Below are positions 1 to 64,000 of a stretch of DNA of 64,000 bases, one piece after another. Within the stretch, counting starts at the first letter, position 1. Every line of letters starts with the position of its first letter. Under the pieces are notes generated by a model, which saw only the letters and a program-made list of their open reading frames with translations, searched no databases and had not been told where the DNA came from. Location of the stretch: NCBI GenBank assembly GCA_019311105.1, contig JAFDDA010000026.1, positions 1-64,000 on the forward strand, given 5' to 3'. This DNA comes from Deltaproteobacteria bacterium. GTDB lineage: Bacteria; Myxococcota_A; UBA9160; JAFDDA01. The position numbers and the translations under genes are program-made.

Positions 1-513
1 GAAGCCCGTGGAAACGCCGCAGCCGACGAGGCAGGCCTCGCCGAGCGGGAGCGCGTCGGGGACCGGCACGACGGAGCCGGCCGGGACGACGACCCGCTCC
101 GACAGACCCGACACGTTCATGTAGCGGCCGAGCTGCACTCCGCCGAGGGAGAGAGAGCCGTCCTGCGCGTTGGTCGTGATGCCGGCGCAGACGTGGGGCC
201 GCCCCGCGAGACAGGCGCGGCAACGGCCGCAGCGGGGCGTCCACGCGATGACCACGCCCTGCCCCAACGCCGGCTCGACGACGCCCGGGCCGACGGCCTC
301 GATCCGCCCGGCCGCCTCGTGGCCCAGCACGGCGGGGAAGCCGATGCCCTCGCCCGTGCGCCACACGTGCAGGTCGCTCGCGCAGATTCCACACGCCGCG
401 ATGCGCACCCGCACCTCGCCCGGGCCCGGGTCTCGCACCTCGACTTCTTCAATTCGAAGCGGCTCGCCGACCGCGTGGGCAACGGCGGCTCGCGCCCGCA
501 CACCCGCGCTCAC
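1..513 (-). CDS. Zinc-dependent alcohol dehydrogenase (MDR family), N-terminal part, cut by the window edge
   Basis: Only about 171 N-terminal codons lie inside the window; the gene continues past base 1. The visible part reads as a zinc-type medium-chain dehydrogenase. It shows the catalytic-zinc Cys/His region (CGICASDLH near residue 41, GHEAAG near 64) and a four-cysteine structural zinc loop (CGRCRACL followed by a later Cys, roughly residues 95-113). The cofactor-binding half is not visible. The start is GTG at 513, which overlaps the TGA of the preceding dehydrogenase by four bases (GTGA), indicating translational coupling as the last visible gene of the long minus-strand operon. It probably oxidises an alcohol intermediate of the acyl-CoA pathway; the substrate is unknown. 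Confidence 0.85.
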   Translation of the reverse strand, partial: MSAGVRARAAVAHAVGEPLRIEEVEVRDPGPGEVRVRIAACGICASDLHVWRTGEGIGFPAVLGHEAAGRIEAVGPGVVEPALGQGVVIAWTPRCGRCRACLAGRPHVCAGITTNAQDGSLSLGGVQLGRYMNVSGLSERVVVPAGSVVPVPDALPLGEACLVGCGVSTGF

Positions 514-1550
514 GACGACGCTCCCGGGAGAAGCGCGAGGCGCACGGGGTCGTTCCGACGGTTCTCGAGGTCGTCGAGGGCTTCGGCGGCGCGGTCGAGC
601 GGATAGCGCGCCGTGATCGAGCCCGACAAATCGAGTCGCCCCGTGGCCGTGAGTTCGACGACGCGATCGAGCTCGGCTCGCGTGTAGCCCATCGAGCCCA
701 GCACGCCGATCTCTCGCCCGACGAACGAGACGAGCGGCCCGAGCGCCGGCGACTCCATGCCGACTCCGCCCACGATCACGCGCCCGCCGCGCGCCACCGA
801 CGCCATCGCGAGCTCGACCGAAGCCTTCTTGCCGACGTACTCGATCACCAGATCGGGCCCGCCGCCACCCGCCGCTTCGCGGATGGCCTTGCGCGCGTTG
901 CCGGAACTCACGTCGACCGTGGCGTCCGCGCCTGCCTCTTCGGCCCGGCGAAGGGACCCGGGGCTCGCATCGGCTGCAACGATCGTCTTCGCACCGAGCA
1001 GCCGGGCCAACAGGATGGCATGGTGGCCGACGCCGCCGCAGCCGAGGACCGCGATCCGCTCTCCGCCGGTGATCCCGGCACGCGTCGCGACGGCGTGGTA
1101 GGCCGTCGCGACCGCGTCGGCGAGGATGGCCCCGTGCTCGAAGGCGATCCCGTCCGGAAGCGGGAGCGCGCACGAGGCCGGGACTGCGATCTTCTCAGCG
1201 AAGGTGCCATCGCGCGCCATGCCGAAGATCCGCGCAGCCGGGCAGAGGCCGAGATGGCCGTCCTGGCAGGCGGGGCAATTGCCGCAGGTCTCGCTCGGAA
1301 GGATCAGTACGCGGTCGCCGGCACCGAACTCGGAGACACCTGCACCGACGGCCTCCACGATGCCCGCACCTTCGTGCCCCATGATCACCGGCAACCCCGG
1401 CACGGGGAGATGACCGCGCGCCGCGTGCAGATCGGTGCCACACAGGCCCGCGGCCTCGACGGCGACCCGGATCTGCCCGGGCCCCACCTCGGGCTCCAGC
1501 ACGTCCTCCACCCGGACCTCGGGCCCCTCGTAGAGGCGAACTGCCTTCAT
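510..1550 (-). CDS. Zinc-dependent alcohol dehydrogenase (MDR family)
   Basis: A complete 346-residue medium-chain dehydrogenase of normal family length. Catalytic zinc ligands are Cys37 (CGTDLH) and the GHEGAG motif at residues 58-63. The structural zinc loop has Cys89, Cys92, Cys95 and Cys103. The Rossmann glycine motif GCGGVGHHA sits near residue 168, so the enzyme should use NAD(P). Start ATG at 1550 is preceded by only 9 bases after the ligase stop, and its own stop overlaps the next dehydrogenase start. Two adjacent, different MDR dehydrogenases at the end of an acyl-CoA operon suggest sequential oxidation of hydroxyl groups, but nothing fixes the substrate. Confidence 0.9.
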   Translation of the reverse strand: MKAVRLYEGPEVRVEDVLEPEVGPGQIRVAVEAAGLCGTDLHAARGHLPVPGLPVIMGHEGAGIVEAVGAGVSEFGAGDRVLILPSETCGNCPACQDGHLGLCPAARIFGMARDGTFAEKIAVPASCALPLPDGIAFEHGAILADAVATAYHAVATRAGITGGERIAVLGCGGVGHHAILLARLLGAKTIVAADASPGSLRRAEEAGADATVDVSSGNARKAIREAAGGGGPDLVIEYVGKKASVELAMASVARGGRVIVGGVGMESPALGPLVSFVGREIGVLGSMGYTRAELDRVVELTATGRLDLSGSITARYPLDRAAEALDDLENRRNDPVRLALLPGASS

Positions 1551-1559
1551 CGACTTCTC

Positions 1560-3119
1560 CTACTCGGCGCCATGGACGCCGCGCTCCTGACCCTTCCACC
1601 ACGGCTTGCGCAGGGCGCGACGCAGGATCTTCCCCACGCCGCTCTTCGGAAGTTCGTCGAGCACATCGACGGCCTTCGGCACCTTGAAACGCGCCAGGTG
1701 TTCCTTGCAGAAGGCGACGAGCTCCTCGGGCTCCACGTCGTGGCCCGGGCGCAGGGTGACCGCGGCTCTCACCGCCTCGCCCCACTTCGGGTCCGGGATC
1801 GCGAAGACCGCGCACTCCGCGACCGCCGGGTGCTCGGAGAGCGCCCCTTCGATCTCGGCGGGGTATACGTTGAAGCCGCCGGTGATGATCTTGTCTTCCT
1901 TTCGATCGGCGAGGAAGACGTAGCCCTCGGCGTCCATGCGACCGAGATCGCCGGTGCGGAGCCAGCCGTCGCGCAGGCGTTCGCGGTCGAGCTCCGGGCG
2001 TTTCCAGAACCCGGGCGTCACCCACGGTGCGGACACGCAGATCTCGCCGACCTCGCCCGGAGGGAGCGCATTCCCGTCTTCGGCGCAGATCCGAACCTGG
2101 GCGACGCCAGCGCACTCGCGTCCGACGGAGGTCAGCCGCTCGCCCCCGGCCGCGAGCGCGGCCACGTGCTCGGCGGGATCCATGAACGTGTTGAGCGCGT
2201 ACGCCTCCGTCTGACCGAAGCCCGTGTAGAGAACGGGCCCGAGGCGCTCGAGGGAGCGGCGAACCAGGCTGGGCGCGGCGGGCGCCGCTGCGTAGACGAC
2301 GGCGCGCAGGCTCGTCAGGTCTGCACCCGCGGCGTCGGGGTGGTCGAGCAGCATCCGCAGCAGCGTCGGGATCGCGAGGACCAGCGTCACGCGATGTTCC
2401 GCGATGGCGCCGAGCATCGCCTTCGGATCGGGCCCGGGCAGGATCACGAGGGTCGCGCCGGCGACCCAGCACGCGTCCATCGCGCGGCCGCCGAAGTGAC
2501 TGAGCGCCAGCTGGCCCAGCAGCCGATCTTCCGGGCCGAGGGCAAAGGCAGACGCCCACGCGCCCATGGCGGCGGCCACGCTGGCGTAGCTGTGGGTGAC
2601 GCCCTTCGGGTCACCGGTGGTGCCCGAGGTGTAGAGGATCTGGGCGAGTGAGCTCTCGGGGCGGTCGATCGCGAGGCGCTCCGCCGACTGCCCATCCGCG
2701 AGCGATGCAAGATTTAGAGCGCCCTCGTCAGCGGCCAACGCGAGGACCTTCGCTTGCTCCCCCGCCGCTTCCACCGCACGCGGGATCGCATCGCTGCCGA
2801 GCGCGATGACGAACTGGGCGTCGGCATCGCGGGCCATGAAGGCGTGCTCCCCCCCGGTGAGCGCCCCGAGCAGCGGGACGAGCACGCCACCAGCGCGGGC
2901 GACCGCGATCACCGTCTCGACGTACTCGATCCGGTTTTCCTGGACGACGGCCACGCGCTCCCCCGGCCCGAGGCCCAGAGCAAGGAGTGCGCGAGCGAGC
3001 CGCGTCGCGCGCTCATCCAACTCGCGATAGCTGCGCCGCCGCTCGCCATCGATCAGGGCGATCCGATCGGGCCAACGCAGCGCGGCGCGCGCGGGGTAGT
3101 GCGCGTAGGGATGGATCAC
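1560..3119 (-). CDS. Acyl-CoA synthetase (AMP-forming, class I adenylate-forming enzyme)
   Basis: About 519 residues, typical of fatty-acid or aryl CoA ligases. The phosphate-binding loop YTSGTTGDPKG lies near residue 165, followed by GFGQTEA, the TGDLG hinge region and the C-terminal catalytic lysine in PKSGVGKILRR near residue 495. It would activate a carboxylic acid with ATP and load it on CoA, feeding the acyl-CoA dehydrogenase and hydratase encoded upstream in the same operon. The GTG start at 3119 is chosen because it overlaps the TGA of the citryl-CoA lyase-like gene in a GTGA junction; longer readings in this frame run back through that gene and are not credible. Substrate unknown. 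Confidence 0.9.
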   Translation of the reverse strand: MIHPYAHYPARAALRWPDRIALIDGERRRSYRELDERATRLARALLALGLGPGERVAVVQENRIEYVETVIAVARAGGVLVPLLGALTGGEHAFMARDADAQFVIALGSDAIPRAVEAAGEQAKVLALAADEGALNLASLADGQSAERLAIDRPESSLAQILYTSGTTGDPKGVTHSYASVAAAMGAWASAFALGPEDRLLGQLALSHFGGRAMDACWVAGATLVILPGPDPKAMLGAIAEHRVTLVLAIPTLLRMLLDHPDAAGADLTSLRAVVYAAAPAAPSLVRRSLERLGPVLYTGFGQTEAYALNTFMDPAEHVAALAAGGERLTSVGRECAGVAQVRICAEDGNALPPGEVGEICVSAPWVTPGFWKRPELDRERLRDGWLRTGDLGRMDAEGYVFLADRKEDKIITGGFNVYPAEIEGALSEHPAVAECAVFAIPDPKWGEAVRAAVTLRPGHDVEPEELVAFCKEHLARFKVPKAVDVLDELPKSGVGKILRRALRKPWWKGQERGVHGAE

Positions 3120-3961
3120 CTTCGGCCCCGACGACGATCGGCCGGCAGAGATCGCTCCGCCGGTCCGGCATAGTGCGCACCCAGCGCGTCGGGGATGATG
3201 CGGAGGGGCACGCCTTCGCGGACCTCTTCCACGATGTGCGCGAGCAGGGCCATGCCGTAGCTCAGTGCCCCGATCCCACCGATCGCAAGCGGGTCGAAGC
3301 CGAGGTCGGCGAGCAGCGCGCCGAGGGCCCCGGCGAGGTTGATCGGGATGGCGCGGCCCTTGCGGCGCGCGAGCTCCGCCTCGATGGCATCCAGCAATCG
3401 CCCGTGCTCGCGCCAGCCGTCGCGCGCCAGGGCGAGGCGACGCAGCGTCACCGCCCGCGGCTCCGCCTCCTTGTGCATCGGGTGGCCGAGGCCCGGGACG
3501 GCGCTGCGGCGTTCGAGCCAGGCATCGACGGCGCGCGACGCCGCTTGCTCGTCGGGCAGGCCCCAACCTGCGGCCTCGATCAGCATCTCGGCGGGTTCTT
3601 GAGGCGAGCCCGTGACCGAACCGCTCGCGAGGATGCCGCTCGCCAGCGCGGGAATCGGTGAATCGGGGAACGCCGAAGCCGTGAAGCGCGCGGCGCACGC
3701 GGCCGAACTGATGAACTGCTGGTCCATCCCGCTGCGCAGCGCCAGGTCGAACAACGCCGCCTCGCGCTCGTCGGGGAGCTCTCCGCGCAACAACAGGAAT
3801 GCGGACTCGCCGTAGGAGAGGTGTTCGATCAGCTCTTCGATCGGGTAGCCGCGCACGCGGATCTTGCCGCTCTCGGCGCGGCTGATGCGCGTGGTCCAGT
3901 AGTCGCTCCAGTCTCCGGAGGCGACGTACTGTCCGACGTGACGGCGGGGGGGGCCAGGCAT
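3116..3961 (-). CDS. Citryl-CoA lyase-like short citrate synthase family protein
   Basis: 281 residues, well short of ordinary citrate synthases (about 370-430) and in the range of the short family members often annotated as citryl-CoA lyase. The conserved active-site segment LGHPMHKEAEPRA lies near residue 160, corresponding to the family's GHxxxKxxDPRA stretch, and the C-terminal half has the glycine-rich FDPLAIGGIGALSYG helix region. Family members form or cleave C-C bonds between an acyl-CoA and a carbonyl. Placed between an enoyl-CoA hydratase and an acyl-CoA ligase, it may catalyse a Claisen or retro-Claisen step on a larger acyl-CoA rather than a TCA reaction; that role is inference. 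Confidence 0.75.
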   Translation of the reverse strand: MPGPPRRHVGQYVASGDWSDYWTTRISRAESGKIRVRGYPIEELIEHLSYGESAFLLLRGELPDEREAALFDLALRSGMDQQFISSAACAARFTASAFPDSPIPALASGILASGSVTGSPQEPAEMLIEAAGWGLPDEQAASRAVDAWLERRSAVPGLGHPMHKEAEPRAVTLRRLALARDGWREHGRLLDAIEAELARRKGRAIPINLAGALGALLADLGFDPLAIGGIGALSYGMALLAHIVEEVREGVPLRIIPDALGAHYAGPAERSLPADRRRGRR

Positions 3962-3965
3962 CGTG

Positions 3966-4757
3966 TCATCTCCCCTTGAATTCGGGTTTACGCTTCTCGA
4001 GGAAGGCGCGCGGGCCTTCCCGGGCGTCCTCGCTCTGGCGGATGGGCTCGGCGATCAGCTGTTCGAGGCGCAGGCCCTCTTCGAGTGGCAGGTCGAGGCC
4101 GCGCCACACCGCGGCCTTCGCCGCCCGCACCGCCAGCGGACCGTTCTCAGCGATGGCCCTCGCGACGGCGAGTGCTGCGTCGCGGAGTTCGGCCTGCGGG
4201 ACCACGCGGGTCACGAGCCCGATGCGCTCGGCTTCGGGCGCGTCGATGCGGCGGCCCGTCAGGATCAGGTCGAGGGCGCGCTCGGGCCCGACGAGGCGGG
4301 GAAGGCGCTGGGTCCCGCCCGCTCCGGGGAGCATGCCGCGGGTGACCTCGGGAAGGCCGAAGGTCGCGTTCTCCGACGCGATGCGCAGGTCGCAGGCCAG
4401 TGCTAGTTCGAGTCCGCCGGCCAGACAGTGGCCGTTCACCGCGGCAAGCGTCGGCTTGTCGATCGCGAGGTTCTTGGTGATCCCGCCGAGACCCGGCACC
4501 TGCTCGGAACGCCGCAGGCGCTGCGCCGACGTGAGCGTCTTGTAGAACTCACCGACGTTGCGAAGATCGGCGCCTGCGCAGAAGGCGCGCTCGCCCGCAC
4601 CGGTCAGGACCGCGACGCGCAGGGCGTCGTCGTCCCGGAAGCGCATCCACGCATCCACCAGCGCGTCGCTCGTCTCGAAGTCGAGGGCGTTGTGGACCTT
4701 CGGCCGATCGATCGTGAGGATCGCCACGGGCCCTTCCTGCTCGAACCGGATCGTCAC
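3966..4757 (-). CDS. Enoyl-CoA hydratase (crotonase family) with both catalytic glutamates
   Basis: A 263-residue crotonase. The CoA/oxyanion region FCAGAD is at about residue 59-64. Both classical hydratase glutamates are present: Glu117 in AGGLELALACD and Glu137 in LPEVTRGMLPGAGGTQRL. The C terminus FLEKRKPEFKGR is typical. It should hydrate 2-enoyl-CoA, the step after the upstream acyl-CoA dehydrogenase. The GTG start at 4757 overlaps the TGA of the DUF35 gene by four bases. It is the only one of the five largely visible crotonases in this window that keeps both glutamates. Confidence 0.93.
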   Translation of the reverse strand: MTIRFEQEGPVAILTIDRPKVHNALDFETSDALVDAWMRFRDDDALRVAVLTGAGERAFCAGADLRNVGEFYKTLTSAQRLRRSEQVPGLGGITKNLAIDKPTLAAVNGHCLAGGLELALACDLRIASENATFGLPEVTRGMLPGAGGTQRLPRLVGPERALDLILTGRRIDAPEAERIGLVTRVVPQAELRDAALAVARAIAENGPLAVRAAKAAVWRGLDLPLEEGLRLEQLIAEPIRQSEDAREGPRAFLEKRKPEFKGR

Positions 4758-5158
4758 GGCCGCCCTCCCCCTTCGCCGGCAGGTGCGAAGCGTGGCAGGT
4801 TGAACTCGCCGGCCCGCTCGAAGCGGAGCTCGACCGGCATGCCGATGGCGACCCCTTCGGGCGCGCAGCCGACGATGTTCGAGATCAGGCGCGGCCCCTC
4901 GTCGAGTTCGACGAGCGCGACCACGTAGGGCGCCGGCATCCCCGGGTGATAGGTCCGCCGGTAGACGGCGAAGCTGAAGACGCGCCCGCGGCCCGAGACT
5001 TCCACCGGCGCGAGCCGCGGCGACCAGCAGCGGGTGCAGCAGGGGCCCGGCGGCAGGAAGCGGTGCCCGCAATCCGCGCAGGCCGAGACCTCGAGCCGCT
5101 CTTGCCCGCAGGCCTCCCAGAACGGCGCGGTGAGGGCGTCGGGCTGCGGGTGCGGCAT
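4754..5158 (-). CDS. DUF35 / OB-fold zinc-ribbon protein, partner of the adjacent thiolase-like gene
   Basis: About 134 residues with an N-terminal rubredoxin-like zinc ribbon (Cys28-x2-Cys31 and Cys42-x2-Cys45 when counted from the alternative GTG start) followed by an OB-fold with FSFAVYRRTYHPGMPAPYVVALVEL. DUF35 proteins bind and position acyl-CoA for lipid-transfer-type thiolases or aldolases encoded next door, as in the ChsH2-DUF35/Ltp2 complexes of steroid degradation. The neighbour is such a thiolase-like gene, but disrupted. The start could be ATG at 5158 or GTG at 5161; neither has a strong ribosome-binding site. It continues with a GTGA overlap into the enoyl-CoA hydratase. Confidence 0.88.
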   Translation of the reverse strand: MPHPQPDALTAPFWEACGQERLEVSACADCGHRFLPPGPCCTRCWSPRLAPVEVSGRGRVFSFAVYRRTYHPGMPAPYVVALVELDEGPRLISNIVGCAPEGVAIGMPVELRFERAGEFNLPRFAPAGEGGGRP

Positions 5159-5162
5159 CACG

Positions 5163-6240
5163 TCAAGCCCCGAGCACGAGAGTTGCGTGCGTGTTCATGC
5201 CGAGGCCATGGCCCGAGACGAGTGCGGTCTCGGCGGCAGGGACCTGACGTTCGCCGGCCTCCCCGCGCAGCTGCCGCACGGCCTCGATCACGTGGAGCAT
5301 CCCGCTGCCGTAGCCCTCGGCCAGCAGTCCGCCGCTCGGATTCACGGGCAGGCTCCCACCCGGCCCGATTCGGCCCCCCTCGACGAACGCCCCCGACTCC
5401 CCCTTCTTGCAAAAGCCGTAGTCCTCGAGCTGAAGCAAGACGACGATGGTGAAGCAGTCGTAGAGGAGAGCAACGTCGACCTCGGCGGGCGTCAGGCCGG
5501 CCTGACCGAGGGCGCGCGGGCCACAGCGTGCGGCCGGAAGCGTGTCGAAATGACCGGGGGAGGCGTAGGTCGAGAGGCTGTGCGCTTGTGCGTGGCCGAG
5601 GATTCGGATCGCCGGCGCGCGAAGATCCGCAGCCCGCTCCTCCGTCGTGACGAGCACGGCCGCGGCTCCGTCCGAGACCAGACAGCAGTCGAGCTTGCGA
5701 AGCGGCTCCACCAGGGGCTCGGAGGCCAGGTAGTCCGCGATCCACCGCCACTTCTCCGAGTTGCTCGGGTCGCGTGCCGTGCAGGTGCATGTGGCGCTGA
5801 GCCGCCAGGGCGTGCAGCCCGACGGCGCCGAAGAAGCCGAACGCCGCTTCGTCGCCGCGCCCGTACTCGAAGGCGCCCGCACTCGAGAGCGGGGCATCGC
5901 CATAGACACAGAGACAGACCTCGCACAGCCCCGCCTCGACCGCGAGCGCCGCGCGCTCGACGATGGCGACGCTCCCAGCGCCCCCGAGAATCTCCGACCC
6001 CGTGTACTCGGGATCGATGCCGAGCTGAGCACCGAGTCGAAGGAAGTGCGGCGTGATCCCATCGAGGACGCCCTGGCTGGGCCCCGGGTCCGTGAGCAAC
6101 CCGTCAATGTCCGAGGGTCGCAGACCAGCGTCGGCGACGGCGCTCGCCGCGGCCTCCGCTTCGAGATGCCACGCGGTCCGGCCCTGGATCTTCCCGAACT
6201 CCGTGTGGCCCACACCTGCGATGACAGCCCGGCGCATCAT
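5163..6240 (-). pseudogene. Lipid-transfer-type thiolase / Ltp2-like aldolase, disrupted by an internal frameshifting deletion
   Basis: The N-terminal half (from ATG at 6240, RRAVIAGVGHTEFG through RPEQLGEVAV) is in one frame, and the C-terminal half (DYLASEPLVEPLRKLDCC to HATLVLGA, stop at 5163) is in another. The switch is at about 5738-5746. Compared with the intact paralogue at 42484-43632, roughly 20 residues between GEVAV and DYLAS are missing and only 7 bases remain, so about 53 bases appear lost. The thiolase nucleophile cysteine position reads GGAGSV, and tyrosines in LYDCF and LAEGY are 50 residues apart, as I recall for Ltp2 aldolases. Its start overlaps the acyl-CoA dehydrogenase stop (ATGA). 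It is either a true pseudogene or an assembly error. Confidence 0.8.
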
Positions 6241-7394
6241 CCGGGCCCCGCCGGCATGCGATGCTTGGCGATGATCTCACGCATCACTTCGCTCGTCCCG
6301 GCGCCGATCCCCCAGTTCTGCACCCCGCGCGAGCAGCGCGCGACGTAGTTCTCCTCCATGAAGCCGTAGCCGCCGAAGGCCTGAGCGCAGTCGAGGATCA
6401 GCCCGCGGATCAGCTCGGCCCCGTAGAGCTTCGACATACTGACCGTCAGGTCGCCCTCGCGGTCACCGGACGCCAGCTGCTCGGCGGCGGAATAGGTCAA
6501 CGCGCGGGACGCCTCGAGACGCGTGATCCAATCGGCCATGCGATGGCGCCAGGCCTGCATGGACGCGATGGGCCGACCGAAGGCCTTGCGCTCGGTCATG
6601 TAGCCGAGCGTCTCGGCCAGGACGTCGTCGCAGAGCGCGTTCATCATCACCGACAGCACGAGACGCTCGCCCTGGAACGCGCCCATGATGTATCGGAAGC
6701 CGCGGCCCTCTTCGCCGATGAGGTTGCGCCGCGGGATGCGCACGCCGTCGAAGAAGAGCTCGGCCGTGTCGCTCGAGTGGAGATCGACCTTCTGGAGACG
6801 CCGGCTCACCTGGAAGCCCTTCGCATCCGTCGGGCAGACGACGAGGCTGACGCCCTCCACTCCGGGGCCACCCGTACGGACGGCCAAGGTCACGAAGTCG
6901 GCCCGCGCGCCGTTCGAGATGAAGATCTTCGAGCCGTCGATCACGTAGTCGTCACCGTCGAGGCGAGCCGTCGTCTGGAGCGACGCGACGTCGGAGCCGC
7001 CGCCGGGCTCGGACACGCCGAGGGCGGCGATGCGCTCGCCCCGGATGGCCGGCGCGAGCCACTCGTTGCGCAGGGCGTCGCTACCGTGGTCATGGATCAC
7101 GGCGGTCGCCATCTCGCACTGGACGAGCAGGCCCACCACGCAGCCGATGTCGCGGCCGCGGACGAGCTCCTCCACGAGGATCACCGTGTACCAGTAGTCG
7201 AGCCCGGCGCCGCCCCACTTCGGGTCGAAGCGGATACCGAGAAGGCCGAGCTCACCCGCCCGGCGGAAGAGCGCGTTTGGGAAGCTCCCCTCGGCCTGCC
7301 ACTTCTCCGCGTGGGGCCGGATCTCCTCCTCCGTGAAGCGCCGCACACTCTCGCGGAAGACTCCGTGCTCTTCGGTCCAGCGGGGAAATGCCAT
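6237..7394 (-). CDS. Acyl-CoA dehydrogenase
   Basis: 385 residues with the three usual domains: N-terminal helices, a middle beta domain (GVSEPGGGSDVAS near residue 125) and C-terminal helices (ERKAFGRPIASMQAW, QAFGGYGFMEENY). At the position where medium-chain enzymes carry the catalytic Glu in YEGT, this protein reads GAGTSE. A glutamate in ERLVLS near residue 240 matches the alternative base of isovaleryl- and long-chain-type enzymes, so activity is likely. It introduces the alpha-beta double bond using FAD, with electrons going to ETF. It follows the TetR gene by 12 bases and overlaps the thiolase-like gene by ATGA. Confidence 0.92.
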   Translation of the reverse strand: MAFPRWTEEHGVFRESVRRFTEEEIRPHAEKWQAEGSFPNALFRRAGELGLLGIRFDPKWGGAGLDYWYTVILVEELVRGRDIGCVVGLLVQCEMATAVIHDHGSDALRNEWLAPAIRGERIAALGVSEPGGGSDVASLQTTARLDGDDYVIDGSKIFISNGARADFVTLAVRTGGPGVEGVSLVVCPTDAKGFQVSRRLQKVDLHSSDTAELFFDGVRIPRRNLIGEEGRGFRYIMGAFQGERLVLSVMMNALCDDVLAETLGYMTERKAFGRPIASMQAWRHRMADWITRLEASRALTYSAAEQLASGDREGDLTVSMSKLYGAELIRGLILDCAQAFGGYGFMEENYVARCSRGVQNWGIGAGTSEVMREIIAKHRMPAGPG

Positions 7395-7406
7395 GGCGGT
7401 CTCCGG

Positions 7407-8054
7407 TCAGGTGCTTCGCTTGCGGCCATTGCCGCGTGTTGGGCGTCGCTTCGCGATCCCGCGCGCAAAGACGTCGTCCATGAGCGCCATGATCTCGTCG
7501 AAGGGATAGTCGGCAGCCCCCGCCGTCTCGCGTTCGACCAAGACGCGCCCGAGGTGGAACATCAGGTACGCGGTCCGCTCGGTGTCGAGCGCTCGCAACG
7601 ACCCTTCCGCCACGCCCTCCTCGAGCACCTGGCGGAGCAGATCCACGATGCGCTGCTCCTGCTCGCGCGTGAAGGCGTCGGCGATCGGCTCGAGGCTCAT
7701 CTCGGCATCACCGGCCAGCGCCAGGCGCATGACGTGGTTGCGCGCGTAGGTCTGACGGGTGATGCCTACGATGCGCTGGATCTTCTGGCCGGCGTTCGCC
7801 TCGGTCGCCAACACCGCCGAGGCCTCGGCGATGAACGCCTCGGCGTCCTGCTCGAGCAGGCTCCCATACAGGTCTTCCTTGTTGCGGAAGTGCGTGTAGA
7901 GGGTCGTGCGCGAGCAGCCGGCCTCCCGGGCGACCTCGTCCATCGTCGTCTTTCGCACGCCGAAGCGCAGGAAGCGCCGGCGGGCCGCCTCGACGATGCC
8001 ATCGCGGGTGCGGTCTGCGGCCGGCTCGGGGCCTTGTGCAGGTCGTGTTGCCAT
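7407..8054 (-). CDS. TetR-family transcriptional regulator heading the minus-strand acyl-CoA operon
   Basis: 215 residues counted from the ATG at 8054. The N-terminal helix-turn-helix (about residues 16-62) contains TTMDEVAREAGCSRTTLYTHF; the rest is a variable alpha-helical ligand domain. An in-frame start 27 bases further upstream would fall inside the inverted repeat at 8064-8090, so 8054 is preferred. It is the first gene of the operon running to base 1 and is divergent from the amidohydrolase operon. TetR proteins in such places usually repress both directions and release DNA on binding an acyl-CoA or pathway intermediate; that ligand is inferred, not shown. Confidence 0.9.
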   Translation of the reverse strand: MATRPAQGPEPAADRTRDGIVEAARRRFLRFGVRKTTMDEVAREAGCSRTTLYTHFRNKEDLYGSLLEQDAEAFIAEASAVLATEANAGQKIQRIVGITRQTYARNHVMRLALAGDAEMSLEPIADAFTREQEQRIVDLLRQVLEEGVAEGSLRALDTERTAYLMFHLGRVLVERETAGAADYPFDEIMALMDDVFARGIAKRRPTRGNGRKRST

Positions 8055-8063
8055 GGCGGTCAA

Positions 8064-8090
8064 CTTAACATTTGCCGACAAACTGTCAAG
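8064..8090. promoter_or_regulatory. Inverted repeat, probable TetR operator over the divergent promoters
   Basis: Two 11-base arms, CTTAACATTTG (8064-8074) and AAACTGTCAAG (8080-8090), are separated by 5 bases and match at 8 of 11 paired positions. The right arm contains a perfect minus-strand TTGACA (8084-8089), 16 bases from a TAAGTT -10-like element (8062-8067) for the TetR gene. On the plus strand a weak TTGCCG (8072) with a 17-base spacer and TAGGAT (8095-8100) could serve the amidohydrolase. The site sits 10 bases upstream of the TetR start, as expected for autoregulation. Confidence 0.6.
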
Positions 8091-8161
8091 CTGTTAGGAT
8101 GCAGCGCCAGAGGCCGCCCCAGGGCCCTCGCCCTGCCGAAGGCGGCCAACAAGGAGACCCA

Positions 8162-9016
8162 ATGAGCGAGACCGTCGGAGCCATCGACGCCTGGGCCACC
8201 CTGGTGCAGCCCGGCACCCTCGACCGCTGGCCGCCGGAGTTCATCAGCATCTTCGAGCGCTACGGGTCGCTGCCGCTCTTCGAGCGGGGCATGACCACCG
8301 AGGAGATCATCGAGAACATGGACGCGGCGGGCGTCGACCGGCTGATGCTCTCGGCGTTCGGCTACGGCGACTACCACATCATCACGAACGAAGAGGTCGC
8401 CGAGATCTGCGGGAAGCACCCGGACCGCTTCACCGGCGTCGGGACGGTGGACCCGCGCGGCAAGCCCATGGACGTCGTGCGCGAGATCGAGCGGCTGTCG
8501 AGGGAGCTCGGGCTCCGCGGCGTGCGCCTCGAACCCTACGCCTATGGCGACGGCACCGTCGGCGCGCCGCCGAACGCCAAGATGTATTGGCCGGTCTATG
8601 CCAAGTGCGTGGAGCTCGGCCTGCCCGTCGCCATCCAGGTGGGCCATACCGGCCCGCTCCTGCCCTCGGACGCGGGGCGACCCATCTACCTCGACGAGGT
8701 CGCCCTCGCCTTCCCCGAGCTCGTGATCATTGGCTGCCACATCGGCCAGCCATGGCACGAGGAGATGATGATCCTCGCCTGGAAGCACCCGAACGTCTAC
8801 GTCGAGACGAGCGCACGCACGCCGAAGCACTGGCCGGCCGAGTTCGTGAAGTTCGCGAGCGGCTACGGCCAGGACAAGGTGCTGTGGGCAACCGACTACC
8901 CGCTGCTCACCTTCGACAGGACGCTCGAAGAACTCCGAGGCCTCGGCGTCTCGGACACGGCCTACCGCAAGATCGTGCGCGACAACACGATCCGCGCCTT
9001 CGGCCTCGAGGCCTGA
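8162..9016 (+). CDS. Amidohydrolase family 2 (TIM-barrel) protein lacking the usual N-terminal HxH
   Basis: 284 residues, of the amidohydrolase-2 (ACMSD-like) type. The core is recognisable by IQVGHTGP near residue 158, VIIGCHIGQPWHEEM near 188 and the terminal ATDYPLL near 243, which supply His, His and Asp of the metal site. The first strand, where metal-dependent members have HxH, reads AIDAWATLV. A sub-group of actinobacterial and deltaproteobacterial homologues shares this substitution, so metal use or reaction may differ. The ATG at 8162 has a clear AAGGAG ribosome-binding site 5 bases upstream. It is the first gene of a plus-strand operon divergent from the TetR gene. Confidence 0.85.
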   Translation: MSETVGAIDAWATLVQPGTLDRWPPEFISIFERYGSLPLFERGMTTEEIIENMDAAGVDRLMLSAFGYGDYHIITNEEVAEICGKHPDRFTGVGTVDPRGKPMDVVREIERLSRELGLRGVRLEPYAYGDGTVGAPPNAKMYWPVYAKCVELGLPVAIQVGHTGPLLPSDAGRPIYLDEVALAFPELVIIGCHIGQPWHEEMMILAWKHPNVYVETSARTPKHWPAEFVKFASGYGQDKVLWATDYPLLTFDRTLEELRGLGVSDTAYRKIVRDNTIRAFGLEA

Positions 9017-9034
9017 GGCGTGGACGCGGCCGCC

Positions 9035-9463
9035 ATGAGCGCAACGCTCGCGACGATTCCGTACACGGACGGGCTGGGGCTCACCCTGGACCGAGTCGCC
9101 GACGGTGAGGTGCAGATGACCCTCCCCGACGGCAAGGCGAACCGGAATCTCGCGGGAACCGTCCACGCCGGGCTCCTCTACACGTTCGGGGAGACCCTGG
9201 CCGGGGTGGCCGCCGGCCTCGAGACCCTCGAGAAGGCGTTCCCCTTCGCGCGGCGCGGGGAGATCCGATACCGGCGGCCCGCGCGCGGTGCCGTGCACGG
9301 CACGGCGCGGGTGACCGCCGACGAGATCCACCGCGTACTCGACGAACTCGCCCGCGAGGGTCGCTCCGAACTCACCGTCCACGCCCGACTGGCGGGGGAC
9401 GACGGCGAAACCGTCGCCGAGATGGACGTGGACTACGCCTTTCGCCCACTGGAGAGAACATGA
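9035..9463 (+). CDS. PaaI-like hotdog thioesterase
   Basis: About 142 residues forming a single hotdog domain. The segment NLAGTVHAGLLYTFGETLAG, around residues 35-55, is the characteristic helix with the conserved HAG and acidic residue of PaaI/YiiD-type thioesterases, followed by beta strands (EIRYRRPARGAVHGTARV). It probably hydrolyses an acyl-CoA released in the pathway. An alternative GTG start at 9020 is 3 bases after the amidohydrolase stop; ATG at 9035 is preferred because homologues lack the extra residues, but neither has a good ribosome-binding site. The stop overlaps the next crotonase start (ATGA). Confidence 0.78.
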   Translation: MSATLATIPYTDGLGLTLDRVADGEVQMTLPDGKANRNLAGTVHAGLLYTFGETLAGVAAGLETLEKAFPFARRGEIRYRRPARGAVHGTARVTADEIHRVLDELAREGRSELTVHARLAGDDGETVAEMDVDYAFRPLERT

Positions 9464-10239
9464 CCGCACCCCTGCGACTCGAGAGCAAGGACGGCATCGC
9501 GACGATCACGCTGGCCCAGCCCGAGAGGATGAACGCACTGAACTTCGAGATGCTCGAAGCCCTGATCGAGGCCTTGGATGCAGTGCGGCACAGCGACGAC
9601 CGCGTGCTCGTCCTCGCCGCGGAAGGCCGGGCCTTCTGCGCCGGCGCCGACCGTGCGGAGATGATCGAGCGCAAGCCCGCCGAGTGGGAGCCGATCGTCG
9701 ACCGCTACCTCGACCCGGTGCGCCGGATCGCGGACCTCGACATCCCGGTGATCGCGAAGCTCCAGGGCGACACCGTGGGCGGGGGGTTCGGCCTCGCGAT
9801 CTGCTCCGACTTCCGCGTTGCGGCCGAAGGCATCCGCCTGGGTGCGCCCTTCGTGCGAATCGGTCTCGCCGGCTGCGACATGTCGGCCGGCTACTACCTG
9901 CCCCGGCTCATCCCCCTCGGCGCGGCGACGGAGATGATGATGACGGGCAAGCTCGTGCGCGCCGACGAGGCCCTCACCCTCGGACTCGTCCATCGGGTCG
10001 TCGCCCCCGAGGCGCTCGACGCCGAGGTCGATGCCTTGGCGGCGAAGCTGCGCGCCGGGCCGCCAATCGCCCTCGCCTTCACGAAGCGCGCGATCCGCCG
10101 CTCCCTCGATCTCGACCGGGATGCCGAGTTCGATTACGAAGTCTTCGCCCAGGTGAACTGCATCCAGACCGAGGACCACCAGGAGGGCGTGCGTGCCTTC
10201 TTCGACGAGAAGCGCACGCCGGCCTTCGAGGGGCGCTAG
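9460..10239 (+). CDS. Crotonase family protein lacking both hydratase glutamates
   Basis: 259 residues with the crotonase fold: FCAGAD at 59-64, VGGGFGLAICSDF near 107-118 and a C-terminal FFDEKRTPAFEGR. The first catalytic glutamate position is Gly111, and the second, normally in PE(I/V)xLG, reads FVRIGLAGCDMSAGY with Val132. This GLAGCDMSAGY signature is shared by a recognisable subgroup annotated as enoyl-CoA hydratase, but the chemistry is probably not simple water addition. It is joined to the thioesterase by ATGA and lies 4 bases from the acyl-CoA dehydrogenase, so all four genes likely form one operon. Confidence 0.88.
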   Translation: MTAPLRLESKDGIATITLAQPERMNALNFEMLEALIEALDAVRHSDDRVLVLAAEGRAFCAGADRAEMIERKPAEWEPIVDRYLDPVRRIADLDIPVIAKLQGDTVGGGFGLAICSDFRVAAEGIRLGAPFVRIGLAGCDMSAGYYLPRLIPLGAATEMMMTGKLVRADEALTLGLVHRVVAPEALDAEVDALAAKLRAGPPIALAFTKRAIRRSLDLDRDAEFDYEVFAQVNCIQTEDHQEGVRAFFDEKRTPAFEGR

Positions 10240-10243
10240 CGCG

Positions 10244-11392
10244 ATGGCGGAGCCCGACTTCTATCTGTCCGACGAGCAGCGCGAGCTTCAGCGGAGCGTC
10301 CGCGAATTCGTGGCCAAGGAGATCACACCGATCGCAGCGGCGTGCGACGCCACCGAGCGATTCCCCGTGGAGCTCTTCCCCAAGCTAGGCGAGCTCGGCT
10401 ACCTGGGGCTGCGCTTCCCCGAAGAGACGGGGGGATCGGGTGGCAGCAACCTCGACTACGCGATCCTTTGCGAGGAGCTGGCCTTCGGCTCCGCGGGGAT
10501 CGCGCTCGGCGTCTACGTGCACATGGCCCTCGCCTGCGCGGCACTCGAGGCCTTCGGCGAAGGGGATCTGAAGAAGACGTGGCTGCCGCCCGCCCTGCGC
10601 GGCGAGAAGATCGGCGCGTGGGCCTTCGCCGAAGCGGGCGCCGGCTCCGACGCCGGCTCCGTCGCGACCCGAGCCGTGGCCGATGGGGACGACTACATCC
10701 TCGATGGATCGAAGCTCTTCATCACGAACGGACCGATCGCAGATTTCCTCGTCGTGGTCGCTTCGACCGCACCCGAGGCACGGCTGAAGGGCCTGTCGCT
10801 CTTCCTCGTGGAGCGCGATCGCCCGGGGTTCCGCGTGGCCGGGTCACTCTCGAAGCTCGGTGTGCGCGCGTCGGAGATGGCCGAGCTCGTGTTCGAGGGC
10901 TGTCGCATCCCCCGCGAGAACCGGATCGGGAGGGAGCACGTCGGCTTCCTCGACGCCCTGCGCACGCTGACCCTGGGCCGGATCGCATCGGCCGCCTTCG
11001 CCATCGGCGTCGCCCGCGCTGCATTCGAGGCGACCTTGGCCTACGCCGGCGAGCGAGTCCAGTTCGGCAAGCCGATCGGCACGTTCCAGGCCGTTCGCTT
11101 CGGCATCGCGGACATGGCCGTGCAGATCGAGGCCGCGCGCCTGCTCTGCCACCGCGCCGCCATCGCCGCCGATCGGGGCCTCCCCCACGGCCGCGAGGCC
11201 AACATGGCGAAGCTCTTTGCCACCGAGGCTTGCACGAAGATCGTCGAACGCGCGCTCCACTTCCACGGCGCCGCGGGGTTCATGTCCGACTCCCCGATCC
11301 AGCGTTTCTATCGCGACTGCAAGGTGTTCGAACTCGGAGAAGGGTCGAGCGAACTCCAGCGTGACATGATCGCGCGCGAGCTCGGGTTGTAA
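10244..11392 (+). CDS. Acyl-CoA dehydrogenase with canonical catalytic glutamate
   Basis: 382 residues. Key segments are AFAEAGAGSDAGS near residue 127, GKPIGTFQAVRFGIADM near 275 and the C-terminal FELGEGSSELQRDMIAREL, where the Glu preceding Gly-Ser matches the medium/short-chain catalytic base. FAD-dependent alpha-beta dehydrogenation of an acyl-CoA is expected. The ATG at 10244 is chosen; an upstream in-frame start would lie inside the preceding crotonase gene. It is the last gene of the plus-strand operon that begins with the amidohydrolase. Confidence 0.93.
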   Translation: MAEPDFYLSDEQRELQRSVREFVAKEITPIAAACDATERFPVELFPKLGELGYLGLRFPEETGGSGGSNLDYAILCEELAFGSAGIALGVYVHMALACAALEAFGEGDLKKTWLPPALRGEKIGAWAFAEAGAGSDAGSVATRAVADGDDYILDGSKLFITNGPIADFLVVVASTAPEARLKGLSLFLVERDRPGFRVAGSLSKLGVRASEMAELVFEGCRIPRENRIGREHVGFLDALRTLTLGRIASAAFAIGVARAAFEATLAYAGERVQFGKPIGTFQAVRFGIADMAVQIEAARLLCHRAAIAADRGLPHGREANMAKLFATEACTKIVERALHFHGAAGFMSDSPIQRFYRDCKVFELGEGSSELQRDMIARELGL

Positions 11393-11460
11393 CGTACGCG
11401 GGTTCGGCACGCCTGAATCGGGCCGTGCCACGCGGGAAGGTGGTACGGTGGTCGCCGACC

Positions 11461-12622
11461 ATGCAGCGATCCCGCAGCCAACGCCTCCCCGTCCGTCTCT
11501 TCAACGCGACTCGTCGAGGAATCGACCGCGTTCGCGGCCGCGAGGCGCGCTTCGAAGCCGAGCCCCTGCTCGATGCCGCACGCGAAGCCACGGGCCTCAG
11601 CGACTTCGGCGTCGGCCCCTGGCGCGAGGGCTTCGACACGCTGCTCGACGCCTACAACGAAGAATCGAATCTCAACCCCTTCGGCCGTTTCATGGTGGAG
11701 GGGATGCTCGGTGGCATCCTTCAGAGCCGCCTCCAACTCGAGAAGGCCTTCCACGACGAGCCGGCCCTGCACGACGTCAAGATCGAACGCCCGATCTTCA
11801 TCCTCGGACTCCCGCGCACCGGGACAACGGCGCTCCACTTCCTCATGGGTCAGGATCCCGACCGCCAGGTGCTCGAGTATTGGCTCGCGGCGGCGCCCGG
11901 GCCGCGCCCGCCGCGCGACGCGTGGGCCGGGGATCCGCGTTTCAAGGCCGCCGCCCAGGGCCTGAAGCTCACGTATTGGCTCGACCCGGGCCTGCGCGCC
12001 ATCCACAACCTCACGCCCGAAGGCCCCGAGGAGTGCCGCCACCTCTTCCTGCAGACCTTCGTCGACCACACCTTCGACGCCAACGCGAACATCCCGAGCT
12101 ACACGAAGTGGTTCGACGGGCAGGACATGCGGCCCGCCTACGAGCGCCACCGCGACATCCTGCGCTTCATCGGGTCGAGCACGCCCGGCCGCCAGTGGGT
12201 GCTCAAGTACCCCGCCCACATGCGAAACCTCGACGCGCTGCTCGAGGTCTACCCCGACGCCTGCTTCATCCAGACCCATCGCGACCCCGCCGAGGTGATC
12301 CCATCCGTATGCAGCCTCGTCACGGGCTGGCGCGGCATCCACGAGGACACGCTCGACTTCGAAGCCATCGGCCGCTGGCAGCTCGAACTCTACGCCGGCT
12401 GGGTCGAGAACACGATGCGGGTGCGCGAGGAACGCGGCAGCGATCGATCTGCCACTCTCGGTGGAAGCCGAAGCCTCGATGGCCGACTGGTATGGCAAGA
12501 ACCCCCAGGGCAAACACGGCGGCCACGCCTACCGCGCCGAGGACTACGGCCTCAGCGGGCCTGAGATCCTCGATCGGTTCGCGAACTACGTGAGCCGCTT
12601 CGACGTCGCGGCGGAGGGCTGA
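11461..12622 (+). pseudogene. Sulfotransferase, disrupted by an internal frameshifting deletion
   Basis: From ATG 11461 the protein shows the PAPS-binding loop PIFILGLPRTGTTALH (residues 111-126) and the second PAPS motif FIQTHRDPAEVIPS. The frame then breaks after VREERGS near 12440. The conserved C-terminus DLPLSVEAEASMADWYGKN, with GGHAYRAEDYGLSG, continues in another frame to a stop at 12620-12622. About 25 residues normally joining these halves appear to be missing. The uninterrupted reading would end at 12564 with an unrelated tail. If the deletion is real, the C-terminal helices are lost and the protein is probably inactive. The substrate of this family (often a lipid or sterol-like alcohol) cannot be named. 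Confidence 0.75.
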
Positions 12623-12625
12623 ACC

Positions 12626-13460
12626 ATGGAGGGAGAGCGCCCGCGAGGTCTTCGAATCCACCTGCCGCGACTCGGCCAGTGCGCTCTATCTGGGCGACCG
12701 GACCCTGCTCATCACGCCGCTCGGGGCGATCCGGAACGGCGGATTGCGGATGGTGGTCGATTCTTCGGATCGAGGGATCGTCCCCCACCTCGCCCTCGAC
12801 GGGTTCTGGGAAGCGTGGGTTTCGGTCTGGTTCGCGCGAGAACTCTCGTCGGGCCGGTCCGAGCACGTCCTCAACATCGGCGCGAACTGCGGCTACTACG
12901 CCCTGTTCGCAGCCGCCATGCAGCCCCACGTCGTCGCCGTGGAACCGAACGCGACTCACGTCCGGAACCTGCGGCACTCGGCCCACCTGAACGGCCTCTT
13001 CGATCGCCTGCGCGTCGTCCAGGGCGTCTGCTCCGACCAGCCGGGAGAAGTCGAGCTGAAGGCGTTGCGGGGCAATTCGATGAACGGCTTCGTGGAGGGG
13101 TCGGAAGCCACCTTGAAGGAGATGGAAGCCGCCCGGGCATCGATGGAGGACACGTTCGTCACCACCCAGGCGACCGCCTACACGGCGGACGAACTGATGC
13201 CCGACGCGACCCTGATGCTTGCGGACACGGAAGGCCACGAGCCCTTCGTATGGGCGGGCGCGAAAGCGATCCGCTCGAACCCGACCTTCCGGGCGGCGAT
13301 CGAGTGGTCGCCGGGTCGCTACGACGACGCGGACGGTTTCTACGAATCGATCCGTGCCGAGGGGTTCGGCTTTTCGAGGATCGCCGAAGACGGCGCCGAG
13401 CAGCCCATCTCTCGCGACCAACTGATGGCCGCCGAGCACATGGTCGCCCTCCGCCGCTGA
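12626..13460 (+). CDS. FkbM-family SAM methyltransferase with a probable one-base frameshift near its start
   Basis: The body (open from before 12640) carries the SAM-binding motif VLNIGANCGYYALF and the FkbM-type aspartate motif MLADTEGHEPFVW. The best start is ATG at 12626, with GGAGG 9 bases upstream and 3 bases after the sulfotransferase stop, but it is in a different frame from the body. Dropping one G of the GGG at 12632-12634 restores a sensible N-terminus (MEESAREVFES). Without that correction the first in-frame ATG is 12744, giving a 238-residue protein lacking the N-terminal cap. It probably O-methylates a small molecule or glycan; the partner of the neighbouring sulfotransferase is unknown. 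Confidence 0.75.
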
Positions 13461-13657
13461 GACGGAACTCCACCGAAGGCGATCCGAATCTGCGTAGGCT
13501 GCTCACGGTTTTCCTGAGCGCCATGCTCCACGGCGCCAGTGCCTTCCCGCTCGCCGTGCGATTCGGTGCCTACGCGACCGGGGCCGATGAGCGGACGGAC
13601 GGGGAACCGGTCATGGACCTACCGGTCCGCGTGCGCCACACGGACCCCTGAGGTCCT

Positions 13658-14317
13658 TCATTTGCCCGAAGGCATCAGGCCGTCGAGGACGAGGTCGACG
13701 AGGCCTTCGGTGTAGACATCGTGGGAGCGGCGGCCGAGGCCCAGCTTCTCGGCCAGTGCCGCGTGAGCGAACGGCGCCGAGACCGAGCTGAGAACGTAGA
13801 GCGTGGCGACCCGCGGCTCGACGTCGCGGAAGCCCTCGAGCTGAGAGTTCGCAAGGAAGCGGCTGAGGGTCTCGACCATGGGCCCGAGGTATCGCTCATA
13901 GAGGTAGTCGAGGCGGGGGCCGGGCCGCGCCGATTCGTCGACCACGATACGCGCCACGGCCGGGCGCCGCCGAAGCAGTTCGATGCCGCTCTCCATCCCG
14001 GTCCGAAGGATCCGTTTCGAATCGGGACTCCCGACGCTCTGGCCCAGCAACTCGAGGAGTTCGTTCGCCGTGGGCCCCGCACCGTGGTCGAGAGCGGCGC
14101 GCCAGAGGTCTTCCTTCGATCCGAAGTGGTGGTGGACGAGGTTGTGGCTGACTCCGAGGCGGCGGGTCAGCTCGCGGACCGACATCGCCTCGAAGCCCGC
14201 CTCCGAAAAGGCCTCCAAGGCCGCATCGAGGATCTCGACCCGCGTGGCCTCGGCGGTGGAGCCCACGGGCCGGCCCGCGGGGCGCCCTTTGGCGCTCGAC
14301 TTCCCAGTACTTGACAC
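13658..14317 (-). CDS. TetR-family regulator divergent from a P450 gene
   Basis: 219 residues from a GTG at 14317. The helix-turn-helix spans about residues 25-70 (MSVRELTRRLGVSHNLVHHHF), followed by a helical ligand domain. It is transcribed away from the P450 gene with only 62 bases between the two preferred starts, the usual arrangement for a repressor of the divergent gene. The ligand is probably a hydrophobic substrate of the P450, by analogy only. Its 3' end faces the FkbM gene across a gap of about 200 bases in which I see no convincing terminator. Confidence 0.88.
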   Translation of the reverse strand: MSSTGKSSAKGRPAGRPVGSTAEATRVEILDAALEAFSEAGFEAMSVRELTRRLGVSHNLVHHHFGSKEDLWRAALDHGAGPTANELLELLGQSVGSPDSKRILRTGMESGIELLRRRPAVARIVVDESARPGPRLDYLYERYLGPMVETLSRFLANSQLEGFRDVEPRVATLYVLSSVSAPFAHAALAEKLGLGRRSHDVYTEGLVDLVLDGLMPSGK

Positions 14318-14338
14318 CTGCCTAATTTATCCGATTCT
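14311..14338 (+). promoter_or_regulatory. Probable sigma70-type promoter for the P450 gene
   Basis: A perfect TTGACA (14311-14316), a 16-base spacer and GATTCT (14333-14338) form a plausible promoter inside the TetR/P450 divergent gap. The predicted transcript start near 14345 lies downstream of the first in-frame ATG (14341), which argues that translation starts at the later GTG (14380) with its AGGAG site. Confidence 0.5.
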
Positions 14339-14379
14339 CAATGGGGCAGGCGACCAATTTCATGAGGAGAGCCTCCGCT

Positions 14380-15642
14380 GTGGAGTTCAGCCCCTTCGAC
14401 CCCAAGCATTGGGACGACCCTTACCCGATCTACGCCGAACTGCGAGCCCAGGAGACCCTCCACGTCTGCGACAAAACCCAGGCCTTCTGCGTCACCCGCT
14501 TTGACGAAGCGGCCGAGGTCTTCAAGCAGCCCGAGCTCTTCTCGTCGCGGTCGGGGTTCAACGTACTCCTCCTGGACACGTGGAAGAAGGTCGGCCCGCG
14601 CGATGTGTTCGAGATGCTGCGCTTCCTGGTGCGTGCCCGCATCAACCCACTGGAGCTGCGAGGCGCACCCGAGTCGATCATCAGCTCCGACCCCCCGAAC
14701 CATGAGCGGCTCCGGCAGATCGTGAACCGGGGCTTCAAGCCGCGCCGCATCGCGGCGTGGGAAGGCCGCGTCCGGGAACTGAGCGAAGGCTACGTGGCGG
14801 GGCTCGAGAGCGCCGAATGCTTCGATGTGGTGGAGAAACTCGCCCACCCGCTCCCCATGACGATCATCGCCGAGATGCTGGGCGTCGATGCCAGCCGCAT
14901 CGCGGATTTCCGTCGCTGGAGCACCGGGGTCATCGACAGCATCTCGGGCAGCTCGCGCACCGGCTCACCCGCCGGCGCGCTTTCCAACGGTGGTGAGCTC
15001 CTGCAATACCTGCGCTCCGTCGTCGCTGCGCGGCGGACGCAGCCGACCGACGACTTGATCAGCGTCCTCGTCGACCCGAGCCGCGGCGAGCCTCTCGATA
15101 CCCAGGCGGTCCTGCTCTTCGCGACGGTCCTGCTCGTGGCCGGAAACGAGACGACGACGAACTCCGTCGGAAGCGCCACCGATCTGCTGCTCCGCAACCG
15201 CGATGTCCTCGATGAGGTCACGAAGGATCCGAGCCTGATCCCGAACCTCGTCGAGGAGACCATTCGCATGGAGTCGCCCTTCCGTTTCATGCCTCGTCAG
15301 ACGACGCGCGACACCACGATCCGAGGTACACGCATCCCGGAAGGGAGCACAGTCCTCGTGATGATCGGTTCGGCCAACCGCGACGAGCGTCGCTTCGAGG
15401 ACGCAGAGCGCTTCGACCTGCACCGGGACACAAGCGGCCATCTCGGCTTCGGCTTCGGCATTCACTTCTGCCTCGGAGCGTCGCTCGCCCGACTCGAAGC
15501 CCGGGTCGCATTGGAGACGCTCGTCCCGCTGCTGCACGATCGGGAGCTGTGCCCCGGCGGTGCGGAAAGGGCCGACTCCTACTTGACGCGCGGCTTCGCA
15601 AAGCTCGACGTCACGCGCGTGGCCGCGACCGCCGCGGCCTAG
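14380..15642 (+). CDS. Cytochrome P450 (bacterial soluble type)
   Basis: 420 residues. The I-helix oxygen-activation motif AGNETT is near residue 253, the ExxR pair (ETIRMESP) near 293 and the heme-thiolate loop FGFGIHFCLGASLARLE with Cys364. No membrane anchor is visible, so it is a soluble bacterial P450 needing ferredoxin and reductase, neither of which is seen nearby. GTG 14380 is preferred because AGGAG lies 11 bases upstream and the predicted promoter would start transcription after the ATG at 14341; ATG 14362 is another option. Hydroxylation of a lipid, steroid or terpenoid is likely given the neighbours. Its TAG overlaps the facing gene's stop in a CTAG. Confidence 0.92.
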   Translation: MEFSPFDPKHWDDPYPIYAELRAQETLHVCDKTQAFCVTRFDEAAEVFKQPELFSSRSGFNVLLLDTWKKVGPRDVFEMLRFLVRARINPLELRGAPESIISSDPPNHERLRQIVNRGFKPRRIAAWEGRVRELSEGYVAGLESAECFDVVEKLAHPLPMTIIAEMLGVDASRIADFRRWSTGVIDSISGSSRTGSPAGALSNGGELLQYLRSVVAARRTQPTDDLISVLVDPSRGEPLDTQAVLLFATVLLVAGNETTTNSVGSATDLLLRNRDVLDEVTKDPSLIPNLVEETIRMESPFRFMPRQTTRDTTIRGTRIPEGSTVLVMIGSANRDERRFEDAERFDLHRDTSGHLGFGFGIHFCLGASLARLEARVALETLVPLLHDRELCPGGAERADSYLTRGFAKLDVTRVAATAAA

Positions 15643-16046
15643 CTCTCTTCGGCCTGCAGGAACGCCACCATCTGAGGCGTGATGATGTCGCGGAGCGCTT
15701 CGAGGGCGTTCATCGGCCGGATCATCACGTCGAGCCGGGTGATCACGAGCCGGTCGTCGAGGGTGATGAGGTCGATGCCCTGGACATCGAGTTCGCCGAC
15801 CCGGCCGGTGAACTCGAGCGCGAGTTCGAAGCCCTGCACCCATTCGCGGTGGTAGGTGAACCCTTCGATCGTGTTCACGATCAGGCCGAGCAGATGGTGG
15901 ACGCGGGCGTGGCCCTCGATACGGGCCCAGTATGGCGGCGCACCCATGGTGATCTCGGGGGCGAGCACGCGGCGGAGCCCGTCGAGGTCGCGCTCCGCGA
16001 CGATGCGGTGCCACTCGTTCAAGAAGTCCTCGACCTCGGTCGTCAT
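15639..16046 (-). CDS. SnoaL / NTF2-like domain protein
   Basis: 135 residues forming one NTF2-like cone: helix EDFLNEWHRIVAERDLDGLRRVLAPEI, then strands ending ITRLDVMIRPMNALEALRD. Such proteins act as small isomerases, cyclases or hydrolases, or bind ligand without catalysis; related short proteins with 'APEITMGAPPYW' are widespread but uncharacterised. The ATG at 16046 has AGGGGA upstream. It is convergent with the P450 and the stops overlap in the palindrome CTAG. No pathway assignment is possible beyond its surroundings of lipid and steroid-type genes. Confidence 0.75.
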   Translation of the reverse strand: MTTEVEDFLNEWHRIVAERDLDGLRRVLAPEITMGAPPYWARIEGHARVHHLLGLIVNTIEGFTYHREWVQGFELALEFTGRVGELDVQGIDLITLDDRLVITRLDVMIRPMNALEALRDIITPQMVAFLQAEES

Positions 16047-16197
16047 GGCTTTCCCCTGCTTTTTCGCTCCCCGGCGCCATGGGAGTCTCTCACCGATCGG
16101 CGCCTTTGGAACCTGCTTCCGCAAGAGTGGAAGAAGTTTCGCCTCGGTTGGCCGTCGTCACGCTCTTCATTTTATACCGTCCGAGCGGGTTCATGGG

Positions 16198-16542
16198 ATG
16201 AAGGCGACGCTTCGGGAAGCGTTCTCCAACGAGATGAACCGAGCATCGGGCTGCCGGGCGACTGGCGATCTCGATGGCGCGTTCCGGCATCTCGAACGGG
16301 CCCACGTGCTCGGCCAGGCCTTCGTGGTCCCCCACACCCAGAGCCATCTGGGCATGCTGCGCGTTGGCATCGCGCGGCGCGATCTCCAGGAGATCCTCGG
16401 TCAGTCATTTCGCATGGTGGCGGGCATAGTCGGATCTGCGCTCGGAACCATTCCGACCGGCAACACCAGCGGTGCCAATGTGAGTGCCTTCGAGCGTATG
16501 GAGACCCCGCCCGATCTGCGTTCGTTCCTCGACGAAGACTGA
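16198..16542 (+). CDS. DUF3703 family protein
   Basis: 114 residues matching the DUF3703 pattern: an N-terminal helix, FRHLERAHVLGQ, HTQSHLGMLRVGIARRD, EILGQSFRMVAG and the signature SALGTIPTGNTSGANVSAF with a C-terminal PPDLRSFL. The family's function is unknown; the several conserved histidines could bind metal or heme, which is speculation. The start ATG 16198 is the only reasonable one; there is no obvious ribosome-binding site. It lies between the SnoaL-like gene and coq4, facing coq4 tail to tail with a 10-base gap. Confidence 0.8.
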   Translation: MKATLREAFSNEMNRASGCRATGDLDGAFRHLERAHVLGQAFVVPHTQSHLGMLRVGIARRDLQEILGQSFRMVAGIVGSALGTIPTGNTSGANVSAFERMETPPDLRSFLDED

Positions 16543-16552
16543 GATCCGTCGG

Positions 16553-17209
16553 CTAGCTGGGGGCGGGCTGCGAGACGTCGAGGCGCTCGCGAATACTCTG
16601 CATCGACTCTGGCCAATGGCGTTCCCAGTAGACGGGAAGCAGCGGCGCGGCGGCGCGGCCCGAACGCCAGGTCTCGAGCACCCCGCTCCGCAACGTCTCC
16701 CAGCGAGCCTCGAACACCATGTGCTTCACGCCACCGAAGAGCATGATTAACGCCGAGACCGGGAGCTGTAGCTGGCCGTAGCTGAAGGCGTGCAGCAGGA
16801 CTTCTTCGTGGCCCGCGATGCCGAGGCCCGTGAGGGCATGCCAGACGTCGTGGGTCTGACGGAAGCGACGCATCAGGTAGGCGACTTCTTCGTCTTCGAC
16901 GTATCGCGTGCTCGTGGCCTGGGATTCGGCGGAGAGCCCGTGGCGATCGAGGTGGGCAACGTAGTGATGGCCGAGGGTCTCGGGAGGGAGGCGACGGAGC
17001 GCATCGAAGTCGACCTGCTCGGAGCAGAGTTCCGGGCGCTCGGCTAGGAGCGCCCTTCCCTCTTCGTCGTCGAAGAGTGTTTCGCGGAAGCGCGCGAAGG
17101 CTGCCCGGCCGGTCAGCTCCTCGGCCACGTGGATCTCGCTCGTCTGCTCGGAGTCGAGCAGCACGCGCGTGACGGCCTCGCCCAGGCGGAGGGTCTCGAC
17201 GAAGTTCAT
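16553..17209 (-). CDS. COQ4-family ubiquinone biosynthesis protein
   Basis: 218 residues with the COQ4 hallmark zinc motif HDxxH-x10-E, here HDVWHALTGLGIAGHEE near residue 118, preceded by YLMRRFRQT and followed by AFSYGQLQLPVSALI. COQ4 proteins take part in coenzyme Q assembly; recent work in eukaryotes links COQ4 to oxidative decarboxylation of the ring at C1. Its presence suggests ubiquinone-based aerobic respiration, which would accept electrons from ETF fed by the many acyl-CoA dehydrogenases. The ATG at 17209 is 22 bases from the divergent SRPBCC gene. No other coq gene lies in the window. Confidence 0.85.
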   Translation of the reverse strand: MNFVETLRLGEAVTRVLLDSEQTSEIHVAEELTGRAAFARFRETLFDDEEGRALLAERPELCSEQVDFDALRRLPPETLGHHYVAHLDRHGLSAESQATSTRYVEDEEVAYLMRRFRQTHDVWHALTGLGIAGHEEVLLHAFSYGQLQLPVSALIMLFGGVKHMVFEARWETLRSGVLETWRSGRAAAPLLPVYWERHWPESMQSIRERLDVSQPAPS

Positions 17210-17231
17210 CCCACGAGGATACCCTGGTCTC

Positions 17232-17759
17232 GTGCGTTGGCGGGAATACGGACGATCGTGGGGCACGACCCAAGCCGAGAGGGAGCGGGTGTTCCCTTGC
17301 GACCCCCTGCTCCCCGGCCAGAACGACGCGTGCTTTCGGGGCGTCACGGTGCTCGCCGATCCGGCCACCGTCTTCCGCTGGCTCTGCCAGCTCCGCGTCG
17401 CACCCTACAGCTACGACTGGATCGACAACCTCGGCCGGAAGAGCCCGCCCGAGCTCCAGCCGGGCCTCGACGCCCTCGAGGTGGGCCAGCGGTTCATGTC
17501 CATCTTCGATCTCGCGGAGTTCGAGCGCGACCGCCACATCACGTTGCGACCACGCGCGTCGGGGCTCTTCCCGCCGATGATCGTGTCGTATTGCATCGAG
17601 CCACAGGACGGGCCGGGCTGTCGCCTCGTCGTGAAGCTCGCCGTCCAGCTGCGGCCGGGCCTTCGCGACCGGCTCGTCTGGGCCCTCGGCCCCTGGCTCG
17701 ATTGGATCATGATGCGCCGACAGCTTCTCAACCTGAAGGCCCTGGCCGAAGGGGCCTAG
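17232..17759 (+). CDS. SRPBCC-family (START-like) protein
   Basis: 175 residues from a GTG at 17232. The pattern of a helix-grip fold is visible: FRGVTVLADPATVFRWLCQL near residue 40, WIDNLGRKSPP, then strands ending in SYCIEPQDGPGCRLVVKLAV and a long C-terminal helix WLDWIMMRRQLLNLKAL. Members bind hydrophobic ligands or act as polyketide cyclases; no function can be given here. An upstream in-frame ATG at 17169 overlaps the divergent coq4 start region and is less likely. Its stop overlaps the facing ligase stop in CTAG. Confidence 0.75.
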   Translation: MRWREYGRSWGTTQAERERVFPCDPLLPGQNDACFRGVTVLADPATVFRWLCQLRVAPYSYDWIDNLGRKSPPELQPGLDALEVGQRFMSIFDLAEFERDRHITLRPRASGLFPPMIVSYCIEPQDGPGCRLVVKLAVQLRPGLRDRLVWALGPWLDWIMMRRQLLNLKALAEGA

Positions 17760-19372
17760 ACGGCCGCGAGCTGCCCCTTGGCCCACTCGGTGGCGGCCTT
17801 GTAGTCGGCCTTGCCGTTCGGGGCGCGGAACATCGTCGGAACGGCGAGCACCCGCTTTGGCACTTTGTATCCGGCGAGCTTCTCGCGCACGAAGCTGCGG
17901 ATCTCGACTTCGTCGAGGCGCGCGGGGTCACCGAGTTCCACCACCGCGGTCACCGCATTTCCCCACTTCGGGTCGGGCAGTCCGAACACCAAGGCATCCT
18001 CCACCGACGGATGTTGCTTGAGCGTCTCCTCGACCTCTTCGGCGTGGACCTTTTCGCCCGCGGTGTTGATGCAGGCACTGCCCCGGCCGAGAAGCGTGAG
18101 CGTGCCGTCGGCCTCCACCGTGCACCAGTCGCCAGGGATCGAGTAGCGCGTGCCGTTGATCATCGGGAAGGTCGCTTCGGTCTTCTCGGCGTCCTTGTAG
18201 TAGCCGCTGGGGATGGGGCCCGAGCGCGCGATGAAGCCGCGCTCGCCGCTCCCGGGCGCAACCTCGACGTGATCCTCGCTGAAGACCTTGCAGTGCTCGC
18301 CCACCTGGAACTTCGCGGTCTTCGTTCCGCTGCCCTTGCCCGAGATCGAAGAGCCGAAGCCCACGGCCTCGGACGAGCCGAACATGTCGGCCAGCAGCAT
18401 CCCGTCGTGGTGTTCGAGCAGCCCTTCCTTGATTTCGCGGCTCCACATGACGCCCGACGAGATCACGACGCGCAGGCTCGAGAGGTCCCACCGGCCGGAG
18501 TTCGCGTCGAGGGTTTCGAGCATGGGTCGCGCGAACGCATCGCCGACGATCACGACGGAGCCAGCACCGTCGCGCTCCACCGCCGAGAAGAGATCCTCCG
18601 GGACGAACTTGTGCCCCCCCAGCGTCGCGACGCAGCCACCGCCGGTGAGGTTGCCGATGGCCGTGAACAAGCCCGTGCCGTGCATCAACGGGCAGGCGAC
18701 GATCTGGATCACGCCGGGGCCGTTGGCGGCGACGTTGGCGATGTGACTTTCCGCCGATTCCGGGGCCACCCCCTTGCTGGCGGGCGTGTTCTTGCCCGCC
18801 CCGAGTGCACCCCACAGGGCCTGGTGCTCCCACATCACACCCTTCGGCATTCCAGTCGTGCCGCCCGTGTAGATGAAGAGCATGTCGTCGCCGCTGCGGT
18901 CGACCTCGAGGGGGGCGCCATCGCCGGCCTCGGCCCAGTCGGAGTAGCGCTCGGCGAAGGGTGCGAGCTCGTCGCCTCCGACCTGGAGCCACGCTTCGAC
19001 CCCGGGCAGGCGCCCGCGCACCGCATCGACCCGCTCCGCGAACTCGGCGTCGAACACGACGAACTTCGAGTCGGAGTTGTCGAGGATGTAGAGGAGCTCG
19101 TCGTCCAGATAGCGGTAGTTGACGTTGACGTGGACGAGGCGCGACTTGAAACAGGCTCCGAGGGTTTCCATGTAGGCGGGGTCGTTGCGCAGGTAGAACC
19201 CGACCTTGTCGCCGGCCACGGCGCCCCGCTCGAGAAAGCGGCGTGCGACGTTGTTGCTGTGCCGGCCAAACTCAGACCAGCTGACTCGCTTTCCCGCATG
19301 GATCAGCGCCGGCGCGTCACCGGGCAGGACGCGTTCGCAGCCGTCGAGGAGATCGCCGAAGTTCCAGGTCAT
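17756..19372 (-). CDS. Acyl-CoA synthetase (AMP-forming), FadD3/FadD17-like
   Basis: 538 residues. The P-loop reads YTGGTTGMPKGVMW near residue 165, with FGSSEAVGFGSSI later, then the hinge region and the C-terminal PNGKADYKAATEW lysine near residue 520. YTGGTTG instead of YTSGTTG and the spacing resemble actinobacterial ligases acting on steroid-ring or side-chain acids, a family-level impression only. It would make the acyl-CoA used by the dehydrogenases, MaoC pair and CaiB protein encoded upstream on the same strand. ATG 19372 is the start; a longer reading crosses the DUF1214 gene and is rejected. Confidence 0.9.
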   Translation of the reverse strand: MTWNFGDLLDGCERVLPGDAPALIHAGKRVSWSEFGRHSNNVARRFLERGAVAGDKVGFYLRNDPAYMETLGACFKSRLVHVNVNYRYLDDELLYILDNSDSKFVVFDAEFAERVDAVRGRLPGVEAWLQVGGDELAPFAERYSDWAEAGDGAPLEVDRSGDDMLFIYTGGTTGMPKGVMWEHQALWGALGAGKNTPASKGVAPESAESHIANVAANGPGVIQIVACPLMHGTGLFTAIGNLTGGGCVATLGGHKFVPEDLFSAVERDGAGSVVIVGDAFARPMLETLDANSGRWDLSSLRVVISSGVMWSREIKEGLLEHHDGMLLADMFGSSEAVGFGSSISGKGSGTKTAKFQVGEHCKVFSEDHVEVAPGSGERGFIARSGPIPSGYYKDAEKTEATFPMINGTRYSIPGDWCTVEADGTLTLLGRGSACINTAGEKVHAEEVEETLKQHPSVEDALVFGLPDPKWGNAVTAVVELGDPARLDEVEIRSFVREKLAGYKVPKRVLAVPTMFRAPNGKADYKAATEWAKGQLAAV

Positions 19373-19428
19373 GCTCTGCTCCGCTCTCGCAATTTCGGAG
19401 CGGAACGTAGCAGGCACTGAGGGGTGGC

Positions 19429-20514
19429 CTAGGCGTGCAGCCCGGCCCGCTTCACCACCCGGACTGCCGGCACCGGGTGTTCCTTCGCGCCGACCCAGCG
19501 CAGGCAGACGTTCCCGCGACGGTGCCCGGCCGTCTCCAGCCAGTTCGGAACGCCTGGGTCCTCGTGGGCCACGACGATTCGCACGGAGCCGTCGGCCTCG
19601 AGCACGGCCTCGTGGTGGTTGAGTGCGATGCGGTGCCAGCGGTAGTCGAGGGATTCCATCCAGTGATTGTTGACCTGGAGGTTCCAGTACTCGCAAGCGG
19701 GCGGCGTCACTTCGATGACGAAGGCTTCGTCCGGCTCGAGCTCCCACGAGCTGTAGAGGTAGGCGATGTTCGGGTCGCCGTGGGCGGCGGCGGCGACGGC
19801 GGGGTCGAGCCGTTGCATGTCGTGGCGGGCGAAGCTCTCGGACCAGTCGGTGAAGAGGTTCGCGGTGCCCGCCACATAGGCGGCGGCGGCTTGGAGGCCG
19901 ACGTCGACGAAGGCGGGCGTGATGGGGTCGGGCGTGCTCGGCCCACCCACGCACTCGATCTCGAGGTCGGCCGTCTGCTCGGCGCTGCGATCCTGGAAGC
20001 TCTGACGCACGATCAGCAGATCGCTGCGCGGCTCGATGGGCAGCCAGTTGCCGGGTCGCTCGTCGCAGGACAGCGTGACTTCGAAGCGATCGTCGGGCCC
20101 GACCTCGAACGAATCGAGGTAGCCCGACTGCCCACGCTCGACTCCCTTGGCGTAGTTCCCGTAGTAGGTGCCGAGACCCAGGTAGTAGATCGTGTTGCGC
20201 TTGCCGCGGATCACGTACTCGTACTCGCCCGAGATCGTGGCGGCCTGGTAGTAGTTGTCCGGATTGTCGGCGCCGATCTTGACCGTCTCGTGGGACGGGC
20301 GCCGGAAGGTCGGAAAGGCCGGGTCGGCGGTCTCGATGAAGGTCTCGAGGGCGACGCGCGTGAGGCGAGAGAGGTAGCGATACCCCTCGGCACGGTCGAA
20401 GGCGTCGGCCGGGCCGCTGTCGCGCAAGACGACCTGCCCCGCCGCCTCGAGCGCACGACAGAAATCCGTCCAAGCGCGGCCGTCGAGGATCCGATCGCTC
20501 GAGTCGTCGCTCAC
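19429..20514 (-). CDS. DUF1214 domain protein
   Basis: 361 residues from a GTG at 20514 with GAGGAG about 8 bases upstream. The C-terminal third matches DUF1214: WELEPDEAFVIEVTPPACEY, WNLQVNNHWMESLDYR and HEAVLEADGSVRIVVAHEDPG, followed by NWLETAGHRRGNVCLRW. The family is of unknown biochemical function and is often found with lipid-degradation genes. No signal peptide is visible, so it should be cytoplasmic. It lies 16 bases after the acyl-CoA dehydrogenase gene and 56 bases before the ligase, so co-transcription is likely. Confidence 0.85.
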   Translation of the reverse strand: MSDDSSDRILDGRAWTDFCRALEAAGQVVLRDSGPADAFDRAEGYRYLSRLTRVALETFIETADPAFPTFRRPSHETVKIGADNPDNYYQAATISGEYEYVIRGKRNTIYYLGLGTYYGNYAKGVERGQSGYLDSFEVGPDDRFEVTLSCDERPGNWLPIEPRSDLLIVRQSFQDRSAEQTADLEIECVGGPSTPDPITPAFVDVGLQAAAAYVAGTANLFTDWSESFARHDMQRLDPAVAAAAHGDPNIAYLYSSWELEPDEAFVIEVTPPACEYWNLQVNNHWMESLDYRWHRIALNHHEAVLEADGSVRIVVAHEDPGVPNWLETAGHRRGNVCLRWVGAKEHPVPAVRVVKRAGLHA

Positions 20515-20530
20515 ACCCGCCTCCTCGGCG

Positions 20531-21649
20531 CTAGCTGGCCTCGCGGTCCAGCACGTCGGCGGCGATCAACTCTTCGAGATAGGACTGGTCCCACCAGGTG
20601 ATCTGCAGCTGCTTCGCGCGCCGGAAGTAGAGCTGGATGTCGTACTCGATGGTGAAGCCGACCCCGCCCCAGACCTGCTGACACATGGCCGTGACGTCCC
20701 GGTAGGTCTGGCAGGCGAAGAGCTTCGCCATCGGTGCCAGCCGGGCCACGTCGCGGCCCTCGCCGCGTGCCCAGGCTGCTTCGTAGACGAGGCCCTTGCC
20801 CCCGTCGACGTTCGTCGTGGCGTCGGCGAGGTAGTGCGAGATCGCCTGGAAGGCTCCGAGGGGCTTGTCGAACTGTTTGCGCTCCTTGGCGTAGTCGGTG
20901 GTCACCTCGACGGCACGCTCGGCACCGCCCATGGCCCAGGCGGCGAGCAGGATGACGCCATCGAGCATCACGCTGTTCCACACCGCCCAGCCACCGGGGA
21001 TCCGATCGCTCGCTGCCACGCGCACGCCGGCGAACTCGACGTCGTACTGCGTGTCTGCGGCGAGGCTGCGCTGCTGAGTCAGGGTCACGCCCGAGGCGTT
21101 CGGGTCGACGAGGAAGTATTCGACGTCGTCCCCGTTGCGGGCGAGCACCACGAGACGGGCCGCCGTGCTCGCGAACAGTACGTGACGCTTCGTGCCGGTG
21201 AGCTTGAAGCCATCGCCATCCGCTTCGACTCGGAGCTGCACGCCCACGTCGCCAAAGCCGCGGTCGGGCTCAAGCCAGGCCGGCGTGAGCACGGCCTCGC
21301 CGCTGGCGATCTGGGGGAGCCACGTCTGCTTCTGCTCCTCGCTGCCCGCAGCCAGCAGGAGTCGGGCCGATACGACCGAGCTCACGAAGTGCGGCGACGG
21401 CGCGAGCGCACGACCGAACTCCTCGTACACGAGCGCCGCTTCGAGCATGCCCTGCTCGGCGCCGCCGTAGCTCTCCGGGATCAGCAGGCCGAGGAGGCCG
21501 AGCTCGCCGAGCTGCTTCCAGAGTTCCTCGGGGACGCCCTTCGGGTCGTCCTCCATGGCGCGCACCACCTCGACGGGCGAGTACTCGTTGCACAGGCTGC
21601 GAACCATGTCGCGCAGCATCTGCTGCTCTTCGCTGAAATCGAGATCCAT
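20531..21649 (-). CDS. Acyl-CoA dehydrogenase family protein without a visible catalytic base
   Basis: 372 residues. The N-terminal domain (FSEEQQMLRDMVRSLC, YGGAEQGMLEAALVYEEFGRAL) and the FAD-binding C-terminal domain (YAKERKQFDKPLGAFQAISHYLAD in two parts, QVWGGVGFTIEYDIQLYFRR) are clear. The terminal segment where EGT is expected reads QLQITWWDQSYLEEL, and no alternative ER-type glutamate is obvious. This resembles the non-catalytic or divergent subunit of heteromeric acyl-CoA dehydrogenases in steroid side-chain catabolism, whose partner could be the dehydrogenase at 23870-25051. ATG 21649 is 9 bases downstream of the MaoC gene. Confidence 0.85.
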   Translation of the reverse strand: MDLDFSEEQQMLRDMVRSLCNEYSPVEVVRAMEDDPKGVPEELWKQLGELGLLGLLIPESYGGAEQGMLEAALVYEEFGRALAPSPHFVSSVVSARLLLAAGSEEQKQTWLPQIASGEAVLTPAWLEPDRGFGDVGVQLRVEADGDGFKLTGTKRHVLFASTAARLVVLARNGDDVEYFLVDPNASGVTLTQQRSLAADTQYDVEFAGVRVAASDRIPGGWAVWNSVMLDGVILLAAWAMGGAERAVEVTTDYAKERKQFDKPLGAFQAISHYLADATTNVDGGKGLVYEAAWARGEGRDVARLAPMAKLFACQTYRDVTAMCQQVWGGVGFTIEYDIQLYFRRAKQLQITWWDQSYLEELIAADVLDREAS

Positions 21650-21658
21650 CTCGTGCTC

Positions 21659-22165
21659 CTATCGCCCCGGGGTGAGCGGCTCTTGGCCAGGCTGCCAGGC
21701 ATCGCCGCGGCGTTGCCAGGGGTTGTCGTCGTCGTCGGTCGGTACGGCGAGCCGCGCCGTGCAGTCGGTCACGGTCCTATCCCCGACCGAGAGGTTCACG
21801 TCGAGGTCGACCCAGCCGCAACCCTGGTCGTCGGTCCCCGTTCGCGTGACCGTGCCTTTGAAGACCATGCGATCGCCGGGGAAGACGGATGCCTTCATGC
21901 GGAACTGGATCTTCCCGATGCGGCCCTTCGGCCCGGTCCAGTCGGTCAGGTAGCGCTCGAACCACGCGGCCTGATTCGGCGTGTTCAAGAAGATGTCCTG
22001 CACGCCGTTGCGATTCACCGCAAAGTCCTTGTCGTGGTGCATGGGTCGCCAGTCGCGGCTCGCGAGCGCCCCGAGCACGACGGTCGTCGCCGTCACGTCG
22101 TAGGCCAGCTCCGGGACGACCTGGCCCGCTTCGATGCGACCGAGGGTGAGGTTCTCCACGCTCAT
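21659..22165 (-). CDS. MaoC-like hydratase subunit carrying the active-site Asp/His
   Basis: 168 residues with one hotdog domain. The hydratase-2 motif reads ASRDWRPMHHDKDFA near residue 38, keeping the catalytic Asp and His. The companion gene just upstream has lost them, so the two probably form a heteromer with one active site, as shown for ChsH1-ChsH2 in mycobacterial cholesterol degradation. It would hydrate a bulky enoyl-CoA. The start is ATG 22165, sharing a base with the upstream stop (TGATG), or GTG 22168 in a GTGA overlap. The C-terminal tail DDDDNPWQRRGD is acidic and probably disordered. Confidence 0.85.
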   Translation of the reverse strand: MSVENLTLGRIEAGQVVPELAYDVTATTVVLGALASRDWRPMHHDKDFAVNRNGVQDIFLNTPNQAAWFERYLTDWTGPKGRIGKIQFRMKASVFPGDRMVFKGTVTRTGTDDQGCGWVDLDVNLSVGDRTVTDCTARLAVPTDDDDNPWQRRGDAWQPGQEPLTPGR

Positions 22166-22677
22166 CACGAATCTCTCCGGTAACCGAAGCCGGTGTAGCT
22201 CTCGGTGCCAACGTGCTCGCCGTTCTGGTTCTCGTACACGACATCGATCACCCAGAAGCGACCGGAGCCGAGCTTCGTGGTCTTCGGCGTGCTCACCGAA
22301 CGCAGCAGCTGATGCGTGCGCAGGCGATCGCCCGGCCGCACGGGCTCGCCGAAGGTGATCGTGTTGTCGGTCATCACAGCCTCGGGGAGGCCGAGCTTCT
22401 CCTTCAAGTCGAAGTGGACCTGGAGCGGCTGGGCCTGCTCCGTGCGACCCGGCGCCCAGAAGTGCGGGCGGAACCAGGCCGAGATCATGGTCGGCGGCGC
22501 GACGGGCCCGCCGGCGAGATCCTGGGCGACCTTCTCGTCCCAGTAGAGCGGGTTGCCGTTCTCCACCGAGGCGCAGGTCGTGTAGACGTACCCCATCTCG
22601 ACGGGGAACTCGCCGGCCTCTTCGTATCGCTTTTCGCCGATCCAGCCTTCGACCTCGGCGGGCAGCTCTTCGGACAT
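22165..22677 (-). CDS. MaoC-like (FAS1-type dehydratase N-domain) partner subunit, active site degenerate
   Basis: 170 residues. The fold is that of the MaoC/FAS1 dehydratase N-terminal domain: GYVYTTCASVENGNPLYWDE near residue 32, FDLKEKLGLPEAV, FGEPVRPGDRL and FWVIDVVYENQNGEHVG. At the position of the catalytic GDxNPxH the sequence is ENGNPLYW, with Tyr in place of His. It therefore likely contributes structure or substrate binding to the adjacent catalytic subunit. It starts at ATG 22677, 10 bases after the CaiB stop, and overlaps its partner gene. Confidence 0.85.
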   Translation of the reverse strand: MSEELPAEVEGWIGEKRYEEAGEFPVEMGYVYTTCASVENGNPLYWDEKVAQDLAGGPVAPPTMISAWFRPHFWAPGRTEQAQPLQVHFDLKEKLGLPEAVMTDNTITFGEPVRPGDRLRTHQLLRSVSTPKTTKLGSGRFWVIDVVYENQNGEHVGTESYTGFGYRRDS

Positions 22678-22687
22678 GGAAGCTCCT

Positions 22688-23860
22688 CTACTCGACCACG
22701 CCGGCGGCGTGGAGGGATTGGATCGTTTCGTCGGAGACGCCGGCCTCGCGGAGAACGGCGTCGGTGTCGGTGTGATCGGCTGCCGCGACCTCATGCACAG
22801 GCAGCTCGCGCGCGGCGCCGGCCAGCACAGCCCCCGTCTGGCGGAACGTGCCGTGCTCGGCGTCCTTGGCCTCGGCGAAGGCACCCCGCGCCACGAGGTG
22901 AGGATCGTCAACCAGCTCGGACACTTCGTAGACGGGCGCGACGCAGGTGTTCGCCGGCGCCAGCTCGGTAACCCAGGCGTCGCGATCGCGTGTGCGGAAG
23001 GCCGCGGCGAAGTCGGCGCGGATTCCATCCTGGACGGCATCATCGTTTTGATGTTCCAGCCACTGCTCACAGCCGAGAGCGCGACAAAGGTTCGCGTAGA
23101 AGGCCGGCTCGATGGCGCCCACGGAGAGCCACTTCCCATCCGCCGCTTCGTAGACGTCGTAGCAAGCGAGGCGCCCAGTGAGGATGTTGCTGCCGGGCCC
23201 AGGCTCGGCGCCCGTGGCGAGGTGCTCGTCGACGTGGAGGCTCATGAGTTGGAGCACGCCGTCGGCGACGGAGACGTCGAGGTGGGCCCCCTCCCCCGTC
23301 GTGTGTCGCGCATTCAGCGCCGAGAGGATCGCGATGGCGGCGTGCATCCCGCCCGCTGCGCTGTCGGCCACGGTGGCGCCGGGGATCGGCGGCCCGCCGT
23401 CGCCGCGCGGCGTGCTGCAGGCGAGGAAGCCGCCGAGCGCAAGGTAGTTGATGTCGTGCCCCGCCCATTGCGAGTAGGGCCCGCTCTGGCCGTAGCCGCT
23501 GGTGGAGCAATAGACGATGCCCGGGTTCACCGCGCGCACGGCGTCGTAGCCGATGCCGAGTCGATCCACGACGCCCGGCCGGAAGCTCTCGACGAAGACA
23601 TCCGCCTTGGCTGCCAACGCCAGCAACGCGTCGCGCCCCTCGGGCGCCTTCAAGTCGATCTGGACCCGCCGCAGCCCACGCCCTGCGCCGTAGCTGAAGA
23701 ACGGCGGGCGGATCTGCTTGCCGGCCTTCTTCGCCACAGGCCCGACCTTCACCACGTCCGCACCGTAGTCGGCGAGGATGCGCGTGCAGCGGGCCGCCGG
23801 ACCGACGCTCGCGAGATCGAGCACCGTGGTTCCGGCCAGCATGGGTTGGGATTCCGCCAA
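22688..23860 (-). CDS. CaiB/BaiF family CoA-transferase or alpha-methylacyl-CoA racemase-like protein
   Basis: 390 residues. Family III CoA-transferase features are an N-terminal Rossmann region (TTVLDLASVGPAARCTRILADY), ADVFVESFRPGVVDRLGIGYD and the catalytic-aspartate helix HLDVSVADGVLQLMSLH near residue 205. The DLASVGP start and the context of branched acyl-CoA oxidation fit a 2-methylacyl-CoA racemase (AMACR-like), which prepares the S-epimer for dehydrogenases, or a CoA-transferase. The TTG start at 23860 has AGGAG 6 bases upstream; ATG at 23842 is the alternative. It is encoded between the acyl-CoA dehydrogenase and the MaoC pair. Confidence 0.85.
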   Translation of the reverse strand: MAESQPMLAGTTVLDLASVGPAARCTRILADYGADVVKVGPVAKKAGKQIRPPFFSYGAGRGLRRVQIDLKAPEGRDALLALAAKADVFVESFRPGVVDRLGIGYDAVRAVNPGIVYCSTSGYGQSGPYSQWAGHDINYLALGGFLACSTPRGDGGPPIPGATVADSAAGGMHAAIAILSALNARHTTGEGAHLDVSVADGVLQLMSLHVDEHLATGAEPGPGSNILTGRLACYDVYEAADGKWLSVGAIEPAFYANLCRALGCEQWLEHQNDDAVQDGIRADFAAAFRTRDRDAWVTELAPANTCVAPVYEVSELVDDPHLVARGAFAEAKDAEHGTFRQTGAVLAGAARELPVHEVAAADHTDTDAVLREAGVSDETIQSLHAAGVVE

Positions 23861-23869
23861 GCCCGACTC

Positions 23870-25051
23870 CTAGAAGTTCTTCGGGAGGCCGAGCTTGCGC
23901 CGCGCGATGATGTTCTTCTGGATCTCGGAAGCGCCGCCGCCGATCGTGTCGATCACCGAGTAGCGGTAACTCATCTCCGGACGCCCGCGGAGCGGCGCAT
24001 CCCCCGTGTAGACGCGCAGCTGCGCGCCAGCCCCGGGGAGATCCATCATGGCATTGGCGACACGCTGCGAGAGCTGGGTCGCGAAGAGCTTATACTGCGA
24101 GGCCTGGTTCGTCGGCGGCTTCGCACCCACCTGACCGGCCGCGTGGACGAACGTCAGCCCGAGCACCCGCGCCACCTCGCCCTCGGCCGAGAGTTTCGCG
24201 ATTCGCGAGCGCACATGCGGGTCGTCCTTCAAGGGCTTCCCGTCGCGCGTGGCCGACTTCACGTAGTCGATGAGCTCCTCCATGCGCTGCTCCGTGGGCG
24301 AGTACGTGAACATGGTGAAGCGCTCGAGGTCGAGGGCCTCGGAGATGTAGCGGAAGCCCTTGCCCGCGTCGCCGACGAGGTAGTCGTCCGGCACGAACAC
24401 GTCGTTGAAGAAGACCTCGTTGGTGAGCTCGTCGCCGATGGTCGGCATGCCGCGCACCTCGAGCCCTTCGTGATCCATCGGGATCAGGAACAGGCTGATG
24501 CCGTCGTGCTTCTTCGCTTGATCCGTTCGCGCGCCGACCCAATACCAGTCAGCGAAGTGGGCGCTCGTGGTCCAGGTCTTCTGCCCGTTCAGCATCCAGC
24601 CGCCGTCGACCTTCTCGGCCTTGAGCTGCATGTTCGCCGCGTCGGAGCCGGCCTGGGGCTCGCTGTAGCCGACGGCGAACTCGACCTGGGCGTTGATGAT
24701 CTGGGGAAGGAACTCGGCCTTCAGCTTGTCGCTACCGTGGCGGATCAACGTCTTGCCGATGATGCCGATGCCCTTGCCGATCTGGGGCGCGCCGCGGCGC
24801 GCGAGGGCCTCGTTCAAGATGTACTCGTAGATGCCCGGCATCTCCTTGCCGCCGTATTCCTTGGGCCAGCTCATCCCGAGCCAACCCTGGTCGGAGAGCT
24901 TCTTCATGAACACGCGCCGCTCGGGCGTGTCCACGATCTGGGCCATGTTTTCGCGGCAGACGTCGGCCACATCGGGGGTGGCGTGCTCGTCGAGGAAGGC
25001 CTCGACGTCGGCGGAAAAAGCCTGCTCTTCGGCGGACAGCTCGAAATCCAC
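23870..25051 (-). CDS. Acyl-CoA dehydrogenase (FadE17-like), paralogue of 28122-29306
   Basis: 393 residues from GTG 25051 with AGGAG 6 bases upstream. Clear motifs are GYSEPQAGSDAANMQLKAE near residue 130, WTTSAHFADWYWVGARTD and the C-terminal DTIGGGASEIQKNIIARRKL. The medium-chain EGT glutamate is replaced (GGGA); Glu in ALDLERFTMF near residue 243 may be the base, as in alternative-Glu dehydrogenases. It is the promoter-proximal gene of the run 25051 to 17756. It is closely similar to the enzyme at 28122-29306, indicating duplication or parallel roles. Confidence 0.92.
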   Translation of the reverse strand: MDFELSAEEQAFSADVEAFLDEHATPDVADVCRENMAQIVDTPERRVFMKKLSDQGWLGMSWPKEYGGKEMPGIYEYILNEALARRGAPQIGKGIGIIGKTLIRHGSDKLKAEFLPQIINAQVEFAVGYSEPQAGSDAANMQLKAEKVDGGWMLNGQKTWTTSAHFADWYWVGARTDQAKKHDGISLFLIPMDHEGLEVRGMPTIGDELTNEVFFNDVFVPDDYLVGDAGKGFRYISEALDLERFTMFTYSPTEQRMEELIDYVKSATRDGKPLKDDPHVRSRIAKLSAEGEVARVLGLTFVHAAGQVGAKPPTNQASQYKLFATQLSQRVANAMMDLPGAGAQLRVYTGDAPLRGRPEMSYRYSVIDTIGGGASEIQKNIIARRKLGLPKNF

Positions 25052-25092
25052 GGGAGTCTCCTGACCCGGCGGGCTCGCCGGTCCGGAGATAG

Positions 25093-25112
25093 TATACGAT
25101 ACGTCGCGTATA
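25093..25112. promoter_or_regulatory. 20-bp imperfect palindrome in an AT-rich divergent promoter region
   Basis: TATACGATACGTCGCGTATA is palindromic at 16 of 20 positions and lies in the 147-base gap between the acyl-CoA dehydrogenase (minus) and glycosyltransferase (plus) genes. That gap is strikingly AT-rich for this genome (25090-25160). A TATAAA at 25152-25157 could be the -10 of the plus-strand gene. A close relative (13 of 15 bases) occurs at 59144-59158 upstream of another acyl-CoA operon. It is a candidate TetR-type operator; no regulator gene is adjacent. Confidence 0.5.
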
Positions 25113-25198
25113 GGAATAGATAGGTCAAAATATCTATAGTTTTCAGATAGTTATAAATCTTCCGGTCGCCGCAAACCGCAACGCTAGGCTCCGCGACG

Positions 25199-26398
25199 AT
25201 GCGAATCCTCTTCGTCCTGCCCTACACCCCGAACGCCGTACGACCGCGAGCCATCGAAACCCTGCGCGCCCTTGCCGAGCGCGGGCACGAGATCTCGATT
25301 GCCACCCTGTGGTTCACGGAGGAGGAGCGCAGCGACCTCGAGGCCCTGCGCGCCGAAGGGTTCGCGATCTTTGCGAAGCCGCTGTCGCGGGCCCGGCGTG
25401 TCTGGAACCGGGCCTGCGCCGTCGCATCCCTCCGACCGACCGACGCGCGGTTGTGTTGGGTCCCCGACCTCACGCGTGAGATCGACCCGACGGGGTTCGA
25501 CGTCCTCCATTTCGAGCATTCACGCTCGGCGATCTTCGCTCGCCAGCTCGGAAGACGCGTCCCGACCGTCTTCGATACGGTGGACGCCATGTCCCTTCTG
25601 AACCGGCGCGCTCTCGATCACTGGGGCTGGCGTCGTGTCGGTCTGCGCCTGGGCTGGGATGCGCTCACCTACGAGGAGTTCGACGCCTCCTTGCTCCACC
25701 AATTCCCCTTCGTCACGGTGACCTCACCGATCGATGCCGAAGCACTGCTCCGGCTCCGCCGCAACGCCCGGTCGGAGGTCACGGTGATCCCGAATGGTGT
25801 CGACCTGAAGCGCTTCCGCCCCCCCAAGGTCCCCGCCCGCGTGCCCGACGAGCTCGTGATGTCCGGAAAGATGACCTACCACCCGAACATCGCGATGGCC
25901 TCTCAGTTCGTGAGCAAGATCCTGCCGAGGATCCGCTTGCGCCGGCCCGAGGTCCGCTTGCGCGTCGTAGGCGAGGCGCCCACCCGGGCCGTCAGGTGCC
26001 TGGGCGAGCATCCGGGCGTAACCGTGGTCGGTCGGGTGGACGACCTGCGCCCGGATCTGTGCCGCGCCTCCCTCGCCGTGGCCACGGTCCCCTATGGCGC
26101 AGGAATCCAGAACAAGGTGCTTGAGGCCATGGCCTGCGCGACCCCGGTCGTCGCGTCGACTCAGGCAGCGTCCGCTCTGTCGGCGGACGACGAGACGTTG
26201 GTCGTGGCGAACGAGCCCGAGGAGATCGCACGCCGTTGTTGCGAGCTACTCGACGACCCCGCCCGGCTGGGCAAGCTCGGCATCGCCGGCCGGCGCTACG
26301 TCGAGCTGGAGCACCGTTGGTCTCAGCTGGCCGAACGCTTCGAAGCCGTCTACGAGCGGGCGATCACCCATCACCGACGAACCGACAGGGATCGGTAG
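25199..26398 (+). CDS. Glycosyltransferase family 4-type
   Basis: 399 residues with the GT-B two-domain layout. The N-terminal domain begins RILFVLPYTPNAVRPRAIE with FDVLHFEHS near 105. The linker holds VTVIPNGVDLKRFRPP near 198. The C-terminal nucleotide-sugar domain has GKMTYHPNIA, VVGEAPTRAVR and the family signature GAGIQNKVLEAMACATPVVAS near 300-320, similar to XrtA/PEP-CTERM-associated transferases. It should add a sugar to a cell-surface glycan or lipid. It stands alone on the plus strand between minus-strand lipid genes and faces the sulfatase gene tail to tail with a 6-base gap. Confidence 0.88.
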   Translation: MRILFVLPYTPNAVRPRAIETLRALAERGHEISIATLWFTEEERSDLEALRAEGFAIFAKPLSRARRVWNRACAVASLRPTDARLCWVPDLTREIDPTGFDVLHFEHSRSAIFARQLGRRVPTVFDTVDAMSLLNRRALDHWGWRRVGLRLGWDALTYEEFDASLLHQFPFVTVTSPIDAEALLRLRRNARSEVTVIPNGVDLKRFRPPKVPARVPDELVMSGKMTYHPNIAMASQFVSKILPRIRLRRPEVRLRVVGEAPTRAVRCLGEHPGVTVVGRVDDLRPDLCRASLAVATVPYGAGIQNKVLEAMACATPVVASTQAASALSADDETLVVANEPEEIARRCCELLDDPARLGKLGIAGRRYVELEHRWSQLAERFEAVYERAITHHRRTDRDR

Positions 26399-26404
26399 CG
26401 ACGG

Positions 26405-28111
26405 TCAGGGTCGGCCCAGGCGACGTCGGCGGGCGAGAGTCTTGGCGCCCCAGACGGTCCCCAGCAACGACAGCACGGCGACGAGGCCCAGCACGGCCGC
26501 GCCCCGCGCGAACATCGGAAGCACCCAGGGCCAGGTCTTCACTCCGGCCTCTTCGGCCCATTCGGTCCAGGCCTCGCGGAGCCGAGCGAGGTCGGCGGGG
26601 CGCTCGCCGGCGAGGTCGACGAGTTCGGTTCGGTCGGAAGCCAGGTCGTAGAGGGCCCAGTCGCCCAGGAAGGGACGCACGGCTTTCAGGTCGCCATCGC
26701 GCACGGCTCGCCAGCCCTCATGCTCCCAGAACATCGGGCCGCGAGCGCGCGAATCGCCGGCCAGCACGGGAACGAGGCTCTCGCCGTCGAGGTCTCCGGG
26801 CAGCGCGACGCCCGCGACATCGAGAACCGTCGCTGCGATGTCGGTCACGTGGGCCGGATCGCGTACCCAGGAGCCCGGGGCGCGCCCGAGGCCCGACGGC
26901 CAGCGAACGATGAGCGGCGACGCGATCCCCCCTTCCAGCAGCCCCGACTTGTGTCCGCGGAACGGTGTGTTCGAAACGTTCGACCAGGCGCGCCCATAGC
27001 TCTGGAAGCTGTCGGGCCCGCCGGGCTCGACGGCGGGGTCGTCGCCGTAGTGATCCGGTGTCCAGAACCCGACGGCACGACGCAGCCAACCCGACGCCGG
27101 AGAGAGCGTCTCGGGGGAGCCGCCGTTGTCGGAGAGAAGGACGACCAGGGTCCGGCCTTCGCGCCCGGTCTCGCGCACGGCACCCAGCACTTCGGCGACG
27201 CCGCGATCCATGGCCCTCACCATGCCCGCGTAGGCCCGCATGCGCGCGCGCTGCCAGCCGGGATGATCGGCCTTCTCCCAGGGCGGCACGCGCGCGTCGC
27301 GGGGCGAGAGCGCCCACGTCGAGGCGAACACGCCGAGGTCCGCGATCCGGCCGGCGCGCCGCTCGCGCGCGGCATCCCAGCCCGCGCGGTAGCGACCGGC
27401 GTGGGCCGCCACGTCGGCGGGGGGCGCCTGCACAGGCCAGTGCGGCGCCGTGAAGGCGACGTACAGGAAAAAGGGCTGCTCGGGAGTGTCGCGCGCGTGC
27501 TCGCGGATCCAACCGGCGGCTTCCGCGCTCATGGCGTCGGTCAGGTAGAAGGGTGCGGCCGGGGGCGGGAGGGGTGCGTCATCCCGGGCCAGCGACTGGG
27601 GCGCATAGAGATCGTCGGCACCCTGTAGCACGCCGAAGTAGCGCTCGAACCCGCGGGCTCGCGGCGAATCCGGACCCGCCGCATCGAAGGTGGGGTCGAG
27701 GTGCCACTTACCCACCGCGTAGCTGCGATAGCCGGCCGCGGCGAGCCGTTCCGGCAAGGTGGCCACATCGGGCCGGATGGCGCCGCGATAGGCCCGGTGC
27801 TCGGTGGGAGAATCGGCGAGCCAGCCGACGCCGGCGGCGTGGGGTGTGCGCCCGGTGAGGAGCGCCGCTCGCGTGGGGCTGCAGCGCGGCGTGGCATAGA
27901 ACTGACTGAAGCGAACGCCCTCTCGGGCAAGCGCTTCGATCTGCGGCGCCTCCACCTCGCCGCCGTAGCCGGGGAGGTCGGAGAAGCCCATGTCGTCGGC
28001 GAGGAACACGACGACATCGGGCGGCGCCGCGGCGACGGCCGGCGTCCATGAAACAAGGAACGCCAGAACGAGACGGCGGGCAGTCGTGATCGCTCGCGGC
28101 CTGCGCTTCAT
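26405..28111 (-). CDS. Arylsulfatase-type sulfatase, secreted with a C-terminal membrane segment
   Basis: 568 residues. The N terminus (MKRRPRAIT..RLVLAFLVSWTPAVAA) is a signal peptide. The formylglycine motif is intact: CSPTRAALLTGR near residue 82. Metal residues include the DD of FLADDMGFSD near 37 and SDNGG near 320. A C-terminal hydrophobic stretch (GAAVLGLVAVLSLLGTVWG) followed by arginines looks like a membrane anchor facing the periplasm. It hydrolyses sulfate esters after Cys conversion; no formylglycine-generating enzyme is seen here. ATG 28111 is 10 bases after the acyl-CoA dehydrogenase stop, so the two are probably co-transcribed, suggesting a sulfated lipid substrate (inference). 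Confidence 0.92.
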   Translation of the reverse strand: MKRRPRAITTARRLVLAFLVSWTPAVAAAPPDVVVFLADDMGFSDLPGYGGEVEAPQIEALAREGVRFSQFYATPRCSPTRAALLTGRTPHAAGVGWLADSPTEHRAYRGAIRPDVATLPERLAAAGYRSYAVGKWHLDPTFDAAGPDSPRARGFERYFGVLQGADDLYAPQSLARDDAPLPPPAAPFYLTDAMSAEAAGWIREHARDTPEQPFFLYVAFTAPHWPVQAPPADVAAHAGRYRAGWDAARERRAGRIADLGVFASTWALSPRDARVPPWEKADHPGWQRARMRAYAGMVRAMDRGVAEVLGAVRETGREGRTLVVLLSDNGGSPETLSPASGWLRRAVGFWTPDHYGDDPAVEPGGPDSFQSYGRAWSNVSNTPFRGHKSGLLEGGIASPLIVRWPSGLGRAPGSWVRDPAHVTDIAATVLDVAGVALPGDLDGESLVPVLAGDSRARGPMFWEHEGWRAVRDGDLKAVRPFLGDWALYDLASDRTELVDLAGERPADLARLREAWTEWAEEAGVKTWPWVLPMFARGAAVLGLVAVLSLLGTVWGAKTLARRRRLGRP

Positions 28112-28121
28112 GGCCGGCCGC

Positions 28122-29306
28122 TCAGTAGCAGGGCGGCAGGCCGAGGCCGCGGCGCGCGATGATGTTCTTCTGGATCTCACTGGCGCCTCCACCGATCGTG
28201 TCGACGACGGTGTAGCGATACGAGCGTTCGAAGCGGCCGCCGACCGGCGCGCCGTCGGCGCCCGGTTTGAGCTGGCCGGCGGGGCCGAGCACATCGAGAG
28301 CCGCGTCAGCCACGCGCTGGCCCGTCTCGTTCATGAAGAGCTTGTACTGGGACGACTCGACCGTGGGGACGCCGCCCTTCAAGGCGGCGGCGATCACACG
28401 CCGCTGGAGCATGCGCGAAACCTCGAGGCCGGTCACCGCCTGGGCGATGGCGTGGCGGGCACCAGGGTCGTGGCGCACGGGCTGGCCGTCGCGTTCGGCT
28501 CCGCGCACGTGCTCGCAGAACGACTCGACCTTCTTCTCGAGGGGGCCCACCGGCATCATCGCGAAACGTTCGAGGTCGAGGGCCTCGCAGATGTAGGTCC
28601 ACCCGTGATTGAGTTGGCCCACCACGAAGTCGTCGCCAACGAAGACGTCCTCGAAGAACACGTCGTTGGTGCGCTCGTCGCCGATCGTCATGGTGGGGTG
28701 GATCTCGAGGCCCGGGTCGTCCATGCGGATCAGGAAGAGCGTGATGCCCTTGTGCTTCTTGGCTTCCGGATCGGTGCGGGCGCCGACCCAATACCAGTCG
28801 GCGAAGTGGGCGCTGGTGGTCCAGATCTTCTGGCCGTTCAAGACCCAGCCGCCGCGGGCTTCGTCGCGCTCGGCCTTGAGCTGCATGTTGGCCGCGTCGG
28901 AGCCCGCCTGGGGCTCGCTGTAGCCGATGGCGAACTCGACCTCGCCGCGGATGATGCGCGGCAGGAAGTACTGCTTCAGCTGCTCGTTGCCGTGGCGGAT
29001 AATCGTCTTCCCGACGATGCCGACCCCCTTGCCGCACTGGGGTGCGCCCCAGCGCGAGAGCGCCTCGGTCAGGATGAAGTCATAGACGCCGGAGAGTTCC
29101 TTCCCGCCGTATTCCTTCGGCCAGGACATCCCGAGCCAGCCTCGCGCGGCGACCTTGCGCATGAAGGCGCGCTTGGCGGGCGTCTCCACCGTCTGGGAGA
29201 GCTGCTCCGGATTCGGGTCCATGACGTCCGGAGAGGCATTCGCGACCAGAAATCGCTCGACTTCCTCGCGGAAGGCTTCTTCTTCGGGTGAGAAATCGAA
29301 GTTCAT
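28122..29306 (-). CDS. Acyl-CoA dehydrogenase (FadE17-like), paralogue of 23870-25051
   Basis: 394 residues from ATG 29306 with GGAGGTGGG directly upstream. It shares GYSEPQAGSDAANMQLKAE, WTTSAHFADWYWVGARTD and the C-terminal DTIGGGASEIQKNIIARR with the paralogue at 23870. The EGT glutamate is absent; Glu in ALDLERFAMM may replace it. The start of the gene MNFDFSPEEEAFREEVERFL is typical. It is followed at 10 bases by the sulfatase gene, an unusual pairing for a beta-oxidation enzyme. Confidence 0.92.
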   Translation of the reverse strand: MNFDFSPEEEAFREEVERFLVANASPDVMDPNPEQLSQTVETPAKRAFMRKVAARGWLGMSWPKEYGGKELSGVYDFILTEALSRWGAPQCGKGVGIVGKTIIRHGNEQLKQYFLPRIIRGEVEFAIGYSEPQAGSDAANMQLKAERDEARGGWVLNGQKIWTTSAHFADWYWVGARTDPEAKKHKGITLFLIRMDDPGLEIHPTMTIGDERTNDVFFEDVFVGDDFVVGQLNHGWTYICEALDLERFAMMPVGPLEKKVESFCEHVRGAERDGQPVRHDPGARHAIAQAVTGLEVSRMLQRRVIAAALKGGVPTVESSQYKLFMNETGQRVADAALDVLGPAGQLKPGADGAPVGGRFERSYRYTVVDTIGGGASEIQKNIIARRGLGLPPCY

Positions 29307-29468
29307 CCCACCTCCGCGCTTCGACAGGGGGTAGCATAGGCGGGGTGCGGACGGACGAGGTGCGAGAGGGCGAGCGCGGGCAGTGGGGGAAACCACTGGC
29401 GGGCGTGGGGGTCATCTAGGCTCGAGCCGCGAGCGGAGCTACGATCCCACGATCGATTGGGAGGCAGC

Positions 29469-29984
29469 ATGAGCATCGCACGACCGGAGATCGAGATCGG
29501 CGAAGCCTTCGTAGGGGACGGCTTCGACGCAGCCCACGTGAACACCGTGATCGGAAAGCGGGAGGGGACAGTCGGCAGTGCCTGGGCCCAGGCGCTCGCG
29601 ACACCGACCACGGGCCACGCCCCGTTCATCGCCGTGCTGCAACCCGGCCTCCCGGTGAAGCCCTACACCCTCTTCGTAAACAAGGCGGGGATTTCCAGCG
29701 CCGAGCACGCGCGCATGACCTGGGGCGCTGCCCAGGCCGGCGTGGCCTCGGGCGTCGCCGACGCGGTGGTCGAGGGCACCGTCGAGCGCGAAGAGGTCGA
29801 TGGCCTCGTGATCATCGCTTCGGTCTGGGTGAACCCCGAAGCCACGGACGAGCGCGCGGTGTATCGCAACAACCGCGACGCCACTCGCGCCGCCCTCGCC
29901 GCCGGCTCGCAGCAGGTGCCGAAGATCGACGAGGTCCTCGACGCGCGCGACGCGCCCGAGAACCCCAATTTCCGTCTCGGCTAG
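29469..29984 (+). CDS. fae: Formaldehyde-activating enzyme (Fae) family protein
   Basis: 171 residues, the normal Fae length. Conserved features include IGEAFVGDGFDAAHVNTVIG near residue 8-27, with the family's active-site histidine, GHAPFIAVLQPGLPVKPYTL near 48-67 and NKAGISSAEHARMTWGAAQAGVA. Fae condenses formaldehyde with tetrahydromethanopterin. The residue after the active-site stretch is Asn (AHVN) where methylotroph Fae proteins have Asp (AHID), so it may be a Fae paralogue of altered role. ATG 29469 has GGAGG 5 bases upstream. No other methanopterin-pathway gene is in the window. It could detoxify formaldehyde from demethylation, for example by the P450s. Confidence 0.88.
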   Translation: MSIARPEIEIGEAFVGDGFDAAHVNTVIGKREGTVGSAWAQALATPTTGHAPFIAVLQPGLPVKPYTLFVNKAGISSAEHARMTWGAAQAGVASGVADAVVEGTVEREEVDGLVIIASVWVNPEATDERAVYRNNRDATRAALAAGSQQVPKIDEVLDARDAPENPNFRLG

Positions 29985-30049
29985 CAGCCGGCCCGAAGCC
30001 CCACGCCAACGCGCAACGAAGCCGGCGACGATGGTGCCGAATCCGTAGA

Positions 30050-30102
30050 CTGCGTGCGCATGGGCTCCGACCTTCTCCAACCCTGCGTGCGCATGGGCTC
30101 CG
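30050..30102 (+). repeat. 33-bp-period direct repeat duplicating the start region of the lipoprotein sulfatase gene
   Basis: The 20 bases CTGCGTGCGCATGGGCTCCG occur at 30050-30069 and again at 30083-30102, 33 bases apart. Each copy contains the in-frame GTG and ATG, so the gene has two equivalent start regions and the reading frame is preserved (33 = 11 codons). Confidence 0.85.
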
Positions 30103-32231
30103 GCGTGCGTCGCTGGCCCTCGCTCCTTGCGTTGCTGCCGCTCGCCCTCGCGGCGTGCAGTAGCGAGCCGGCCGAGCGCGAACGAGCCCCGCTCGTGTCG
30201 ACCGCCGACGGCACGGCCCTCACTCTCGAAGGGCATGAGATCGCCCGCGAAACCCGGCCTGCGATCCAGCTCGAAGCGGGCACGAAGCAGAACTGGCAAG
30301 CCCGAGCGGCGGGGCGGCTCCGATTCGGCTTTGCCCCGGGCGCGGGCGCAGCACCCGACTCGGGCATCCGCGTCACCGTGGCCGGCGAGAGTTCGGAACA
30401 CGCGGTCGGCGCCTCCGCGAGCTGGCAGACCGCCGACCCGAAACTCGACGTCGCGGCCGGCGACACGATCGAGTTCGCGACCCTGGGCCCGGGTTCCGTC
30501 TGGCTTGCCGACCCCATCGTCGAGACACCTCGGGCCGAATCGACCGCGCCTCTCGTGGTGGTGATCCTGATCGACACCCTCCGCGCCGACCACACCTCCC
30601 TCGACGGCTACGCCTTGCCGACTTCACCCCACCTCGACGCCCTCGCCGCCGACGGCGTCGGGTTCCTGCGCGCCTACGCGCCCGCGCCGTGGACGAGGCC
30701 CTCGGTGGCGTCGCTGCTGACGAGCCTCGACCCCGAATCCCACCGCACGGTTCGGCGCAAGGATCGCCTGGCGTCCGAGCTTCTGACCTGGCCCGAGGTG
30801 GCGCGCGCGGCGGGCTATCAGACCGTGGGGGTGAGCACGAACCCGAACATCCTCCACACCTGGGGTTTCGCCCAGGGGTTCGCGCGCTTCATCGACCTCG
30901 GCGCCCGGGAGTGGCTGAAGAAGGGGAGCGAAAGCGACGCCCGTGCCGTCTTCGCCCAGGCACTCGCGACGCTCGACTCCGAGCCGCTGCCGCTCTTCCT
31001 CTACCTCCACGTGCTCGACCCCCACCATCCCTACACGCCGCCTCTCGAGTCGGTACGCAAGGTCTACCCCGGCTTTCGCCCGCGCGAGCCGGGCCAGGCC
31101 ATCGCGCCGAATGCACCGGAGGCCGTCGTGCGCGCGGCGGTGCGACGCTACGACGGCGAGATCCGCCACGCCGATGAGGCCCTGGGCGAATTCCTCGGCG
31201 AGCTCCGCACCCGCGGGCTCTATGACGCGGCAGCAATCGTCGTGACCGGCGACCACGGCGAGGAGTTCCGCGAGCGCGGCGGGCAATACCACGGGCACAC
31301 GCTCTACGAAGAGCAGATCCACGTTCCGCTGGTGATGAAGCTCCCGTACCAGGCCCCGGCGGCGGCGCCGATCGAACACCTCGTATCGATCATGGACGCG
31401 CTCCCGACCCTCGCCGAGGCAGCGGGCTGGCCCCTGCCCCCCGAGATCGAGGGGCGAAGCCTCCTCTCCACGATCGGCGGCGGCGGGCCGATCCGCGACG
31501 CGTTGACTGCGTCGACGCGGCTCGACGGAGCCCACGCCGACGCTCTCATCACCGCCGACCGGAAACTCATCCGCACCCTCGCGCCGGACGCTTCGACGCG
31601 CGTCTTCGACCTCGTGGGCGACCCGGGCGAACAGGCACCCTGGTACGACCCGGAACTCCAGAGCCGTCTCGAGCGGACCCTCGACCACCGGATGGCGACC
31701 CGTCGCACGGGCTGGCATCTGCGAGTCTGCGGCGGCCGAACGACGCAGACCGTGGCTTTCGCCGTGTCGGGGGCCGAGGGCGACCCGCGTGCGCCGTCCC
31801 TCGAACCGGACGATTCGATCACGCGGGTCGACGGCGCGCTCGAGGTCCGCGTACGCGCCGGCGCACGCAAGGAGCAGCGCGGATGGGAGGCCACGCGCGC
31901 CATGGAGCTCGTCGCCGACGAGGACGAGATCGTTCTTTCGGGGGCTGCGCTCACCTTGACTCCGCGTACGGGCTCGGCACCGGTGCGATTCGTGTTGGGC
32001 GATGTCGAGCGCCCCTTCGACACGGCCACCGCCCTCGCGCCCGACGCAGCCCGGAGAGCCTCCCGAGAAGCCCCGGCGTGCGAGCTGAGCGACGCCGCGT
32101 CGCTGCTCGTCTGGTACGTGCCGGAGCCCGCCGACACCACCGTGGTCGAACCCGACGCCGACCTGCGCGAGCGCCTCCAGGAACTCGGCTACATGCTCGA
32201 CGACGAGCCCGAGCCGGCTCCGAAGAACTGA
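30093..32231 (+). CDS. Lipoprotein of the sulfatase/phosphatase superfamily without the formylglycine Cys/Ser
   Basis: About 712 residues. From ATG 30093 a compact lipoprotein signal is seen (WPSLLALLPLALAAC, lipobox Cys22). In-frame starts at 30054 and 30060 lie in the upstream copy of the repeat and would add 11-13 residues. The sulfatase-fold core begins VVVILIDTLRADHTSLDGY with DHT/D metal residues, and GDHGEEFRERGGQYHGHTLYEE supplies the second metal site. Where sulfatases have C/S-x-P-x-R the sequence is APWTRPSVASLL, lacking Cys or Ser. An N-terminal beta-rich extension and a C-terminal region follow no family I know. It is probably a periplasmic or outer-membrane hydrolase of uncertain specificity. 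Confidence 0.82.
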   Translation: MGSGVRRWPSLLALLPLALAACSSEPAERERAPLVSTADGTALTLEGHEIARETRPAIQLEAGTKQNWQARAAGRLRFGFAPGAGAAPDSGIRVTVAGESSEHAVGASASWQTADPKLDVAAGDTIEFATLGPGSVWLADPIVETPRAESTAPLVVVILIDTLRADHTSLDGYALPTSPHLDALAADGVGFLRAYAPAPWTRPSVASLLTSLDPESHRTVRRKDRLASELLTWPEVARAAGYQTVGVSTNPNILHTWGFAQGFARFIDLGAREWLKKGSESDARAVFAQALATLDSEPLPLFLYLHVLDPHHPYTPPLESVRKVYPGFRPREPGQAIAPNAPEAVVRAAVRRYDGEIRHADEALGEFLGELRTRGLYDAAAIVVTGDHGEEFRERGGQYHGHTLYEEQIHVPLVMKLPYQAPAAAPIEHLVSIMDALPTLAEAAGWPLPPEIEGRSLLSTIGGGGPIRDALTASTRLDGAHADALITADRKLIRTLAPDASTRVFDLVGDPGEQAPWYDPELQSRLERTLDHRMATRRTGWHLRVCGGRTTQTVAFAVSGAEGDPRAPSLEPDDSITRVDGALEVRVRAGARKEQRGWEATRAMELVADEDEIVLSGAALTLTPRTGSAPVRFVLGDVERPFDTATALAPDAARRASREAPACELSDAASLLVWYVPEPADTTVVEPDADLRERLQELGYMLDDEPEPAPKN

Positions 32232-32294
32232 GCCGCCAAGCCCGCGCCGGCCCTCCGTGGTGCGGCCCGCATGGCGTGGCCTATGGTCCCCGCC

Positions 32295-33098
32295 ATGTCG
32301 GCAGACCCGGACCCGCGAGCCGCATACGACCTCACCGACCGCACCGCCGTCGTGGCGGGCGCAGCCAGCGACATCGGAGCAGCGATCGCGCGCGCCCTCG
32401 TGGCCGTGGGAGCGCGGGTCGTTCTCGGCGACCTCGATGCCACGCGGCTCGACGCCGTGGCCAAGGCCGCTCGAGAAGCGGGCGGCCAGGCCGAAGCCCT
32501 CGTCACCGACGTCACGTCTTCCGAGTCGATCGACGCCCTGGTGGCCGCAGCAGGGCCGCAGCTCGACATCATGGTGAACTTGGCCGGTGTCATCGGCGAC
32601 GCCGCCGTCGCCGAAACTTCCGATGCCGAGCTCGACCGCGTGATCGACGTCAACACCAAGGGCGTCTTTCTCGGCTGTCGCGCGGCGGTGCGTGCCATGA
32701 CTCCCAACGGCTCGGGCACCATCGTGAACATGGCTTCGAGCGGCGCCTACACCCCCCTGCCCGGCCTGGCGACCTACGCCATGTCGAAGGCAGCCGTCGT
32801 GTCACTCACGCGCTCGCTCGCCGCCGAGGTCGGCCGCCACGGCATCCGCGTCAATGCCGTGGCACCTGGCTACGTCGAAGGCGGCATGAGCACGCGCCGC
32901 GCACGCAAGCCCGATGGCAGCGTCGACGAAGAACGCATGGAGGCGGTACGCGAGCAGGTGCGGCAACGCGTGCCCCTCGGCCGGCTCTCCCTCCCCGAGG
33001 ACGTGGCCCAGGCCGTCCTCTATCTCGCCACGGACGCCTCACGGACCACCACGGGTCAGGTGCTTCACCCCAACGGCGGCCGGCCGATGGTGTCCTAG
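32295..33098 (+). CDS. Short-chain dehydrogenase/reductase (SDR)
   Basis: 267 residues. The nucleotide-binding motif is VVAGAASDIGAAIA near residue 20 (classical TGxxxGIG with Ala and Asp variations), with NLAG near 97 and the catalytic tetrad segment MASSGAY..ATYAMSKAA near 150. The acidic residue after strand 2 (LGDLDATRL) favours NAD(H). It ends with the usual LHPNGGRPMV cap. It could oxidise a hydroxyacyl-CoA or a sterol hydroxyl. ATG 32295 is chosen over 32271 because homologues begin close to the Rossmann fold. It lies 63 bases after the sulfatase-like gene. Confidence 0.88.
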   Translation: MSADPDPRAAYDLTDRTAVVAGAASDIGAAIARALVAVGARVVLGDLDATRLDAVAKAAREAGGQAEALVTDVTSSESIDALVAAAGPQLDIMVNLAGVIGDAAVAETSDAELDRVIDVNTKGVFLGCRAAVRAMTPNGSGTIVNMASSGAYTPLPGLATYAMSKAAVVSLTRSLAAEVGRHGIRVNAVAPGYVEGGMSTRRARKPDGSVDEERMEAVREQVRQRVPLGRLSLPEDVAQAVLYLATDASRTTTGQVLHPNGGRPMVS

Positions 33099-33101
33099 AA
33101 G

Positions 33102-33155
33102 ATGCTGGGCACTCTGGCCCGCAACGCGCCGCGCCGCTACACGCTCCGCCCCTGA
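33102..33155 (+). pseudogene. Possible remnant of an AMP-ligase-like gene (N-terminal tip only)
   Basis: A 17-residue reading frame, MLGTLARNAPRRYTLRP, begins 3 bases after the SDR stop. The LARNAPRRY part looks like the first helix of acyl-CoA ligases (compare LARNARRYPD-type beginnings), followed immediately by four residues and a stop. The same layout (recognisable N terminus, abrupt short tail) is seen in the remnants at 36624-36743 and 37676-37834. There is no ribosome-binding site. It may be chance; the call rests on a short resemblance. Confidence 0.25.
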
Positions 33156-33164
33156 GAGGGTGCG

Positions 33165-33839
33165 CTAGCGGCCGGCGACCCCGAAGATCTCGTCTTCGTC
33201 GAAGACGCGCAGCGGCGTCCAGCCCGGCAACTCCGAGAAGCGGCGCACGAAGCGCGAGATCGCGCCCGTGGCATCGATGATCCACGGGTCATGGGGATCC
33301 TCGAACCAAAGCGTCGCCATGTGGTGGGCACCGTCGCGGTCGCGGCGGACGACGACGCGGAAGAGCTCCGCTTCAGAAAAGCCGAAGGCGAGCAACAGGT
33401 CGTAGGCGATCAGGTCGAGGCCATCGCAGTCGTCGCCGTTCTGGGCATAGAGTTCGAGGCTCGTGGGCCACGGGTCGTCCGCCAGATTGGTGTCGGGATC
33501 CCAGCGGAAGTGACTGCGCGCCTCGTCCTGACTGAACTTGGCGATTCGCTTCGCCAGAGCACGGCGTTCGCGTTGCTCGAACGCCAGGGACTTCTCGCGC
33601 AGCAGGGCCCAATCGGGCGGAAGGCGGCGAGCCTCATCGGGCGAGGCCGCGAGCACCGGCGCGTCGCGTCGTTGGCGCAGTTGCCAGTCCGTGATCTTCG
33701 AAGCCCAGAGGTCGTCCGGCGCGGATTCGAAGAATGCCCAAGGCGACCGGGCGGCAGCCTCCTCCGGCGTAGACGGACCGAACGCACAGCCCGCCACGAG
33801 CACGAGGAGGGGCGCGAGCCAGCAGAACTTTCGTTTCAT
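33165..33839 (-). CDS. Transglutaminase-like cysteine peptidase, predicted lipoprotein
   Basis: 224 residues. A lipoprotein signal is visible (CWLAPLLVLVAGC, lipobox Cys18). The catalytic triad of the bacterial transglutaminase-like family is laid out as Cys in NGDDCDGLDL near residue 138, His in DGAHHMATLW near 171 and Asp in IIDATG near 188. Such proteins are periplasmic and may cut or cross-link proteins; LapG-type members process adhesins, but no adhesin or LapD gene is seen. ATG 33839 gives the best signal peptide. It is in the same orientation as the small secreted protein upstream (70 bases apart). Confidence 0.8.
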   Translation of the reverse strand: MKRKFCWLAPLLVLVAGCAFGPSTPEEAAARSPWAFFESAPDDLWASKITDWQLRQRRDAPVLAASPDEARRLPPDWALLREKSLAFEQRERRALAKRIAKFSQDEARSHFRWDPDTNLADDPWPTSLELYAQNGDDCDGLDLIAYDLLLAFGFSEAELFRVVVRRDRDGAHHMATLWFEDPHDPWIIDATGAISRFVRRFSELPGWTPLRVFDEDEIFGVAGR

Positions 33840-33909
33840 CGACAGAGGGGGACGGGGCCGGATGCTCGCGGGGCGGCGCGCAGCCGCCCCGCGAGACGAT
33901 CCCGTTGCG

Positions 33910-34395
33910 CTAGCGCAGCGCGATCTGGAAGCCCTCGGCCCCCAGCGTGAGCGAGACACCCGCGAGCTCCGACGAGAGCCGGATGACGACGCCATGCTGG
34001 TTGCGCAGGACCAGACGCGAAGCGCCCTGCCCGACTGCTGCGCCCGCCTCGACGGCGAGATAGCGGCCTGCGAAGTCGGACACGCGCGCGAGGTTCTCGA
34101 CCTCGCCCTCGGCGATCATCTTCGACACGCCGACATCGATCAGGCTCACGCCCTTCAGCGAGAACGCGTGCTGCTGGCCTTCGAAACTGAGGGTGCCGCT
34201 GCCCCACGAGATGCCGACGCCGGCCGCGACCTGCCGGCTCTCGAGCTCGACGTAGGGCGGCGGCGGTGCGGTCACGGGTTGGGGCTCCATCGGAACGGCG
34301 AAGCCGCTCCCACCGATCTCGTCGGCCTGAGCGCCGACCATGGGAACCATCGCCGCTGCGAGTGCGAACACGGCGATCCGAGCGATCCGTCGCAT
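33910..34395 (-). CDS. Secreted beta-rich protein of unknown function
   Basis: 161 residues with a signal peptide (IARIAVFALAAAMVPMVGAQA). A proline-rich linker MEPQPVTAPPPP follows, then a domain with SRQVAAGVGISWGSGTLSFEG, AFSLKGVSLIDVGVSK, VSDFAGRYLAVEAGAA and LRNQHGVVIRLSSELAG. Similar 'WGxGTLxF...KGxSxxDVG' proteins exist in many proteobacteria without a known function; I cannot name a domain. It is probably periplasmic and monomeric beta. ATG 34395 is supported by GGAG upstream. The neighbouring lipoprotein peptidase gene downstream may be co-transcribed. Confidence 0.7.
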   Translation of the reverse strand: MRRIARIAVFALAAAMVPMVGAQADEIGGSGFAVPMEPQPVTAPPPPYVELESRQVAAGVGISWGSGTLSFEGQQHAFSLKGVSLIDVGVSKMIAEGEVENLARVSDFAGRYLAVEAGAAVGQGASRLVLRNQHGVVIRLSSELAGVSLTLGAEGFQIALR

Positions 34396-34618
34396 GAATT
34401 CTCCTTCGTGTGAGCCGAGCGAGAGCCGCTCGTTGCCTCATACTAATACGAATCCTGCGCTGCCAAGCCAAGTGTATGATCGCTGGGCCCGCTGAAAGCA
34501 CTCGCGAGCCCGCTCGGGTGGGCACGTTCCCACCCACCGACGCGCGGACGGAGACCCCATGGATCACCCCGCAGATCTCTATGGCATCGAGGTCGTGGGC
34601 CTGCTCGACCGCTGACCC

Positions 34619-36607
34619 CTACGGCGTGACGATCGGGAACTCCGGGTCGAAGTCGTCGAGCAGGGAGAAGAACCCGATCAGTGCGAGCCGGCTGCCGTCG
34701 ACGTCGATATCACCCGCCAGGAGCTTGCGGCGCAGGGTCGTCTGCTTGGTGATGATCTGATCCCAGGTTTCGCGCGTGAGCTTCAGTGTGGCGTCGGCCT
34801 CTACAGGGGCGTCGGCCCGGCGATGATGCAGGACGGCGTTCTCGAGCCAGACGACGTGGGTCTCGTCGATGTCGGTGAAGACGAAGTTCAGGGTCACCTC
34901 TTCGTCTTCGGCGTCGGGCCCGTTCAGGCGGACCGCCAGGGCATCGAAGAAGAGGTCGCTCGGCATGGCTCCCACGATGTCGGAGCTGCCCGTGGTCTCG
35001 AAGGGCAGCGGAGCCATGCCCTCGCGCAGTTCCTTCGCGCCCGTCAGATAGAAGTCGCGCCACGGGCCCGACTCGGCCTGGTAGCCGAGCTGATCGTAGG
35101 CGGATGCGAGCAGGGCCTTGGCCGCCTCGTTGTCGGGCTCCGCGAAGACGAGGTGGTTCACCACCTGCGCCACCCAGCGGTACTCGCCGCGGTCGTAGGA
35201 GGCCTGGGCCTTCTCGAGCAACGCCGCACCGCCGCCCATGAACTCGACATAGCGCTCCGCCGCGTCGACGGGCGGCAGCGGATTCAGGTTCGCCGGGTTC
35301 GCATCGAAGAATCCGAAGTAGTGCTGGTAGACGGCCTTCGAGTTGTGATTCACCGTGCCGTAGTAGCCGCGCACGGCGAAGGTCTCGGCCAAGCTCTTGG
35401 GCAGCTCGATCTGTTCGGCGATCTCGATCATGGTCTCGCCGTGGTTCGCCAGCCGCAGCGTCTGATCGTGGATGTACTTGTAGACGTCGCGCTGCTTCTT
35501 CAGGTAGTCGACGATCTCGGCGTTGCCCCAGGTCGGCCAGTGATGGCTCGCGAAGAGCACCTCCGCCTCGCCGCCGAAGCGATCGATCGTCTCCTGGATG
35601 TATCCGCTCCACAGCAGGGCGTCGCGCACCTTCGCGCCGCGCAGGGTGTAGAGGTTGTGGAGCACATGGGAAACGTTCTCGGCTCCACAGATGGCCTTGC
35701 GATCGGGGAGGTAGACCATCATCTCGGCCGGTGCTTCGGCGCCGGGCGTGTTCTGGAAGATCATGCGGACGCCGTCGACGGTGATCTCGGTCGGCGTGTG
35801 ATCGACCGTGCGGGTGGGCGCGACCAAGCTGAACGTACCCGGGGTAGATGCCTTGCCGAGGCCCGAATCCACGTGCCCGCGCGGCCCGCGGTGCAGCAGG
35901 AAGCCGAACATGTAGCTGGCGCGGCGCGACATGGTCGTGCCGGCGAGGACGTTCTCCGAGACGGCCTCCACGATGAAGCCTTCCGGCGCGATCACGGGCG
36001 TGTCGCCCGGCTCGGGCAGCACACCACGCGCGCCGCCAAAGTGATCGATGTGACTGTGCGTGTAGATGAGACCCGTCACCGGGCGCTCGCCCAGATGTTC
36101 GGTCACCAGCTCCAGCGCAGCGCGGCCCGTCTCCATGGTGGTGCCCGGGTCGATCACGATCCAACCCGTGTCGCCGGCGATGAAGGTCATGTTGGCGAGG
36201 TCGTAGCCGCGGACCTGGTAGATCCCCTCCTGCACTTCGTAGAGGCCGTGCATCAGGTTGAGCTTCGCCTGGCGCCAGAGGCTCGGGTGGACGCTGTCGG
36301 GTGCGTCGCCCTCGGTGAAGGCGAAGCGGTCGAGGTTCCAGACTTCGGAGCCGTCGGCCTTGCGGATCACCGGGTCCTTGCGAGAACCGATGAAGCCACG
36401 CTTCGCCGCGACGAAGTCGGCGCGATCGTCGAAGGGCAGCCGATCGAGGACGGCGGCGTTGGCCTTCGCGGTGTAGGACGTGGCAGCGACGTGGCCGCTC
36501 TCCGCGTCGCCCAACGCCCCAGGTGTCGGTGCCTCGTCGCCGCAGGCGGCGACCCCAAGAGCGAAGGCGATCGAGGCCGCGACGTGCGCGACACGGTTCG
36601 AAGTCAT
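34619..36607 (-). CDS. Alkylsulfatase (SdsA/BDS1 type, metallo-beta-lactamase fold), predicted lipoprotein
   Basis: 662 residues. The signal FALGVAAC marks a lipoprotein (Cys22). The metallo-beta-lactamase zinc motif THSHIDHFGG lies near residue 183, with PAEMMVYLPDRKAICGAENV near 292 and ASHHWPTWGN near 355 completing the zinc region. A dimerisation domain (YYGTVNHNSKAVYQHYFGFFDANP) and a C-terminal SCP2-like domain (LFFDALAVRLNGPDAEDEEV onward) match the SdsA1 architecture. SdsA enzymes release sulfate and alcohol from alkyl sulfates such as SDS. Start ATG 36607. With two other sulfatase-fold genes nearby it suggests use of sulfated lipids or surfactants. Confidence 0.92.
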   Translation of the reverse strand: MTSNRVAHVAASIAFALGVAACGDEAPTPGALGDAESGHVAATSYTAKANAAVLDRLPFDDRADFVAAKRGFIGSRKDPVIRKADGSEVWNLDRFAFTEGDAPDSVHPSLWRQAKLNLMHGLYEVQEGIYQVRGYDLANMTFIAGDTGWIVIDPGTTMETGRAALELVTEHLGERPVTGLIYTHSHIDHFGGARGVLPEPGDTPVIAPEGFIVEAVSENVLAGTTMSRRASYMFGFLLHRGPRGHVDSGLGKASTPGTFSLVAPTRTVDHTPTEITVDGVRMIFQNTPGAEAPAEMMVYLPDRKAICGAENVSHVLHNLYTLRGAKVRDALLWSGYIQETIDRFGGEAEVLFASHHWPTWGNAEIVDYLKKQRDVYKYIHDQTLRLANHGETMIEIAEQIELPKSLAETFAVRGYYGTVNHNSKAVYQHYFGFFDANPANLNPLPPVDAAERYVEFMGGGAALLEKAQASYDRGEYRWVAQVVNHLVFAEPDNEAAKALLASAYDQLGYQAESGPWRDFYLTGAKELREGMAPLPFETTGSSDIVGAMPSDLFFDALAVRLNGPDAEDEEVTLNFVFTDIDETHVVWLENAVLHHRRADAPVEADATLKLTRETWDQIITKQTTLRRKLLAGDIDVDGSRLALIGFFSLLDDFDPEFPIVTP

Positions 36608-36623
36608 GGAGCCCTCCTCGGCC

Positions 36624-36743
36624 CTAGCGATTGCGGTAGCGGTAGCGGATCTCGTCGTTGGCCGCGTTGTGCTTCTCGGGGCGGTTGTTGGTCATGGTGA
36701 CCACGGGGCCATCGAACTCGAGCAGGATGGTGTCGCTTGCCAA
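36624..36743 (-). pseudogene. Enoyl-CoA hydratase remnant: N-terminus joined to a few C-terminal residues
   Basis: A 39-codon frame from TTG 36743 (GGGAG 5 bases upstream) reads SDTILLEFDGPVVTMTNNRP and EKHNAANDE, the unmistakable first strands and helix of a crotonase. It then ends RYRYRNR and a stop. Crotonases need about 260 residues, so roughly 220 are missing while a plausible family C-terminus and the frame are retained. It lies 18 bases downstream of the intact crotonase at 36762-37577. The start signal is intact, so a 39-residue peptide might still be made. Confidence 0.7.
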
Positions 36744-36761
36744 GGGGTCTCCCGAGTTCTG

Positions 36762-37577
36762 CTAGCGGCCCTTGAAGACCGGCGCGCGCTTCTCGGAGAA
36801 GGCGGCGATGGCTTCGAGGTAGTCGTCGGTCTGGGCGCCCGCGACCATGCGCTCGGCCTCGAGGTCGAGGCACTCGCGCAGACCGAGGGTGAGGGCGCGG
36901 TTCAGATTGTCCTTCATGAATCCGTGGGCAACCGGCGGGCCCGAGGCGACCTGGCGGGCCCACTCGAAGGCGGCATCGGCGAGCTCGGCGTCGGGGACAA
37001 CGCGGTTCACGAGCCCGAGATCCACGCACTCGGCCGCGTCGACGCGCTCGGAGGTGTAGAAGAACTCGCGCGCCTTGGCCGGGCCGACGAGGTGGGTCAT
37101 GAACCAGCTCGAGCCGTAGTCGCCCGAGAGCCCGAGCCGCGCGTAGGACGTCGTCATGAAGGCCGACTCCGCGGCGACCCGGAGATCGGCGGAGAGCGCG
37201 ATGCCGAGCCCGGCGCCCGCCGCGGGGCCGTTCAACGCCACGAGGGTCGGCTTCTCCATGGTGTGCAAGAGCCACGGGATCTGATGTTCGCCGTGGAGCA
37301 GTGCGAGCCGCTCTTCGGGGGACGGCGGCTCGCCCTCGTTCTGCATGCTCTTCGTGTCACCGCCGGCGCAGAAGCCTTTGCCCGCACCGGTCAGGAGCAC
37401 GCAGCCCACCGCGGTGTCGGTGGACAGATCGGACAGCGTCTCGATGAGCGCGTCCTTCATCTCCCAGGTCAGCGCGTTGCGGGCCTCGGGGCGGTTCAGG
37501 GTCAGCACCGCGACGCGGGCTTCCGGGCGGCCGAGGATCTCCTCGCTGCCGGTGTCGATAGGGGTCGCTTCGCTCAA
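36762..37577 (-). CDS. Crotonase family protein (GDYG subgroup), atypical active site
   Basis: 271 residues. FCAGGDTKSM near residue 69 and the C-terminal FSEKRAPVFKGR define the crotonase fold. The two glutamate positions of true hydratases are Gly (GAGLGIALSAD) and Ala (TSYARLGLSGDYGSSW). The GLSGDYG signature occurs in a widespread subgroup labelled enoyl-CoA hydratase whose reaction is mostly untested. ATG 37577 has GGAGG just upstream. It is followed at 18 bases by a truncated crotonase remnant, which points to a former tandem pair. Confidence 0.88.
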   Translation of the reverse strand: MSEATPIDTGSEEILGRPEARVAVLTLNRPEARNALTWEMKDALIETLSDLSTDTAVGCVLLTGAGKGFCAGGDTKSMQNEGEPPSPEERLALLHGEHQIPWLLHTMEKPTLVALNGPAAGAGLGIALSADLRVAAESAFMTTSYARLGLSGDYGSSWFMTHLVGPAKAREFFYTSERVDAAECVDLGLVNRVVPDAELADAAFEWARQVASGPPVAHGFMKDNLNRALTLGLRECLDLEAERMVAGAQTDDYLEAIAAFSEKRAPVFKGR

Positions 37578-37675
37578 CGGGCCTCCGAGACGCCCACTCT
37601 ATCACCCCCGCCCCGCCTCTGGCCGGGCGCGCTAACGTGGCCCTCCGGTTCCACGGCCTGCAAAGGGAGAGACGC

Positions 37676-37834
37676 ATGGGCTTGCCCGAACCGCCGGCGC
37701 TCGGCGCGTCGGCGCTGCCGGCCGGCACCTTCGACGGCCAGGTCGTCGTGGTCACCGGTGGAGGGACCGGTCTCGGCAAGGCCGTGGCCGTGGAGTTCGG
37801 CAAGGGCCCGTTCAGCCTCGACGGGAAGAAGTAG
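37676..37834 (+). pseudogene. SDR remnant: N-terminus joined to C-terminus with the middle missing
   Basis: A 52-residue frame from ATG 37676 with AAGGGAGAG upstream. It carries the start of an SDR, FDGQVVVVTGGGTGLGKAVA then VEF, and ends GKGPFSLDGKK, which resembles the C-terminal tail of the same SDR family (tails with FGKGPF). About 220 internal residues, including the catalytic Ser-Tyr-Lys, are absent, yet the frame and both ends remain. The stop is followed directly by the isochorismatase-like gene's ribosome-binding site (AGGAG), so the operon layout is otherwise intact. Confidence 0.7.
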
Positions 37835-37842
37835 GAGAGCCC

Positions 37843-38460
37843 GTGCCCCTCGACCTCGCCGCCCTGCTCGACCCGAAGCACACCGCCCTGGTGACCCAGG
37901 AGGTGCAGCGCGGTGTCGTGGGCGACCTCTCGCAACTTCCAGATCTCGCGGAGGCCGCAGCGCCGATCCTCCCGAACATCGGGCGCCTCGCGGCCGCGGC
38001 CCGGGCCGCGGGCGTGCCCGTGATCCACTGCACCGCCGAACGTCGCGCCGACGGTCTGGGCGGGAACTCGAACGCGCGCATCTTCCAGTACATGGCGAAG
38101 GCTCCGGTGACGCTCACGCCCGGCTCGGACGCCGCGGCGATCGTTCCCGAAGTCCCGGTCGAAGAGTCCGACCTCGTCCTGCCCCGCCTGCACGGCCTCT
38201 CGCCCTTCCAGGGGACCGAGCTCGACTTCATCCTCCGCAACCTCGGCGTCACCACGATCGTAGGCACCGGCGTCTCGGTGAACGTCGCGATCACGAACCT
38301 GAGCCTCGATGCGGTCAACGCCGGCTACCAGGTCGTGATCCCGCGCGATGCCGTGGCTGGCTTTCCGGCCGAATACGTCGACATGGTCTTCCAGCACACG
38401 CTCGGCGCCGTCTCCACGATCCTCGACACGGACACCGTCGCCAAGGCGTGGGGCGCATGA
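37843..38460 (+). CDS. Isochorismatase-like hydrolase family protein with all three catalytic residues substituted
   Basis: 205 residues from GTG 37843 with AGGAG 6 bases upstream. The fold is clear: TALVTQEVQRGVV at residue 15, VPVIHCTAERR near 60, VLPRLHGLSPFQGTELDFIL near 110 and IVGTGVSVNVAITNLSLDAV near 140. In cysteine hydrolases the triad is Asp (IDMQ), Lys (K before SAF) and Cys (CV in the last motif). Here the aligned residues are Glu, Arg and Asn. It is therefore either a pseudoenzyme or a subgroup with different chemistry. The stop overlaps the NUDIX start (ATGA), so the two are translationally coupled. Confidence 0.82.
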   Translation: MPLDLAALLDPKHTALVTQEVQRGVVGDLSQLPDLAEAAAPILPNIGRLAAAARAAGVPVIHCTAERRADGLGGNSNARIFQYMAKAPVTLTPGSDAAAIVPEVPVEESDLVLPRLHGLSPFQGTELDFILRNLGVTTIVGTGVSVNVAITNLSLDAVNAGYQVVIPRDAVAGFPAEYVDMVFQHTLGAVSTILDTDTVAKAWGA

Positions 38461-39188
38461 GCAAACCGCCCGACAACGCGCACCTCCCGCCCGAGCAGCT
38501 CGAGCCCGCGGACGATCCGGCCGAGCCGAAGCCGTCGGGCACCGTCGTCGCCGTTCGGGACGGATCGGCGGGCGTCGAGGTGTTGCTGTTGCAGCGCGCG
38601 GTCCGGCCCGGCCAGGACGGCGCGGCGCCTTGGGTCTTCCCGGGCGGCAAGGTCGAGCCCGACGATCATGCTCGCGGCGATGGCGACGCCGAGCAGTCTG
38701 CGCGCCACGCGGCGGTCCGCGAGGCCCACGAAGAGGCGCGGCTCGTGGTCGAACCGAGCGAGCTGGTCACGATCTCGCGTTGGATCACGCCTGCGATGCG
38801 CACGAAGCGCTTCGACACGTGGTTCTTCCTCGCGCGCGTCGAGGGCAACCCCGCCATCGAGGTGGACGGCCAGGAGATCGGCGACCACGCCTGGCTCACC
38901 CCCGCCGAAGCCATCGGGCGCTACCGCGCCCGCGCACTCGCCCTCGCACCGCCGACCTTCGTGACCGTGACCTGGCTCCTCGATCACCCGGACACCGCGG
39001 CAGCGAGCGCCACGCTGAGCGCGGCCGAGATCCTCACGTTCCGCCCCCAGATCCACCGGATCGAAGGCGGCGCCTGCATCCTCTACCCGGGCGACGCGGG
39101 CTACGAGGACGGAACCCTCGAACACGACGGCCCCCGCCACCGACTCTGGTCGGACGGTGGCCTCTTCCGCTACGAACGCGAGAGCTAG
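38457..39188 (+). CDS. NUDIX hydrolase, NUDT19/CoA-diphosphatase-like
   Basis: 243 residues. The Nudix box is present with an expanded loop: WVFPGGKVEPDDHARGD then AAVREAHEEARLVV near residues 60-95, holding the REx2EE metal ligands. The inserted loop and the long C-terminal part with PTFVTVTWLLDHP resemble the NUDT7/NUDT19-type acyl-CoA and CoA diphosphatases rather than MutT. A role in hydrolysing acyl-CoAs or free CoA would fit the acyl-CoA-rich surroundings; this is inferred. It is coupled to the isochorismatase-like gene by ATGA and followed by the GST gene after 14 bases. Confidence 0.83.
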   Translation: MSKPPDNAHLPPEQLEPADDPAEPKPSGTVVAVRDGSAGVEVLLLQRAVRPGQDGAAPWVFPGGKVEPDDHARGDGDAEQSARHAAVREAHEEARLVVEPSELVTISRWITPAMRTKRFDTWFFLARVEGNPAIEVDGQEIGDHAWLTPAEAIGRYRARALALAPPTFVTVTWLLDHPDTAAASATLSAAEILTFRPQIHRIEGGACILYPGDAGYEDGTLEHDGPRHRLWSDGGLFRYERES

Positions 39189-39202
39189 AACGAAGGGACC
39201 CC

Positions 39203-40003
39203 ATGATCGAGCTCTATCACAACGCCTTTTCGAGCTGCTCCCAGAAGGTCCGCATCGTTCTCGGCGAAAAGGGCATCGGCTGGAAGAGCCACGAGATCGA
39301 TCTCCAGGGCGGCGGCCAGCACGACCCGGAGTACGTGAAGCTCAACCCGAACCACGTCGTCCCGACGCTCGTGCACGACGGCCGCGTGTTCATCGAGTCG
39401 ACGCTCATCAACGAATATCTCGACGACGAGTTCCCGAATCCGCCGCTTCGGCCGGGGGATCCGGTCGAGCGCCACGCCATGCGGCTGTTCGTGAAGCACA
39501 TCGACGAGAAGGTCCACCCCGCCGCGGGCGTCATCACCTACGGCATCGCGACGCGGCCCATGATCCTCGGCCAGCCGCCCGAGGTGCAGGAGGCGGCGTG
39601 GTCGCAGATCCCCGACCCGGCCCGCCGCGCCGCCCGCAAGAGCGTGATCGAGAACGGCATCGAAGCCCCCGAGATGCGCGGCGCCGTCGGAGCGTTCATC
39701 GGCATGCTCGACGAGATGGAGGCGACCATCGACGACCGCGGCCCGTGGGTCTGCGGCGAGCACTTCAGCCTCGCCGACGCCTGCGCCCTGCCCTACGTCC
39801 TGCGCCTCGAACATCTGGCCATGGGCTCGCAGCTCGCGGCGGGTGTGCGCCCGCGCGTGGCCCGGTGGTTCGCCGAGATCCAGGCGCTCGAGTCCTACGA
39901 AGAGATGATCTCGGGCCAGCTCCTGGCACCGATCCTCGCCATGTTCCAAAAGAACGCCGAGGAAGTCCGCGGCGAGCTCGACGCCCTGATCGCGAGCCTC
40001 TAG
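39203..40003 (+). CDS. Glutathione S-transferase family protein
   Basis: 266 residues. The thioredoxin-like N-domain begins IELYHNAFSSCSQKVRIVL, with a Ser/Cys at the activating position, and contains NPNHVVPTLVHDG (cis-Pro) and the glutathione-binding IESTLINEYLDD near residue 65. The C-domain has the typical GEHFSLADACALPYVLRL near 190. The length exceeds the usual 200-220 because of an insertion around residues 95-155. It could conjugate or isomerise an electrophilic intermediate, or reduce a peroxide. It ends the plus-strand operon, facing the P450 gene (15-base gap). Confidence 0.88.
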   Translation: MIELYHNAFSSCSQKVRIVLGEKGIGWKSHEIDLQGGGQHDPEYVKLNPNHVVPTLVHDGRVFIESTLINEYLDDEFPNPPLRPGDPVERHAMRLFVKHIDEKVHPAAGVITYGIATRPMILGQPPEVQEAAWSQIPDPARRAARKSVIENGIEAPEMRGAVGAFIGMLDEMEATIDDRGPWVCGEHFSLADACALPYVLRLEHLAMGSQLAAGVRPRVARWFAEIQALESYEEMISGQLLAPILAMFQKNAEEVRGELDALIASL

Positions 40004-40018
40004 CTCCCCACCAACCCG

Positions 40019-41263
40019 CTAGACCGCGCGGCTCTCCGGCGTGTAGCGGACGTTCATCTGGGCGCAGGTACGCACCAGCGAGCTCGGCTTCACGATCGGG
40101 CCGCCGTCGGCGAACTCCATGTCCGGGAAGCGGCGCAGGATCTCTTCGAAGGCCACCCGGATCTCCATGCGGGCCAGGTTCGCTCCCAGACAGAAGTGGT
40201 TGCCGATGCCGAAGCCGACGTGGTGCGGGTTGCGCGTGATGTCGAAGGTGTCGGGGTTCTCGAACTGGCGCTCGTCCCGATTGGCCGAGGTGTAGAGGAT
40301 GAAGACCTTCTGCCCCTCCTTGATCGGCACGCCATGCAGCTCGGTGTCGCGCGTGACGGTGCGGCCGAAGGAGTGCACCGGCGTGACGTAGCGGACCATC
40401 TCCTCCGTGGCCGAGGCCAGCAGGCTCGGGTCGGCCAGCAGCTTCTCGCGCTGCTCCGGGTTCTCGATGAGCGCCTGCATCCCGCCGGAGATGGCGTTCC
40501 GCGTGGTCTCGTTGCCGGCGACCATCAGCAGCACGAGCAGCATGATGAGCTCGGTGGTCGCGCTTTCGATGTGGGCGCTCTCGTCGAAGCCTTCGATCTC
40601 GCTGTGGCGTTCGAAGCGTCCGAGGATGCCCTCGTCGTCGGCGTGGACGAGGATGCTCACGAAATCGTCCTTCGGCTCCTTGCGGCGCTCGGCGATGATC
40701 TCCTTCACGTAGGTCGTGTACTCGAAGAATGCCTTCCCGGCCTTGGCCACGATCTCGGGCTTATCGAAATTGCCGTCGGCGGCGATCATCGCATCGCTCC
40801 ACTCGTGGAAGCGCTCCCGGTCCTCGCGGCGAATGCCGATCATCTCGGCGATCAGCAGGAGCGGGAGCGGGACGGCGATATCGGAGACGAAGTCGCACTC
40901 GCCCTTCTCGGCTATGGCGTCGAGGGTCTCGGTGGTGATCTGGCGGAACTTCTCTTCCCAGACCTTCACCATGCGCGGCGTGAAGCCCTTGTTGATGAGC
41001 TTGCGGAGCTGGCTGTGCCGCGGCTCCTCTTCGTCGATGAGCCCGATCTTGGCGGGGTTGCCGGGGCGGACGCCCTGGCCGGACGTGAAGAGCTTCTGGT
41101 CCTTCGACACCGCGACGACGTCCTCGAAGCGCGAGATCACGAAGAGGTCGCTCTTCTCGGCCCAGTACACCGGGGCGTTGTCACGCAGCCAGGCGGCGCG
41201 CTCGGGCATGGACTCGTCCCAGGACAGCGCGTTCAGATAGTCGACGTTCGGGTCTACGGACAT
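40019..41263 (-). CDS. Cytochrome P450 (steroid/lipid-type bacterial soluble P450)
   Basis: 414 residues. I-helix MVAGNETTRNAI near residue 250, EEMVRYVTP (ExxR) near 288 and heme loop HVGFGIGNHFCLGANLARME with Cys358. The GIGNHFCLGANLAR form is common in P450s of steroid- and terpenoid-degrading clusters, though that is only a family impression. It lies 10 bases downstream of a TetR gene on the same strand, so the pair is probably one autoregulated transcript controlled from the operator at 41941-41960. Redox partners are not encoded nearby. Confidence 0.92.
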   Translation of the reverse strand: MSVDPNVDYLNALSWDESMPERAAWLRDNAPVYWAEKSDLFVISRFEDVVAVSKDQKLFTSGQGVRPGNPAKIGLIDEEEPRHSQLRKLINKGFTPRMVKVWEEKFRQITTETLDAIAEKGECDFVSDIAVPLPLLLIAEMIGIRREDRERFHEWSDAMIAADGNFDKPEIVAKAGKAFFEYTTYVKEIIAERRKEPKDDFVSILVHADDEGILGRFERHSEIEGFDESAHIESATTELIMLLVLLMVAGNETTRNAISGGMQALIENPEQREKLLADPSLLASATEEMVRYVTPVHSFGRTVTRDTELHGVPIKEGQKVFILYTSANRDERQFENPDTFDITRNPHHVGFGIGNHFCLGANLARMEIRVAFEEILRRFPDMEFADGGPIVKPSSLVRTCAQMNVRYTPESRAV

Positions 41264-41273
41264 GGTTTCAGCC

Positions 41274-41927
41274 TCAGCTTTTTGGGTCGTCCGGCAGGAG
41301 CCGATGCACGACTTCGGTGAGAAATTGGGTCTGTCGTTCCAGGCCCGGCGCGGAGAGGAGGTCCTCGCCGGTCAGGTCTCGGTAGAGCGGGGCGATGGTG
41401 AAGTAGCCGACGACGGCGTTGAACAGGGCGAGCACGAACAGCGGAATCTGATCCTCGGGCCAGGGCGGTGAGCCGGGCTCCTCGGCGACGATCTCGCCGG
41501 CGCGCGTGAAGGCCTGCTCGAGCCAGCCGCGCAGGGCCGGCGTCAAGCGTGCTCCGCCGGTCAAGACCTCGAACTGCACGAGACGCAGCAGGTTCGGCCG
41601 TGCCGCGAGCAGGCCCACGAGCTGCTCGAGCAGGACGTCGCTGCCCCCGCCGGCGCGGACGAAGCCCGAAAGCGCCTCGGTGATCGGGCGGAGGCCGCGC
41701 TCGAGGACGGCGGCGTAGAGGTCGTCCTTGCTCTCGAAGTGGTTGTAGAGGCTCGGGTTGCGGATGCCGACGTCGGCGGCGACGTCGCGCAGGGTGGTGC
41801 CGGCAAAGCCGTGCTCGGCGAAGCGGGCCTCGGCGGCGTTGAGGATCCGCTCGGCGGTCCGCTCGCCGCGGCGGGTCGCCGGACGGCTCGCAGGAGCCTT
41901 TGCGGTGGTCTGAGGAGTGGCGGGCAA
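41274..41927 (-). CDS. TetR-family regulator co-transcribed with the P450 gene
   Basis: 217 residues from a TTG at 41927 with GGAG 5 bases upstream; no ATG or GTG gives a complete DNA-binding domain. The helix-turn-helix is TTLRDVAADVGIRNPSLYNHF near residue 45-65, preceded by a basic N-terminal arm. The C-terminal domain resembles TetR_C-type lipid regulators. A palindrome overlapping its own predicted -10 lies 14 bases upstream of the start. It likely represses itself and the P450 until a substrate-derived ligand appears. Confidence 0.88.
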   Translation of the reverse strand: MPATPQTTAKAPASRPATRRGERTAERILNAAEARFAEHGFAGTTLRDVAADVGIRNPSLYNHFESKDDLYAAVLERGLRPITEALSGFVRAGGGSDVLLEQLVGLLAARPNLLRLVQFEVLTGGARLTPALRGWLEQAFTRAGEIVAEEPGSPPWPEDQIPLFVLALFNAVVGYFTIAPLYRDLTGEDLLSAPGLERQTQFLTEVVHRLLPDDPKS

Positions 41928-41940
41928 GTGGTCTCCAAAA

Positions 41941-41960
41941 ACTAACTACCGCTAGCTAGT
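41941..41960. promoter_or_regulatory. Palindromic operator of the TetR-P450 operon
   Basis: ACTAACTACCGCTAGCTAGT: the 8-base arms ACTAACTA and TAGCTAGT match as an inverted repeat at 7 of 8 positions around a 4-base centre. It lies 14 bases upstream of the TetR start and overlaps the -10 element of the predicted promoter. Confidence 0.65.
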
Positions 41961-41984
41961 ACGACGGAACTGCCCGATTGTCAA
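41956..41984 (-). promoter_or_regulatory. Sigma70-type promoter of the TetR-P450 operon
   Basis: On the minus strand a perfect TTGACA (41979-41984) is followed by a 17-base spacer and TACTAG (41956-41961). The -10 overlaps the 41941-41960 palindrome, so repressor binding would block polymerase. Confidence 0.55.
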
Positions 41985-42037
41985 TGGAAACTCGACTGGG
42001 AGGGGCCGCGCAGAGCCCCTCGGCTTCGCGTTTGAGA

Positions 42038-42475
42038 TCAAGGGGTTCCGGCCAGGACCCAGCGTGGGAGGGCGATCTCTTCGCTCACCCGGTCGAAAAC
42101 CACCCGGACCGGCGCACCGATCTCGACGGCGGCCGGGTCGACCTCCCCGATCCCACCGCCCTCCCGGGCCAGGAGGTTCCCGACGAGCCGAACGGTCGGC
42201 TCCTCGTCGAGGGCCACCGCGATCACGTTGTAGGGAGCGAGGTCGCTGAACTGCGGCAGCAGGGGCGGGTGCGGGACCACGAAGCTCCAGATCGTCCCGC
42301 GCCCGGAAACCACGGCCCACTCGGGTTCGCGATGCGGCGCGAAGGGGCTCACGACCCGCGGCGGGAAGAAGAGCCGCCCGCTCTCGGGGCAACGAGGGAT
42401 GCGCAGCTCTTGAGCGAGTGTGCCCTCCCAGAACGGCGCCGCCTCGGGCGGGATCGGCGGAAGAAGTGGATTCAT
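42038..42475 (-). CDS. DUF35 OB-fold protein with degenerate zinc ribbon, partner of the adjacent Ltp2-like gene
   Basis: 145 residues. The N-terminal helix (PPEAAPFWEGTLAQELRIPRC) and OB-fold (WAVVSGRGTIWSFVVPHPPL, NVIAVALDEEPTVRLVGNLL) match DUF35 proteins. The zinc ribbon normally has CxxC-x10-CxxC; here only the first Cys remains (RCPESGRLFFPPRVVSP), so it probably binds no zinc. It lies 8 bases after the Ltp2-like gene and should form a complex with it, holding the acyl-CoA. ATG 42475. The unusual ribbon sets it apart from the DUF35 protein at 4754-5158. Confidence 0.85.
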   Translation of the reverse strand: MNPLLPPIPPEAAPFWEGTLAQELRIPRCPESGRLFFPPRVVSPFAPHREPEWAVVSGRGTIWSFVVPHPPLLPQFSDLAPYNVIAVALDEEPTVRLVGNLLAREGGGIGEVDPAAVEIGAPVRVVFDRVSEEIALPRWVLAGTP

Positions 42476-42483
42476 GGCCTCAC

Positions 42484-43632
42484 TCACTTTCGCAAGATCA
42501 GGGCGGAAGTGGGCACGCCCTCCCCTGCCGTCACCAGGCACGACTCGGTGCCCGACGTCGCGACTTGGTTCGGCGACGTCCCGCGGATCTGCCGCACACC
42601 CTCGTTGATCAGATTGAAGCCGTGGACGTAGGCCTCCGAGAGCCCGCCCCCCGATGTGTTCACCGGCAGTCGCCCGCCGAGTTCGATGCCGCCGTCCTCG
42701 GTGAAGGCCGCGCCTTCTCCGCGCTCGCAGAAGCCGTAGCCCTCGAGGGAGAGCAGCACGAGGGGGCTGAAGGCGTCGTAGAACTGGGCCACGGGGATGT
42801 CCGCCGCCGCGAAATCGGATTGCCGGTAGAGCTGCTCGGCGCAGGCCCAGGCGGGGCCGCGCAGCGGATCCTCGCACCAATAGTTCACCATCGTCTGGTG
42901 CTGGCTCGGCAGGCCCTGGCCGAAGGCGTGGACGAAGGCCGGCGGCTGTCTGCAATCGCGCGCGCGGTCCGCCGCCACGAGCACGCAGGCCAGTGCGCCG
43001 TCGGTCTCGAGACAGTTGTCGAAGAGGCAGAGCGGCTCGGAGATCCAGCGTGCGGCCATGTAGTCCTCGCGCGTCATCGTGCGCTCGTGCATGACGGCTC
43101 GCGGGTTGGCGTTCGCCATCTTGCGGACCGCCAGTGCGACGTTGGCCAGGTGGTCGCGGGTCGCGCCGAACTCGTGCATGTAGCGACGCGTCAGCAGCGC
43201 GATCTCATCCACGGGCCGGAGCAGGCCGAAGGGTCGGGTCCACTGGGCGCCGGGCGTCGGGGCTACGGCCTGGCTCGCCCAGGGTCGCTGCCCCGAGCCG
43301 CGCTTGCGCGAACGCCAGGCCACCCCGACGCGGCACTGGCCCGCGGCGATGGCCATGGCCAGGTGCCCGACCGTGGCGGGCCCGGCGCCGCCGCCATAGC
43401 CGACCTGGCTGAAGAACGTGACGTCCCCGAGCCCCAGGTTTGCGGCGACCTCGACCTCATCGGTGGTTTCCATCGTGTACGAGGCGAGGCCGTCCACCTC
43501 GGACGGCGCGATCCCGGCGTCGTCGAGGGCGGCCAGAATGGCCTGGACCGCGAGCCGGGTCTCGGAGGGCTCTAGGCGCTTGGCGAACGGGGTCTCCCCG
43601 ATCCCTACGATGGCGGCGGCGTCCTTCAACAC
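42484..43632 (-). CDS. Lipid-transfer-type thiolase fold, Ltp2-like aldolase
   Basis: 382 residues from GTG 43632, with GGGAG 8 bases upstream and matching homologue starts (LKDAAAIVGIGETPF); GTG 43665 is a longer alternative. The thiolase fold is clear, but the nucleophilic Cys position reads VGYGGGAGPAT, with no Cys. Tyr285 (FYDAF) and Tyr335 (LSEAYVHG) are 50 residues apart, matching the spacing of the two catalytic tyrosines I recall for the actinobacterial steroid aldolase Ltp2 (Tyr294 and Tyr344). Together with the adjacent DUF35 gene this suggests retro-aldol cleavage of a side-chain hydroxyacyl-CoA rather than thiolysis. Confidence 0.85.
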   Translation of the reverse strand: MLKDAAAIVGIGETPFAKRLEPSETRLAVQAILAALDDAGIAPSEVDGLASYTMETTDEVEVAANLGLGDVTFFSQVGYGGGAGPATVGHLAMAIAAGQCRVGVAWRSRKRGSGQRPWASQAVAPTPGAQWTRPFGLLRPVDEIALLTRRYMHEFGATRDHLANVALAVRKMANANPRAVMHERTMTREDYMAARWISEPLCLFDNCLETDGALACVLVAADRARDCRQPPAFVHAFGQGLPSQHQTMVNYWCEDPLRGPAWACAEQLYRQSDFAAADIPVAQFYDAFSPLVLLSLEGYGFCERGEGAAFTEDGGIELGGRLPVNTSGGGLSEAYVHGFNLINEGVRQIRGTSPNQVATSGTESCLVTAGEGVPTSALILRK

Positions 43633-43757
43633 GCTTCGGGCTCCCAGCCGGCGGCCCCAGGCCACTCCGGCGGGCCATCATACGCCGGGTGGCTCGCCAC
43701 GCCGGGCCAAATTGATAGAGTCCCCTGGCCCGATCCACCGGGCGGAAGGACCCATAC

Positions 43758-45128
43758 TTGGACAGCCCAATCGAAGCCCACCAGCAACTCGACGCTCTGG
43801 GGTTCGCCTGGCGGATCGCCGCCACGCTCTTCTTCGTCTTGCTGAACGGCTTCTTCGTTGCCGCCGAGTTCGGGCTCGTCAAAGTCCGCCGCTCTTACAT
43901 CCATGCACAGGCCCGCGAGGGCAGCGCCGCCGGAAGGGCGGGCGAAAAGATTTTCGCCCGGCTCGATCACTACCTGTCCGCCTGCCAGCTGGGCATCACC
44001 ATGGCGAGCCTCGCACTCGGCGCGCTCGGTGAGCCCGCGGTGGTGGCCCTGCTGCTTGCCGTCGCACCGGAGCTCGGGATCCACGTCGACCCGAACAGCA
44101 CGGCCTTCCACGTCGTGGCCTTTGCCATCGCGTTCCTCGTGATCACGATGATGCACATGACGCTCGGCGAGCAGGCGCCGAAGATCTGGGCCCTGCATCG
44201 CCCCGAACAGAGCACCATGCGCTCTGCGGTGGCCCTCTACTGGTTCTCGCGAACCTTCACGCCCTTCATCTCGCTGGTGAACCGCGTCTCCAACTGGATG
44301 GTGCGGATGGTGGGCATCGAGGCTCCGAACCTCGAAGAAGGCACGCAGACGGCCTCGGAGCTGCGGGAGTCGATCGTCGCCTCGGCCCGTGCCGGGCACA
44401 TCAGCGAGCCCCAGTGGGAGATTGCCGAGCGTGTGCTGGAGCTTCGCGAGCTCGAGGCGCGCCACATTCTGGTGCCGCGCAACGACGCGTCCTTCCTATC
44501 GCTCCAGAACAGCACGGACGAGAACCTCGCCATCGTGGAGCAGACACGGCACTCGCGCTTCCCGTTGTGCGAGACGGATTTCGACTCGGTGATCGGTGTC
44601 GTCCACACGAAGGACTTCCTGCCGAACCTGCGGAGCGGCGCGGAGCTCGACCTTCGCAAGCTCGCGCGCGACCCGGTGATCGTGCCGGAGACCCAGCGCG
44701 TGTCGTTGATGATGCGGACGCTCCAAGAGAAGAAGCGCCACATGGCCATGACCGTCGACGAGCGCGGCACCTACACCGGGCTCGTCTTCCTGGAGGACGC
44801 GGTCGAGCGGATCGTCGGCTCCATCCAGGACGAGTTCGATGACGAAGCACCGCGTGCCGTGAAACTCGGGCCCGGCGAGCACCTGGTGAACGGCCAGCTC
44901 TCGCTGCCCGAGGCGGTTTCGCTCCTCGAGCTTCGCCTCGGCGATGCGGACGAAGACACCATCGGCGGCCACGTCGTGGCGCAGCTCGAGCGTCTCCCGG
45001 ACGTGAACGAGGAGCTGATCCTCGACCGCTACAAGGTGACGGTCGAGCAGGTCTCGGACCGACGGATCGAACTCCTGCGCTTCGAACGCCAGGCCACCGA
45101 GCCCCCGCCGGCGGACGACGAAGGCTGA
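43758..45128 (+). CDS. CNNM/CorC (hemolysin C-type) membrane protein
   Basis: 456 residues from a TTG at 43758. The DUF21/CNNM membrane domain has segments near residues 17-38 (IAATLFFVLLNGFFVAAEFGLV), 75-100 and 115-140 (VVAFAIAFLVITMMHMTLGE), with the family's conserved LGEQAPK. A CBS pair follows (HILVPRNDASFLSLQ; RHMAMTVDERGTYTGLVFLED), then the CorC/HlyC domain (HLVNGQLSLPEAVSLLELRLGD). The family transports or regulates divalent cations such as magnesium; old 'hemolysin' labels are misleading. Its 3' end is covered by a 33-base tandem repeat that also duplicates the stop codon. Confidence 0.9.
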   Translation: MDSPIEAHQQLDALGFAWRIAATLFFVLLNGFFVAAEFGLVKVRRSYIHAQAREGSAAGRAGEKIFARLDHYLSACQLGITMASLALGALGEPAVVALLLAVAPELGIHVDPNSTAFHVVAFAIAFLVITMMHMTLGEQAPKIWALHRPEQSTMRSAVALYWFSRTFTPFISLVNRVSNWMVRMVGIEAPNLEEGTQTASELRESIVASARAGHISEPQWEIAERVLELRELEARHILVPRNDASFLSLQNSTDENLAIVEQTRHSRFPLCETDFDSVIGVVHTKDFLPNLRSGAELDLRKLARDPVIVPETQRVSLMMRTLQEKKRHMAMTVDERGTYTGLVFLEDAVERIVGSIQDEFDDEAPRAVKLGPGEHLVNGQLSLPEAVSLLELRLGDADEDTIGGHVVAQLERLPDVNEELILDRYKVTVEQVSDRRIELLRFERQATEPPPADDEG

Positions 45129-45212
45129 GCCGCCCTCGCGCCGGTGGACAACGAAGGCTGAGCCGCCCTCGCGCCGGTGGACAACGAAGGCTGAGCCGCC
45201 CTCGAGCCGCGG
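45114..45212 (+). repeat. Tandem repeat, three 33-bp units over the stop codon of the CNNM gene
   Basis: Units at 45114-45146, 45147-45179 and 45180-45212 share the core GAAGGCTGAGCCGCCCTC. The first two differ by one base; the third diverges in its last bases. Each unit contains GGC TGA, so the gene's terminal codons and stop are repeated twice in the downstream region. Confidence 0.9.
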
Positions 45213-45236
45213 CCGCGCAAGGGGCCCGCCCAAAAC

Positions 45237-45250
45237 TGGAACACGTTTCA
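45237..45250. promoter_or_regulatory. KstR-like operator motif upstream of the nitronate monooxygenase-like gene
   Basis: TGGAACACGTTTCA fits the pattern TnnAACnnGTTnnA known for the TetR-type cholesterol-catabolism repressor KstR of mycobacteria and rhodococci. It lies 58 bases upstream of the ATG at 45309. A second match is at 52090-52103. Confidence 0.55.
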
Positions 45251-45308
45251 ATTTCGTGGTAAGCCTCTCGGCGCTCCGGCCCTCCTGCCGGACGCTCGGA
45301 GGTCTGCC

Positions 45309-46427
45309 ATGCGCACCGAACTCGCCGAACGACTGGGCATCGAGTTCCCCATCTTCGCCTTCACCCACTGCCGCGACGTGGTCGCCGCCGTCAGCAACGC
45401 CGGCGGGATCGGTGTGCTCGGCGCCGTCGGCTTCACCGCCGAGCAGCTCGAGGTCGAGCTGAGCTGGATCGACGAGCACACGGACAAGCCCTACGGCGTC
45501 GACATCGTCATCCCCGGCAAGTACGAGGGAAAGGGCGACGACCTCGATGCGGATGCGCTGGAAGAGAAGCTCCGCACGATGATCCCGGCCGAGCACCGCG
45601 AGTTCGCGAAGAAGCTGCTCGCTGAGCACGGCGTGCCCGAGCTTCCGCCCGAGGAGAAGCCGCGCGAGCTGCTCGGCTGGACGGCCGTGACCGCTGGGCC
45701 CCAGATCGAGACCGCCCTCAAGCACGACAAGGTGCGGCTCATCGCGAACGCGCTCGGCACACCGCCCGAGGACGTGGTGAAGGAGATCCAGGATGCAGGT
45801 CGCCTCGTCGGCGCCCTCTGCGGCAGCCCGCGCCACGCGCTGCACCACGTCGAGGCCGGCCTCGACTTCATCATCGCCCAGGGCACCGAGGGCGGCGGCC
45901 ACACGGGCGAGATCGGGAGCATGGTCCTGTGGCCCCAGGTGATCGAGGCCGTGAGCCCGATCCCGGTACTCGCCGCGGGCGGCATCCACAGCGGAAAGCA
46001 GATGGCTGCGGCGCTGGCCATGGGCTGCCAGGGCATCTGGACGGGTTCGATCTGGCTGACCGTCGAAGAGGCCGAGGCCGCCCCCGAAGAGAAGCAGAGC
46101 TATCTCGACGCCGGCAGCCACGACGCCGTGCGCTCCCGCTCCTGGACGGGGAAGCCCTGCCGCATGCTGCGCAACGACTGGACCCAGGCCTGGGGCGACG
46201 ACGACACGCCCGACCCGCTCGGCATGCCGCTGCAGTTCATGGTCACGTCGGAGGCGGTCTCGCGGACGCACCGCTACGCCGCGAAGTCCCAGAAGGTCGC
46301 GTTCAACCCGGTCGGCCAGGTCGTGGGCGCCATGAACGAGGTCACGCCCGTTCGCGAGGTGATCCAGAACTTCGTCGAGGAATACGTCGACGCGCTGGAG
46401 CACCTCAACTCAATCATGCCCGAGTAG
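45309..46427 (+). CDS. NAD(P)H-dependent flavin oxidoreductase / nitronate monooxygenase family
   Basis: 372 residues forming an FMN-binding TIM barrel. Motifs are IFAFTHCRDVVAAVSNAGGIG at the start, FIIAQGTEGGGHTGEIGSM near 193-211, PVLAAGGIHSGKQMAAALAM near 222 and GCQGIWTGSIWL near 242. The phosphate-binding AAGGI and GTEGGGH segments are standard for the family. Actinobacterial relatives next to steroid genes act as flavin-dependent enoyl or dienoyl reductases (for example IpdC-like), so that role is plausible here. A KstR-like site precedes it. ATG 45309 has GGAGG upstream. Confidence 0.88.
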   Translation: MRTELAERLGIEFPIFAFTHCRDVVAAVSNAGGIGVLGAVGFTAEQLEVELSWIDEHTDKPYGVDIVIPGKYEGKGDDLDADALEEKLRTMIPAEHREFAKKLLAEHGVPELPPEEKPRELLGWTAVTAGPQIETALKHDKVRLIANALGTPPEDVVKEIQDAGRLVGALCGSPRHALHHVEAGLDFIIAQGTEGGGHTGEIGSMVLWPQVIEAVSPIPVLAAGGIHSGKQMAAALAMGCQGIWTGSIWLTVEEAEAAPEEKQSYLDAGSHDAVRSRSWTGKPCRMLRNDWTQAWGDDDTPDPLGMPLQFMVTSEAVSRTHRYAAKSQKVAFNPVGQVVGAMNEVTPVREVIQNFVEEYVDALEHLNSIMPE

Positions 46428-46547
46428 CGACGGGCGGCGGGCGGTTGACAGAGGCCATCCCGAAACCGCACGCTGGGCGGCGAGGGGCTGAAGCTGGGTA
46501 CTCCGGGAATCGATGAAGAACGCGTCGGCCGTTTCCTGCGCGAGCAC

Positions 46548-47543
46548 GTGCCGGGGGCCGAAGGGCCGTTCCGGTTCGAGCTGATCGCAGGGGGGCGCTC
46601 GAACCTCACCTATCGCGTGCGCGACGGCGACCAGACCTTCGTGCTGCGCCGCCCGCCCCTCGGCCACGTCCTTCCCACGGCCCACGACATGCGTCGCGAG
46701 CACCGCGTGCTCTCCGCCCTCGCCGGCACCGATGTCCCCGTGCCGCGCACGCTCGCCCTCTGCGAAGACCCGGAGGTGAACGAGCAGGTCTTCTACGTCA
46801 TGGAAGATCGGCCCGGCGTCATCCTCGGGTTCGGTTTCGACGAGGCCTTCGCACCCACCGCCGCCGAGCGCCACGCCATCGGCATCACCCTGGCCACGAC
46901 CCTGGCGAAACTCCACGCGGTCGACCCGGCCGAGGTCGGGCTCGCCGAGTTCGGCCGCCCTGCGGGCTACATCGAACGCCAGGTGCGCCGCTGGGCGAAA
47001 CAGTGGGAGGGCAACTGCACGAGCCCGCTGCCCGTGATCGACGAGCTGCTCGCGCGCCTCGCCGGCGCCCTGCCCGAATCGTCGGGCGCCGCCATCGTGC
47101 ACGGCGACTACCGGCTTGGAAACCTGGCCCTCGACCCCAACGACCCCGGCCGTATTCTCGCGATCTTCGACTGGGAGATGGCGACCCTCGGCGACCCGCT
47201 CGCCGACCTCGGCTACACGCTCATGTATTGGATCGAGGAGGGCGAGACCGACGACGTCGGCTCCGGCGCGCCCACGGCACGGCCGGGCTTCGCGACCCGC
47301 GAGGAGATCGTCGCCACCTACGCCGCCGAAAGCGGGCGAGCGGTCGAAGCGACGGACTTCTATCTCGTGCTGGCCCTGACCAAGCTCGCGGTCATCGCCG
47401 AAGGGATCTACAAACGCTTCCAGATGGGCAAGACCGTGGGCGACGACATGGCCGAAGTGTTTCGCGCGACCCCGGTGATGGCGGCGCGTGCCCTCGCCGT
47501 CGCCGATGCGTCGGACGACCCGCGGCTGCGAGGCGTGCGATGA
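46548..47543 (+). CDS. Phosphotransferase family protein (APH / ACAD10-11-like kinase)
   Basis: 331 residues as read from GTG 46548. The kinase-like fold shows FELIAGGRSNLTYRV near residue 10, FVLRRPPLGHVLPTAHDMRREH near 30, the catalytic HGDYRLGN near 185 and FDWEMATLGDPLADLGY near 206. Such proteins phosphorylate hydroxyls of small molecules; ACAD10/11 kinase domains phosphorylate 4-hydroxyacyl-CoA. The frame is open upstream and encodes GIDEERVGRFLREH, a conserved N-terminal helix, but it has no usual start codon there. The true start may use a rare codon or be hidden by a frameshift near 46480-46500 from TTG 46445. It is coupled to the next gene by ATGA. Confidence 0.85.
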   Translation: MPGAEGPFRFELIAGGRSNLTYRVRDGDQTFVLRRPPLGHVLPTAHDMRREHRVLSALAGTDVPVPRTLALCEDPEVNEQVFYVMEDRPGVILGFGFDEAFAPTAAERHAIGITLATTLAKLHAVDPAEVGLAEFGRPAGYIERQVRRWAKQWEGNCTSPLPVIDELLARLAGALPESSGAAIVHGDYRLGNLALDPNDPGRILAIFDWEMATLGDPLADLGYTLMYWIEEGETDDVGSGAPTARPGFATREEIVATYAAESGRAVEATDFYLVLALTKLAVIAEGIYKRFQMGKTVGDDMAEVFRATPVMAARALAVADASDDPRLRGVR

Positions 47544-48559
47544 TCCGCGCGACCTTGGCGGGCGTGCTGGTGCTCGGACTCACCGCGTGCCCAGCCCCGC
47601 CCACACCGCCGCCCGCCGGCCCCATCACCGACGCCCTGCGCGACCGGGCCCTGCGCGAAGCCGAAGTCTGGCACCCGATCGACACGGCAGGGCTCGACGT
47701 GCATTCCGGCCCGCCCGGTTCGCGCGCCCCCGACATCACGGTCGATTGCACCTTCGTCGTCCCGCACTCGCCGCCCGGCGGCAAGACCCCGAAGTTCCTC
47801 TGCCGCCTCGCCGACGGCAGCCTGATCAAGGTGAAGTACGGCCCGGACAACATGGAGGTCCACGGCGAGATCTTCGGGAGCCGGCTCCTCTGGCTGTTGG
47901 GCTTCTACAGCGATCGCATCGACCCCGTGCGGGTACGTTGCCGAGGCTGCCCCGAAGACCCGTGGGATTTCCTGCAGGGCCTCGACCCGTCCGACCCGCG
48001 CCCGCCCCCGCCGAGCGAGACCGTGCTCGAGTTCTCGCCCGCATCCACCGAGAGCTACTTCGGTGCGCGCATCGAAGCGCACGCAGGCCAGGGCCTCGCA
48101 TGGCCCGCGCTGCTCGCCACACGCTCGAACTACCCCGGGCAAGCGGCGACGCAAAGCTTGCATCGCGAGGCGCTCACCCTGCTCGCCGCCTTCCTCGGCC
48201 ACGGCGACAGCAAGCCCGGAAACCAGACTCTCGCCTGTCACCCCGACGGGGGCACGCCCTCGCGCTGCAAACGCTCGGTCGCCTACATCGGCGACCTGGG
48301 TTCGATCCTCGGGAACGGCGGCAAGTACCGGATGTCCAAGGTCGACATCGAGGCCTGGGAGGACGCGCCGGTCTGGGCCGAAGACGCGCCGTGCAGCGCC
48401 CACTTCCGAACGCACCGCCTGGGCACGCTCTTCGACACGCCGATCTCCGAGCCCGCCCGCGCCTTCCTGGCCGCCCGACTCTCCGCGGCGAGCGATGCGC
48501 AGATTCGGGAACTCTTCGCAGTGGCAGGGCTCGACGGCCTCGGCTGCCCGGGCGCCTGA
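47540..48559 (+). CDS. Lipoprotein with a kinase-like fold signature, function unknown
   Basis: 339 residues. Lipoprotein signal ATLAGVLVLGLTAC (Cys17) followed by a Pro-rich linker. A domain then shows an ordered kinase-like set: GSLIKVKYG (Lys97 or 99), MEVHGEIFGSRLLWLLGF (Glu110), HGDSKPGNQTL (Asp223, Asn228) and YIGDLGSIL (Asp252), which parallels K-E-HxDxxxxN-DxG of protein and small-molecule kinases. Paired cysteines (CRGCP; LAC with SRC) suggest disulfides outside the cytoplasm. The fold call is mine from motif order, and no family name comes to mind. It overlaps the phosphotransferase gene by ATGA. Confidence 0.65.
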   Translation: MIRATLAGVLVLGLTACPAPPTPPPAGPITDALRDRALREAEVWHPIDTAGLDVHSGPPGSRAPDITVDCTFVVPHSPPGGKTPKFLCRLADGSLIKVKYGPDNMEVHGEIFGSRLLWLLGFYSDRIDPVRVRCRGCPEDPWDFLQGLDPSDPRPPPPSETVLEFSPASTESYFGARIEAHAGQGLAWPALLATRSNYPGQAATQSLHREALTLLAAFLGHGDSKPGNQTLACHPDGGTPSRCKRSVAYIGDLGSILGNGGKYRMSKVDIEAWEDAPVWAEDAPCSAHFRTHRLGTLFDTPISEPARAFLAARLSAASDAQIRELFAVAGLDGLGCPGA

Positions 48560-48562
48560 CGG

Positions 48563-51500
48563 TCAGGAACGGAAGGCTTCGAGGAGCTCGGCCTCTCGCG
48601 CTCGGGCGTCCGCGAGGTGCTCTTCCTTCACCAAGCCGAAGCCACGGATGTGTTCGGGGATGCTCGCGATCTCGACGGCGAGGGTGTGGTTCAGCGGCGT
48701 GAGCGCGGACAGCAACTCGTCAATGCGGGCCTCGTACTCGCCGACCAGCCGCTGCTCGACCTTGCGATGTTCGTTTCGGAACGGGTCGAGGGGCGTGCCG
48801 CGCAGGAACTTGAACTTCGCCATCACCGCGAGCACGCGAAGGAACCATGGCCCGAGGTCCCACTTCTTCATGCGACCCGTCAGGGGGTCGGCGCGGTTCA
48901 GGAAGCGCTCGATGAACGGAAGGTGTTGCGGGTTGAAGTGGAGCGTGAGCTTCGGGTCGCCGTCGAACTCGCGTTTCACCTGGGCCGCGAAGCCACCATC
49001 GGTGTAGAGCCGCGCCACCTCGTACTCGTCCTTCCAAGCCAGAAGCTTCGCGTAGTAGCGCGCGACGGCGCGCGCGAGGGCGTCGCTCCCGGGCACGACG
49101 TTGCCCTCGCGCGTTGCGACGCGGTCGACGAGCGCCCGGTGACGTCGGGCGAGGCGGGGGTTCTGGTAGGCGGTGAGATGCGCCGCGCGGTGGGCGAGGA
49201 TCTCCTCCAGAGTCTCGACGGGCTGGACGTCGTGCCCGCGCAGGCCGGCCGCTGCGGCAGACTCCACGGCCGCGCGGTCGTGGGCGAGCAGACGGCCCCA
49301 TGCCAGGGCGCGCCGGTTCATCGCGACGGCGCGCCCGTTCAGTTCGATGGCGCGTTCGAGGGCTCCGAGCGAGACGGGCAGGCGCCCGAGCTGGAACGCA
49401 TAGCCGAGCAGGAACAGATTCGTCGCGATCGCGTCGCCCATGAGAGCCGTCGCGAGCTGCGAAGCCTGCAGGAAGTGGCAGCTCTCTTCGCCGGCGATGC
49501 CCGCGATGGCGGCCTCCATGTCGGCGGACGAGAGATCGAGGTCGGGGTTGCTGGCGAAGTCCGACGTCGGCGCGACGTGGGTGTTCACCACGGCCGTGGT
49601 GCGGCCCTTCCCCATGCGCGAGAGCCCGTCGAGGCCGGTGGTCACCACGATGTCGGAGCCGATCACGAGGTCGGCCTTGCCGGCGGGGATGCGCGTGGCG
49701 TGGATCGCACCCGCCTCGTTGGCGATGCGGACGTGGCTCGAGACGGGGCCGTTCTTCTGGGCAAGGCCCGTGACGTCGAGCTCCGACGTCCCCTTGCCCT
49801 CGATGTGCGCGGCCATCGCCACGATCGCGCCTACGGTCACGACCCCGCCGCCGCCGATCCCCATCACCAACACGTTGAAGGGTCGGTCGGTGTCGACCGT
49901 CGGCGGCAGAGGCAACGCATCGAAACGTCCGCCCGCCTCCACGGCTTCGCCGCCCGCCTTGCGCAGCACACCCCCCTCGACGCTGACGAAGCTCGGGCAG
50001 TAGCCCTTCACGCACGAGTAGTCCTTGTTGCAGGACGACTGGTGGATGCGACGTTTGCGTCCGAAGGCGGTTTCGACGGGCTCGATGGAGATACAGTTGC
50101 TCTGGACGCTGCAGTCCCCGCAGCCCTCGCAGACCGCCTCGTTGATGACGATGCGGCGATCCGGGTCGGGGAAGGACCCACGCTTGCGCAAACGGCGGGC
50201 CTCGGCGGCGCAGGTCTGGTCGTAGACGATGGCGGTGACGCCCGCGACGCCGCGCAACCGCTGTTGCACGCGGTCGAGCCCGTCCCGGTGTTCGACGTCG
50301 ACGCCGCCCGGGATCGCGCCGGCCGCGTACTTGCCGGGCTCGTTGGTGACGACGACGATCTGCCCCACGCCCTCGGCCTGGAGCTGGCGGACGATCTCGG
50401 GCACGGTGATCTCGCCTTCGAGCCGCTCGCCCTCGATGGGCTGCCCGCCGGTCATCGCGACCGCGCCGTTGACGAGGATCTTGTACGTGATGTTCACGCC
50501 GGCGGTCACGGCCTGACGGATGGCGAGCAGGCCGGAGTGGAAGTAGGTCCCGTCGCCGAGGTTCTGGAAGATGTGCTCAGTGTCGGTGAAGGGCGCCATC
50601 CCGACCCAGTTCGCGCCTTCGCCGCCCATCTGGGTCACGGCCAGGGTGTTGCGGCCGGGCGTCCAGACCGCCATCCCGTGGCAACCGATGCCGCCGAGTG
50701 CGAGCGAATCGTCGGGGACCACCGTCGAGGAGTTGTGCGGGCAACCCGAACAGAACGCCGGGAGTCGCATGAGCGCCGCGGACGGGGGCGTGACGGCTTC
50801 GGGCGCCGGTGCGAGCTGCGCGGAGATGTCGGGTGCACGGCGTGCGAGCCAGCTGCGCAGCAGCTCGGCCACCAGCCCCGGGGCGAGCTCGCCCTCGGCC
50901 GGCACGAAGGGCGCGCCGCTCTCGTCGACCTTTCCCAGCAGCCGCGGCCGCTCGCTCGAGTTGTAGAGCAACCGGGCGAGTTGATCCTCGATGATGGGTC
51001 GCTTCTCCTCGATGACGAGCAGATCTTCGAGCCCCGAGGCGAAACCCGCGATCCCTTCGGGCTCGAGGGGCCAGGTGAGCGCGACCTTGTAGACCTCGAG
51101 GCCGATCTCACGCGCACGCGCTTCGTCGATGCCCAGGTCTTCGAGCGCTTGACGCACATCGAGGTAGGCCTTGCCGGCGGTGACGATGCCGAGGCGGCGC
51201 CTTCCGCCCGCGCCGAAGGCAACCTTGTCGATCCCGTTGGCGCGCGCAAAGGCTTGCACCGCCGGGAGCCGCTGCTGATAGAGGCGCTGCTCGACGGGCA
51301 ACGGGTAGTTCTCCCAGGCGATGTGGAGGCCACCCTCGGGCAGTTCATGGTCGTCGGGCACCACGATCTGGAGCCGCTCGGGCCCGACCTCCACGGAAGC
51401 CGCGCTGTCGACCGTGTCGGTCAGGCACTTGAATCCGACCCACACACCCGCGTAGCGCGACAGGGCGAAGCCGAACAGGCCGAGGTCGAGATACTCCTGG

Positions 51501-52033
51501 ATGCTCGACGGGTTCAGCACGGGGATGCCGCAGTGGATGAGCGCATGTTCGCTCTGGTGCGCGATGGAGGACGACTTCGCGCCCGGGTCGTCGCCGGTGA
51601 GTGCCAGCACGCCGCCGTTCGGTGCCGTGCCCGCATAGTTCGCGTGTTTGAGCGCGTCGCAGGAACGGTCGACGCCTGGGCCCTTGCCGTACCAGATCCC
51701 GAACACGCCGTCGCGCCGCGCGCCCGGCATGAGCCCCGCCTGCTGGGAGCCCCAGACCGCGGTGGCCGCCAGGTCTTCGTTCACGCCCGGCTCGAAACGG
51801 ACGTCGTGGGCCTCGAGCGCTTCCCGCGCCTGCCAGAGTGCGAAGTCGTAGGTGCCGAGCGGCGAGCCGCGGTAACCGGAGATGAACCCCGCGGTGTCGA
51901 GCCCGGCCGCGCGGTCGCGCTCCTGCTGGAGCATGGGCAGGCGGACCAAGGCTTGGACGCCGGTCAGATAGACCCGACCCCGCTCCCGGGTGTACCGGTG
52001 CGAAAGCTCGTAGCTCTCGTCGAAGCTCGCCAC
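48563..52033 (-). CDS. Indolepyruvate ferredoxin oxidoreductase, large fused form
   Basis: 1156 residues. It combines an alpha-type region (YLTGVQALVRLPMLQQERDR, GFISGYRGSPLGTYD), a TPP-binding region (CSGCPHNSSTVVPD, GGIGCHGMAVW, GDGTYFHSG), a [4Fe-4S] stretch (VCEGCGDCSVQSNC and a later CVKGYC), a gamma-type domain (VMGIGGGGVVTVGAI) and a C-terminal helical extension found in the fused family. These enzymes oxidatively decarboxylate aryl or branched 2-oxo acids to acyl-CoA, passing electrons to ferredoxin, in aromatic and branched amino-acid breakdown. The start is GTG 52033. It is divergent from the LLM oxidoreductase gene across a gap holding a KstR-like site. Confidence 0.92.
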   Translation of the reverse strand: MASFDESYELSHRYTRERGRVYLTGVQALVRLPMLQQERDRAAGLDTAGFISGYRGSPLGTYDFALWQAREALEAHDVRFEPGVNEDLAATAVWGSQQAGLMPGARRDGVFGIWYGKGPGVDRSCDALKHANYAGTAPNGGVLALTGDDPGAKSSSIAHQSEHALIHCGIPVLNPSSIQEYLDLGLFGFALSRYAGVWVGFKCLTDTVDSAASVEVGPERLQIVVPDDHELPEGGLHIAWENYPLPVEQRLYQQRLPAVQAFARANGIDKVAFGAGGRRRLGIVTAGKAYLDVRQALEDLGIDEARAREIGLEVYKVALTWPLEPEGIAGFASGLEDLLVIEEKRPIIEDQLARLLYNSSERPRLLGKVDESGAPFVPAEGELAPGLVAELLRSWLARRAPDISAQLAPAPEAVTPPSAALMRLPAFCSGCPHNSSTVVPDDSLALGGIGCHGMAVWTPGRNTLAVTQMGGEGANWVGMAPFTDTEHIFQNLGDGTYFHSGLLAIRQAVTAGVNITYKILVNGAVAMTGGQPIEGERLEGEITVPEIVRQLQAEGVGQIVVVTNEPGKYAAGAIPGGVDVEHRDGLDRVQQRLRGVAGVTAIVYDQTCAAEARRLRKRGSFPDPDRRIVINEAVCEGCGDCSVQSNCISIEPVETAFGRKRRIHQSSCNKDYSCVKGYCPSFVSVEGGVLRKAGGEAVEAGGRFDALPLPPTVDTDRPFNVLVMGIGGGGVVTVGAIVAMAAHIEGKGTSELDVTGLAQKNGPVSSHVRIANEAGAIHATRIPAGKADLVIGSDIVVTTGLDGLSRMGKGRTTAVVNTHVAPTSDFASNPDLDLSSADMEAAIAGIAGEESCHFLQASQLATALMGDAIATNLFLLGYAFQLGRLPVSLGALERAIELNGRAVAMNRRALAWGRLLAHDRAAVESAAAAGLRGHDVQPVETLEEILAHRAAHLTAYQNPRLARRHRALVDRVATREGNVVPGSDALARAVARYYAKLLAWKDEYEVARLYTDGGFAAQVKREFDGDPKLTLHFNPQHLPFIERFLNRADPLTGRMKKWDLGPWFLRVLAVMAKFKFLRGTPLDPFRNEHRKVEQRLVGEYEARIDELLSALTPLNHTLAVEIASIPEHIRGFGLVKEEHLADARAREAELLEAFRS

Positions 52034-52089
52034 GTCCGCCCCATTCTAAGGAACCGCTGACGGCCCCCAGGGCCCCGTGCGCGCAGAAT

Positions 52090-52103
52090 TCTAACGTGTT
52101 TCA
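52090..52103. promoter_or_regulatory. KstR-like operator motif in the divergent gap
   Basis: TCTAACGTGTTTCA fits TnnAACnnGTTnnA exactly. It lies 50 bases upstream of the LLM oxidoreductase start (52154) and 57 bases upstream of the indolepyruvate oxidoreductase start (52033), so it could control both. Confidence 0.55.
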
Positions 52104-52153
52104 CTCCCCCCTGTACGAAGCCCCGACCCGAAGCTGGACGGCTAGGAGAAGGT

Positions 52154-52987
52154 TTGAAGATCGGCGTCACCCTCCATGCCACGGACGTGGCGATGAGCCC
52201 CGTCGAGCTGGCAGTCGAAGCCGAGGCCCGCGGCTTCCACTCCCTCTACATCCCCGAGCACACCCACATCCCGACCAGCCGGCGCACGCCCGCGCCCACC
52301 GGCACGCCCGAGCTCGGCCAGGAATACCTGCGCAGCCTCGACCCCTACGTCGCGCTCGCAGCAGCGTCGTCGCGCACCGAGCGCATCCTGCTCGGCACCG
52401 GCATCGGGCTCGTGGCCCAGCACGACCCGATCACCTTCGCGAAGGAGCTCGCGACCCTCGACCAGCTGTCGAACGGGCGCCTGGTGCTCGGGATCGGCTA
52501 CGGCTGGAACGTCGAGGAGATGGAGAACCACGGCATCGACGTGAAACGCCGGCGCGCTCGCGTGCGCGAGTGCATGCTCGCGATGCAGGCGCTCTGGGCG
52601 AACGAAGTCGCCGAGTTCCACGGCGACTTCGTGGACTTCGAGCCGAGCTGGCAGTGGCCCAAACCCGTGCAGCAGCCGCGCCCGCGCGTGCTGATCGGCG
52701 GCGCGGCGGGCCCGAAGCTCTTCGCTCACATTGCGGAGTACGCCGACGGCTGGCTCCCGATCGGCGGCGGCGGCCTGCGCGAAGTGCTTCCCGACTTGCA
52801 CCGCGCGATGGAAGCGCGCGACCGCGACCCGGCCACGCTCCACATCGTCCCCATGGGTGTCTTCCCCGGGCCGGGAAAGCTCGACCACTACCGCGAGTCG
52901 GGCGTCACCGAGTGCGTGCTGCGCCTGCCCTCGGCGCCACGAGACGAAGTCATGCCCGTCCTCGACGAGTACGCGGCGCTGCTCTAG
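52154..52987 (+). CDS. LLM-class flavin (F420-type) oxidoreductase, TIGR03619-like
   Basis: 277 residues from TTG 52154 with AGGAGAAGG upstream. A luciferase-like barrel: ARGFHSLYIPEHTHIP with the SRRTPAPTGT loop near residue 40, LDPYVALAAASSRTERILLGTG, FAKELATLDQLSNGRLVLGIGYGWN and EEMENHG near 122, then PRVLIGGAAG. This arrangement matches the TIGR03619 group usually assigned to F420. No F420-biosynthesis gene is in the window, so the cofactor (F420 or FMN) is inferred from family. A role in steroid or terpenoid ring modification is possible. A KstR-like site lies just upstream. Confidence 0.9.
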   Translation: MKIGVTLHATDVAMSPVELAVEAEARGFHSLYIPEHTHIPTSRRTPAPTGTPELGQEYLRSLDPYVALAAASSRTERILLGTGIGLVAQHDPITFAKELATLDQLSNGRLVLGIGYGWNVEEMENHGIDVKRRRARVRECMLAMQALWANEVAEFHGDFVDFEPSWQWPKPVQQPRPRVLIGGAAGPKLFAHIAEYADGWLPIGGGGLREVLPDLHRAMEARDRDPATLHIVPMGVFPGPGKLDHYRESGVTECVLRLPSAPRDEVMPVLDEYAALL

Positions 52988-53023
52988 CGAGCCGCCGCCC
53001 CTCTCGTCATCAAACAGAACCGT

Positions 53024-53038
53024 CCCCTTCGACAGGGG
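53024..53038. terminator. Weak hairpin between convergent LLM genes
   Basis: CCCCT (53024-53028) and AGGGG (53034-53038) can pair around a 5-base loop between the convergent genes ending at 52987 and 53039. No U-tract follows on either strand, so a terminator role is uncertain. Confidence 0.25.
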
Positions 53039-53953
53039 TCAGGGGCGGAGCGCGGCTCCGAAGCTTGCGACTCGGTCGCAGAACTCGGCGCGGGTGCGGG
53101 CCGGCAGGGTCAGGGTGACCCAGGTGACACCGATCTCCTCGAGCTCCGCGATGCGGCTGCGGAAGACCGCCGGGTCGAGATCGTCCTGGCTCTTCATGCT
53201 CAGGCCGAAGGGAACGAAGCAGATGTCGAGGGGCTTCGTGCGCCCGATCTTCTCGGCGTGGGCGCGGGCATAGGCCATGCGGTCGCGCAGGTCGTCGAGA
53301 TCCTCGATCGACGCGGTGGAGATGAAGCTCGCCATCTTCTTGGGCGCGGGGATCGGGAGCCAACCGTCGCCGAGCTCGACGGCGCGGCGGATCGCCATCT
53401 TGCTGTTGCCCCCCACCCAGATCGGCGGGTGCGGTTTCTGCACGGGCTTCGGCTCGAGCGTGTGCCCGTTGGCGCGGTAGCCGGAGCCTTCGAACTGCAC
53501 GCCGTCCTCCGTCCACGCGGCGCGGATCGCGCGCAGGGCTTCGTCGCAGAACGCGTTGCGATTCTCGTAGTCAGCGCCGAGGGCCTCGAACTCGTCCTTC
53601 AGGTAGCCCGCGGCCACACCCATGATGACACGCCCGCCCGACACGGCATCGAGCGAAGCCACCGCGCTCGCCGTGTGGAAGGGGTTCCGATAGGGCAACA
53701 CCAAGATGTGCGTCTGGAGCTTCAGCCGCGTGGTCGCCGCCGCCACGAAGGAGAGCGCGACGAACGGGTCGAGGGCGTGGTGGCCGCCCGCGTCCTGGAT
53801 GAAGCGATCGCTCGGGAAGGGATGGTCCGTCACGAACCCCGCGTCGAAGCCCGCCGCCTCGACGGCCCGCGCCACCTCGGTGATGGCTTCGGCGGTGCCG
53901 AACTCGTCGAAGGCCTCTACACGATCGGTCGGCAGCTGGACGGAGAAGCGCAT
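53039..53953 (-). CDS. LLM-class flavin (F420-type) oxidoreductase
   Basis: 304 residues from ATG 53953. Barrel motifs are AGFDAGFVTDHPFPSD near residue 38, HHALDPFVALSFVAAATTRL, HTASAVASLDAVSGGRVIMG near 98, GYLKDEFEALGADYENRN and PIWVGGNSKMAIRRAVELGD near 175. It belongs to the same superfamily as the convergent neighbour at 52154 but is only distantly similar to it. Cofactor (F420 or FMN) and substrate are unknown. The two LLM genes ending head-on suggests a local cluster of flavin or F420-linked reductions. A start at 53980 is possible but adds residues before the first strand. Confidence 0.88.
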   Translation of the reverse strand: MRFSVQLPTDRVEAFDEFGTAEAITEVARAVEAAGFDAGFVTDHPFPSDRFIQDAGGHHALDPFVALSFVAAATTRLKLQTHILVLPYRNPFHTASAVASLDAVSGGRVIMGVAAGYLKDEFEALGADYENRNAFCDEALRAIRAAWTEDGVQFEGSGYRANGHTLEPKPVQKPHPPIWVGGNSKMAIRRAVELGDGWLPIPAPKKMASFISTASIEDLDDLRDRMAYARAHAEKIGRTKPLDICFVPFGLSMKSQDDLDPAVFRSRIAELEEIGVTWVTLTLPARTRAEFCDRVASFGAALRP

Positions 53954-54011
53954 GGGCTCTGAACGGAACCCCAGCCGCACGACCCCCGCAAGACCTCGAA
54001 CCGACGCTCCC

Positions 54012-54040
54012 TTGGCAACCGTGCACCCCCCACCTATTCT
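54012..54040 (+). promoter_or_regulatory. Sigma70-type promoter of the paired acyl-CoA dehydrogenase genes
   Basis: TTGGCA (54012-54017), a 17-base spacer and TATTCT (54035-54040) make a good promoter 26 bases before the ATG at 54067, with AGGGA as the ribosome-binding site. Confidence 0.55.
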
Positions 54041-54066
54041 CCGCCGCGCGGGTCATAGGGAACAAC

Positions 54067-55302
54067 ATGGATCTTCGGTATTCCGACGCCGACGAGAAGT
54101 TTCGCAAGGAGCTTCGCGCCTGGCTCGAAGACACGGTTCCGGGCCACGGCACCCCGCCCCCCTACTCCGACTGGGATGCGCGCCGCACCTACGACACGGG
54201 CTGGCAGCGGAAGCTCTTCGACGCCGGTTATGCCGGCATCAACTGGCCCAAGGAATATGGCGGTCGCGACGCGTCGCTCACCGAGCAGCTCGTCTACTAC
54301 GAGGAGATCGCCCGGGCCAAGGCGCCCTACATCGGCGTGAACTTCGTGGGCATGCTGCATGGCGGGCCGACGGTGATCACCGAGGGCACCGACGCCCAGA
54401 AGTCCGCGCACATCCCGCGCATCCTGAAGGGCGAGGAAGTCTGGTGCCAGGGCTTCTCGGAGCCCGTCGCCGGCTCGGACCTCGCGGCGCTCCAGTGCCG
54501 CGCTGACCTCGACGGCGACCACTACGTCGTCACCGGCCACAAGATCTGGACCTCCTTCGCGCAGTGCGCCGACTTCTGCGAGCTGCTCGTTCGCACCGAT
54601 CCGAACGTCGCGAAGCACGGCGGCATCAGCTGGCTGATCATGCCCATGGATCTCGACGGGATCGACATCCGCCCCCTGCCGACCCTCATGGGCGAAGGCG
54701 AGTTCAGCGAGGTCTTCCTCGAGTCCGTGCGCATCCCGGTGGCGAACCGAGTCGGCGCCGAGAACGATGGCTGGCGCGTCACGAACGTGACGCTCCGCTT
54801 CGAGCGTGGCACCGCCTTCGCGAGCGAGATGTACCACCTCCAGGAGATCCTGGCGGGGATGGTGGACCTCGCGAAGCGACTCACGCGCGACGATGCGAAC
54901 GCCTGGGAAGACCGCACGTTGCGCCGCGAGGTCGGCCACCTGGCTGCCCAGCTCGACGCGCTCTGGGCCATGGTGAAGCTCTCGGTCTCCGAGACGGCGA
55001 AGACGGGCATGCCCGGTGTCGGCGGCTCCGCCATCAAGCTCTTCTACAGCGGGGTCTACCAGCAGATCGGTGAGCTCGGCATGCGGCTGCTCGGACGGGC
55101 CGCCCTCTCGCGAGAAGACCTCGACGATCTGCCCTGCCAGCAGTCGATCGGGCGTGCGATGCAATCGCTCTCGCTCACGATCGCGGCGGGCACGTCGCAG
55201 ATCCAGCGCAACATCATCGGGGAACGCATCCTCGGGCTGCCCAAGGATCAGAAGCCGGCCGCCGCAGCGGCCCCGAAGCCGCAGGCTACGGGGGCTCGCT
55301 AG
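54067..55302 (+). CDS. Acyl-CoA dehydrogenase, likely catalytic subunit of a heteromeric enzyme
   Basis: 411 residues. Motifs are AGYAGINWPKEYGGRDASL near residue 57, CQGFSEPVAGSDLAALQC near 128, IWTSFAQCADFCELLVRTD and the C-terminal LTIAAGTSQIQRNIIGERIL. EGT is replaced by AGT; a glutamate in TLRFERGTAFASE near residue 243 is well placed for the alternative base, as reported for the catalytic subunit of mycobacterial ChsE4-ChsE5. The next gene, 2 bases on, encodes a shorter degenerate dehydrogenase, so an alpha2-beta2 enzyme is likely. The tail PAAAAAPKPQ is low-complexity. Confidence 0.92.
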   Translation: MDLRYSDADEKFRKELRAWLEDTVPGHGTPPPYSDWDARRTYDTGWQRKLFDAGYAGINWPKEYGGRDASLTEQLVYYEEIARAKAPYIGVNFVGMLHGGPTVITEGTDAQKSAHIPRILKGEEVWCQGFSEPVAGSDLAALQCRADLDGDHYVVTGHKIWTSFAQCADFCELLVRTDPNVAKHGGISWLIMPMDLDGIDIRPLPTLMGEGEFSEVFLESVRIPVANRVGAENDGWRVTNVTLRFERGTAFASEMYHLQEILAGMVDLAKRLTRDDANAWEDRTLRREVGHLAAQLDALWAMVKLSVSETAKTGMPGVGGSAIKLFYSGVYQQIGELGMRLLGRAALSREDLDDLPCQQSIGRAMQSLSLTIAAGTSQIQRNIIGERILGLPKDQKPAAAAAPKPQATGAR

Positions 55303-55304
55303 CC

Positions 55305-56285
55305 ATGGACTTCCGCGTCACCGAGGATCAAGAAGCTCTGCGCGAAGGCCTCCGCACTTTCTGCGACGGCCGCGTGCCCATCGAGACCCTGCGCGAACTC
55401 GAACAGAAGCCCGAACTCGACCGTGCCCTTTGGGGCGAGCTCGCCGAAATGGGCGTCTTCGCGCTGCGCCTCCCCGAGGACGAAGGCGGCGTGGGGCTCG
55501 GCATGTCCGACGCCGCGATCGCCTTCATCGAACTCGGCCGTCGCCTCGTGCCCGGACCGCTGGTGTGGAGCCAGCTTGCCGCGGGCCTCGTCGACGGCGC
55601 CGCCACCGGCCAGACCGTGGTCGGGGGCCTCGACCTGATCAGCCACCCCGACGCGCCCTATGTCATCGAGTACTTCGAGAGCCTCGACGTCGTATTGCTG
55701 CTCCAGCCCGACGGCATCTACCGTGTCGATCCGGACGTGCTGAGCGCGAAGCCCGTCGCGACACCCCTCGACCCGCTGACGCCCGTCCATCACGTCGCGT
55801 CCCTGCTCGACGGCCAGCGCATCGGCGGCGCGGACGACGCGGCGAAGCTCCACCTCGAAGGGGCCACGCTCACCGCGGCGCTGATGCTCGGCATCGCGGA
55901 GTCGACCCAGGAGCTCGCCACTGAGTACGCCAAGAGTCGCGAGCAGTTCGGGCGCGCCATCGCAGGCTTCCAGACGATCAAGCACATCCTGGCCGACATG
56001 TTCGTACGCCAGGAGGTGGCGCGCGCCGCGGTCTACGCCGCCGGCGCCACCCTCGACGACCCTGAGGTCGGTGACGTCGTGCGCGCGGTCTCAGCCGCGA
56101 AGGCCACGGCCGGCGAAGGCGCCATGCGGAACTCACGCGACTGCATCCAGGTCCACGGCGGCATGGGATACACGTGGGAGGTGCCGGCCCACTACTACCT
56201 GAAGCGCACCTGGGTCCTCGAGAACGTCTTCGGGACTGTCGGCTACCACGAGGAACGGATCGCCGACCTCTTGGCGAGCGACTAG
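55305..56285 (+). CDS. Acyl-CoA dehydrogenase family protein, likely non-catalytic subunit partner
   Basis: 326 residues, shorter than the usual 380. The N-domain (VTEDQEALREGLRTFCDGRV, LPEDEGGVGLGMSDA) is normal, but the middle domain is reduced, without the SEPxAGSD loop. The C-domain reads YAKSREQFGRAIAGFQTIKHIL and QVHGGMGYTWEVPAHYYLKR. No catalytic Glu is visible at either known position. This matches the beta subunit type of steroid side-chain heteromeric dehydrogenases, working with the enzyme encoded 2 bases upstream. The stop overlaps the facing glycosyltransferase stop in CTAG. Confidence 0.9.
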   Translation: MDFRVTEDQEALREGLRTFCDGRVPIETLRELEQKPELDRALWGELAEMGVFALRLPEDEGGVGLGMSDAAIAFIELGRRLVPGPLVWSQLAAGLVDGAATGQTVVGGLDLISHPDAPYVIEYFESLDVVLLLQPDGIYRVDPDVLSAKPVATPLDPLTPVHHVASLLDGQRIGGADDAAKLHLEGATLTAALMLGIAESTQELATEYAKSREQFGRAIAGFQTIKHILADMFVRQEVARAAVYAAGATLDDPEVGDVVRAVSAAKATAGEGAMRNSRDCIQVHGGMGYTWEVPAHYYLKRTWVLENVFGTVGYHEERIADLLASD

Positions 56286-57190
56286 CCCCAGGGGCTCTCA
56301 TCGAAGCTCGCGAGCACCCGGCCCCATGCGTCGACGTTGGCGGGGACGCTGGCGTGTTCGAGCGACCATGCCCGCGGGTGAAAGCGGCGAGTAGCGAGAC
56401 TGCCGAGAAACCGGCCGACCGCTTCGATCAGGCCCGCCCGCCCACCGAAGGCGATGCGCCGCGGCATCGTCGCGACGTCCGCGCCGACGTCGTCGCAGAA
56501 CAGGCCGACCTCCGTGAAGAGACAGGGCAGATCCATGGCCATGGCTTCGTTGCAGACGATGCTGTTGCCCTCATAGGCACTCAGATGGAGAAAGGCTGCC
56601 GCCCGACGCATTCGGTCGGGCACCTGCTCGGGCTCGCAGTCCAGGCCCTCGAACCGCCATTCGGGAAAGGCCTCTGCGAGGGCCGGGATCAGCTCCCTGC
56701 CCTTGTGGCGGCCCCGGGCATCGTGGAGGACGAGCCGCGAGCCGACGTTCTCGAGCTTCCCGTCGAAGTGCCGATGATCGACGACATGATGGATGACGTG
56801 CGCAGCCCGGTTTCCGTGGAGGCCGTCGAATCGCTGTTGCACCCAGGGCGCCGCAGCGACCCAGAGCGTGTTGCGCCGGCGCGCCGCCCGCCACTGCCTG
56901 AACGCCAAGCCGGCATCCACACGGAGCCGCGTCACGAAGAATTTGTCGAGGGCGACGCCGTGCTGAAAGCCAATGACCGGGATCTCCTCAGGCCAGTCTC
57001 GGACCCAGTGGTTGTCGCAGAGGACGGGGATCCGCTCGCGACGGATACGCGCCTCGCCGCGGGCGGCGGGCGTCAAGAAGAGCACCTCGTCGAAGATCAC
57101 CCGAAGGTTGCGGGCAAACGTCTCGACGCCTCCCGTCGCGACGCGGGGGTCTTGGGCGCCGTAGTGGGCGACGGTGCGGGGGATCCTCAT
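56282..57190 (-). CDS. Glycosyltransferase (GT-B type)
   Basis: 302 residues from ATG 57190. GT-B features are TVAHYGAQDPRVATGGVETFAR at the N-terminus, VIGFQHGVALDKFF near 95, a linker VIHHVVDHRHFDG near 152 and a C-terminal donor domain with VLHDARGRHKGRELIPAL, AAAFLHLSAYEGNSIVCNEAM and the acidic EGNS/NEAM segment. The protein is shorter than most GT4 enzymes (about 370). It is followed on the opposite side by a methyltransferase and another glycosyltransferase, suggesting a small surface-glycan set. The sugar and acceptor are unknown. Confidence 0.82.
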   Translation of the reverse strand: MRIPRTVAHYGAQDPRVATGGVETFARNLRVIFDEVLFLTPAARGEARIRRERIPVLCDNHWVRDWPEEIPVIGFQHGVALDKFFVTRLRVDAGLAFRQWRAARRRNTLWVAAAPWVQQRFDGLHGNRAAHVIHHVVDHRHFDGKLENVGSRLVLHDARGRHKGRELIPALAEAFPEWRFEGLDCEPEQVPDRMRRAAAFLHLSAYEGNSIVCNEAMAMDLPCLFTEVGLFCDDVGADVATMPRRIAFGGRAGLIEAVGRFLGSLATRRFHPRAWSLEHASVPANVDAWGRVLASFDESPWG

Positions 57191-57195
57191 GGCCG

Positions 57196-57765
57196 CTAGC
57201 CCTTCCGAACGACCGCAAGCTGGCCTTGGACCCACGGCTCGAAGAACTCCACCGGGCCAAGGCTCTCGAGGGCGTCGCGGTACGACTCGCGCTGGGCGTC
57301 GTGGAGGGCCAGCGCGCCGCCCGCGTCGAGCTGATCGAAGCCCGCCCGCAGGCAGAAGCGCCGCGCGCGCCCATCCACCAAGACGAAGTCGAAGCGCCCG
57401 CCGAGGTGCGCCGGGAGTTCGACGTAGTCGCGCAGGATCTCGGGGTCGACTTCGGCTTGGGCATCCCAGGCGATGCGCTGCGCCGACGGGGCATCGGCGG
57501 TGCCCTCCAGAGGTCGGTTTGGCGCGGCCCATCGCAGGTCGAGGCGCCGGTCGGTCACTTCCCTCGCCACACGGCGATACCAGGCGGGGTCGTGTTCGAT
57601 CGACAGATAGCTCTCGACCGAGGCGTGGCGTTCGAGGATCGCCCGAGTGCTCCCTCCGCACCCCCACTCGAGGCAGCGCACCGGCGCAAGCTCGTCGAGG
57701 AGAGCGAACAGTTGAGCCTGTTCGACCGGGTCGAACCACATCGGGAGGGCGGGCGGAGTGACCAC
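57196..57765 (-). CDS. Class I SAM-dependent methyltransferase-like protein
   Basis: 189 residues. The SAM motif CLEWGCGGSTRAILE lies near residue 31, SIEHDPAWYRRVAREV near 54 holds the acidic ribose ligand, and FDFVLVDGRARRFCLRAGFDQL near 125 is the motif-IV region. Start is GTG 57765; an internal ATG (57741) is possible. It lies 5 bases before the glycosyltransferase gene in the same operon, so it may methylate the glycan or its lipid carrier. Similar small enzymes occur in glycosylation loci, but the acceptor is unknown. Confidence 0.8.
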   Translation of the reverse strand: MVTPPALPMWFDPVEQAQLFALLDELAPVRCLEWGCGGSTRAILERHASVESYLSIEHDPAWYRRVAREVTDRRLDLRWAAPNRPLEGTADAPSAQRIAWDAQAEVDPEILRDYVELPAHLGGRFDFVLVDGRARRFCLRAGFDQLDAGGALALHDAQRESYRDALESLGPVEFFEPWVQGQLAVVRKG

Positions 57766-57810
57766 TGCGCCGGTTTAGCGCAAGCCGCGATGCCGCCCCA
57801 TACTGGTCCG

Positions 57811-59043
57811 ATGGGCTCCCGAGCGGTCCGCCACACGATCGTTTGCCTCTCGTCCCAGAGCTGGCACGACGGGATGTGGACCAACAAACAACACATCATG
57901 AGCCGGCTCGCGAAGGAGCATCGCGTCCTCCACGTGAACTTCGGCCCGAGGCCACTCCGCGACCTGCGGCGCCTGAAGGCGTGGCAGGGGCTCGTCGACC
58001 TCTCGGTGCCCGACATCGCGCTCGCCCCGAGCCTCGACGAGGCCAACGGCGTGACGCTCCTCGACTTCTGGGCACCGATACGGGGCCTCGGCCGCCTCTC
58101 CCCGGGCCATCCGCTCCGGCGGTATGCCACCCACGATCTGCGCCTCGCTCTGCTCGGCCGCTTCCTACGCCGTGAGGGAATCGACGACGCGATCCTCTGG
58201 GTCTACCACCCTGGGTATGGGGCCGGGGTGGCCCGGCTGCCCCACCGGTTGATCGTCTACGACTGCGTGGATGAGTACAGCGAGTTCCCCGAATACCGCG
58301 ACGACCCCGCGTGGCTGTGCGAGCGCGAAGCCGCCCTGTGTCGAGAGGCCGACTTGGTCTTCACCACCAGCAGGTCACTCCACGAGGCGAAGCGCGGCTT
58401 CCAGCCCAGCGACACCTACTACATCCCCAACGTTGGCGATGCTGAACACTTCGCGAGCGCCCTCGACCCTGACCTCGAGATCCCCACCGACCTGCGCGCC
58501 CTGCCCCGCCCGGTCTTCGGCTTCGTCGGCGCCGTGAGCGACTACAAGCTCGACGTCGAATGGGTTCTCGAACTGGCGCGCCAGCGCCCCGATGCATCGA
58601 TCGTGCTCATCGGGCCCGCGGGCATCGGGCAACCCGACACCGACCTCGGCCGGCTCGACAATGCACCCAATGTCCACCTGCTGGGCCATCGGCCGTACGC
58701 GGAGCTGCCCGCGTACGTGAAGGGCTTCGACGTCTGCCTGCTCCCCTACCGGCGCAACGCCTACACCGCCTCGTGTTTCCCGATCAAGTTCTTCGAGTAT
58801 CTGGCTTCTGGGCGGCCCATCGTCATGTCGCCCCTGCCTGCCCTGGCCGAACACTTCGACGCCGTGCATGTGGCCGACGACGCCGCGGGTTTCGCCCGGG
58901 CCTGCGAGGTAGCCCTGCGCGCGCCCGAGAAGGGCCGGCAGGAGCGGCTCTCCCTCGCGCGGCGGAACACCTGGGGCCACCGAATCGAGGCGATCCGCGC
59001 CCAGATCGAGGCCAAGCTCACCCCGAACGCGCCGACCCCGTAG
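57811..59043 (+). CDS. Glycosyltransferase (GT-B, family 1/4-like)
   Basis: 410 residues from ATG 57811. The N-domain shows IVCLSSQSWHDGMWTNKQHI and HRVLHVNFGPRPLRDLRRL; YDCVDEYSEFPEY near 150 and FTTSRSLHEAKRGF near 190 are typical. The donor domain has YYIPNVGDAEHF, VFGFVGAVSDYKLDVEWV and IKFFEYLASGRPIVMSPLP near 330, the last resembling the EYLASGxP nucleotide-sugar loop. It is similar to transferases in exopolysaccharide loci. It is divergent from the methyltransferase gene with a 45-base gap. Confidence 0.88.
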   Translation: MGSRAVRHTIVCLSSQSWHDGMWTNKQHIMSRLAKEHRVLHVNFGPRPLRDLRRLKAWQGLVDLSVPDIALAPSLDEANGVTLLDFWAPIRGLGRLSPGHPLRRYATHDLRLALLGRFLRREGIDDAILWVYHPGYGAGVARLPHRLIVYDCVDEYSEFPEYRDDPAWLCEREAALCREADLVFTTSRSLHEAKRGFQPSDTYYIPNVGDAEHFASALDPDLEIPTDLRALPRPVFGFVGAVSDYKLDVEWVLELARQRPDASIVLIGPAGIGQPDTDLGRLDNAPNVHLLGHRPYAELPAYVKGFDVCLLPYRRNAYTASCFPIKFFEYLASGRPIVMSPLPALAEHFDAVHVADDAAGFARACEVALRAPEKGRQERLSLARRNTWGHRIEAIRAQIEAKLTPNAPTP

Positions 59044-59143
59044 CTCACACCCGACCCGACTAGCCCGCTAAGAGGTTGATTTCATGGGGTAATCCATCCC
59101 GGCGGGGGTCGGAGACCCGGTTGCGTCGTCTGGGGTATTTGCG

Positions 59144-59158
59144 ATACGCTACGTCTCG
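59144..59158. promoter_or_regulatory. Motif related to the 25093 palindrome, upstream of the SDR-thiolase operon
   Basis: ATACGCTACGTCTCG matches 13 of 15 bases of the segment 25094-25108. It sits 70 bases upstream of the ATG at 59228, next to a possible promoter (TTGCGT then GATACG). It is less palindromic than the 25093 site. Confidence 0.35.
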
Positions 59159-59227
59159 AAATTGCGGCGGAGCCCTCGGCCCGCCAGCGCCGGCCCGACC
59201 CACCGGGCCCCCTCGAAGGAGCGACGC

Positions 59228-60118
59228 ATGGGCATTCTGGACGGCAAAGCCGCAGTGGTCACCGGCGGCGGGCGCGGCATCGGCCGCGGGCACTGCATCC
59301 ACCTGGCGGCCCAGGGCGCCTCGGTCATCGTGAACGACATCGACCCGGACGAGGCCGGCAAGGTCGTCCAGGAGATCTCCGACGCCGGCGGCAAGGCCCA
59401 GGCCAACAACGACGACATCGGCTCGCGCGAAGGCGCCGCCGCCCTCGTCCAACAATGCGCCGACGCCTTCGGTGGCATCCACGCCCTCGTGAACAACGCC
59501 GGCAACGTAAAGGACCGCACGTTCCTCAAGATGACCGACGACGAGTTCGACTCCGTCCTGCGCGTCCACGTGAAGGGCACCTTCATGTGCAGCCAGGAGG
59601 CGGCGCTCCGCATGAAGGAGCAGGGCACGGGCGGCTCCATCGTGAACACGGTGTCTGCCGCGCACTTCGGCAACTTCGGTCAGACAAACTACGCGGGCAG
59701 CAAGGGCGCCATCGCTTCGATGACCTACACTTGGGCGCTCGAGCTCGCGCGCGCGGGCATCCGCGTGAACGCCATCAGCCCGGCGGGCACGACGCGCATG
59801 TCGGCCACGGCGAAGATCGGCGGCAAGGTCGTCGACCTCCCCTTCATCGACCCGACGTTGAACGGCCCGTTCGTGGCCTTCCTGTGCAGCGACGAAGCCA
59901 GCTACGTGACGGGCCAGATCTTCGGCACCGGCGCCGAGCGCATCACCATGCTCGAGCAGCCCAAGTACGGCACCCAGATGCTGAAGCCCGGCGGCTGGCA
60001 GGTGGAAGACATCCTCGAGCACTTCCCGAAGAACCTCGGCAAGCAGCTCGAGAACTTCGGCCTGATGAAGACGCCCTACCCCTTCTACGACGGCGTCCCG
60101 CCGAAGCCGAAGGCGTAG
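59228..60118 (+). CDS. SDR, 3-hydroxyacyl-CoA dehydrogenase-like (MFE-2 type)
   Basis: 296 residues. It has the TGGGRGIGRGH cofactor loop near residue 12, NNAGNVKD near 92 and the catalytic region SAAHFGNFGQTNYAGSKGA near 145-163. The acidic NDIDPDE after strand 2 indicates NAD. The C-terminal part is longer than in minimal SDRs (QVEDILEHFPKNLGKQLEN) and resembles the dehydrogenase unit of peroxisomal multifunctional enzyme 2, which oxidises (3R)-hydroxyacyl-CoAs. It is the first gene of a plus-strand operon with an HMG-CoA-synthase-like fusion, a thiolase and two crotonases. ATG 59228 has GGAGCG upstream. Confidence 0.88.
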   Translation: MGILDGKAAVVTGGGRGIGRGHCIHLAAQGASVIVNDIDPDEAGKVVQEISDAGGKAQANNDDIGSREGAAALVQQCADAFGGIHALVNNAGNVKDRTFLKMTDDEFDSVLRVHVKGTFMCSQEAALRMKEQGTGGSIVNTVSAAHFGNFGQTNYAGSKGAIASMTYTWALELARAGIRVNAISPAGTTRMSATAKIGGKVVDLPFIDPTLNGPFVAFLCSDEASYVTGQIFGTGAERITMLEQPKYGTQMLKPGGWQVEDILEHFPKNLGKQLENFGLMKTPYPFYDGVPPKPKA

Positions 60119-60120
60119 GC

Positions 60121-61536
60121 ATGGCGGGGATCGCGTCCTACGGCGCCTATGTCCCGCCCACGCGCCTGCCGCTTTCGGCCATCGGCGGGCGGCCGGCGAA
60201 GGAAGGCGGCCCGGAAAAGGCCGTCGCGTGGAATGACGAAGACGCCGTGACCATGGCGGTGAGCGCTGCGCTGAACTGCCTGCGCGGCCTCGACCGCAGC
60301 AAGATCGACGGCGTGATCTTCGCGAGCACGAGTTATCCCTTCCAGGAGAAGCAGGGCGCGGCGCTGATCGCAAAGGCCCTCGACCTCGGGCGCGACGTGC
60401 GAACCGCAGACCAGAGCGGCTCGCTACGCGCGGGCACCACCGCTCTGCGCGCGGCCCTCGATGCCGTGCGGGCCGGCTCCTCAAAGAACGTGCTCGTCGT
60501 AGCCAGCGACTGCCGGATGGCGGCGCCGGGCTCTCCGCTCGAGGCGAACCTCGGCGACGGGGCGGCGGCCTTTCTCGTCTCTGCCGAGAACCCGATCGCC
60601 ACGATCGACGGCGGCCATGCCGTGGCCGACGAGATCGTCGACGTCTGGCGCACGCGCCAGGACACCTTCGTCCACAGCTGGGAAGAACGCTTCGTCGTCC
60701 AGGAGGGCTACGTCCCGAATCTCTCGGATGTGGTCTCGGGCCTCTTCGAAAAGCTCGGCGCGCAGACCAGCGACTTCGCGAAGGTCTGCCTCTACGCGCC
60801 GGATCGGCGCAGCCACGGCACGGTGGCGCGAAAGCTCGGACTCGAAGCCGAGCAGACCCAGGACCCGCTGATCGGCCGGCTCGGCAACGCCGGCTGCGCC
60901 TTCGCCCCCTTGCTGCTGGCCGCCGCCCTCGAGAGTGCCGCCGAAGGAGACCGCCTGCTCGTCGCGAGCTACGGCGATGGCGCGGAAGCTCTGGCCTTCA
61001 CGGCGACGGAGCACGTGGCGAAGCTCGAGCCGCGCCGCGGCGTCTCGTGGCACCTCGCGCGGCGCTTCGCGATCCCGAACTACGACATGTATCTGAAGGC
61101 GCGGAACCTGCAGGTCACCGAGTGGGAGAGCGCCGCCGGCCCGGGCCTCTCCGCCACGATCCACCACCGCGAGCGCGACGAAGACCTCGCTCTGATCGGA
61201 CAGAAGTGCAACGCCTGCGGTGCGGTGCAGTTCCCGAACCAGCGCGTGTGCGAGACCTGTTTCGCAAAGGACGACTTCGAGAAGGCGCGGCTCTCGGACC
61301 GGATCGGGAAGGTCGTGACCTACACCTTCGACTTCTTCTTCCCGACGCCGGACCCGCCCACCATCGTCACCGTGACCGAGGTCGACGGCGCCCGCATCCA
61401 CATCCAGCTCGTCGAGACGAAAGCCGAGTTCGTGAAGCCCGGAATGCCGGTCGAGTTCTCGTTCCGGCGGATCCACATGGCAGGCGGGCGACCCAACTAC
61501 TACTGGAAGGCCACCCCGGCAGAGGAGAGCGCATGA
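60121..61536 (+). CDS. HMG-CoA-synthase-like (thiolase fold) protein fused to a DUF35 domain, lacking the catalytic Cys
   Basis: 471 residues. The N-terminal 330 residues resemble HMG-CoA-synthase-type or KAS-III-type proteins (IASYGAYVPPTRLPLSAIG, DRSKIDGVIFAS, GRLGNAGCAFAPLLLAAAL). At the nucleophile position (normally ACxAGT) the sequence is GSLRAGTTAL, with no Cys. The C-terminal part is a DUF35 domain with an intact zinc ribbon (KCNACGAVQFPNQRVCETC near residue 362) and an OB-fold. Such fusions accompany lipid-transfer thiolases and probably load or hold acyl-CoA for the thiolase encoded next (ATGA overlap). Confidence 0.85.
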   Translation: MAGIASYGAYVPPTRLPLSAIGGRPAKEGGPEKAVAWNDEDAVTMAVSAALNCLRGLDRSKIDGVIFASTSYPFQEKQGAALIAKALDLGRDVRTADQSGSLRAGTTALRAALDAVRAGSSKNVLVVASDCRMAAPGSPLEANLGDGAAAFLVSAENPIATIDGGHAVADEIVDVWRTRQDTFVHSWEERFVVQEGYVPNLSDVVSGLFEKLGAQTSDFAKVCLYAPDRRSHGTVARKLGLEAEQTQDPLIGRLGNAGCAFAPLLLAAALESAAEGDRLLVASYGDGAEALAFTATEHVAKLEPRRGVSWHLARRFAIPNYDMYLKARNLQVTEWESAAGPGLSATIHHRERDEDLALIGQKCNACGAVQFPNQRVCETCFAKDDFEKARLSDRIGKVVTYTFDFFFPTPDPPTIVTVTEVDGARIHIQLVETKAEFVKPGMPVEFSFRRIHMAGGRPNYYWKATPAEESA

Positions 61537-62717
61537 GCGCACCGAGCTCGGCGAGCAGAAAGCGAGGCATTCGCGACCAGGTCGCCATCGTGGGCGTCGG
61601 GTGTTGCCAGTTCGGCGAGAACTGGGATCAGTCGCCCTCGGACATGATCGTCGACGCGGCCTACGAGGCCTACGCCGACGCGGGCATCGACGCGCCACAG
61701 GAGCGGATCGAAGCGGTCTTCACCGGCTCGGTCTACTCCCAGAAGGGCCCGCACGAGTGCAGCGACGCGCTCAAGATGTTCCACAAGCCCGTCAGCATGG
61801 TGTCGAACTACTGCGCCACGGGCACCGACGCCTTCCGCTACGGCGCCATGGCCATCGCCTCGGGGATGCACGACGTGGTGCTGGTGGTCGGCTACGACAA
61901 GCCGAAGGATCGCGGCGTCTCGGGCCCGACCGTCATGATGGACGGCGTGCGCGACCTGCCGAAGACGCCGGCCGGCTGGTTCGCCCTGTGCGCCGCAACC
62001 TACTTCGAGAAGTACGGCGCCAGCCGCGACGACCTCGCGAAGATCGCCATCAAGAATCACCACAACGGGACGCTGGCCCCGAAGTCGTTCCTGAAGCGCG
62101 AGATCACCCTCGAGGACTACAAGAAGGCGCGCATCATCTCCTGGCCCTTCGGGCTCTACGACTCGGCCGCCCAGACCGACGGCGCGGCCGCCGCGATCCT
62201 GTGCCGTGCCGACCTGGCGAAGAGCTTCCGCGACGACGCGGTGCTGGTGAAGGCCGTGTCGATCCAGTCCGGCCCGAACCCCCAGAAGGATCCGACCAAC
62301 GACTTTCTCTCCTGGAAACCCACGGGTTGGGCCGCCACCGATGCCTACGCCCAGGCCGGGATCGAGGACCCGCGCGCCCAGATCGGCGTCGCCCAGGTCC
62401 ACGACTGCTTCTCCCTGACGGAACTCCTGACCTACGAAGACCTCGGCTTCTGCGAGAAGGGCTCCGCCAAGGAGCACATCGCCTCGGGCGACTTCGAACT
62501 CGACGGCGAGCTGCCCGTGAACACCGACGGGGGCCTCAAGACCTTCGGCCACCCGACCGGCGCCACGGGCGTGCGCATGATCTACGAAAACGTCCTCCAG
62601 CTTCAGGGCCGCGCGGGCCCGCGCCAGGTGAAGGGCGCGGAGGGAAAGCTCGCGCTGTCGCACAACATCGGCGGCCACCCGACGGCGTGCGGCATCGCCG
62701 TCCTCGGGCGGGAGTAG
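61533..62717 (+). CDS. SCP-x-type thiolase with intact catalytic residues
   Basis: 394 residues. Unlike the two Ltp2-like proteins in the window, this one keeps thiolase chemistry. The nucleophile Cys is in SNYCATGTDAFRYG near residue 90, His in QVHDCFSLTELLTYEDLGFC near 290, and the glycine/His loops are FGHPTGATGVRM and GGHPTACGIAVLG at the end. It would cleave a 3-oxoacyl-CoA, the product of the SDR two genes upstream. Its start overlaps the fusion protein's stop (ATGA), and the crotonase follows after 4 bases. Confidence 0.92.
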   Translation: MSAPSSASRKRGIRDQVAIVGVGCCQFGENWDQSPSDMIVDAAYEAYADAGIDAPQERIEAVFTGSVYSQKGPHECSDALKMFHKPVSMVSNYCATGTDAFRYGAMAIASGMHDVVLVVGYDKPKDRGVSGPTVMMDGVRDLPKTPAGWFALCAATYFEKYGASRDDLAKIAIKNHHNGTLAPKSFLKREITLEDYKKARIISWPFGLYDSAAQTDGAAAAILCRADLAKSFRDDAVLVKAVSIQSGPNPQKDPTNDFLSWKPTGWAATDAYAQAGIEDPRAQIGVAQVHDCFSLTELLTYEDLGFCEKGSAKEHIASGDFELDGELPVNTDGGLKTFGHPTGATGVRMIYENVLQLQGRAGPRQVKGAEGKLALSHNIGGHPTACGIAVLGRE

Positions 62718-62721
62718 GCGG

Positions 62722-63525
62722 ATGGAGTTCGAGACGCTGCTCTATGACGTCGTCGACGGCGTCGCCACCATCACGCTGAACCGCCCCAAGCGACACAACG
62801 CGTTCAACCTCACGATGGCGAACGAGCTGAAGCAGGCGTGGGACGCCGTGAACACCGATGGCGACGTGGTCTGCGCCATCGTGACCGGCGCGGGCGAAAA
62901 GGCATTCTGCACAGGCATGGACGTGGCGGATGTCGCCTCGGGCGACGCCCCGAAGGAGACGGCCGGCCAGTCGCGCAAGGACGCACCCTGGTTCCAACTC
63001 ACCGCAATCCAGAACAAGGTCTGGAAGCCGGTGATCACGGCGGTGAACGGCATGTGCTGCGGGGGCGGCCTCCACTTCATCGCCGACAGCGACCTGATCC
63101 TCGCCGCCGACAACGCCAGCTTCTTCGACACCCACGTGAAGGTGGGCCTGATCGCGGGCCTCGAGCCCGTGGGCCTTGCACGGCGCATCCCGCTGGAGGC
63201 GGTGTTGCGCATGGCCTTCCTCGGCGGCTCGGAACGCCTGGGGGCCGCGGAAGCGAAGACCCTGGGCCTCGTCGGTGAGGTGCTGCCGGCGGCCGAGTTG
63301 CTGCCGCGCGCGCGCGAGCTCGCCGGAAAGATCGCGCAGCACTCGCCCACAGCCCTGGCGCGCAGCAAGCAGTGCATCTGGGAGAGCCTCGACGCGGGCC
63401 TCGACCAGGCCCTCGGAGACACTTGGGACGCCATCGTCGAGCACAGCGCGTGCCCCGACCTCGAGGAAGGCTCGAAGGCCTTCGTCGAAAAGCGCAAGCC
63501 TCGCTGGGTCCCGTACACGGGCTAG
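62722..63525 (+). CDS. Crotonase family protein (DTHVKVGL subgroup), atypical active site
   Basis: 267 residues. FCTGMDVADV near residue 62 and the C-terminal FVEKRKPRWVPYTG mark the crotonase fold. Both hydratase glutamate positions are altered: GGGLHFIADSD has His, and FFDTHVKVGLIAGLEPVGL has His. The FDTHVKVGL form defines a recognisable group that is usually annotated enoyl-CoA hydratase but may do other crotonase chemistry (hydrolysis or C-C cleavage). It is the fourth gene of the operon starting at 59228. ATG 62722. Confidence 0.88.
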   Translation: MEFETLLYDVVDGVATITLNRPKRHNAFNLTMANELKQAWDAVNTDGDVVCAIVTGAGEKAFCTGMDVADVASGDAPKETAGQSRKDAPWFQLTAIQNKVWKPVITAVNGMCCGGGLHFIADSDLILAADNASFFDTHVKVGLIAGLEPVGLARRIPLEAVLRMAFLGGSERLGAAEAKTLGLVGEVLPAAELLPRARELAGKIAQHSPTALARSKQCIWESLDAGLDQALGDTWDAIVEHSACPDLEEGSKAFVEKRKPRWVPYTG

Positions 63526-63533
63526 GAGTCGCC

Positions 63534-64000
63534 ATGTACGAAAACGTTCTCTTCGACGTCGCCGACGGCGTCGCCACCATCACGCTGAACCGCCCGGACA
63601 AGCTCAACGCCTACACCACCGAGATGGGCGACGAGGTCTACGACGCATTCCAGAAGGTGCGCGACGACGACGCCGTGCGTTCGGTGATCCTGACGGGCGC
63701 GGGCCGCGGCTTCTGCGCAGGGGTCGACCTCGAGCATCTGAAGGCACACCAGGCGGGCGCCAACGCCTCGAAGGGGCCGAAGCTCGGCGAGGAGGCCTTC
63801 CTCCGAAAGCTGCCCCTCGAACTCCTCGAGTTCCCCAAGCCGGTGATCGCCGCCGTGAATGGCCACGCCATCGGCGTCGGCATCACGATGATCCTGCCTT
63901 GCGACCTGCGCATCGCCGCAGCCGGGGTCAAGATGGGCGTGACCTTCGTGCGCCTCGGCATCCTCCCGGGGCTCGGCAGCACGCACCTGCTCCCGCGACT
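63534..64000 (+). CDS. Crotonase family protein, cut by the window edge
   Basis: The first 155 residues are visible: VADGVATITLNRPDKLNAY, GRGFCAGVDLEHL, the CoA-binding VNGHAIGVGITMILPCDLRIA and FVRLGILPGLGSTHLLPRL. The first catalytic Glu position is Thr and the second is Val (TFVRLG). It lies 8 bases after the preceding crotonase, with AGGAG upstream of ATG 63534, so it belongs to the same operon. The remainder, including the C-terminal helices, lies beyond the window. Confidence 0.85.
   Translation, partial: MYENVLFDVADGVATITLNRPDKLNAYTTEMGDEVYDAFQKVRDDDAVRSVILTGAGRGFCAGVDLEHLKAHQAGANASKGPKLGEEAFLRKLPLELLEFPKPVIAAVNGHAIGVGITMILPCDLRIAAAGVKMGVTFVRLGILPGLGSTHLLPR

Follow-up and report, generated by a model that had tools for sequence, protein, structure and literature searches.

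Remnants of an SDR and a crotonase gene beside an intact crotonase in an uncultured Deltaproteobacteria bacterium: probable gene loss by internal deletion

Internal deletions and gene remnants in bacteria

Loss of frame in a tight operon can silence the genes downstream, and in laboratory in-frame deletion mutants the first and last few codons of the gene are left in place to avoid such polarity. Natural gene decay has been followed in Streptococcus agalactiae, where repeats (median 8 nt) border 70% of the indels longer than 4 nt, an outcome attributed to recombination that does not depend on RecA (PMC3637634). Kaul et al. described deletion-born fusion ORFs, in which two different genes are joined, and set aside internal deletions, of which mngB in E. 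coli is an example (PMC12803068).

The locus presented here, in which two short ORFs appear to be the joined ends of an SDR gene and of a crotonase gene, has features of each of these. As in the decay of S. agalactiae ST260-261 (PMC3637634), dispensable genes have lost large internal parts, the deletions can end in repeats of a few nucleotides, and some members of the population have yet to lose the intact gene; unlike that case, two neighbouring deletions happen to keep the frame, and any repeats at the two focal junctions are putative. As in the deletion-born fusion ORFs (PMC12803068), a deletion has joined an ORF start to an ORF end and left a new short ORF, but here a single gene supplied both the start and the end of each remnant. 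The remnants are also built like laboratory in-frame deletion mutants, with a start, a few codons, the last codons and the stop, although they belong to a natural, uncultured bacterium and carry no scar sequence.

A three-gene module with its outer genes reduced to stumps

The window, which is the whole stretch of 64,000 nucleotides that was analysed, contains these two ORFs on either side of a complete crotonase gene (Table 1). The first-pass annotation had described them as mini-genes, each with the middle lost in frame; both ORFs were confirmed, and their ends match genes of relatives. The gene between them, crotonase 1 (crot1), is intact as had been claimed, with full coverage of PF00378 (4.6e-53). 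The order, an SDR on one strand with crot1 and then crotonase 2 (crot2) divergently on the other, is the same as in relatives, with the outer two genes present as stumps and crot1 whole.

Table 1. Features at and around the two remnants, with positions in the window
Feature	Position	Strand	Remarks
Alkyl-sulfatase-like metallo-beta-lactamase-fold gene	34619..36607	-	start 16 nt past crot2 remnant stop; ribosome-binding site GAGGAGG
Crotonase 2 (crot2) remnant	36624..36743	-	39 aa, TTG start
Crotonase 1 (crot1), enoyl-CoA hydratase family	36762..37577	-	271 aa, intact
SDR remnant	37676..37834	+	52 aa, ATG start, ribosome-binding site GGGAGAG
SDR junction	37795..37805	+	putative 5-nt microhomology TCGGC, deduced from relatives
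Isochorismatase-family hydrolase	37843..38460	+	start 8 nt past SDR remnant stop; ribosome-binding site overlaps stop (TAGGAGAGCCCGTG)

Comparison was made with 60 other genomes of the same order, none of the same genus or family being among the relatives returned; the closest named relative, from GTDB contigs, was the same-order Deltaproteobacteria bacterium Meg19_02_Bin_77, and the other match was an unrelated Gelidibacter. Orthologues of SDR, crot1 and crot2 co-occur in 26-27 of the 60. An SDR with the same ~43 N-terminal residues (67-84% identical) is found in 27, always within a long open frame; where the whole locus was read, the protein has 289-307 aa. A crotonase that starts like the crot2 stump is also found in 27, and crot1 orthologues (57-68% identical) occur in 26, essentially the same set. 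The first-pass annotation had proposed a search of close relatives for full-length versions; in these relatives from the order, full-length orthologues occupy the same locus order. The divergent arrangement is the usual one, with exceptions in which the two crotonases have changed places (a few genomes) or crot2 lies on a separate contig (some genomes). NCBIfam gives 2,4-dienoyl-CoA reductase as the closest family for the SDR and enoyl-CoA hydratase for the two crotonases, in each case with a score under the curated cut-off. Mini versions of the SDR or crot2 were not found in any of the 60 genomes, such that within this set stumps were seen in the present genome only. In those loci of relatives that were examined, the module has neither an isochorismatase-family nor an alkyl-sulfatase-like gene beside it.

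Structure of the two remnants

The SDR remnant (MGLPEPPALGASALPAGTFDGQVVVVTGGGTGLGKAVAVEFGKGPFSLDGKK) has kept codons 1-42, which run on without a change of frame into the final ~11 codons; about 240 codons have been lost, and the glycine at the junction is ambiguous. Its residues 1-43 are up to 81-84% identical to the N-termini of full-length SDRs from the order, with E-values down to 7e-19 per genome, and its tail, GKGPFSLDGKK, matches the true C-terminus of these proteins (LGKGPFEL and LGKEPFSLD, each followed by the stop), such that both ends (42 + 11 residues) match strongly to the ends of one gene. Comparison with relatives, rather than with the lost sequence itself, suggests a microhomology of TCGGC at this junction, with GAGTTCGGC on the left side and CAGCTCGGC on the right.

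The crot2 remnant (MASDTILLEFDGPVVTMTNNRPEKHNAANDEIRYRYRNR) combines ~31 N-terminal codons (36651-36743) with the last five codons and stop (RYRNR, 36624-36641), again in frame and with a loss of about 221 codons; the earlier estimate had been about 220 residues for each gene. Residues 1-31 are 77-80% identical to the N-terminus of a crotonase that is 258-261 aa long where complete. The first-pass annotation had joined this start to RYRYRNR; the start holds, but only RYRNR of the tail matches the crotonase C-terminus, which in relatives reads K/R-Y/F-R-x-R/N before the stop, and residues 32-34 (IRY), at the join, are assigned to neither end. The putative assignment of the tail rests on five residues and the stop. 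Chance matching is excluded for the N-terminal parts of both remnants. No clear microhomology was seen at the crot2 junction when it was compared with relatives.

Full-length orthologues of the two genes were not found elsewhere in the ~90% complete assembly, where the best other matches, 39% identical for the SDR and 35% identical for crot2, are distant paralogues. The features expected of an internally deleted pseudogene are all present at both sites: the two ends come from the same gene, a full-length orthologue lies at the same locus in relatives, the catalytic core is missing and the assembly holds no complete copy (at 90% completeness, an unassembled copy is possible).

Are the short ORFs functional?

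Both mini-ORFs are called as coding by a codon-usage gene caller trained on their own genome. One rival reading is that they persist because they have a function, whether as short peptides or as leader ORFs governing translation of the gene downstream. Their start sites and ribosome-binding sites are retained, both end 8-16 nt upstream of another gene's start codon, and their N-terminal parts have diverged no more than those of intact genes, the mean identity of the SDR remnant to relatives being 0.79 compared to 0.75 among the relatives, and that of crot2 being 0.60 in both comparisons. Third codon positions account for most of the changes (19 of 26 for the SDR and 16 of 24 for crot2). A recent deletion, however, explains such conservation equally well; the retained N-terminal codons are what it would be expected to leave, and they would also be compatible with selection on the stump. 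Furthermore, the mini version occurs in none of the 60 relatives searched and neither peptide has a Pfam domain match. Given the folds of the two families, the SDR peptide would end in the first part of the cofactor-binding domain, and the active-site region would be absent from the crotonase peptide. Retention for a function of the peptides, or as leaders, seems to us very unlikely, and no evidence was found to support the selection for small peptides that the first-pass annotation had considered.

Other internal deletions in the same genome

A scan for further remnants, using N-terminal matches, collinear pieces and tblastn gaps, covered 1.94 Mb of the assembly (76 contigs, 1912 called genes). 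In a luciferase-like gene (C160:205-393), codon 21 is joined in frame to codon ~248 by a deletion of exactly 687 bp (229 codons) between copies of GGCGAT, and the undeleted allele of 291 aa is present on another contig (C212:129-1004), with outer flanks 99-100% identical. An SDR of 219 aa (C22:4501-5160) has, relative to nearly all paralogues, an in-frame gap of ~35 residues just before the YxxxK active-site motif, a gap seen in 91 of 99 reference comparisons, and a flavin-monooxygenase-like ORF (C135:3453-3776) has an in-frame gap of ~62 residues followed by truncation. An acyl-CoA ligase (C19:32773-32944) retains ~22 N-terminal and ~36 C-terminal codons and has lost ~440 aa, in this case out of frame.

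Other observations came from the same scan. C160:1-521 and C212:1-1232 also differ upstream, where 24 bp have been deleted among short repeats. A short flavin-monooxygenase-like N-terminal stump (C29:9418-9519), for which no tail could be assigned, overlaps the beginning of the crotonase gene that follows it. Several candidates were rejected as internal deletions, viz. a P450 (C135:11334-12583) whose coding sequence now lies in two frames after a frameshift, probably a point indel, a CaiB-like gene on C186 with a plain frameshift, and candidates on C12, C69, C198 and C177 with weak or domain-level matches.

Considering the suggestion that clean ends are rare in random decay and may point to a specific mechanism, these cases indicate that none is needed, because internal deletions recur in the genome, in frame and out of frame, and one of them segregates with its intact allele. 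A dedicated programme or enzyme that cuts gene interiors in frame in this lineage could be suggested from at least four in-frame internal deletions (the two focal ones and those on C160 and C22, with C135 arguably a fifth), three of which span 221-240 codons. Against this, an out-of-frame case exists on C19, the deletion sizes vary from 35 to ~440 codons, the junctions share no common motif (GGCGAT on C160/C212, TCGGC via relatives at the SDR, no clear one at crot2), searching for in-frame cases carries a bias and similar sizes follow from similar gene lengths; such a programme is extremely unlikely. An excess of in-frame over out-of-frame deletions is not supported by the small, detection-biased counts, as ORF-based searches find in-frame cases more easily.

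Real alleles or false joins

The assembly is of the metagenome type, with 258 contigs and 4.76 Mb, ~90% complete and 4% contaminated. The contig ends C125/C177, C148/C9, C14/C208, C198/C74, C11/C246 and C203/C233 overlap at 92-97% identity, which indicates that several strains have been merged. In such a fragmented and strain-mixed assembly, with two junctions no more than 1.2 kb apart, the source strain could have full-length genes and the contig could be a false join, made by repeat collapse or by amplification chimeras. The junction words are, however, unique in the genome (the 20-mer has at least two mismatches elsewhere and the 24-mer has no other match at up to three mismatches) and give no sign of repeat collapse at these joins, repeats of 5-6 nt fall far below the length of assembly k-mers and are too short for collapse of a k-mer graph, and the assembler kept the C160 and C212 alleles as separate contigs. 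Frame would also be kept at both sites of an artefact with a chance of only 1/9. Together, the C160/C212 pair and the overlapping contig ends make a mixed population in which the alleles are real more likely than false joins. The assembly collapse that had been raised earlier is unlikely at the focal junctions, and the same low probability applies to an artefact of assembly or library in general.

Probable gene loss by internal deletion

It is highly probable that the mini-ORFs are the remnants of an SDR and a crotonase gene, both of a fat-metabolism type, each of which has lost ~700 bp by internal deletion, most likely RecA-independent and between repeats of a few bases. The deletions may be recent. 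Recombination or slippage between such repeats would remove the gene interior, as may also have happened between the GGCGAT copies on C160, and co-existing strains would carry the deleted and undeleted alleles. Selection would act against any deletion that extended into the start or promoter region or into crot1, or that took away the next gene's ribosome-binding site, such that the survivors would keep both ends. The retention of start, frame and stop would be partly by chance, with selection against polarity on the close downstream genes a plausible additional filter, since both stumps lie 8-16 nt before a downstream start. By chance alone, frame is kept at both sites in 1/9 of cases, and two in-frame deletions within 1.2 kb are a mild coincidence that counts against this explanation.

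A stronger form of the argument is that operon polarity filters internal deletions in this lineage. Gene loss would then tend to leave in-frame stumps, which retain a translation start and pass ribosomes on to the gene that follows. We think this improbable; stump ORFs would, if it were true, be a stable intermediate of gene loss.

Implications

The observation is real, and its explanation is most likely ordinary gene loss. Stumps of this type can be called as short genes though no domain model recognises them, which calls for caution in annotation. The co-existence of deleted and full-length alleles, as on C160 and C212, means that bias in the frame and end points of natural internal deletions can be tested with population reads, including a possible bias of such deletions toward in-frame stumps through operon polarity. 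For this bacterium, two of the three members of a co-inherited CoA-metabolism module have been lost and the third is intact.
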